From a virus, in the IMG/VR virus record IMGVR_UViG_3300046507_000703, positions 1 to 27,075 of that record: DNA of 27,075 bases. The stretch is one strand, 5' to 3'. The notes under the pieces were generated by a model, which saw only the letters and a program-made list of their open reading frames with translations, had not been told where the DNA came from and did no database searches. Positions 1 to 27,075 of this stretch are shown one piece after another (the first letter of the stretch is position 1; every line of letters begins with the position of its first letter). The translations under genes were made by a program, and so were the position numbers.

Positions 1-411
1 TTCTTCAATAAATGCGAGCTTGGGAACGGCGTCACGTTCATCTTTATGGATTTGTCTAGCTTCGCTAACAGATAAGCCAAACTCTTGGCCACCTAGACTT
101 TTAATAGACTCCATTCTTTGTGCTTGTTTTAGATCAAGATTCGCTTTAATTACCGGCTCTAATATCGACCATTCATAAGAATCTAGGATTAAATTGCCAT
201 CAATTTTAATCACGCTATCCTTCTGAGCTTCAAACATGGCCCAGCCAGAATAGAATCGACACTCGGCCAAGATGACATTTTGAATGTCATCCAAGCCAAG
301 CGAATAGCCCGACAAAAGAAGTTCTTGAAAAACCAGTTCGGCCAATTCATCTACAGTCCCAGCTTTGGTAGATAAATAAACGTCTTTGAGTTGAACAGAT
401 TCAATTGTCAT
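1..411 (-). CDS. Hypothetical virion-cluster protein, C-terminus beyond window
   Basis: The reading frame starts with ATG at 409-411 (MTIESVQLKDVYLS) and stays open for 137 codons to the window edge, so the C-terminus is missing. It begins 12 bp after the stop of the tail-tube-like gene, with a TAAGG ribosome binding site, so it belongs to the same transcript. The visible part is mixed helix and strand, acidic at the start, with no signal peptide, membrane segment or motif I recognise. Its place directly after tube and baseplate genes suggests a tail or baseplate component, but this rests on context only. Confidence 0.7.
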   Translation of the reverse strand, partial: MTIESVQLKDVYLSTKAGTVDELAELVFQELLLSGYSLGLDDIQNVILAECRFYSGWAMFEAQKDSVIKIDGNLILDSYEWSILEPVIKANLDLKQAQRMESIKSLGGQEFGLSVSEARQIHKDERDAVPKLAFIEE

Positions 412-423
412 CACTATTCAGCC

Positions 424-1068
424 TTAAAAGATATTTTTCGCGGCATTAAAGAGGCTATTGCCCGCCGTAACGACATTAAGAATGCTTTGTGCTTTATTTA
501 GAAATGGACTAACTCCACCGCCATTACCCCCATAAACAGGAACTTGTGAGCCACCGTAAATCGCATTTGAAGCTGTACCGACTTTGGCATTTTGGCCAAA
601 GTACATATATTTCATGTTCCCGCTAATTGTGAGAACTGATGACCGACTTTCTGAATCTAAATCACCAGGTTCAAAAGTAAATGCACAATCAATTAATTCA
701 TGAGCTTTAGTCCAGCGGTTAATACGACCATCATATAAAATGCAGCTTGTAGTTCCCCCTTGAGATAAAAGTAATTCTGCAAAATCGGCAATTTGCCCAG
801 TTTCAGTCTCCATCATGGTTACAGCCCCTTCATAAGAGGTTTTAGGCACACCTGCAACATGTGCTTGTAATCCACCAGCATAAGAAACTTCAGCGCTTTC
901 GTTATTTGTCGCAATTGGGCGTGGATAGGTTTTAAATAAAAGAGCAATATTTGGAGCAATTTGAGGTACAAGCATGGCATTACAAGCGAGCATCGCTGCA
1001 CCAAGCTGTTTAGTCGTTTCGTAATCGCTTTTGTATTCTTGCATCGTTTGAATAAATTGGGATTGCAT
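424..1068 (-). CDS. Tail tube-like structural protein
   Basis: This 214-residue protein has the look of a myovirus tube or tube-initiator subunit: an N-terminal helical part, then a beta-rich core (about residues 45-155) ending in a strand-like stretch (SSVLTISGNMKYMYFG), and a Gly/Ala/Asn-rich C-terminal tail from about residue 165. Tube subunits of about 150-220 aa are normal, and the gene is embedded among baseplate genes. The ATG at 1066-1068 has a strong AAGGAG ribosome binding site. That site lies in the loop of a 10-bp hairpin whose 3' arm contains the start codon. The assignment is by overall pattern, not by a diagnostic motif; another baseplate or tail-completion protein is possible. 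Confidence 0.55.
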   Translation of the reverse strand: MQSQFIQTMQEYKSDYETTKQLGAAMLACNAMLVPQIAPNIALLFKTYPRPIATNNESAEVSYAGGLQAHVAGVPKTSYEGAVTMMETETGQIADFAELLLSQGGTTSCILYDGRINRWTKAHELIDCAFTFEPGDLDSESRSSVLTISGNMKYMYFGQNAKVGTASNAIYGGSQVPVYGGNGGGVSPFLNKAQSILNVVTAGNSLFNAAKNIF

Positions 1069-1100
1069 GATGTTTAAACTCCTTCGATTTCATCATGCAA
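1063..1100 (-). promoter_or_regulatory. Hairpin enclosing start codon of tube-like gene
   Basis: Perfect 10-bp inverted repeat (TTGCATGATG with CATCATGCAA; arms 1063-1072 and 1091-1100) with an 18-base loop. The AAGGAG ribosome binding site (1079-1084) is in the loop and the start codon (1066-1068) is in the 3' arm. Confidence 0.6.
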
Positions 1101-1126
1101 ATATTTAAATACTTAAAAATAGTGGC

Positions 1127-1143
1127 TTTTTTTTTCGTTCCAC
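1127..1143 (-). promoter_or_regulatory. GGAAC/A-tract element 1 (before tube-like gene)
   Basis: Minus strand GTGGAACGAAAAAAAAA, starting at the base after the gpI-like stop and about 75 bp before the tube-like ATG. It is one of eight copies in the window, all on the minus strand and all 65-85 bp before a gene start. It is probably a phage-specific promoter. Confidence 0.6.
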
Positions 1144-1758
1144 TCACCAATTATTTGGCTCAAAATTTCCTATCATCAATGGTCTTGCACCAACGGCGCA
1201 GTTGATTTCAATATCATTTGCACCAATTTCTATTGCTACACTTGGGACAATATTTGCAGGGACTAGCTTTGTTAATGTCGGCGCTAATTCTGCCAATTCT
1301 TGTAAGTCCACATCCATATCCATGGTGACATGAATACGTGAGGTTAAGAAGTTTTCACTATTCTGTTGGTAGGTTAATCGTGCCGGGTATTGTTGAGCCA
1401 AAGCTTTTGAGTGATATAACCATTTAATTTGATATTTGTTTGGCCATAGCATCCTCAAAACAAATTCTAGAAAAGCTAAACCACGCTTTGAACCCATACT
1501 TACCCATGTTGAGTAAATCACCCTCATGAGCTTTTCACTTACACCAGGGCGCCGTAAAACCACAAGTCCATCTTGCTTCGTGAAACGCTCAATTACATTT
1601 GGCCCAGCAAAAACTGGTGCACCATAATCCAGTAAATCTTTTAAATCATCGCCCAACAACTCAATGTAAGTTTTGATAAAGTTTTGCTGTAAGGCTCTTT
1701 CAAGTTCTGTTGCACTATGTGACAGCTCTAACGGCGCTAATAAGTTCATCCTGTCCAT
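1144..1758 (-). CDS. Baseplate protein, P2 gpI-like
   Basis: This 204-residue protein resembles the gpI family of baseplate wedge proteins (P2 gpI, Mu gp48), which assemble with the J/gp6 wedge protein at the edge of the baseplate. A region rich in Trp, Arg and Lys (GLAFLEFVLRMLWP, about residues 93-106) is followed by a segment ending near PANIVPSVAIEI, as expected for the C-terminal half of the family. It overlaps the preceding J-like gene by 13 bp. A second ATG at 1747-1749 forms an ATGA overlap with that gene's stop and is a possible alternative start. The first ATG has GGGA seven bases upstream and is preferred. The stop is followed immediately by a GTGGAAC element. Confidence 0.6.
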   Translation of the reverse strand: MDRMNLLAPLELSHSATELERALQQNFIKTYIELLGDDLKDLLDYGAPVFAGPNVIERFTKQDGLVVLRRPGVSEKLMRVIYSTWVSMGSKRGLAFLEFVLRMLWPNKYQIKWLYHSKALAQQYPARLTYQQNSENFLTSRIHVTMDMDVDLQELAELAPTLTKLVPANIVPSVAIEIGANDIEINCAVGARPLMIGNFEPNNW

Positions 1759-3197
1759 AGATTTGTCCCTGTTGTCGCCGTGCGGCTAATGTTGATAGTG
1801 ATGCTGGATTTATCTATAAACGTCCACTGGTGCGGTTTAATCGGGTTATTCGTAAGATCTTCGGCCATAACATTAAAATCAGAAATATGGTCCTGAAATG
1901 CAGTAATATTTTTCTTAATAGAGTCCACTATTTCTTGAGTATTAAACCCATCAGCTAAGAAATAAGAGGAAGATAAAGAATCACGGCCATAGCGTGAAAT
2001 TAGCAAAGTTGTGATTTGTTCTCGCACCGTTTCAACATTATGAACTGGCGCCAGCTTTGCATTAATTTCAATTTTAAAAAACCGCTGTTCAACTTCGTTT
2101 ACGTGTACCCGATCTTTATAAAGAGAGTCAGCTACACCAATGAAGTATTTAATATCATTTGCTAGTTGCTGTGTTTCGTCTGGATTGTTTGGCACAAATG
2201 CTAAATGTAAGTGGTTAATATCATCCAATGAAGCTTTGTAATATTTATCTTGTACCGTCTCATTCCATACAGTCACATACTTACAACGAGCCATAAAAGC
2301 AGCTCTGACAGCATAATCATGATTACCTAGAAATACGGCTTCCTTCTCATCTGTTGGGTAGTTCGAAAGAAGTCGTAATTGTTCAATGCTAAGAGGATCT
2401 GTCCCGGCACGAATTAACCCGCCCATTTGGAACTTCAGTTGAGCCTTGGTTTCCTCACTATTAACAATTTCTTTGAGTGATGCTTCACGTAACTGGCTAG
2501 TATCAATTTTTCCGTCTGATTCAGTGATTTCAAAGCTAATGATGGTGTTTGATTGAATCGTGGTGCCACAACGTAGGCTGTCGCCAAACTCTGCGGTAAT
2601 TTGGCGTAAAGTATCCGTTTTAAGGTTAAATGCGTATTCACCTGGTGGGCAATTTAGCCAGCGCTTTACATACTTATAATTATTCCCTGAATCATCATAT
2701 ACCCGGATACCACAAAGATGTAAATCATCTTGGATTTCAAGTTGTACTTGTAGAAAATCTTCTGTAAAAAATGCTTGAAAATCTATTGTACGAACTTCGC
2801 TTTGTTCAGCTTGGACAATGACAGTTTCTCCTGGATTCGCATGTACAGTTTGAATAAAACGCCAAGTTCGCCCTTGGCCGTCATCAAAGTATCGTCCAGC
2901 TGAAATGACCAGCGCTGATAAACCCTTATTTTCAACTTCTACATAATGCTGACACGGCGTAGCAACAGGCAGAATCCCCTTATTTGTAGCGTCAGCTAAG
3001 ATCGTACGCACGTTACTTTTCAGGAATGGCTCAATTCTAGCTAATTCAATGTCAGTAGATTGGTCTGCAATCATTCCAGCTTGCGCCTGAAGCATTGCAA
3101 CTACAAGCGGGTCGCCGTTCTGATAGCGTAATGCCACTTCAGGATAATCTTGTAAATTGATTAAAAGCCGTTTTTTTACGTCACTGAGCGTTTGCAT
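1746..3197 (-). CDS. Baseplate wedge protein, J/gp6-like
   Basis: The product is 483 residues when started at the ATG at 3195-3197 (MQTLSDVKKRLL), which has AGGGG at a suitable distance. An in-frame start 42 bp upstream would overlap the previous gene more deeply and lacks such a site. The N-terminal region (QAGMIADQSTDIELARIEPFL) matches the opening of baseplate J/gp6 proteins, and the C-terminal third (EINAKLAPVHNVETVREQIT) has the repeated strand/helix units typical of the family. J/gp6 proteins form the ring of the baseplate that triggers sheath contraction. The gene overlaps its upstream neighbour by 17 bp and the gpI-like gene by 13 bp, so the three are translationally coupled. Confidence 0.7.
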   Translation of the reverse strand: MQTLSDVKKRLLINLQDYPEVALRYQNGDPLVVAMLQAQAGMIADQSTDIELARIEPFLKSNVRTILADATNKGILPVATPCQHYVEVENKGLSALVISAGRYFDDGQGRTWRFIQTVHANPGETVIVQAEQSEVRTIDFQAFFTEDFLQVQLEIQDDLHLCGIRVYDDSGNNYKYVKRWLNCPPGEYAFNLKTDTLRQITAEFGDSLRCGTTIQSNTIISFEITESDGKIDTSQLREASLKEIVNSEETKAQLKFQMGGLIRAGTDPLSIEQLRLLSNYPTDEKEAVFLGNHDYAVRAAFMARCKYVTVWNETVQDKYYKASLDDINHLHLAFVPNNPDETQQLANDIKYFIGVADSLYKDRVHVNEVEQRFFKIEINAKLAPVHNVETVREQITTLLISRYGRDSLSSSYFLADGFNTQEIVDSIKKNITAFQDHISDFNVMAEDLTNNPIKPHQWTFIDKSSITINISRTATTGTNLWTG

Positions 3198-3519
3198 AGA
3201 ACATATCCCCTGAATAATTTGATTGGTCAGATGTAGCAAGTGGAATTAATGCTGTGCCGACCGCTAAATAGTTTTGTTTCTTATCGTTGCCTAGATCTTC
3301 AGATACAACTTGGATGGTGTCGCTAGGTAGGTTCGCAAACAATGGAATGTCTTTTTTAATCTTATTCAAAGTTTGATCGGCTAGATCAATAGACATAGGC
3401 TGAAATAAAAGCCTATTGTGATTTTCTCCATATCCGCTGCCGCGATAACTATTTGCTGGCGTAGCATTCCAGTGCTCTAAAATATCAGCAATTTCTTGTT
3501 CTCCTAGTTGGTAATTCAC
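3181..3519 (-). CDS. Small baseplate-cluster protein
   Basis: This 112-residue protein starts with GTG at 3517-3519, two bases after the stop of the membrane-protein gene, with AAGGA upstream. Its end overlaps the J-like gene by 17 bp. The position directly upstream of a J homologue is where gp25/gpW-type wedge proteins lie in many myophages, and the size fits. I do not see the gp25 signature residues, though, so this is only a positional guess. The sequence is soluble and polar, without repeats or a membrane segment. Confidence 0.6.
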   Translation of the reverse strand: MNYQLGEQEIADILEHWNATPANSYRGSGYGENHNRLLFQPMSIDLADQTLNKIKKDIPLFANLPSDTIQVVSEDLGNDKKQNYLAVGTALIPLATSDQSNYSGDMFYANAQ

Positions 3520-3521
3520 GG

Positions 3522-3890
3522 TTAATCATCCTTACGCCAAGCTGTCGGCTTAGCCTTAGAAGCCACTAAACTGAAGGTAGTATGTAAAAACAATGTATAC
3601 CCACCATAAATGCCCAGCAGAACGGGTATTACCCAACTTGTAATAAGTTCTACCTGGTGAACAACCAGTTCAACATGCAAACGCCAAAGAATGAAAAGCA
3701 TACAAAGTATTGAAAATGGAATATTTGTTATCAATTTCATAAAATTACGTTCAAAAATATCGTAATTTGCTGGGTTGTTAAGTAATTGGGTAACAACGGG
3801 CATAATCTTGTATAAATGCAATCTGCATCCCCCGATATAACAGATACAAGCAGCGATTAAGGCAAAATCAAAATATTGCGCGAAGCTCAT
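3522..3890 (-). CDS. Small membrane protein with three predicted segments
   Basis: This 122-residue protein has three hydrophobic stretches, at about residues 6-24, 53-70 and 82-108, and a short charged tail (KAKPTAWRKDD). Its ATG immediately follows the TAA of the upstream gene, so translation is coupled. Three spans, small size and a charged C-terminus fit a class I holin, but holins vary so much that size and topology alone cannot decide. No lysis enzyme gene adjoins it. It could equally be a superinfection or envelope-modifying protein. Confidence 0.7.
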   Translation of the reverse strand: MSFAQYFDFALIAACICYIGGCRLHLYKIMPVVTQLLNNPANYDIFERNFMKLITNIPFSILCMLFILWRLHVELVVHQVELITSWVIPVLLGIYGGYTLFLHTTFSLVASKAKPTAWRKDD

Positions 3891-4526
3891 TTATTGCACC
3901 TCATTGCTTACTTGTAGAATTTGTTGTTTTCTTGCTTCCAATTTGCCTTTTAATTCATCACGTAACGCTGTTTTTTCAATTATTTCTTTATCCAGGTGAT
4001 CTAAGTTACTGCGTACTTCTTTAGTGCGTACAGAAACAGAAGTGCTACTAGTATTGCTGCCACCTGTTTTTTTAGGTATTACTACTTTTTCTTGTGCCTG
4101 GCGTTTATCAAATGCCGCCTGATTTTGACGTACACGTGTTGCAATTTCTTCTACTGCTTTGGCAAATACCGAAGCTGGCGATTTTCTATCGGCTTCATTA
4201 GCAGCAAGAGTATAGCGGCCGTTTTTCTGCGGGTTTACTTGTTCAAAGGTATCTGCGCTGAAGTGAAATAACTCACTTTTAAGTGGTAAATCTTTGCCAT
4301 TCAGCTTTACCCGCACGACATCGCCGTCAGTACGAACAACTAGCGTAATTGTCTGGCCATTTTCTAATACAAAATCTAAATCTTTTGTTGCTTCAGACGC
4401 GATTTTCTTCATTTTTTGGGCGATAAATGCCGTGACTATCTGGCCAGTCGCCTTAGAAATTCGCTCAATAAACTGTTTAACTAATGGTGAGTTCTCATTT
4501 ACGTTTACTAAATCAAAATTTGCCAT
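3891..4526 (-). CDS. Hypothetical protein; weak resemblance to DarA-type antirestriction proteins
   Basis: Starting at the ATG at 4524-4526 (MANFDLVNVNENSP) gives 211 residues; a TTG four codons upstream is unlikely. The N-terminal half has a helical segment, then a beta pattern, LENGQTITLVVRTDGDVVRVKLNGKDLPL in outline. This reminds me of the N-terminal domain of P1 DarA-like proteins, which are packaged in the head and protect incoming DNA from restriction. The C-terminal 60 residues form a charged coiled coil (about residues 150-205). No clear ribosome binding site is visible. Instead a perfect 11-bp inverted repeat ends four bases before the start codon. The DarA link is from memory and weak. 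Confidence 0.55.
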   Translation of the reverse strand: MANFDLVNVNENSPLVKQFIERISKATGQIVTAFIAQKMKKIASEATKDLDFVLENGQTITLVVRTDGDVVRVKLNGKDLPLKSELFHFSADTFEQVNPQKNGRYTLAANEADRKSPASVFAKAVEEIATRVRQNQAAFDKRQAQEKVVIPKKTGGSNTSSTSVSVRTKEVRSNLDHLDKEIIEKTALRDELKGKLEARKQQILQVSNEVQ

Positions 4527-4530
4527 GTTT

Positions 4531-4569
4531 AATATCAAAATTAGTTGGAATGGCCACTATTTTGATATT
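4531..4569 (-). promoter_or_regulatory. Inverted repeat before 4526 start codon
   Basis: Perfect 11-bp inverted repeat (AATATCAAAAT with ATTTTGATATT; arms 4531-4541 and 4559-4569) with a 17-base loop, ending four bases before the ATG. It could be an RNA hairpin or an operator. Confidence 0.55.
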
Positions 4570-4584
4570 TAGGATTTGCTGAAA

Positions 4585-4600
4585 TTTTTATTGTTCCCAA
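4585..4600 (-). promoter_or_regulatory. GGAAC/A-tract element 2 (before 4526 start)
   Basis: Minus strand TTGGGAACAATAAAAA, about 73 bp before the start of the DarA-like gene and downstream of the double terminator at 4691-4755. A fresh initiation site is therefore needed here, which supports a promoter role. Confidence 0.6.
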
Positions 4601-4690
4601 TAATATAAAATTATATGTTTGAAAAATGATTCAAACGTTATTTACTTGATCCCATTAATAAAATAGACTGCGCGAACAGACAAACAGGAA

Positions 4691-4721
4691 AAGATCAGGC
4701 ATAAAACCCTGGTCTTTTTTT
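4691..4721. terminator. Intrinsic terminator, usable on both strands
   Basis: A 9-pair stem (AAGATCAGG with CCTGGTCTT, one G-U) with an 8-base loop and seven T bases on the plus strand; on the minus strand it is followed by TTTTCC. The stronger direction is plus, although no plus-strand gene precedes it. Confidence 0.6.
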
Positions 4722-4727
4722 GTTGTA

Positions 4728-4755
4728 AAAAAAGGCCCTTTTTAGGGCCTTTTTT
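4728..4755 (-). terminator. Intrinsic terminator after the 4764-5594 gene
   Basis: Stem AAAAAGGCCC with GGGCCTTTTT, loop of six, with T-runs on both strands. It lies a few bases after the stop of the 4764-5594 gene and ends the capsid-sheath transcript. Confidence 0.8.
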
Positions 4756-4763
4756 ATTGCATC

Positions 4764-5594
4764 TTATAAACCTTTGTTCTGTTTATAAATCCCATTATGA
4801 AAGCCAATCTTTAATGATTTGATTCGTTTTTTAATTGCGTTAGGCGATACAGCTTTAGCGGCCGCTTTACGCAAAGCTGCTTTTTGCTTAGGTGACAGTT
4901 TAACCTTCATAAACGTATTACCAACACGCTTATTCACGACTGTAATTTTGCCATGACGGACAGCCTTCACACCTTTATACACCAGCGTTTGGCCTGATTT
5001 AGTTTTACGGACCTTGTTTTTACCAAGTTGGGCACTGTCATACTCATCAACTTGGCCAGCTTCCATATCTAAGCCATCATCGCCGTACAAAAACTCTGTG
5101 ATGAAGTCATCTAAATCATCACCAGTAGGCAAATTAACTTCGATAGTCTCAGCAATTTTGGAAATAGCATCATCAGCTTCATTCACATCCGTATCGAATG
5201 CTTTAGTAATAGTGTCATCGTCAACACCTAAACTAGACATTGCATCAGACATGAAAGCAGCTTTAATTTGTACTACTTGCGCTTCAAGTTCTGATACTTC
5301 CTCGCCATCCGCTGTTTTAGTTTCAGCAGTTAAATACGCATCAAGACGGTCGCTAGGTAACTCATCATCCTCTAAGTCATCTTCAATAATATCGTTAGTT
5401 AATTGAAGCACTGCAAATAATGCACTTCGGCGCAAAGCCATTAATTCATTGTTAAAAGCCTGATCATCCAAACTCATAACTTGCTGTGCAGCATCCCCAG
5501 CCGAACTATCAAATTGGTTGGTTGTTTCTTTCTTAGCGGTATTTTCCTTTTGAACTTCTGAAATAAAGCCAAAATGTAAGGTATTTTTTAACAT
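4764..5594 (-). CDS. Hypothetical protein with acidic core and basic C-terminus
   Basis: This 276-residue protein has a strongly acidic middle (about residues 70-190, many Asp/Glu) and a strongly basic tail (about 195-276, Lys/Arg-rich). It starts with ATG after GGGGA, 14 bp after the tail sheath stop, and ends at a pair of terminators, so it is last in the capsid-sheath operon. The charge split resembles scaffold, core or DNA-contacting virion proteins, but I recognise no domain. Confidence 0.65.
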   Translation of the reverse strand: MLKNTLHFGFISEVQKENTAKKETTNQFDSSAGDAAQQVMSLDDQAFNNELMALRRSALFAVLQLTNDIIEDDLEDDELPSDRLDAYLTAETKTADGEEVSELEAQVVQIKAAFMSDAMSSLGVDDDTITKAFDTDVNEADDAISKIAETIEVNLPTGDDLDDFITEFLYGDDGLDMEAGQVDEYDSAQLGKNKVRKTKSGQTLVYKGVKAVRHGKITVVNKRVGNTFMKVKLSPKQKAALRKAAAKAVSPNAIKKRIKSLKIGFHNGIYKQNKGL

Positions 5595-5608
5595 GGATGT
5601 TCCCCAAA

Positions 5609-6943
5609 TTATTTATGAACACTTGTAGATAAGTAAACGGCGCGTGTACAGCCCTCTGGTCGATATCCGGCATGTAGTTCAACTGCATCATGTGGACGGT
5701 CAACACGGTCGGTAATGCTAATGACGTATTTGCCACCCAGGTCATCAGACTTCACCAGCCAACCAACTTTATCGCTTGAAACTGCCTCTAAAAATTCTTC
5801 ACATTCACGCAAAGCGTCCGTTTTAAATGTTGCTTTTCCTTTCAGCAAATGGCGTTTACAGATATTGATAAGACGGTTATCAATAACCATCGAAATCTCA
5901 GCAGAGTTCGTTAATCGTAAAACACTAGTTTTACTATCTAATTGGGTTAGACAATCAGACAATACGAAACGTGGTCCTGTATCGTAGTGCTCAAGCAAAA
6001 TTACGTTCACTTTTGCTTTTGCCAGCATTACACGAACGTCTTCGTTGAACTTAACGTCTTTACGCATTGCCATAGCTGGCCAACGCATAGGAAAGTTATA
6101 ACCAGCTACCGGGTTTTTAAGGTCTGCAAACCCCTGCGCGTCTGTATTTGCATTACGCAAAAGCATATAGCCCATTAACGTTCCCATTCCGTAGCGTGGA
6201 AACTTCTTTCCTCTCAATATTTGGGCGCTGTTTGGTCGTGCAACCACCCCATTGACGATAATTACGACTCGATGACTATATGCACTTAGATCATTGGCAA
6301 TCTGGACCATTTGTTCCGGTTGTAACGTAGGATCAAGTTCAACATAAAATGGGATATTTAATGTTTCACTTGCACGTAGCAAAGTCTGGAACATCTGTAT
6401 ATCTTTATTAAAGAACCACACGAGATAATTTGGACGATCTTCAGATTCAACTAATGCGTCATACACTTCATCTGTTGTTAAAGGTTTTTTGTCCGTATCT
6501 TCATTTAAATTAAAATTTGTAAAATTACGATCAAGACCATTCTTCTTATTAAAGCTATGTAAACCTTCAACTAAATCCATGTACCCGGCATTTATATAAA
6601 GGTCAAAGGTTTCAAATTCTTCAGTCGCATGGGCTACATTAACGATGCTCGATAAATCATTTTCATCATCGCTCATATTGCCTTTGATGGTCTGAATCAC
6701 ATCTTCGTAATACGAGTCCCACCAAGTAAGCTTTAGTTGCAAGTTTTGTGGATCAAAATCATTTGATTTTTGAGTAACTTGTACTTTAAGGGCTACGTTT
6801 GCATCAAATTTAGAATGCATATCGAACTCAATAAACCAAGTATAAGGGAGGCCGAATAGTTCCTCTCTCACACTATCAATTTCTGATAGTGGTACAAATC
6901 TTACACTCTCAATCCCATCTATAAGGCCAACGATATAAGGCAT
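5609..6943 (-). CDS. Tail sheath protein
   Basis: At 444 residues this fits the contractile tail sheath family, which forms the outer cylinder around the tube and shortens during injection. The central part (about residues 195-290) has the Rossmann-like alternation of sheath domains. The C-terminal third carries the typical sheath signature: a segment like FNEDVRVMLAKAKVNVILLE, then a strand with GPRFVLSDCLT, then RLTNSAEISMVIDNRLINIC. The ribosome binding site AAGGAGG is the strongest in the window, as expected for an abundant protein, and lies over the last codons of the preceding gene. Its stop is followed closely by the next operon gene. Confidence 0.8.
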   Translation of the reverse strand: MPYIVGLIDGIESVRFVPLSEIDSVREELFGLPYTWFIEFDMHSKFDANVALKVQVTQKSNDFDPQNLQLKLTWWDSYYEDVIQTIKGNMSDDENDLSSIVNVAHATEEFETFDLYINAGYMDLVEGLHSFNKKNGLDRNFTNFNLNEDTDKKPLTTDEVYDALVESEDRPNYLVWFFNKDIQMFQTLLRASETLNIPFYVELDPTLQPEQMVQIANDLSAYSHRVVIIVNGVVARPNSAQILRGKKFPRYGMGTLMGYMLLRNANTDAQGFADLKNPVAGYNFPMRWPAMAMRKDVKFNEDVRVMLAKAKVNVILLEHYDTGPRFVLSDCLTQLDSKTSVLRLTNSAEISMVIDNRLINICKRHLLKGKATFKTDALRECEEFLEAVSSDKVGWLVKSDDLGGKYVISITDRVDRPHDAVELHAGYRPEGCTRAVYLSTSVHK

Positions 6944-6945
6944 GA

Positions 6946-7569
6946 TTAAACCTCCTTAACCGTATAGCGATCTTTACCAGCCAATTTATTTAGCTGTGAA
7001 AATTTGCTCACCACCATGCGGTATATACGATCATTCTCAAGTTCAAGAATTACCGTTTGGCCAGCTGGTAAAGGCGTGTTGGTAAAAATCTCAAAAGAGC
7101 GTGGACCGTTGTTTTTGACCTCTAACTTACGCTTTGAATTAAGATGACTTAGAAAAGCTTCAGAAGGATGCGTTGCCTTCACATCTTCAGATGGCTTTTT
7201 AATATCTTCAGGTGCTTCATATTTTGTATTTACTTCAGCTGGAGCTTGGTCAGGGTTATCAGCACTTGGCGCCGTTTCTGGTGCAGCCGGTGTTTTGACT
7301 TCTTCAGGCGCTTCTGAATTAGTATTCACTTCAGCTGACCCTTGCTCCTGGTTATCAGCATTTGCAGCTGTTTCTAGGTCTGCCGCAGCCTTGACTTCTT
7401 CAGGTGCATCGGTTTTAGCCGCATCTTCTTTTGCTTTAGCCGCAGTAGTACGCTTTTTAGTGGTTGCTTCCGGTTGAGCCGGATCAACATTTGTATCTTC
7501 AGTTTGAGTTTGTACAGCTGGTGAAACTTCAGTTGTGTTCTCAGCAGTATTAATGGCTGTATTTGTCAT
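6946..7569 (-). CDS. Low-complexity repeat protein downstream of capsid gene
   Basis: Started at the ATG at 7567-7569 the product is 207 residues; a TTG four codons earlier is less likely. Residues about 1-130 are Ala/Pro/Glu/Thr-rich and contain a 32-residue tandem repeat (units beginning APEEVK or APEDIK), probably disordered. Residues about 140-207 are a compact beta-rich domain (PLPAGQTVILELENDRIYRMV). A disordered linker plus a small beta domain next to the major capsid gene suggests a head decoration or accessory protein. The sheath gene starts 2 bp after its stop, so expression is linked to head and tail morphogenesis. Function is inferred from position only. Confidence 0.6.
   Translation of the reverse strand: MTNTAINTAENTTEVSPAVQTQTEDTNVDPAQPEATTKKRTTAAKAKEDAAKTDAPEEVKAAADLETAANADNQEQGSAEVNTNSEAPEEVKTPAAPETAPSADNPDQAPAEVNTKYEAPEDIKKPSEDVKATHPSEAFLSHLNSKRKLEVKNNGPRSFEIFTNTPLPAGQTVILELENDRIYRMVVSKFSQLNKLAGKDRYTVKEV
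7201..7410 (-). repeat. 96-bp tandem repeat inside the low-complexity gene
   Basis: About 2.2 copies with a 96-bp period (TTCTTCAGG marker near 7201, 7297 and 7393) encode a 32-residue Ala/Pro/Glu-rich repeat. Copies are diverged, so the expansion is not recent. Confidence 0.7.
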
Positions 7570-7590
7570 TTCTATATCCAAAAAACAAAG

Positions 7591-7616
7591 AAAGACGCGC
7601 CATAGGCGCGCCCTTT
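7591..7616 (-). terminator. Hairpin/terminator between capsid and repeat-protein genes
   Basis: Minus strand GGCGCGCC-TAT-GGCGCGTC extended by A-T pairs, then TTTCTTTGTTTTTT. The GC-rich stem contrasts with its surroundings. Read-through is needed for the downstream sheath gene, which has no GGAAC element of its own, so this may be a partial terminator that keeps capsid mRNA in excess. Confidence 0.65.
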
Positions 7617-7623
7617 AAAGGTG

Positions 7624-9423
7624 TTATGCGCCTACTACAGAGACTGGAAGGTTATGAACCAGAATAATCACACACTGATCAGCAAAGCGTTCAAGAGGGT
7701 TCAACTCAGATGCTTGTGTAGCCTGAATTGTTACACCTGACTCGAAGTCCACAGTGTTTGATTCACGAACGGTCATAGGGTTTGTTACAAAACCTACAAA
7801 TGGATTGCGTACAGCTTCACCAGAACGACCAACAACCATGATTTCAGCTGTATTGTCATGCTCGGCCAATAAGCCTGAGTCTGCCGGAACGTGATAAACG
7901 TTAATATTTCCGTCAATAGAACCAATACGTGTAATTTGGTTAGGAGAGCCAACCGCATTGGATACTTTTTTGTAGTGGGTATCGTCTGAAAGGTTGTCAA
8001 ATAGCACTGACATTTTGTCAGTTACGAAAATGTCGTGGCCAGATGGCACCACATCAAGAATGTGGTTAATAATTACTTTTGCAGAGCTGACGGTTACAAG
8101 CAATTCACGAGCTTGATCAGATGTGTTGTTAAATGATGGTGTGTTAGTCGCCCCACGTGATAAATCAGCGACTAATACGCGGTCAAAACCTTTCGCACGG
8201 CGCTTAATTGCTTTAAGTAAACGAAGGTTTTGCTCAAGCATGTACTTAGATGCCACAACAGCTGTAACAGCACCACGCATATCAACACCAAGCTCACGCT
8301 GCATTTGGTTGATTGCGTCATTTGATGCACGGTAAACAGCGCGCATTGGATATGCATAAACACGGCGGGCAACAAGATCAATGTCTACAGAAGGAACAAG
8401 GAGAGCCGGCTTGCCATCTACTTTACGTTCATAATCTGCAATTAAGTTGATTGTTACTTCAGCGTCATCTGGTAATTCGTCTGCAAATTCAACATATACC
8501 GTATTGGCTGTTAAATTAGCTTCACCAGATCGAACACGAACATCAATTTTGCCGCCGTTACCATCATCAACTTTAAGGTTATGTTTTGGTACTGGGATAA
8601 TGCTAGATACACCATCAAATTTGGCATGGTTTACAGTTGCATCATTACCAACTTCAACACCATTCACATAAATACGAACACGGCCACCCATAAACGGTAA
8701 TGGTTTAGCATTTGCATCAGGTGTGCGCTTGTCGTTATCTGCATACGATACAGTTGGCGATAAGGTATATTTTGTTGGAGTTACAGCATCTTTAGTTGCT
8801 GCAAATTCAAACTGAGAGTCAAAGTATTGGCGTGTAGCAATTGAACCGTCTAAATAATCGTTTTCTTTAACTTCACCGAATGTATTTTTTGCGACATTAC
8901 GGCCGTAAATAATTGGAACTTCATTCGAGCCATTCACGTTTGGCAAATAGGCTACAAGTGGTAAAGAGTTTGCAATACGGGTTGCAATTGTCACGACTGC
9001 TAAGGATGGAATAACAGAGTTTGATTCCATACCAGAAGAATTTAATTGAGTCCCGTTAGAACTATCGTATTCGTCTTTAACAACCTTTAAACCAGCACTT
9101 AAAGCAGATGCGATCATGTCAGCACGTGGTAAATCACCACCGTTTGCTGCTTGATAAGCAGTAATACCAGTTTCAATTGCACGTAAGATATATGGCTGGC
9201 CATCTTTGCCAATGCTGTCGAAAATATCAACTAATGTTTGTGGGATTGCAGATTCAACAATATTTTCTTTTACTGCGGTGTCATAGCAGCTGTCATACGC
9301 ATCAACAACGCTTGCATTACTTTTACTACGAATGTTTTGGAAATCAGCTAAGAAACGATTTGTCGCAACAAGCTCGCGTTGCATTGCTTCATATTCTTTC
9401 TTTTCGCTTTCAGTCAAAGCCAT
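7624..9423 (-). CDS. Major capsid protein, HK97-fold
   Basis: This 599-residue protein has the layout of a large-phage major capsid protein: a helical N-terminal region (about residues 1-130), a conserved block (SLAVVTIATRIANSLPLVAYLP, about 140-160), an inserted beta-rich domain at about 240-335 (Ig-like pattern, GGRVRIYVNGVEV) and a C-terminal A-domain-like part (SAKVIINHILDVVPSGHDIFV). Such proteins form the icosahedral shell. It stands first behind a GGGAAC element with its own terminator-like hairpin after the stop. Its GAGG ribosome binding site lies inside one arm of a perfect 14-bp inverted repeat, unusual for what should be the most abundant phage protein. Confidence 0.8.
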   Translation of the reverse strand: MALTESEKKEYEAMQRELVATNRFLADFQNIRSKSNASVVDAYDSCYDTAVKENIVESAIPQTLVDIFDSIGKDGQPYILRAIETGITAYQAANGGDLPRADMIASALSAGLKVVKDEYDSSNGTQLNSSGMESNSVIPSLAVVTIATRIANSLPLVAYLPNVNGSNEVPIIYGRNVAKNTFGEVKENDYLDGSIATRQYFDSQFEFAATKDAVTPTKYTLSPTVSYADNDKRTPDANAKPLPFMGGRVRIYVNGVEVGNDATVNHAKFDGVSSIIPVPKHNLKVDDGNGGKIDVRVRSGEANLTANTVYVEFADELPDDAEVTINLIADYERKVDGKPALLVPSVDIDLVARRVYAYPMRAVYRASNDAINQMQRELGVDMRGAVTAVVASKYMLEQNLRLLKAIKRRAKGFDRVLVADLSRGATNTPSFNNTSDQARELLVTVSSAKVIINHILDVVPSGHDIFVTDKMSVLFDNLSDDTHYKKVSNAVGSPNQITRIGSIDGNINVYHVPADSGLLAEHDNTAEIMVVGRSGEAVRNPFVGFVTNPMTVRESNTVDFESGVTIQATQASELNPLERFADQCVIILVHNLPVSVVGA

Positions 9424-9425
9424 TA

Positions 9426-9474
9426 AAAATTACCTCATTGTGCCTTTATGCGGCGGTTGAAATGAGGTAATTTT
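9426..9474 (-). promoter_or_regulatory. 14-bp hairpin sequestering the major capsid ribosome binding site
   Basis: Perfect 14-bp inverted repeat (AAAATTACCTCATT with AATGAGGTAATTTT; arms 9426-9439 and 9461-9474) with a 21-base loop. In the mRNA the 3' arm contains the GAGG ribosome binding site (9433-9436), with the ATG following at 9421-9423. Folded, it should block initiation. Confidence 0.7.
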
Positions 9475-9495
9475 GCAAGCCCTAAAAAGTGCTAA

Positions 9496-9510
9496 TTTTT
9501 TTTGTTCCCA
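9496..9510 (-). promoter_or_regulatory. GGAAC/A-tract element 3 (before major capsid gene)
   Basis: Minus strand TGGGAACAAAAAAAA, 85 bp before the capsid start codon. It is the only promoter-like signal between the 9550 gene and the capsid gene. Confidence 0.65.
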
Positions 9511-9549
9511 ACCTTATTTTTATTAAAAAATAATTTGTTTTACTTGGTA

Positions 9550-10101
9550 TTACGGTACATCCGGCCGCTTATCAAACAGCCCTATATACGCGAGATCATC
9601 ACGTTTATTAAGTAAGTATTTCACGCCAAAATCGCCAACTAGCGTTTGTCCCTGTGCTCCTACATTTTCCAACCATAAAGCAAAATCTTCACTTAATAGA
9701 AGGCACATAATGTCACCACTTTTTAACGTCCACTCGACCGGGTTTTCATACTGCTTAAACAGATCAAGATCATTATCAAAAGGCTCGACATACGCAAGAA
9801 ATGAAGGCTCGCCGCCATCTACGGCGATTAACCCTCTATTTAGTGCTGCACCTGTAAAACTATCGAGCAATACCATTGCATAACCCTTTTGTTCATAATC
9901 TACGGCTTGCTCGTCATCCTCTCCCATGACACCTAAACCGCCCCAGCTGTCATCTAGTCTTTTACCTTGGTTTGTATCTAATACCTTTTTTCCATATACC
10001 AGCGCTGGTATAGATGAAGTGGTCGTTAAAACCATTTGCCGAGCCATTCTCCGGCGACCATCTAAAACTTGTTGCGCTATGGAATTAATACTTCCTTTCA
10101 C
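9550..10101 (-). CDS. Hypothetical virion-cluster protein
   Basis: This 183-residue protein starts with GTG at 10099-10101 with GGTGGA upstream and overlaps the SWIM-finger gene by 17 bp. It reads as a compact globular protein with an N-terminal basic helix (about residues 10-22) and a C-terminal half of alternating strands (GDIMCLLLSEDFALWLENVG). I do not recognise the family. It is last in the operon 9550-12894, directly upstream of the capsid gene. A head or neck component would fit that place but is unproven. Confidence 0.65.
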   Translation of the reverse strand: MKGSINSIAQQVLDGRRRMARQMVLTTTSSIPALVYGKKVLDTNQGKRLDDSWGGLGVMGEDDEQAVDYEQKGYAMVLLDSFTGAALNRGLIAVDGGEPSFLAYVEPFDNDLDLFKQYENPVEWTLKSGDIMCLLLSEDFALWLENVGAQGQTLVGDFGVKYLLNKRDDLAYIGLFDKRPDVP

Positions 10102-11131
10102 TTTCCACCTTCATATAAAAATCAAAATCTTTTTTATCAATTAAACCAGCTCGATAGTTAGACTCTAAACGAGCTATACGCCGTGCCTTTTCATCAAGCT
10201 TTCCTTGCTTTTGGGTAACCCTTTTGGCTTCCTGATTGATCCGTTTTGCAATCTTATTTGCTTCAGTGGCCGCACGTGGCTTAATGGTATGTATAGCTTT
10301 TTGACCTTGTTCAATTTGTTCATCCAGCATCTTGGCCATTGTTTTAGGAGTAGCTGTATAACGGCGGCCATGCTGCTTAGTTCGGTCCTTTTTAATTGCC
10401 ATCTGCAAGTACCGCTGGCCTAATGGGGTACGGCAAAATTGAACGGTTCGCAAAATGTGTTTACATGCAATACCGGTTAAATCCGGGTTACGTTCTTTTG
10501 GAAAACCAGCTTCCTTCCGGCCGTGCACGAAATTGCCTAGCGTAGCAATGTAGCGATACCAGAATGTAAAACGCTCGCAGTCACACTCAATTTTAACTTT
10601 ACCGTTGGCCAATCTATTTTTAACCGTGCTCCCCTTTTCTTTTTCTGGTGATAAAACAACACTGTCATAGGCCAGAAATTCAATATTCACCAGGTGATTA
10701 AACTTCTTACTGTTGGGACCCGCATTCGTCACAAAAGTTACCGTGCCAGCTCTCCTGGAAACTGGCATAGCAACGTGGATCTCTTTGTTGGCTCTTTCAA
10801 TATCTTCATGACGAGATAGGCTAATAATTTGCGGCAGTGTAATACCGCCTTTATATAGCGCTCCTATCGTTTCAATATTTTGCTGAAATGCTTGAATGTC
10901 CTGAAGTGTAATTAATCTGAGTTCAAGACCGCCAAGGGTTGTTTTTAATGCCCTTTTAAAATCATATTCGCCGTTTACATCATTAGGCCGCAGAAAGACG
11001 GGTTTAGACTCGTCATTTTTTTCGGCCAAGTTACGGCGATTTTTATCTTCTTTAAGTCCTTCTAGGGCCTTTTTTTTAAGGCCCGACTCCATGAGAATTT
11101 TTCTAAATTGATCAGGTTGGAAAATTTTCAT
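10085..11131 (-). CDS. SWIM-type zinc-finger protein
   Basis: This 348-residue protein contains a CxC...CxH pattern with Cys183, Cys185, Cys223 and His225 (CDC and CKH). That is the arrangement of SWIM zinc fingers, which bind DNA or proteins. The N-terminus is Lys/Arg-rich, and the last 80 residues (about 265-345) are a long basic coiled coil. The ATG overlaps the preceding gene in an ATGA junction with GGAGG nearby. Similar SWIM-like fingers are known in some large phages, where their role is unclear. The place among head genes suggests a virion or packaging-linked role, perhaps a DNA-bound head protein. The zinc-site reading is good; the role is inference. Confidence 0.65.
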   Translation of the reverse strand: MKIFQPDQFRKILMESGLKKKALEGLKEDKNRRNLAEKNDESKPVFLRPNDVNGEYDFKRALKTTLGGLELRLITLQDIQAFQQNIETIGALYKGGITLPQIISLSRHEDIERANKEIHVAMPVSRRAGTVTFVTNAGPNSKKFNHLVNIEFLAYDSVVLSPEKEKGSTVKNRLANGKVKIECDCERFTFWYRYIATLGNFVHGRKEAGFPKERNPDLTGIACKHILRTVQFCRTPLGQRYLQMAIKKDRTKQHGRRYTATPKTMAKMLDEQIEQGQKAIHTIKPRAATEANKIAKRINQEAKRVTQKQGKLDEKARRIARLESNYRAGLIDKKDFDFYMKVESERKY

Positions 11132-11409
11132 TCCTCCACCTCATATTTTTTTCGCAGCTGCAAAATGTCTAAATATGTGGGGAAATAAAAAGCTTTAAGC
11201 GGTAAAAGTTCGTGAGCATAAGAAACGCCACACGCAATTTTTACCTCATCAACATACTTCCAACTTTGATAAAGACGAAAGCTCACAAGCCCTGGATTAG
11301 CTACTTCATCAGCTTGAATTTGGTAATAACGCAAGTTGTAAGATTTGCCACGGCGTTGAACGCGCTCAATTAGCTGTCGTAATGCGATTTGATATTCATT
11401 TAAAAGCAC
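11128..11409 (-). CDS. Small hypothetical protein
   Basis: This 93-residue protein starts with GTG at 11407-11409, with GGAG about 11 bases upstream, 18 bp after the Ig-repeat gene. Its stop overlaps the SWIM gene start (ATGA), so the two are coupled. It is rich in Tyr, Leu and Arg with no membrane segment. The length and position would fit a head-tail adaptor, but no family signature is visible. Confidence 0.6.
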   Translation of the reverse strand: MLLNEYQIALRQLIERVQRRGKSYNLRYYQIQADEVANPGLVSFRLYQSWKYVDEVKIACGVSYAHELLPLKAFYFPTYLDILQLRKKYEVEE

Positions 11410-11427
11410 GGCGTTTCAGCTCCGTTA

Positions 11428-12894
11428 TTAGGCGTTAAGCTGAATTGCTTTATAAACTGTGCTACCCACGATGCATGACACAACGATAGGCTCACTAGGA
11501 GAAAGCACTCTACCTAAATCAATTGTAAAGTCTCCATGTGCTACTTCAGTGTCTAATGTGCTGTTATCTTCAAATGTCACTCGAATCGTTGCATTCGCAT
11601 CAACACTACCTGTAACACTTTGAGCGCCATCTAAAGCAGCTGTAAACGTAGTAATCCCTGAGTTAATAATGTCTAAACTGTAATGCAATTCAACTTGTGC
11701 TGAAGCGGTCGAAACAAGAACAGAATCGCCGTCATTTAATGCAGAGGTTAATACAGTATTCCATTTGCCTTGAGCATTACTTAGCACTTCAAAAGCGGTA
11801 TTTACTCCGGCAATAATGGTGACTTCTGTTTGAGCTTCAGCTGTACCTTCTAAATGTAGAGAATCAATTATTTTTGCAGATAGTTTGAACTCAATATCAG
11901 ACGGGCCAGTATATGTGACATTTGGTAATGCAATGCCATCAATCGAAATTTCAACAATGGCATCTGTAGGTAATCCGGCAACGAGATCCACTTTCCATAC
12001 ACCACTAGCACTAGCCATTGTTGTAAATTCACCATATTTAGGCGTTTTTATTAAGATATTGGCCATTGGGGAAGACGTACCAGCAACAAATTGACCGGCT
12101 GCCTGGTCCAGCTGTACGTTTATTTTATAAAAGGTTTCACTTTGAGTAAGGGAATGTTGGTCATTTAAGCTTACAAAGATACTTACGATATCCTGGTGCA
12201 ATAACGGCGCTGTTAGCTCGATAGCCCACGATAAATCATTTGCTGCAATCGCCTGATATGTCTGTTCACCAATCGCTACATTTACTGTTGCACGTACATC
12301 TTCGACCGTTCCTGTAATTCTCTGGCCATCATTTGAAATATCAAATGTAAAACCTTCGTTTAATGGCTCTACCGGTTCTTCTCGTTCGATATTAAACACA
12401 ATAAATGACGTATCAAGAGTAGTGTCATCCACTAGAATTTTATTAGTACCAAATTGAAGCTGTTTCTCTACATCTAGTTGGTAATTCCAGGTGCTATCAC
12501 TTTCTGGCAATACACGAACTGAGCTGTCATCTTCAAAAATTATTCGTACAGTGCTATCAATTGGCGCCGTCCCTTTTAAAGTTTGGGTTACGGCGTCATA
12601 AACGGCTGTTAAATGGGCCTGATCTGTATCTATGGCATCGTTAGAAGAAGAATATGAAAAAGCTTGTGTACCAAGTAAATTATTGGCCGTATTGAGAATA
12701 CGCTTAATGGTTTTATCGTTAATGTCGCCCTTTGCTTCAATATGATAAGTTGCGCCGGCTGGCAAACTCACAGTATGTTTTGCTTCTAAAATTAATTCTG
12801 CACCATCTGAAAATGAGGTTTCATTCACAACGGTTTGACGATCTGAATTAATAGTTGTAGTAACTGTGTGCTTTAGTTCTTGGCCAAAATCCAT
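11428..12894 (-). CDS. Ig-like repeat protein, likely virion surface decoration
   Basis: Started at the ATG at 12892-12894 (MDFGQELKH) the product is 488 residues; a TTG four codons upstream is unlikely. From about residue 100 it consists of roughly five degenerate repeats of 75-95 residues with the bacterial Ig-like pattern: a G-T/S-V/A-x2-x-A-x-V start, then a Gly-x-W or similar turn (SGVWKVDL, QGKWNTVL) and a strand pair. Ig-like domains on phage particles bind weakly to carbohydrates and are often dispensable. The N-terminal 95 residues differ and may be the attachment domain. It is first in a four-gene operon behind a GTGGAAC element. Confidence 0.7.
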   Translation of the reverse strand: MDFGQELKHTVTTTINSDRQTVVNETSFSDGAELILEAKHTVSLPAGATYHIEAKGDINDKTIKRILNTANNLLGTQAFSYSSSNDAIDTDQAHLTAVYDAVTQTLKGTAPIDSTVRIIFEDDSSVRVLPESDSTWNYQLDVEKQLQFGTNKILVDDTTLDTSFIVFNIEREEPVEPLNEGFTFDISNDGQRITGTVEDVRATVNVAIGEQTYQAIAANDLSWAIELTAPLLHQDIVSIFVSLNDQHSLTQSETFYKINVQLDQAAGQFVAGTSSPMANILIKTPKYGEFTTMASASGVWKVDLVAGLPTDAIVEISIDGIALPNVTYTGPSDIEFKLSAKIIDSLHLEGTAEAQTEVTIIAGVNTAFEVLSNAQGKWNTVLTSALNDGDSVLVSTASAQVELHYSLDIINSGITTFTAALDGAQSVTGSVDANATIRVTFEDNSTLDTEVAHGDFTIDLGRVLSPSEPIVVSCIVGSTVYKAIQLNA

Positions 12895-12947
12895 AACTCT
12901 ATCCAATTAAAAGAAAGAGTAATTTTGAATAGTGGCCAAAGGTGTGA

Positions 12948-12963
12948 TTTTTTTTGTTCCACC
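12948..12963 (-). promoter_or_regulatory. GGAAC/A-tract element 4 (before Ig-repeat gene)
   Basis: Minus strand GGTGGAACAAAAAAAA, 67 bp before the Ig-repeat gene start and just downstream of the terminator of the non-coding RNA. The structural operon is thus insulated from the inserted unit. Confidence 0.6.
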
Positions 12964-12995
12964 TTCGCTGGATTATATTTTTTTGAATAACCTAA

Positions 12996-13123
12996 AAACG
13001 AAAAACCCCATTCAAATAAATGAACGGGGTAATTCACCGGTAACCGGGTGCTAATGTAGAAGCGTGATTCTCACGGCTTCGAGTTACGAAACCGTTTATC
13101 TCAGTGGTCAACTACTAGCTGAT
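12996..13123 (-). ncRNA. Structured non-coding RNA divergent from the Abi-like gene, putative RNA antitoxin
   Basis: A complete small transcription unit is visible: promoter at 13130-13158, predicted start near 13123, and intrinsic terminator at 13005-13030. The RNA would be about 120-130 nt and has no good reading frame. It can form GGTTTCG-TAACT-CGAAGCC (13075-13093), CACC(C)GG-TTA-CCGGTG (13035-13050) and an alternative hairpin at 13059-13080 that shares six bases with the first, so the two are mutually exclusive or part of a pseudoknot. A conserved RNA (the abiF motif) is known beside abiF genes and acts as antitoxin in AbiF systems. Identity with that motif is inference; a covariance-model search would decide. 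Confidence 0.65.
13001..13030 (-). terminator. Intrinsic terminator of the non-coding RNA
   Basis: Minus strand: a 10-bp stem (ACCCCGTTCA with TGAATGGGGT, one G-U pair) with a TTTATT loop, followed by TTTTT-CG-TTTTT. On the other strand the stem has an A-C mismatch and no T-run, so it acts in the minus direction. Confidence 0.85.
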
Positions 13124-13129
13124 GGGGGT

Positions 13130-13158
13130 ATCATAGGAAAATTATCAAATGATGTCAA
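13130..13158 (-). promoter_or_regulatory. Near-perfect sigma-70 promoter of the non-coding RNA
   Basis: On the minus strand the -35 is TTGACA (13153-13158), the spacer is exactly 17 bp, and the -10 is TATGAT (13130-13135). This is the best host-type promoter in the window and unlike the GGAAC elements that precede the phage genes. The -10 region read on the plus strand is TATCAT, the likely -10 of the Abi-like gene, so the two divergent promoters should compete for polymerase. Confidence 0.8.
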
Positions 13159-13170
13159 CCGTCACATATC

Positions 13171-14079
13171 ATGCCGAATACAATAACTTACACTTCTCTT
13201 TCTAATGTAATACCACAACAACGACTATTAATGTTTGAAAAAGTTTTTCAAACAACAGATCCAATCGAAGTGCATGGTGCATATATTTGGACTGTGAAAG
13301 TAGCTGCTAGTTTACTCCCTTTATTAAGTACGTTTGAAGTAGCATTGCGAAATGCCATACATACGTGTGCTACCAAAAATATTGGCCTTGATTGGTATGA
13401 TATTTTAGAAACAAAAGTAAGAACTAAATTTCATCATGGCCAACGAGATCAAAACAATATTAATTGGCACTTTGGAGAAGTGAAAAGAATCAAACAAAAG
13501 ATTGCTGGGAAAACACCGCCTAATGGCTTAACAAAACACGATTTACTAGTAGCAAAAATGGATTTTGGCTTTTGGGATAATCTACTAAGAGAATGCTTTT
13601 CTAAAAACAATTATTCAAAAGCGTTATGGCCAAAGTATTTAAATGATGTATTTCCTAACTTACCAAGAAACCATACAAACTCCATAATTCAAAGAGAAGT
13701 CTCATCTTTGCGAGAGTTGCGAAATGAAATCTCTCACCACTCACCAATCTGGAAAAAAACGAATGTCGTTGATGACATTACGGCTATTCAATTTATTAAT
13801 TCTCAAATTGATAAAATTATAGAAATGATTAATTGGTTGTCTAAAGATGCTGTTAATTGGCTTGAGGTCCACATGCTACAAGCAGAAGCAAGAAGGATTG
13901 CAACCAAAGAGTTTCTATATCTTTGCCAACGCAAAAATATGCAAAATATGGAAATAAAGTGTAGCACTTTTAAACGTCAAATCACTTCCAAGCTGAAAGC
14001 ATTAGACAAAGATGCCTTCACTCTAATTAAACATAATGAAAAATGCCTATATGTGCTGACCAAAATTTCAGTTCGCTAA
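13171..14079 (+). CDS. Abi-like HEPN protein (Abi_2/AbiF-related), putative RNase toxin
   Basis: This is the only plus-strand gene. The 302-residue product shows the Abi-like pattern: FEVALRNAIH (residues 55-64), DFGFWDNLL (131-139), LWPKYLNDVFPNL (152-164) and LRNEISHHSPIW (183-194). The last contains Arg184-x4-His189, a canonical HEPN RNase motif. Arg60/His64 form a shorter RxxxH in a family-typical block. Abi-like HEPN proteins cut RNA and stop growth on infection. The C-terminal 100 residues are helical and basic. No Shine-Dalgarno sequence is visible. A plausible promoter (TGGTCA-N18-TATCAT, 13105-13134) shares its -10 region with the promoter of the divergent RNA. Family assignment is good; the toxin role is inferred from relatives. 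Confidence 0.75.
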   Translation: MPNTITYTSLSNVIPQQRLLMFEKVFQTTDPIEVHGAYIWTVKVAASLLPLLSTFEVALRNAIHTCATKNIGLDWYDILETKVRTKFHHGQRDQNNINWHFGEVKRIKQKIAGKTPPNGLTKHDLLVAKMDFGFWDNLLRECFSKNNYSKALWPKYLNDVFPNLPRNHTNSIIQREVSSLRELRNEISHHSPIWKKTNVVDDITAIQFINSQIDKIIEMINWLSKDAVNWLEVHMLQAEARRIATKEFLYLCQRKNMQNMEIKCSTFKRQITSKLKALDKDAFTLIKHNEKCLYVLTKISVR

Positions 14080-14094
14080 TTTTCCATAAATTAA

Positions 14095-14120
14095 CCGGGG
14101 TAATGATATCGCTACCCCGG
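14095..14120. terminator. Hairpin between the convergent Abi-like and fibre genes
   Basis: A perfect 8-bp stem (CCGGGGTA with TACCCCGG) and a 10-base loop lie between the ends of two convergent genes, 16 bp after the Abi-like stop and 9 bp after the fibre stop. Neither strand has a strong T-run right after it, so it may be a weak bidirectional terminator or an mRNA-end stabiliser. Confidence 0.55.
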
Positions 14121-14128
14121 CAAATCTT

Positions 14129-16174
14129 TTATAACGCTGTTATTTTTACTGAAGCACTCCCAGCTTCACCTGATTTACCATTATTTAATTCAGGTGTTAT
14201 CGTATCTGGTAAACCAAAATCACCTACAATTAATTCAGCCGTAAGAGCTTCTGCCGAATTGTTTTCTAAAACAAAATGGATATGGGCGCCTGAGCCACCT
14301 CCACCCCCATAACATCGGTGTTTACGAGTCTCAACTGTATATCCCCCTTCTCCACCAGCTCCAAACTTCCAACGTGTCGAACCTCCACGTGTGTCTCTAT
14401 TACACCAATCATGCGCCGTTTCAAGACGTGCTTTATCTCCATCAGACTGTGAAAGAATTTTTGCATTACCTAGTTTTTCTACGTTTGCCAGCCCCCCGTT
14501 TCCAGCCACTCCTTGTAAATAGGCTGAACCATTATTCCATGCCCCTCGTGTGCCTCCTTCCCCTCCACCAGCAACAATTTTTAGTGAATTTGATATGGTA
14601 AAAGATGTATTTTCACCGTTATCCATTTTCTTCCATTCTGCAACATAGTTTGATGCCCAAAGGGAACCAGCACCAGAACCACCCGCCCCAACAAGGTGTA
14701 CTTCTGCCTTACAATTTGCTGGTATGATAATTTCGTAAGTTCCAGCTCGGTATAAATTAATATCCCCTTCTTGAAGAAAAACAGCCCAACTCACTTTTCC
14801 GGTATAACCCACCCTATTTGTACCTGAACGGTTATAAACATTAATATCAAACCTATCTTTATATCTCGTTGTATCCCAAGCTTCATGTACTCCTTCAGGA
14901 GTTACTAGGACAACTACATTTGGATCAGTAAAATCAATAGATTGCCCATCAGGACGATTAATTGAAAAGGTTCCTATTTCAGATACACCTGCCATAAGCA
15001 GATAAGGAAAAAATGACGGCGGTGTTAGATCAGTACCATCTTTGGGTTTAAAAACTGCATAATTTACTAACCCTTGATAACCAATTTGATTTGTACCTGA
15101 GCGATTATAAATTGTCGCATTAAAGCCTTCTTTTGTTCGATTTAAAGACCAGGCTTCGTGTAATCCTTCAGGGGTAATCAAAATTGCCGCATTTTCAAAA
15201 TCTATTGTTTTGTCTAAAGGCTGTTTTATTACAAGCTGTCCTGTTGAATTAATAACTCCCTTCATCTCTAATTCAGGAAGTGATGAAATAGCGACTGGTG
15301 AATCTGAGGCATCGGACAAAACAGCCCAATTTAAAGGTCCATTGAAACCTACACGATTTGTCCCGGAACGCGAAAAAATATTAATCCCAAATGAATTTTC
15401 TAAACGAGAGATTGACCATGCCTCATGCGCTCCTTCTGGATTGACCAGAATTGCGTCAATATTTGCTTTTAAGTTCCCCTTAAAGTCTTCAACTGAAATT
15501 GTATTAATAGAACCTACATTTCTACGGCCAACATAAAGTGGTTTGTCAAACAAAGTTGTAAATAGATCAATTAATTGTCGCACTTGAATTATATAAGATC
15601 GAATAATTGCAGCTACGTTTAGTCGCATTGCATACTGATCATGGGGGTTAAATTCAGATAAATGGGCGCGCAATATGTCCATTATGTATTTCTTATATTG
15701 CGGGTGAGGATCCTTATGCTGAAGGTGCAAGGTTAGTAAAGCTTGAAGTAATTGCTCTTGAGGTGAAAAGGTTAATTTGATCTTTTTATTAGGTAAATCT
15801 TCAGCTAAAGCAATTGAAATATTAAAAGAAAAAAAACTCCCAACTTCAGTTTGAAAAATATAACCTTCGGACTTGGCCAAGACGGCGACCAATATTCCTT
15901 TTTCATCATAAACACCCAACTCAGATACTTTTTTTGTATCGGATAGTTGCCCCATCGCAGTGAGCACTAAACAATGACTATCCTGGTCTACATAACCCCC
16001 AATAAGTGGAAAGTCTGCCCATTTTTGCGCTAGTTCTTCAGTATGTGCCGAATGTTCATAGTTCCCTGAACCAAGGCCCACATGTGAGAAAGAAATATTA
16101 AAGCCGCTACCTAAGTAATCCAACATAGATAAGCGGCCAGCATCAGTTAATGTAAGAATCAGATAATCAGACAT
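14129..16174 (-). CDS. Tail fibre/adhesin A, with three RSGTN repeats and glycine-rich tip
   Basis: This 681-residue protein begins with a domain like the P2 gpH/DUF3751 fibre N-terminus (SELGVYDEKGILVAV, about residues 84-98), which attaches to the baseplate. Two short HxDPHPQY-type motifs follow (about 153-181). Three repeats of about 90 residues start near residues 244, 333 and 424, each with PEGxHEAW, then RSGTNxxGY/F and (N/S)W/YAV. Residues from about 494 to the end are glycine-rich with a beta pattern, like phage adhesin tips. A closely related fibre gene lies directly upstream. The start ATG lacks a Shine-Dalgarno sequence and sits four bases after a perfect 12-bp inverted repeat. Confidence 0.75.
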   Translation of the reverse strand: MSDYLILTLTDAGRLSMLDYLGSGFNISFSHVGLGSGNYEHSAHTEELAQKWADFPLIGGYVDQDSHCLVLTAMGQLSDTKKVSELGVYDEKGILVAVLAKSEGYIFQTEVGSFFSFNISIALAEDLPNKKIKLTFSPQEQLLQALLTLHLQHKDPHPQYKKYIMDILRAHLSEFNPHDQYAMRLNVAAIIRSYIIQVRQLIDLFTTLFDKPLYVGRRNVGSINTISVEDFKGNLKANIDAILVNPEGAHEAWSISRLENSFGINIFSRSGTNRVGFNGPLNWAVLSDASDSPVAISSLPELEMKGVINSTGQLVIKQPLDKTIDFENAAILITPEGLHEAWSLNRTKEGFNATIYNRSGTNQIGYQGLVNYAVFKPKDGTDLTPPSFFPYLLMAGVSEIGTFSINRPDGQSIDFTDPNVVVLVTPEGVHEAWDTTRYKDRFDINVYNRSGTNRVGYTGKVSWAVFLQEGDINLYRAGTYEIIIPANCKAEVHLVGAGGSGAGSLWASNYVAEWKKMDNGENTSFTISNSLKIVAGGGEGGTRGAWNNGSAYLQGVAGNGGLANVEKLGNAKILSQSDGDKARLETAHDWCNRDTRGGSTRWKFGAGGEGGYTVETRKHRCYGGGGGSGAHIHFVLENNSAEALTAELIVGDFGLPDTITPELNNGKSGEAGSASVKITAL

Positions 16175-16178
16175 AAAT

Positions 16179-16233
16179 AAATATAGGTTTATAGCTTGGC
16201 TTTATTATTAGCTTTGACAGAAAACCTATATTT
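16179..16233 (-). promoter_or_regulatory. 12-bp inverted repeat before fibre A
   Basis: Perfect 12-bp inverted repeat (AAATATAGGTTT with AAACCTATATTT; arms 16179-16190 and 16222-16233) with a 31-base loop. It ends four bases before the start codon, and the distal arm overlaps the A-tract of element 5. No Shine-Dalgarno sequence is present. Confidence 0.6.
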
Positions 16234-16244
16234 TTTTGTTCCCA
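16231..16244 (-). promoter_or_regulatory. GGAAC/A-tract element 5 (before fibre A)
   Basis: Minus strand TGGGAACAAAAAAA, two bases after the stop of fibre B and about 70 bp before the start of fibre A. The A-tract runs into one arm of a 12-bp inverted repeat, so the element and the repeat overlap. Confidence 0.6.
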
Positions 16245-16245
16245 G

Positions 16246-18291
16246 TTATACCTCTCTGCTCAAAATCACAAAAGAAGGTCCACCATCATCGCCAGATAAA
16301 CCCCATCCGGTATGACCTTTGCCGTTATCCCCAACAACTAAATCGAATACCACTGTTTCTTGGCCATAGTTCGTATATTCCACTAGCAGATAACCACCTG
16401 AGCCGCCAGAACCACCATAAGACCAGCGCTCTTCACCAATACCCCATGAACCGGCACCACCAGCGTTTGTTACATCAAGACCTGAATCAAAAGAAGTGGC
16501 CACGGCGCCAATTTGTCGTTCCCAACGTGTCGTAATAACCGCATCGTTTCCGTCTACATTTTTTAAAACAGTAAATCCGGTTGTAAGGTTTTCGATAATG
16601 TTTTCACCGCCTTCACCTGGTGCACCGTTAAAGTAATGTGAACCATTACCCCAAGCGCCCCCAGTCCCGCCTTTACCACCTCCGGCCGTAAACTTGGTTG
16701 TTCCAAGCGTTAAAATTGTGTCTTCTGCATTAGTACCATTCGCCCAAATGGTTACAGGTGTATAAGCAGAACCGCCACCACCGCCACCACCAGCGTACAT
16801 TGCAAAATTAACAGTTTTACCTGGCTGAACCTCAATTTTATGGGTGCCTTTATAAAATACTGTGCGTTGCACTGGTTTTGTTGTGATGAAAACAGCCCAA
16901 TTTACAAGGCCGCTATATCCAATTGTGTTTGTCCCGGAGCGTCCAAACACTTCGACTTTAAACCCATCTTTCTGCCGGGTAATAGTCCAAGCTTCATGAG
17001 CACTTTCCGGAGTAATAATTGGTAAGTATGTAGGATCTGTAAAGTCGTGTCCTTCAGGAGCCGGAATTAAAAATGAACTTCCTGAAGCAACCCCAGTAAT
17101 TAAATTGAAGGGGTATTTATCCCGCTGAAGTGCTGCGTTGTTCGCTTTGAATAGTGACCAATTCACCCGGCCATTATAGGCAATACGATTAGTCCCGGAG
17201 CGCGCCCAAATGTTTATATTAAAACTTTCAGCTATACGGGTAACTTCCCATGCTTCATGAGTGCCTTCAGGTGTCAGTAGCAACACAACCTCATTGGTGT
17301 TATATGCCAGCGTTTCCCATGCTTCACGTAAAATAGTGAGCTTTTCTCCGGCCTCAAATACCCCTGACTTAATCTCATTGGCCAGTTGATTAGTTTTGGC
17401 CACAAATCCACGTTTTAGTAATGTGCGTTCAGTATCAATAATCACATAATCAGAATGGCCAGCATACGCAATATTATTTGTCCCGGAGCGATTAGTAACT
17501 GTTGTACTAAATCTTGCAGTCTCTCGAACTGTAGACCAGCCTTCGTGCTTAGCTTCAGGGCAAAAGTGGTAAACAATAGATCGACCTGACCAGGAATAAT
17601 TAGCACCCTTACGGCGTTCAGCTGTCACAGTTTCAGTAGTTGCATAACCAGCCTGAAGCAATGGTGGAAATAGGTATTCTGTTAATCCCAGTAATAAGCC
17701 AATCTGATTATCCAGCTTCTTAGTCTCATCTTTAAGAAATGACTTTAATGCATATTGCGGGTGTGGATCTGGTTCATTGATGTGTTGAGTAATAAGCTGA
17801 CCAGCAAACACTTTGTACTGCGGGTGTGGATCCTCTTGAAGCGTATGCTGTTGCATAAGCTGGGTGGCAATTCCCCCTTGGCCATCTAAAACAATGTCAA
17901 TATTATCGGCGCCCACTGCATTTAAAACTAATCCAAAATTCGCAACATAATCAATGCCAGGATAGAGACGGAAAAAACCACCTTCAGGTTTTGAAGCTAC
18001 CGCAAAAAGCACACCAGTTGAAGTATATAAACCAATTTCACTCACTTGCTTTTCATACTGAAAATTCATAATCAGCATCATGCGAAGGGTGAAAGAATTA
18101 ATTTCTACTCCACCAGCTGAAATACCATTCTCAGTAAACGGCGCTGCTAACGCCGTTCTATCTGTTGTAGGTACATATTGGCCAGCGCCTAAAACCACTT
18201 TAGAAATAGAAAGCTTTATATTTTTTTCATTCGCATCTAGCTGGGCATTTAAACCAGCTTTGGTCACAACAAAATCAATATTTTCAGACAT
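16246..18291 (-). CDS. Tail fibre/adhesin B, paralogue of fibre A
   Basis: The start at ATG 18289-18291 (MSENIDFVVTKAG) matches the N-terminus of fibre A. An open frame continues 23 codons upstream but would run through the GTGGAAC element, so it is rejected. The product is 681 residues, the same length as fibre A. It has the same order: gpH/DUF3751-like head (SEIGLYTSTGVLFAV, about 84-98), two DPHPQY motifs (about 154-180), three repeats (HEGW/HEAW at about 249, 345 and 432, each followed by RSGTN) and a glycine-rich tip from about 497. Two fibres with differing tips would widen or refine receptor binding. Its weak GAG ribosome binding site lies in a hairpin loop. Confidence 0.75.
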   Translation of the reverse strand: MSENIDFVVTKAGLNAQLDANEKNIKLSISKVVLGAGQYVPTTDRTALAAPFTENGISAGGVEINSFTLRMMLIMNFQYEKQVSEIGLYTSTGVLFAVASKPEGGFFRLYPGIDYVANFGLVLNAVGADNIDIVLDGQGGIATQLMQQHTLQEDPHPQYKVFAGQLITQHINEPDPHPQYALKSFLKDETKKLDNQIGLLLGLTEYLFPPLLQAGYATTETVTAERRKGANYSWSGRSIVYHFCPEAKHEGWSTVRETARFSTTVTNRSGTNNIAYAGHSDYVIIDTERTLLKRGFVAKTNQLANEIKSGVFEAGEKLTILREAWETLAYNTNEVVLLLTPEGTHEAWEVTRIAESFNINIWARSGTNRIAYNGRVNWSLFKANNAALQRDKYPFNLITGVASGSSFLIPAPEGHDFTDPTYLPIITPESAHEAWTITRQKDGFKVEVFGRSGTNTIGYSGLVNWAVFITTKPVQRTVFYKGTHKIEVQPGKTVNFAMYAGGGGGGGSAYTPVTIWANGTNAEDTILTLGTTKFTAGGGKGGTGGAWGNGSHYFNGAPGEGGENIIENLTTGFTVLKNVDGNDAVITTRWERQIGAVATSFDSGLDVTNAGGAGSWGIGEERWSYGGSGGSGGYLLVEYTNYGQETVVFDLVVGDNGKGHTGWGLSGDDGGPSFVILSREV

Positions 18292-18321
18292 GCACATAAC
18301 TCGATAAAACATTATGCACAT
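18290..18321 (-). promoter_or_regulatory. Hairpin overlapping start codon of fibre B
   Basis: As RNA, AUGUGCAUAA pairs with UUAUGUGCAU over 10 pairs with two G-U (arms 18290-18299 and 18312-18321) and a 12-base loop. The start codon overlaps the 3' arm and the weak GAG ribosome binding site is in the loop, as in the tube-like gene. Confidence 0.5.
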
Positions 18322-18346
18322 TGTCCGATTGCGTGATTTCGGCTTA

Positions 18347-18360
18347 TTTTTTTGTTCCAC
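18347..18360 (-). promoter_or_regulatory. GGAAC/A-tract element 6 (before fibre B)
   Basis: Minus strand GTGGAACAAAAAAA, two bases after the terminase stop and 69 bp before the fibre B start. Confidence 0.6.
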
Positions 18361-18361
18361 C

Positions 18362-20383
18362 TCAATCTATATCTTCAGCAATTGCTTTTAAATCATTTAC
18401 GTTTTCTTGTTGAGTGGTTTGCGGTGTCGTTGTTTCCTGTCCATTATCTGTTTTAGCCGGGACTTCTTCTTCATAGCCATCATAAGCCGGTGTGAAATTA
18501 ATCCCTTCCATGTACATGAATGCCAACGTATCAATCATATCGGGTGATGTAAGACCCTTACGGCGCATTTCTTCTTTTGATAAAACCTTATACCGGCTTT
18601 TCTCATCAAACACATAAGGTAGGCGTGTAATTTGTTCTTCTAATTTACCCCGGTGACGTCTAGTGTGGATCTTGATGCGTCCTTGGTCCACCGCCCTGGC
18701 TAGACAAACGTTTGCTTGTGAACGTTTATTAACATATAGCTTTTTGTTGACGTTCTCAAAGCACTCGCCGCCCCAAATAATTTCCCTAAAGTAAATACCT
18801 AGGGATCGTAAATGCTGAGCCAATCCAATACCGGCGCCGTTAGCATCCAATAAGATAGTGATGTTTGGATAGCGCAATATACATTCTTCAATAACCCCGG
18901 TCATAGCATGAATATCTGCCCGGTTATTACATAGCGGTATGTCAACTACATCAATACGCCGTGCATAGTCACCATAAGAAGCATGGCCCCAAACTTTACC
19001 TACCGTTATACAGCTATCATCACGGCCTACCCCGCCACCCACATCGACAGAAAGAAAATATCCAAAATGCTTATGTTTTTTCTTAATAGCCGCCCGCTTG
19101 TCATACATCTTGGCGGCCATGCTTTGAGTCACTAAGAACTCATTCGCCCGGTCTGGGAAAAGCCCCCGGATACGAATCATGTATTGTGGATCGTCACGTG
19201 ACCCATATTGCATGAGCGATTCTTTTAATTTTTTTATCGAGACAATCGGCGAATGTTCGCCGTTAAATACAAGTGAGTTCCATACCCCGCCCACTTTTAT
19301 TGATAGTTTATGATGCGTATCAAAGAAGAAGCCACTTGAACGCGCTGTCTGTGATGTTAAACACGCCCGGTTGTTTGCATGGGTTAACGCACCCATTGCA
19401 ACATCCATAATAGCGTCTTCAATACCGCAAGCTTCATCCCCCCAAAGAAAATAGTTGTCGCCGTGCTGTCCGGCTAAGTTTGTGGGTTGATTTTTTGGTG
19501 CTGTTTTAGCAATTACATGCCAAGTTTTTGCATATCCCTTTACATATACTGTTTCGGCAAGGACCGTCACATAATCAGCAAGCCAAGCCAGGTGCGTTGT
19601 CTTCATCCTGGCCAAACAGATAGAAATCTCTTTCCAAACGAGTTTACGTAGCTGGTCAATCTGCGGTGCCGTAAACATCATTACTGATTCTTCAAAAAAC
19701 AGCAGATGCCAAAGCGCAATAATTCCGGCAGAACGTGTTTTCCCTGTATTGTGCAATACAGTTTTATCACCGGAGAGAAATTTTTGATTCCCGGTCAATG
19801 TAAAGCCGTAGTAACGCCCCTCTCCCAAGGGTTCCACTGAAGAAATACTAAATTTAAGGGTTCGTTGATCGCTTGTTGTTTTGTAGATAAGGAAACGGCG
19901 CTTTTTTTGTTCTGACCACTGCAAATAGTTCCGAACAATAACTTTTACTTTTCTGTATTTATATTTGCCAGAACGTCCGGCCAGGCACAAGATATGAGAT
20001 TCATTGAATACATGGCCATCGCCATTTGAATAATTGAACTTATAAAGATTCTCTACTCCCCGTATGAGCTGAATGACGCGCCGTTTAGATTTATGGTCGT
20101 CCCCCATGAGCAAATCATCTGTGCGAATATTTTGGACTGGTACAACTTCACCAGTGGCCAACATAATCGGCGTATCTCTACCAAAACAGCCATGCCCGGA
20201 TGCAACTGAAGTACGACTACCATCCCGCGCAACTGATAAAAATAGCAATTGTTGTTGCCAAGTTACCGCTTGACCAGCCGCCTTGGTCATATTCAGACCT
20301 TCAACGGCGAATCTTGTAATGTCATAGCGATAACGAAGACAAGCCGCTTCCCATTCTGGAAGCGACTTTAAATCCTTTAACAT
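18362..20383 (-). CDS. terL: Large terminase subunit, interrupted by an intein
   Basis: The precursor has 673 residues, of which 66-212 are an intein; the spliced enzyme would have 526, normal for TerL. The ATPase Walker A motif is rebuilt by splicing (SGHG joined to TGKT). Walker B is FLWGDE (residues 312-317, Asp316/Glu317). The RNase H-like nuclease has Asp447 (SVDVGG), Asp513 (LLDANG) and Asp615/Asp618 (SPDMID). TerL drives DNA into the prohead and cuts the concatemer. Without splicing the ATPase should be dead. There is no clear ribosome binding site; a hairpin followed by six T bases stands directly before the start codon. The last 40 residues are a Gln/Thr-rich acidic tail. Confidence 0.88.
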   Translation of the reverse strand: MLKDLKSLPEWEAACLRYRYDITRFAVEGLNMTKAAGQAVTWQQQLLFLSVARDGSRTSVASGHGCFGRDTPIMLATGEVVPVQNIRTDDLLMGDDHKSKRRVIQLIRGVENLYKFNYSNGDGHVFNESHILCLAGRSGKYKYRKVKVIVRNYLQWSEQKKRRFLIYKTTSDQRTLKFSISSVEPLGEGRYYGFTLTGNQKFLSGDKTVLHNTGKTRSAGIIALWHLLFFEESVMMFTAPQIDQLRKLVWKEISICLARMKTTHLAWLADYVTVLAETVYVKGYAKTWHVIAKTAPKNQPTNLAGQHGDNYFLWGDEACGIEDAIMDVAMGALTHANNRACLTSQTARSSGFFFDTHHKLSIKVGGVWNSLVFNGEHSPIVSIKKLKESLMQYGSRDDPQYMIRIRGLFPDRANEFLVTQSMAAKMYDKRAAIKKKHKHFGYFLSVDVGGGVGRDDSCITVGKVWGHASYGDYARRIDVVDIPLCNNRADIHAMTGVIEECILRYPNITILLDANGAGIGLAQHLRSLGIYFREIIWGGECFENVNKKLYVNKRSQANVCLARAVDQGRIKIHTRRHRGKLEEQITRLPYVFDEKSRYKVLSKEEMRRKGLTSPDMIDTLAFMYMEGINFTPAYDGYEEEVPAKTDNGQETTTPQTTQQENVNDLKAIAEDID
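19745..19764. repeat. 20-bp repeat/palindrome, copy in intein
   Basis: TGTATTG-TG-CAATACA is a 7-bp-arm palindrome, followed by GTTT. The 20 bases recur exactly at 22861-22880. This copy spans the intein C-terminus and the first codon of the C-extein. Confidence 0.75.
19748..20188 (-). other. Mini-intein in the terminase Walker A motif
   Basis: The 147-residue insert begins with Cys66 (CFGRDTPIMLATGE, block A) and has a block B-like stretch with His130 (NESHI). It ends with a block F/G stretch (YYGFTLTGNQKFLSGD, then VLHN) with His211 and Asn212, followed by Thr213 as the +1 residue. All residues needed for splicing appear present. At this length there is no room for a homing endonuclease domain, so it is a minimal splicing-only intein. 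Its last codons lie in a 16-bp palindrome that recurs near 22861. Confidence 0.88.
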
Positions 20384-20417
20384 TAAAAAAGACTCATAAC
20401 CGGAGGGCTACAAGTCT
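20384..20417 (-). promoter_or_regulatory. Attenuator-like hairpin before terL
   Basis: AGACTTGTAGCC pairs with GGTTATGAGTCT over 12 pairs including three G-U, with a four-base loop (CTCC), followed by TTTTTTA and then the ATG. It has the shape of an intrinsic terminator placed directly before the terminase start codon. No ribosome binding site is visible. Confidence 0.5.
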
Positions 20418-20438
20418 ATTTAGGCGAAAATGAGCCTA

Positions 20439-20453
20439 TTTTTTTTGTTCCAC
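20439..20453 (-). promoter_or_regulatory. GGAAC/A-tract element 7 (before terL)
   Basis: Minus strand GTGGAACAAAAAAAA, 70 bp before the terminase start. A 12-pair hairpin with a T-run lies between it and the ATG. Confidence 0.6.
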
Positions 20454-20470
20454 CGTTCTAATTCAAACAG

Positions 20471-21025
20471 TTAGATAGAAAAAGGCTCATCTAAATCGTG
20501 GCTATCCGGCTCATGCTCCACGCCTGTAAAATCTTGGTGCAGCTGCGTTGCAAACATAAAGTTGCTTGTCGATCGCATAGCGCCCCAGCAAGCAAGCAAT
20601 ACACATATATGACCGTTAGACGTTTCTGTCGATAGTTCCCAAATCGCGCCGGTATTAATATCTAATTTACGTGGCTGAAGCACACTGTCAGGACTATAAC
20701 GGCCTTGTACTTTTGGGTCCATCGTAAGCAACTTATCTCGGTCTTTAGAACGATATGCACGAACCACTTCGTTTAAATGCTCTTTCTCAATATAAAGTAA
20801 GTTCCAATCGTCTAAATCTGGCGAATCTGTAATGATGAGTGTCTTATTTCGTCTTAGCTTATCCTTGACCATTTCAACAATAGAACGTTCACGCTTAACC
20901 GGTTTAAAAGGTTTTTCATCACTGATATAAAGCTGACCGCTCGCCACATCTAAAACGGCAATCAATCGAGTTGGAGCTTCTTTATATCCGCTAACTCGTA
21001 CATCAAGAATTAGTTTGTCGCTCAT
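20471..21025 (-). CDS. Hypothetical protein upstream of terminase
   Basis: This 184-residue protein starts with ATG overlapping the stop of the preceding gene (TAATG). It alternates strands and helices (LILDVRVSGY, LIAVLDVASGQLYI, TLIITDSPDLDDW) in a way that might reflect an RNase H-like or Rossmann fold, but no catalytic set can be assigned. The acidic C-terminus is probably disordered. It is last in the operon ending before terL. The place suggests a head-completion or packaging role; this is a guess. Confidence 0.6.
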   Translation of the reverse strand: MSDKLILDVRVSGYKEAPTRLIAVLDVASGQLYISDEKPFKPVKRERSIVEMVKDKLRRNKTLIITDSPDLDDWNLLYIEKEHLNEVVRAYRSKDRDKLLTMDPKVQGRYSPDSVLQPRKLDINTGAIWELSTETSNGHICVLLACWGAMRSTSNFMFATQLHQDFTGVEHEPDSHDLDEPFSI

Positions 21026-21879
21026 TAGATTTTCACTCGCTCAATGGTTCGTTCGCCTGTCTCTTTATCAGCTTTAGCGCGCATTACGCTTGTTTGGTCC
21101 GCTGGACTATATAAATCAGCTTCAACAATTACAGACCATTCTTGAGTATCACCTTCAGGAGTATCGACTGGATCTCGTCCATCTAAATCTACCCCCTCCC
21201 CGTAATCTTCACTTCCATCTTCATTCCGTAGACCAACAACTTGAGGTAATAACCCAGCAACTTGAAAATCCACCGTATTAACGGCCATATTGCTTTGGCC
21301 AGTGGGGACTTTATCCGGGTACAAAGAGTTTTCGATTACCGTTAATTCCCAATCATCAGTCACGCCCCCGCCCAGGTCATACGTGGCCATGAAACGCCGT
21401 TTAAAGTCATCTTGCATGTACGTGCAAAACTGATTTATGACGCTTTGAGACGTATCACCTTCAGCACATACAAAAGCCAGCTGTACGCGATACTGGCGCG
21501 CAACTGTGCGGAGCTTGATAGGTCTATTCAATGGGTCCGTTGGAACCATGGTATTAAGCCAATAAGGAACACCTTTAATGGCTGAGATTTCAGGCGGGCT
21601 TACCATGTTATCTAAAGCAATGATCATTACTGGTAACGGCGCCACAAAGCCTTTATCAGTCTCTTGTTGGCGGTATTTCGATAACATCGTATCTATATCG
21701 TCAATCATGCGTGAAGGAGCAACAACTATCGCGTTGCGTACTTCAAGCTTTTTCCAATAATCAAAGGCTTTCGTATCAGGCATTGCCCATTTATGAAAGT
21801 CGATTAGGACTTTACCAATAGCCTGTTTTACCGATTCTAGCGGCGATTTTCGTGTGTCATCCCATGTGTTAATAGTCAT
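21025..21879 (-). CDS. Neck or tail-completion-like structural protein
   Basis: This 284-residue protein is coupled at both ends by TAATG overlaps. A stretch of about residues 115-215 (RVQLAFVCAEGD, then a helix, then a strand ending VDFQVAGLLPQ) resembles neck or tail-terminator proteins, in which a strand-helix-strand core with an N-terminal arm joins tail to head. The C-terminal 70 residues are acidic and may be flexible. The family is not certain, and other head-to-tail joining proteins are possible. Confidence 0.5.
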   Translation of the reverse strand: MTINTWDDTRKSPLESVKQAIGKVLIDFHKWAMPDTKAFDYWKKLEVRNAIVVAPSRMIDDIDTMLSKYRQQETDKGFVAPLPVMIIALDNMVSPPEISAIKGVPYWLNTMVPTDPLNRPIKLRTVARQYRVQLAFVCAEGDTSQSVINQFCTYMQDDFKRRFMATYDLGGGVTDDWELTVIENSLYPDKVPTGQSNMAVNTVDFQVAGLLPQVVGLRNEDGSEDYGEGVDLDGRDPVDTPEGDTQEWSVIVEADLYSPADQTSVMRAKADKETGERTIERVKI

Positions 21880-22745
21880 TAGCGAATACCCAAAAAGCCG
21901 CCAAATTTACTCATCATTTGATCGGCCTGTTTTTCTGGTTGAGTTTTATTCTTTTCAGATTCAGCAATTGGAATGCTTAAAAAACTACGTGCTTCTTCAA
22001 ATTGCTGATCAAAATTTAGGGTGTTTGAGTATAGAGAGTTGTCATATTGATCTAATGTAATTTGCTGAGTCTTTTGAACACGGCGAGCCGTTTGTCTTTT
22101 TAACCGGTTCAATTCACGTTCGGCTTCACGCGCACGTTTAGACATTGCCTGAAGATATTCATAGTCTTGGTTAGAGGAATGAATACTGTCATATAGAGTA
22201 ATAATCTCAGCTTCAAGCATTTTAGTGATGACTGGCATCATTTCACCGCCTGAAGCTGAATCGAACAATCCTATAGAGGCATTTTCAAGAAAGTTTGGTG
22301 AAAATACATAATCAATCCCAGCAAATATATTTGGTTTTAAAACAGGACCATCTACAAAATAATTTACTGCCGTTGAAAATCCACCAACCTTTGCCTTGTA
22401 TTGACGATAAACATGTTCGCCAGCTTCATTTTCATAAAACTCTTGGCGGTGTATAACCGTTCCATCATCTAAAGCTTTTAAAGATACTGTGCGAATTGCT
22501 GGTTCAAGATAAATTGTTCGCCCATCAATAATTACAGACTCAGGCGGTCTAATACCATATAACTGTCTAATTTGATGGCCACAAAACCCCTTAATATCTC
22601 CGGCGTCCACTTCCTCTTGCATGACGCGAGAATTAATTTTATCAATCATGGACTGAACATCCACATTAGAACGATCCTTACCAGTTAGGACCCGTCCCGT
22701 ATCCTTTAAGTTATATTCAAGTTTTTTCGTAATCCGTGAAGCCAT
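21879..22745 (-). CDS. Possible prohead protease/scaffold-like protein
   Basis: Starting at ATG 22743-22745 (MASRITKKLEYN, 288 residues) places GGTG before the start. The open frame extends 61 codons upstream, but it runs through the GGGAAC element and a terminator, so that part is rejected. Residues about 1-175 look globular with a beta-rich middle (RQYKAKVGGFSTAVNYF). Residues about 185-245 form a charged coiled coil, followed by a Gln/Lys-rich tail. Globular domain plus coiled coil, in a head operon, is the plan of phage prohead protease-scaffold fusions. I cannot point to a sure catalytic triad, so this stays tentative. Confidence 0.45.
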   Translation of the reverse strand: MASRITKKLEYNLKDTGRVLTGKDRSNVDVQSMIDKINSRVMQEEVDAGDIKGFCGHQIRQLYGIRPPESVIIDGRTIYLEPAIRTVSLKALDDGTVIHRQEFYENEAGEHVYRQYKAKVGGFSTAVNYFVDGPVLKPNIFAGIDYVFSPNFLENASIGLFDSASGGEMMPVITKMLEAEIITLYDSIHSSNQDYEYLQAMSKRAREAERELNRLKRQTARRVQKTQQITLDQYDNSLYSNTLNFDQQFEEARSFLSIPIAESEKNKTQPEKQADQMMSKFGGFLGIR

Positions 22746-22750
22746 ACTTT

Positions 22751-22787
22751 CACCATTAAAATAAATAACTGCTTCATTTTGCTGGTG
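22751..22787 (-). promoter_or_regulatory. Hairpin covering ribosome binding site of 22745 start
   Basis: CACCA-GC-AAAAT pairs with ATTTT-AA-TGGTG: two 5-bp stems around a 2x2 internal loop. The GGTG ribosome binding site (22751-22754) is in the 3' arm. Confidence 0.5.
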
Positions 22788-22802
22788 GCCAAACTCCCGA
22801 AA

Positions 22803-22817
22803 TTTTATTGTTCCCAA
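22803..22817 (-). promoter_or_regulatory. GGAAC/A-tract element 8 (before 22745 start)
   Basis: Minus strand TTGGGAACAATAAAA, about 72 bp before the gene start and 8 bp after the terminator stem at 22826-22850. The order stop codon, terminator, element, hairpin, gene argues strongly that the element restarts transcription. Confidence 0.65.
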
Positions 22818-22825
22818 AACACAAA

Positions 22826-22850
22826 AAGGCCGATTATTTAAACCGGCCTT
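22826..22850 (-). terminator. Intrinsic terminator after 22879-23274 gene
   Basis: Minus strand AAGGCCG-(11-base loop)-CGGCCTT followed by TTTG. It ends the small-gene operon and is followed within 10 bp by element 8. Confidence 0.75.
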
Positions 22851-22860
22851 AGTCAATCTA

Positions 22861-22880
22861 TGTATTGTGCAATACAGTTT
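22861..22880. repeat. 20-bp repeat/palindrome, copy after 22879 gene
   Basis: Identical to 19745-19764. It touches the stop codon of the 22879-23274 gene and lies just upstream (in transcription) of the terminator at 22826-22850. Confidence 0.75.
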
Positions 22881-23274
22881 AGAATATGAGATCAACTCCA
22901 AAAGTATAGGTACTGCCATTGGCGGCATAATCTGTTATTTCTGTTTGCGTCATCAAACGTAATTGATCAAAAGTAGCCGTTCGCTCGATTTTGCTTTTAA
23001 CCTTTCCTATAACGTATACATAATCTTCATGTTTTGGGTGTTTGTATGCTTCCAAAATTGTATAAGGCCCTTCTTCAGTACCAGATGCTTTGAAAAACAT
23101 CACCCATTGACCTGACTTAAACTTAGGTTTTACTTCTTTGTACTTCAATTCTTCATAGTAATTCTTTCGCATATATGCATTTCTTGAAGGTTCTAGCAAC
23201 TGTACTCTAAGCGTATGCATTGCTATAAAAGCTTCTAATGGTATATAGGGAAAAGTTTTAAAGTTAATACTCAT
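22879..23274 (-). CDS. Small hypothetical protein, SH3-like pattern
   Basis: This 131-residue protein has a basic N-terminal half. Its C-terminal half starts FKSGQWVMFFKASGTEEGPYTILEAY, a beta pattern typical of small SH3- or KOW-like barrels. The start codon overlaps the first of three 16-bp repeats (ACTCAT units, 23269-23316). Directly after the stop lies a palindrome shared with the intein, then an intrinsic terminator. I recognise no family. Confidence 0.55.
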   Translation of the reverse strand: MSINFKTFPYIPLEAFIAMHTLRVQLLEPSRNAYMRKNYYEELKYKEVKPKFKSGQWVMFFKASGTEEGPYTILEAYKHPKHEDYVYVIGKVKSKIERTATFDQLRLMTQTEITDYAANGSTYTFGVDLIF

Positions 23275-23316
23275 TTATATATTTACTCATCTACATATTT
23301 ACTCATTTGAGTAAAT
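23269..23316. repeat. Three tandem 16-bp ACTCAT repeats at a gene start
   Basis: Plus-strand units ACTCATTTATATATTT, ACTCATCTACATATTT and ACTCATTTGAGTAAAT are tandem with a 16-bp period. The first contains the start codon of the 22879-23274 gene, and the last forms a perfect palindrome with its flank (TTTACTCATTTGAGTAAA). It is a likely operator array or early-promoter region. Confidence 0.7.
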
Positions 23317-23323
23317 TAAATAA

Positions 23324-23566
23324 TCAATGATTGCTGCCATTAACAACGGCCTTAACTTGGTGAGTATGGAATACACCAGTTTCGCCGTTGGCCATATCTA
23401 CTTCAATGCAATTATTTCCACGATAGCCGCCAATGGTTCCAAAAAGTGAGGTTGGACAATTTCCTATAATGTGGTCCACCACATCCGGTAAAACCTCAAC
23501 TTTGGCCCCGATAATGAGAGCCGCATTTAGTTTGCGTTGGCTTTGGCCATAATCCTTAAAGCTCAT
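23324..23566 (-). CDS. Small hypothetical protein
   Basis: This 80-residue protein is short and beta-rich (ALIIGAKVEVLPDVV, GTIGGYRGNNCIEVDM) with a small SH3-like look and no membrane segment. It starts 2 bp after the stop of the preceding gene and is the last of four closely spaced genes (23324-24735). Accessory genes of this size are common in large phages and no role can be given. Confidence 0.55.
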   Translation of the reverse strand: MSFKDYGQSQRKLNAALIIGAKVEVLPDVVDHIIGNCPTSLFGTIGGYRGNNCIEVDMANGETGVFHTHQVKAVVNGSNH

Positions 23567-23568
23567 TT

Positions 23569-23988
23569 TTACTCTGCCCGCCAGCTATAAATTCGTCTTG
23601 CACGTTCTTCGCCTTCTATTTTTGAACTAGGCGTTACAACTTCCATTCCGGCCTGTATACAAGCCATTTCAATACGTGGATCCTTTACTTCAAATAAGCA
23701 TTCTTCAAACGGTAATTTATTATGTTTGGCAACACCTACTGGTGAAACCATTGTTGAACGTGCACGGAGAAAACCACCCTTAACGTAATATTTATATCGT
23801 TTTTGAGAGATTAAAACTAAAAGCTCTTGAATACGGTTTTCATCAGGGAAACGATTGTTATATGTATTCTCTGTGAAATGACGATGTTTAATGGTCGGTT
23901 CAGAACCTTGACTCATTTCAGACCAAAATGTATTGCCGTTATTATGATTAAAGCGATTGTGCTTTAGTCTTTTTCTTAAATAAGTCAT
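23569..23988 (-). CDS. Small basic hypothetical protein
   Basis: The ATG at 23986-23988 (MTYLRKRLKHNRFN) is preferred because GGGG lies upstream and it follows the preceding stop by 7 bp. A start 23 codons earlier would overlap that gene. The 139-residue product is basic with His- and Asn-rich stretches near the N-terminus, and a C-terminal part with an acidic loop (KDPRIEMACIQAGMEVV). No known domain is seen. Confidence 0.55.
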   Translation of the reverse strand: MTYLRKRLKHNRFNHNNGNTFWSEMSQGSEPTIKHRHFTENTYNNRFPDENRIQELLVLISQKRYKYYVKGGFLRARSTMVSPVGVAKHNKLPFEECLFEVKDPRIEMACIQAGMEVVTPSSKIEGEERARRIYSWRAE

Positions 23989-23995
23989 TTTTGAT

Positions 23996-24187
23996 TTACC
24001 CCAAGTAAGTGTAAGTGTTAGATACAAACTGTTTAATAATTTTGAAATTAGGATCATGGCTGAAGTAGTTACTCACTTCGTCTTCAGCTCTATAAGATTG
24101 AAGCGCAATAACTGAGTAATTGAACTCCCCCATCGTGCATTTAATTCTGAAAAGAAAATGTACTAACGGCGCGTTTGGGTTCGGCAT
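23996..24187 (-). CDS. Very small hypothetical protein
   Basis: This 63-residue frame starts with ATG two bases after the stop of the Cys-rich gene and ends seven bases before the next start, so the spacing supports it as a real gene. The sequence is mixed (FLFRIKCTMGEFNYSVIALQSYRAEDEV) with no motif I know. Confidence 0.45.
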   Translation of the reverse strand: MPNPNAPLVHFLFRIKCTMGEFNYSVIALQSYRAEDEVSNYFSHDPNFKIIKQFVSNTYTYLG

Positions 24188-24189
24188 GT

Positions 24190-24735
24190 CTATGCTTCCC
24201 CAAAGGAATCGCGTTTAATTCCGATCTTTTCTAGGTCTTTTAAAAAGTTGCTCATCTGGTCCTCTTTCTGACCGATCCATTGCGCCGTTTCCAGGTTGCC
24301 CGCCTTTGGCTCTATTTCAAGTAATGCAATTTTTGCATCCTCTCTAGCTTGGGCTTCAATCTGGCGTTTTTGATATTCTGTTAAAACTTCACTACCGCTA
24401 TGCCAGGTAATAAATTGTTCCGGGTTGTCAAATACAGGTGTGTTCATATCCAGTTTGTTTCTGTCGTAATTTCCTAAACGTTCATTAATACGCATCCATT
24501 GGTTTGCACGATTTGAACGTTCAAGAAGAATCATTGCACCAGCACAATGTTGTTGTTTATGGCGCGGTTTATGGGTTGTTTTGTGACAAGGAAAACTTTC
24601 ATCTTTTTCGTAAAGACTCTCAATAATCCCCTGAGCGCGTTCTTCACCTAACCAGCCGCGCTGACAATCAACGTCATTCTTAAAAGGGCAGTCTTTACAA
24701 GGTTTTGTAAGGCTAATTTCCATAGTTACACTCAT
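24190..24735 (-). CDS. Cys-rich phage protein, DUF6283-like
   Basis: This 181-residue protein has a Cys/His-rich N-terminal domain: Cys13-x2-Cys16-Pro-Phe, Cys24, Phe-Pro-Cys50-His51 and Cys64-Ala-Gly. The order CxxCPF, GWLG, FPCHK and HCAG matches the DUF6283-type family found in phages and prophages, probably a metal-binding domain of unknown role. The C-terminal 80 residues are helical and charged. It is first in an operon of small genes. Its start is embedded in ACTCAT/TACTCA repeats similar to those before the 23274 gene start, which suggests shared regulation. Confidence 0.65.
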   Translation of the reverse strand: MSVTMEISLTKPCKDCPFKNDVDCQRGWLGEERAQGIIESLYEKDESFPCHKTTHKPRHKQQHCAGAMILLERSNRANQWMRINERLGNYDRNKLDMNTPVFDNPEQFITWHSGSEVLTEYQKRQIEAQAREDAKIALLEIEPKAGNLETAQWIGQKEDQMSNFLKDLEKIGIKRDSFGEA

Positions 24736-24782
24736 TAAATACTCAAATACACATCTACATAAATATATAGATACTCATTTGA
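24730..24782. promoter_or_regulatory. ACTCA-rich start region of the Cys-rich gene
   Basis: It contains ACTCAT at the start codon (24730-24735), ACTCAA (24741-24746), CATCTACATA (from 24752) and ACTCATTTGA (24773-24782). The last two also occur at 23289 and 23301, in the repeat array of the neighbouring operon gene. There is no GGAAC element here. Confidence 0.5.
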
Positions 24783-25001
24783 TTGTCTTTCAATGCTATA
24801 TCGAAACGGCGTTAAAGCTTCCCCAGTAAATACAATGCTTTAATGTTCTGAAAGATAGGTTCTTTCTACTATTCCGATATAGTTTTGATTAGATGTTTAT
24901 CTTGTGACTATAATTCTATAGCCAAATAACTATAAATACTATAGCTAAACTATAAAAATATAGATTATTGATTAGAAAAGGCCCAAAAGAGGGCCTTTAC
25001 T
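24736..25001. promoter_or_regulatory. AT-rich intergenic regulatory region with ACTATA repeats
   Basis: This 266-bp gap holds no gene I can support. It has a terminator at the right end, then five to six ACTATA/CTATAG copies between 24907 and 24954 (starts at 24907, 24915, 24929, 24938, 24949) spaced about 9-14 bp. An inverted ATCTA/TAGAT pair lies near the left end. It probably contains the promoter and operators of the small-gene operon to its left; no clear -35/-10 pair could be fixed. Confidence 0.45.
24974..24998 (-). terminator. Intrinsic terminator after the tape-measure-like gene
   Basis: Minus strand AAAGGCCC-TCTTTT-GGGCCTTTTC, a perfect 8-bp stem starting three bases after the stop codon. 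Confidence 0.8.
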
Positions 25002-27075
25002 CTATGCAAGCATTGGTCTTGCGCCTAAACCTCCGGTTGTAGCGTGAACAATATCCCGATCAGCTGGATTTTGAGAAATAATATCATTTGCTGTACTGGC
25101 CATTAGGGTAGGTTGGGGTTTGCTATTTTCACGGCGTAACACATTAGGAGCGTCTGGAATATTAGTAGGGGTTACACTTGGTGAATTTGAAACATACAAC
25201 GGTTTAGTTTGATTTGTCCGTGTAGCGCTGTCAGCACTAGCCCATAGCTTTTTCGGTCCTGGAGCTGCATTGGGTGTACTCTGAGGTGATGTTGGTTGTT
25301 TAGCATCATACGTTTTAGTAGCTGGCTTAATTACCGTTACTTTACCCGGTACTAGGCCTTCTTTTTGTTCAATAGCATTAAGGAATCTTTCCCTTTCTTC
25401 AGAGTTATAGTCACCCATTCGCTTATTAGAGCCAACGGCTTTTAATACATGTTGTTGATACGCTTTAGTGTTGTTTTCATGTTTTGGTGCATATTTTTCT
25501 ATTGCTGCCATCATGTCCAAGTCTTTGTATCCGCTACTATCAAAAAGCAGTTCCTTTTTAGCTTTTCGACCAGCTGCGAATGTTGGAAACGCTGCAAATC
25601 TTTTTGTTCCTTTACTGCCCTCTGAATCTGTTAGGTCTACATGGCCACGTGATTTTGCGAATTTACCATCTTCAATATTACCAGGGTTTCGGTTGCGCCA
25701 ATTCCAAGTACCCTCTTGTTTAATAACCGATCCATCGGCCAGCTGTACAACGTTATACCCTGCCCCTGTCTCTAACACTTTTGTAATTGGAATTTCATTA
25801 TTGGGATTATAGCTAGAAGGTGCGCCGCCACTCGCTCCATTACCGGGACCACTTTCATAACCACCACCTCCACTGCCACCACTACCACCACGGCGATAGC
25901 TGGCCAGCATAAAGCCGCCGCCCATGCCTCCCATTCCTAAGCCAAGTTGTGCGGTACTCAATGTACCTTTAACCATTTTGTTAATACCGTCTAAAGTCTC
26001 ATTCCATGTTTTAACAATAGTCCCTCCAATATCACGTTGCTGAAGGGTATCTGTCCATTTTCCAACTTTCTGGCCAATAGTATCGCCGATCCATGATCCG
26101 ACTGTTGCCCCGGCTACTGTTCCCACTGGCCCTGCTAAACTACCAATAGCTCCACCGATCCCACCGCCGACCATAGAGCCAATACCTCCCCCGCGCTCCT
26201 TGTTATCCATGTCGCCCCATTCTGAAGCAAGCATAGCGCCACCTAAAAGTGATCCAACTAAAGGAATGCGACCAGCGAAGCGACCTAACCTCCCAGCTAT
26301 GCGGCCAAGCGGTCCCCTTCTCCGGTTTCTATCTGGATTGCGTCTAGTTTCCTCATCAGGGTTTCCACTTCCGTTAGGTGGCGGTGGATTACCCCGTTGA
26401 TTTCTGTCTCTATCTGGCACCGGAACGGGAATAGGTCCTCTACGGCCCCCATTTCCTCTATTTCGGCGATTTCGATCATTACCACCATTACGACCACCGT
26501 TAGGCAATAAACTCGCTAATCCGAGCTTTCCTAGCAAATCAGCTAAGCCGTTATGTCCTTGTCGATTTACAGCATCAATTAATTTTCTGAGTAGTTTTCT
26601 TTCTTCACTGTTATGGCGATCAACATCGGTGTAATGCTCTTGCTGAGCACGGGGAATATCTTCACTACGTTTATTGCCTTTTTTAAACAGCCAGGTTGCA
26701 CTCCGGCCCATAAAACTTAATGCACGTTGTGCTGGTGCAACTATTGAGGTTAGTTCACGAACGGCGTCAACTGTCGGGTCAATATGACTTACATCAGCGT
26801 TCAGGCCTAATCTTGATAAATCTACGCCACGCTTAATAGCATCCGCAAAATTAAGATCATTAATATTGTTCGCTCTGGCCACAAAGCGGCCTTTTGAATC
26901 TCGTCCGGGCTGGTTTTCTCTTGCACCTACGCCTTCAGTATTTCTAACACGGCCGCCAATAGGATTGACTTGTCTTGTGTTCCCTTTTCTCTCACCAGCT
27001 GAAGTATTACTCGTGTCTCTTGTTCTAGGTCCACCAGCATTGGCCCCTACTTTAATATTTGAACTTGTAGTTCGG
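25002..27075 (-). CDS. Tail/tape-measure-like protein with glycine zipper and murein-hydrolase-like domain (N-terminus beyond window)
   Basis: The frame is open to the window edge, so the N-terminus is missing; the GTG at 26880-26882 is internal. Visible parts, in order: a disordered Arg/Asn/Gly-rich region with RDSKGRFVA (near 26880-26900), common in phage tail proteins; a Gly/Arg/Pro-rich linker (about 26270-26510); a glycine zipper (GGGIGGAIGSLAG region, about 26060-26200); a Gly-rich spacer; a domain with NPGNIEDG and RFAAFPTFAAG (about 25420-25720) like the transglycosylase-type hydrolases of virion proteins; and a Pro/Thr-rich tail. Such proteins span the tail and open the cell wall on entry. 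A terminator follows the stop. Confidence 0.65.
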   Translation of the reverse strand, partial: RTTSSNIKVGANAGGPRTRDTSNTSAGERKGNTRQVNPIGGRVRNTEGVGARENQPGRDSKGRFVARANNINDLNFADAIKRGVDLSRLGLNADVSHIDPTVDAVRELTSIVAPAQRALSFMGRSATWLFKKGNKRSEDIPRAQQEHYTDVDRHNSEERKLLRKLIDAVNRQGHNGLADLLGKLGLASLLPNGGRNGGNDRNRRNRGNGGRRGPIPVPVPDRDRNQRGNPPPPNGSGNPDEETRRNPDRNRRRGPLGRIAGRLGRFAGRIPLVGSLLGGAMLASEWGDMDNKERGGGIGSMVGGGIGGAIGSLAGPVGTVAGATVGSWIGDTIGQKVGKWTDTLQQRDIGGTIVKTWNETLDGINKMVKGTLSTAQLGLGMGGMGGGFMLASYRRGGSGGSGGGGYESGPGNGASGGAPSSYNPNNEIPITKVLETGAGYNVVQLADGSVIKQEGTWNWRNRNPGNIEDGKFAKSRGHVDLTDSEGSKGTKRFAAFPTFAAGRKAKKELLFDSSGYKDLDMMAAIEKYAPKHENNTKAYQQHVLKAVGSNKRMGDYNSEERERFLNAIEQKEGLVPGKVTVIKPATKTYDAKQPTSPQSTPNAAPGPKKLWASADSATRTNQTKPLYVSNSPSVTPTNIPDAPNVLRRENSKPQPTLMASTANDIISQNPADRDIVHATTGGLGARPMLA

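Follow-up and report, generated by a model that had tools for sequence, protein, structure and literature searches.

A probable read-through lock over the capsid ribosome binding site, built from the gene's own late promoter, in P1-like Acinetobacter phages

The transposase genes of IS10 and IS50 were reportedly described by Davis et al. in 1985 (cited in PMC2965389) as protected from external promoters. In these elements, the ribosome binding site (RBS) is hidden in read-through RNA but not in transcripts that begin at the element's own promoter. In bacteriophage T4, the RBSs of genes e, soc, 49 and I-TevI are hidden in a stem only in the longer, earlier transcripts, and a late promoter inside or beside the 5' arm gives an mRNA without that arm (PMC3014915, PMC2988022). 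The effect can be large: translation of gene e falls 100-fold when the structure can form (PMC3014915, PMC2988022). The kind of mechanism considered here, similar to that of T4 gene e, is therefore known. Its use differs in extent: IS10 and IS50 have one such gene per element, at the terminal repeat, and T4 has the arrangement at a few genes, whereas in the phage group studied here it is found at a set of late promoters that comprises most of them. The literature searched contains no report of such hairpins in Acinetobacter phages or in P1, and within it the regulon-wide use in P1-like Acinetobacter phages and P1 appears to be undescribed.

The window, meaning the whole analyzed stretch of 27,075 nucleotides (IMG/VR record IMGVR_UViG_3300046507_000703), carries on its (-) strand a 599-aa gene (7624..9423, phrog_1014) that codes for the major capsid protein, as judged by PHROG and structure matches. 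The AlphaFold model of the product finds the phage P1 head as its best PDB match (E 2.6e-12), followed by the S6 and T4 capsids; annotated homologues occur in Acinetobacter phage ABMM1 (as 'head vertex') and in Xanthomonas phage Rb1 (as 'major capsid'). The leader of this gene contains a perfect inverted repeat (9426-9439, AAAATTACCTCATT; 9461-9474, AATGAGGTAATTTT), complementary at 14 of 14 base pairs, with 21 nt between the arms. It is the longest perfect inverted repeat of the window when loops of 3-60 nt are considered; about 0.007 repeats of such length and loop range are expected per window by chance, and none appeared in 12 Markov shuffles. On the coding (-) strand, the 5' arm (9461..9474) reads AAAATTACCTCATT and the 3' arm (9426..9439) reads AATGAGGTAATTTT, the latter containing the Shine-Dalgarno GAGG (9436-9433), which sits 9 nt ahead of the ATG at 9423. 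The stem forms in both the minimum free energy (MFE) and the centroid structure of the (-) strand RNA, at -25.4 kcal/mol against a mean of -12.7 for shuffled sequences (z -5.0, 0/200 as stable). The MFE structure also includes a small inner hairpin in the loop (9442..9454, (-)), pairing GCC 9454-9452 with GGC 9444-9442, and many relatives have it in their capsid leaders as well. These results bear out the first-pass annotation of the window, which had named the major capsid gene, the perfect 14-bp repeat over GAGG with its 21-base loop, and the GCC/GGC pairing inside that loop. A similarity search of the leader DNA against a phage collection gave no match, no Rfam family was found anywhere in the window, and further copies of the arm sequence within the window occur at chance level only.

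Upstream of the capsid hairpin stands the motif GGAACAAAAAAAATTAGC, whose variants number seven in the window; every one is on the late coding strand, and the opposite strand has none. At least 13 copies are present in the relative G002 (50 kb; capsid protein 56-57% identical). When these 20 promoters are aligned (7 from the window and 13 from G002), GAAC is found in 20/20 and the A-tract is nearly invariant, the -10 hexamer [CT]AnA[AC]T retains A2 and A4 in 19 promoters each and T6 in all, and a pyrimidine occupies position -1, 6 nt after the hexamer, without exception (20/20). The resulting layout, GGAAC-N28-CAnAAT, looks like a sigma70-type -10 without a -35, as in an activator-dependent late promoter; a sigma70 consensus scan of the window yielded no convincing -35/-10 promoter. 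Sigma-54 and ECF readings of GGAAC were ruled out, the -10-like hexamer lying 28 nt away. The promoters also fall outside the T4 late class, where TATAAATA is used with a gp55-type sigma factor, in contrast to the [CT]AnA[AC]T with GGAAC 28 nt upstream observed here. The Lpa-dependent late promoters of P1, composed of a -10 and a 9-bp -22 box, are likewise of activator type and lack a -35, but the promoters of the window do not belong to their class: the conserved element is GGAAC with the A-tract at about -45 to -30, not a -22 box.

At the capsid gene, the GGAAC element (9504..9508, (-)) is centered at about -43 from the predicted transcription start at 9463 (-), and the -10 hexamer CAAAAT (9470..9475, (-); offset 33-38 from GGAAC) overlaps the 5' arm of the stem. 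The predicted start lies 7 nt past the -10, next to the conserved -1 pyrimidine. Because this position falls inside the 5' arm, the late capsid mRNA would retain just 3 of the 14 arm bases, and the arm is mostly promoter DNA outside the late transcript. As at T4 gene e, then, the RBS is paired in RNA extending upstream of the late start, and the late promoter is positioned, by its sequence, so that late RNA would lose the 5' arm.

We consider it probable that the hairpin is a read-through lock for which the late promoter of the capsid gene supplies the first arm. RNA derived from upstream would carry both arms, fold and hide the Shine-Dalgarno; no terminator-like site was found in the part of the window that separates the capsid promoter from the gene upstream. 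The putative activator-dependent late promoter (GGAAC at about -45, no -35, -10 CAAAAT) would begin its transcript within the 5' arm, at about 9463, and the late mRNA without this arm would be translated. The -10/discriminator would double as promoter and anti-RBS arm in most late promoters of the phage group and in several of P1, and the benefit would be the avoidance of late protein from stray transcription in the lysogen or plasmid state or in the early phase. The first-pass annotation had proposed that the stem could delay capsid synthesis until late. The stem around the RBS is indeed conserved, and it would confine synthesis to the late phase, but the accompanying notion of a stem in need of opening, whether by a factor, ribosome coupling or cleavage, is probably wrong: the -10 and the discriminator are inside the 5' arm, and since the late start would drop that arm, the stem would exist only in read-through RNA and an opening factor would be unneeded. 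A transcript starting inside the hairpin had been named as an outcome that would speak against the proposal. Such a start is what we predict from the sequence, and it would be the way the hairpin works rather than a sign that it is meaningless.

Conservation of the stem, its nearness to the 5' end and the equally conserved inner hairpin could also be explained if the whole hairpin were 5'-terminal in the late mRNA, where it would stabilize the message, be opened by a factor or bind a capsid-pathway protein. We regard this as unlikely. The -10 box, at a constant spacing from GGAAC, lies within the 5' arm; the arm at w16174, like that of the ABMM1-type capsid leaders, adjoins GGAAC, far upstream of any start from that promoter; and, with its RBS fully paired, the most abundant protein would be poorly made. 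The stems also differ in sequence at each gene of one phage, with no common protein site visible, a pattern that speaks against a single RNA-binding protein shared by them all; the earlier suggestion that the stem binds a capsid-pathway protein is thus probably incorrect.

To see whether the overlap of promoter and arm is accidental, we computed pairing energies of short windows around the predicted start with the gene's own RBS zone, comparing them with those for the RBS zones of other genes. Start codons were picked by eye for the first 20 genes and automatically for the other 67, whose promoters were also collected automatically. Among the 20 promoters of the window and G002, own pairing exceeds swaps within the same phage (z -8.3, 0/1000), and does so with a 14-nt window at -11..+2 as well (z -11.3, 0/2000). 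The 67 promoters from 11 other Acinetobacter phages and prophages display the same preference (z -14.2, 0/1000), the leaders being homologous between phages and not independent in these counts. The signal is limited to about -12 to +6 with a peak at -6..+3, and 10-nt windows beginning at or after the predicted start show none. An extra signal at -36..-21 would fit the GGAAC-adjacent arms (ABMM1-type), the nested terminators described below, or both. Opening the RBS takes about 10.4 kcal/mol in RNA that reads through and 4.4 in late RNA; read-through RNA whose promoter part has been shuffled needs 6.8 (Wilcoxon p 1e-12). Motif-less genes of the same phages differ by no more than 0.3 kcal/mol between own and swapped pairing (z no stronger than -2.4), and pairing is absent at a few promoters of the set (g18193, g20996, g30162).

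The dyad overlaps the -10 and the start site, which might point to a DNA element, either a repressor operator or a cruciform helping the promoter to open. We reject this reading as very improbable, since arm sequences are not shared from gene to gene, even among the dyads of one phage; the 3' arms lie on the RBS or start codon at varying distances from the promoter, G-U wobbles are kept, and loops of 10-30 nt are ill-suited to cruciforms. A regulatory switch in the late RNA unrelated to read-through, such as a pausing site or thermosensor, would accommodate the inner GCC/GGC hairpin of many relatives, which the lock alone leaves unexplained, but has little to recommend it when windows beginning inside the transcript carry no own-gene pairing signal.

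The stem of the presumed read-through lock is kept in relatives, where its conservation was examined as the first-pass annotation had advised. An Acinetobacter oleivorans plasmid, 96% identical, has an unchanged capsid stem, with all changes in the leader located outside it. In the relatives G001-G003 (56-57% aa identity), the arms are AATTGCCTCAT/ATGAGGCAATC, a compensatory change of A-U to G-C. Distant capsid leaders have other sequences in the same layout, with AUAGGUUCC/GGAACCUAU in L037, GAGUUC/GAACUC in L102 and AUAG-GUAUC/GAUAC-CUAU in L099, often together with an inner GCC/GGC hairpin. The capsid 5' arm of the ABMM1 group adjoins GGAAC and is found farther upstream, still outside the late RNA. 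In a leader conserved in eight phages, 95.8% of cells are paired, and covariation lends moderate support: the score of 0.294, compared with <=0.115 when slid, is reached by 20/500 shuffles. The A. oleivorans plasmid (NZ_CP110255.1, L119; 82.6 kb) combines copper-resistance genes with a late region closely related to that of the window, and is likely a phage-plasmid.

Other late genes of the window display the same layout. At the terminase large subunit gene (20390..20451, (-)), GGAAC is at 20451-20447 and the predicted start at 20406, with arms at 20417-20409 (AGACTTGTA) and 20398-20390 (TATGAGTCT); the terminase homologue of G002 covaries in the arms (AGACTTACA/TGTAGGTCT). The tail fibre gene with ATG 18291 (18291..18358, (-); GGAAC 18358-18354, predicted start 18313) has a discriminator that pairs with the start region, and its own duplex of -13.3 kcal/mol beats all 18 swaps. 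The second tail fibre gene presents a variant (16175..16242, (-)), in which the 5' arm (16222-16237) is just downstream of GGAAC and upstream of the -10, and the 3' arm (16175-16190) abuts the ATG. A late promoter is accompanied by weaker RBS pairing at the gene with ATG 12894 (12894..12960, (-)), and by arms at 4559-4569, in the -10 region, and 4531-4541 at the Hdf-like gene with ATG 4526 (4526..4597, (-)). The tail tube gene (1063..1141, (-)) has a late promoter, and the ATG falls within its arms at 1091-1100 and 1063-1072. Roughly half of the arm is upstream of the predicted start, and about half would stay in the late RNA at w1068 and g24481.

Several further features of the late region deserve mention. 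The tail fibre genes (14129-16174 and 16246-18291, (-)) are related and in tandem; both belong to phrog_4545, are 681 aa long and have a late promoter and an RBS arm of their own. The Hdf-like antirestriction gene (3891-4526, (-), phrog_1620) has its own late promoter, and hdf of P1 lies downstream of LPdar. Promoter and UTR positions suggest that the true start codons are the ATGs at 12894, 18291 and 4526, and not those of the longer TTG/GTG frames starting at 12906, 18360 and 4538. An Abi_2-like gene (13171-14079, (+)) is located on the opposite strand within the late region and is possibly defence cargo.

In P1, whose late promoters were annotated independently, own pairing also exceeds swapped pairing (-7.8 vs -5.7, 0/5000), with 4/11 strong cases. 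The P1 capsid fold is related to that of the window capsid, and at the capsid promoter LP23 (AF234172, 58843-58818) the -10/discriminator pairs with the RBS, CTCTTCC of the discriminator matching GGAAGAG; an inner hairpin is present there too, like that of the window. LPdar and LPsit pair as well, both strongly: LPdar hides the RBS of lydA in the holin operon, and the pairing of LPsit extends across the -10. The LP23 pairing persists in Cronobacter phage JK004 through compensatory GTCCT/AGGAC, the whole JK004 leader folding no better than shuffles, and phage D6 has UUCACG/CGUGAA over a GTG start. On the annotated map, parB of P1 is the gene upstream of the capsid gene on the same strand; its expression in the P1 prophage suggests why a capsid lock would be useful. 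Applied to T4, the own-versus-swapped test recovered the known case of gene e, and the 21 tested late promoters showed no overall own-pairing signal.

We lean towards a wider reading for P1-like temperate phages, including the Acinetobacter phage-plasmids, in which the late promoter would be a two-way code, its -10/discriminator being antisense to the gene's own RBS or else, at certain genes, forming a terminator's first arm, and the whole late regulon would thus be immune to read-through in the prophage state. If true, a trick of few T4 genes would be a general design rule that silences prophage late genes in a group to which P1 and many Acinetobacter prophages belong. In phages without annotation, late promoters, start codons and transcription starts could be located easily from the layout. 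For coliphage P1, the reading predicts that the LP23 arm shields gene 23 from read-through out of the par operon, its neighbor on that strand.

A second possible insulation device is found in five genomes, at a gene of 94-97 aa that gene order marks as baseplate-wedge-like. Its promoter sits within the loop of a long stem with a T run after it, similar to an intrinsic terminator (L097:7766, L037:6252, L095:6144, L099:7844, L073:7854), as in AAAAGGACTAAAC-CATAAT-AGGTTTAGTCCTTTTTTT; the stem at L082:7794 is similar but less regular. Judging from this arrangement, read-through RNA would possibly terminate and RNA begun inside would escape. An ordinary terminator-like hairpin, read from sequence, precedes the ABMM1 capsid promoter, and together with the nested terminators it fits late genes insulated from read-through. 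At the capsid promoters of L037 and L073 (GGGGTGGAATTTC..AATTCCCCCTTTTT), the GGAAT promoter element itself overlaps a hairpin that resembles an intrinsic terminator.
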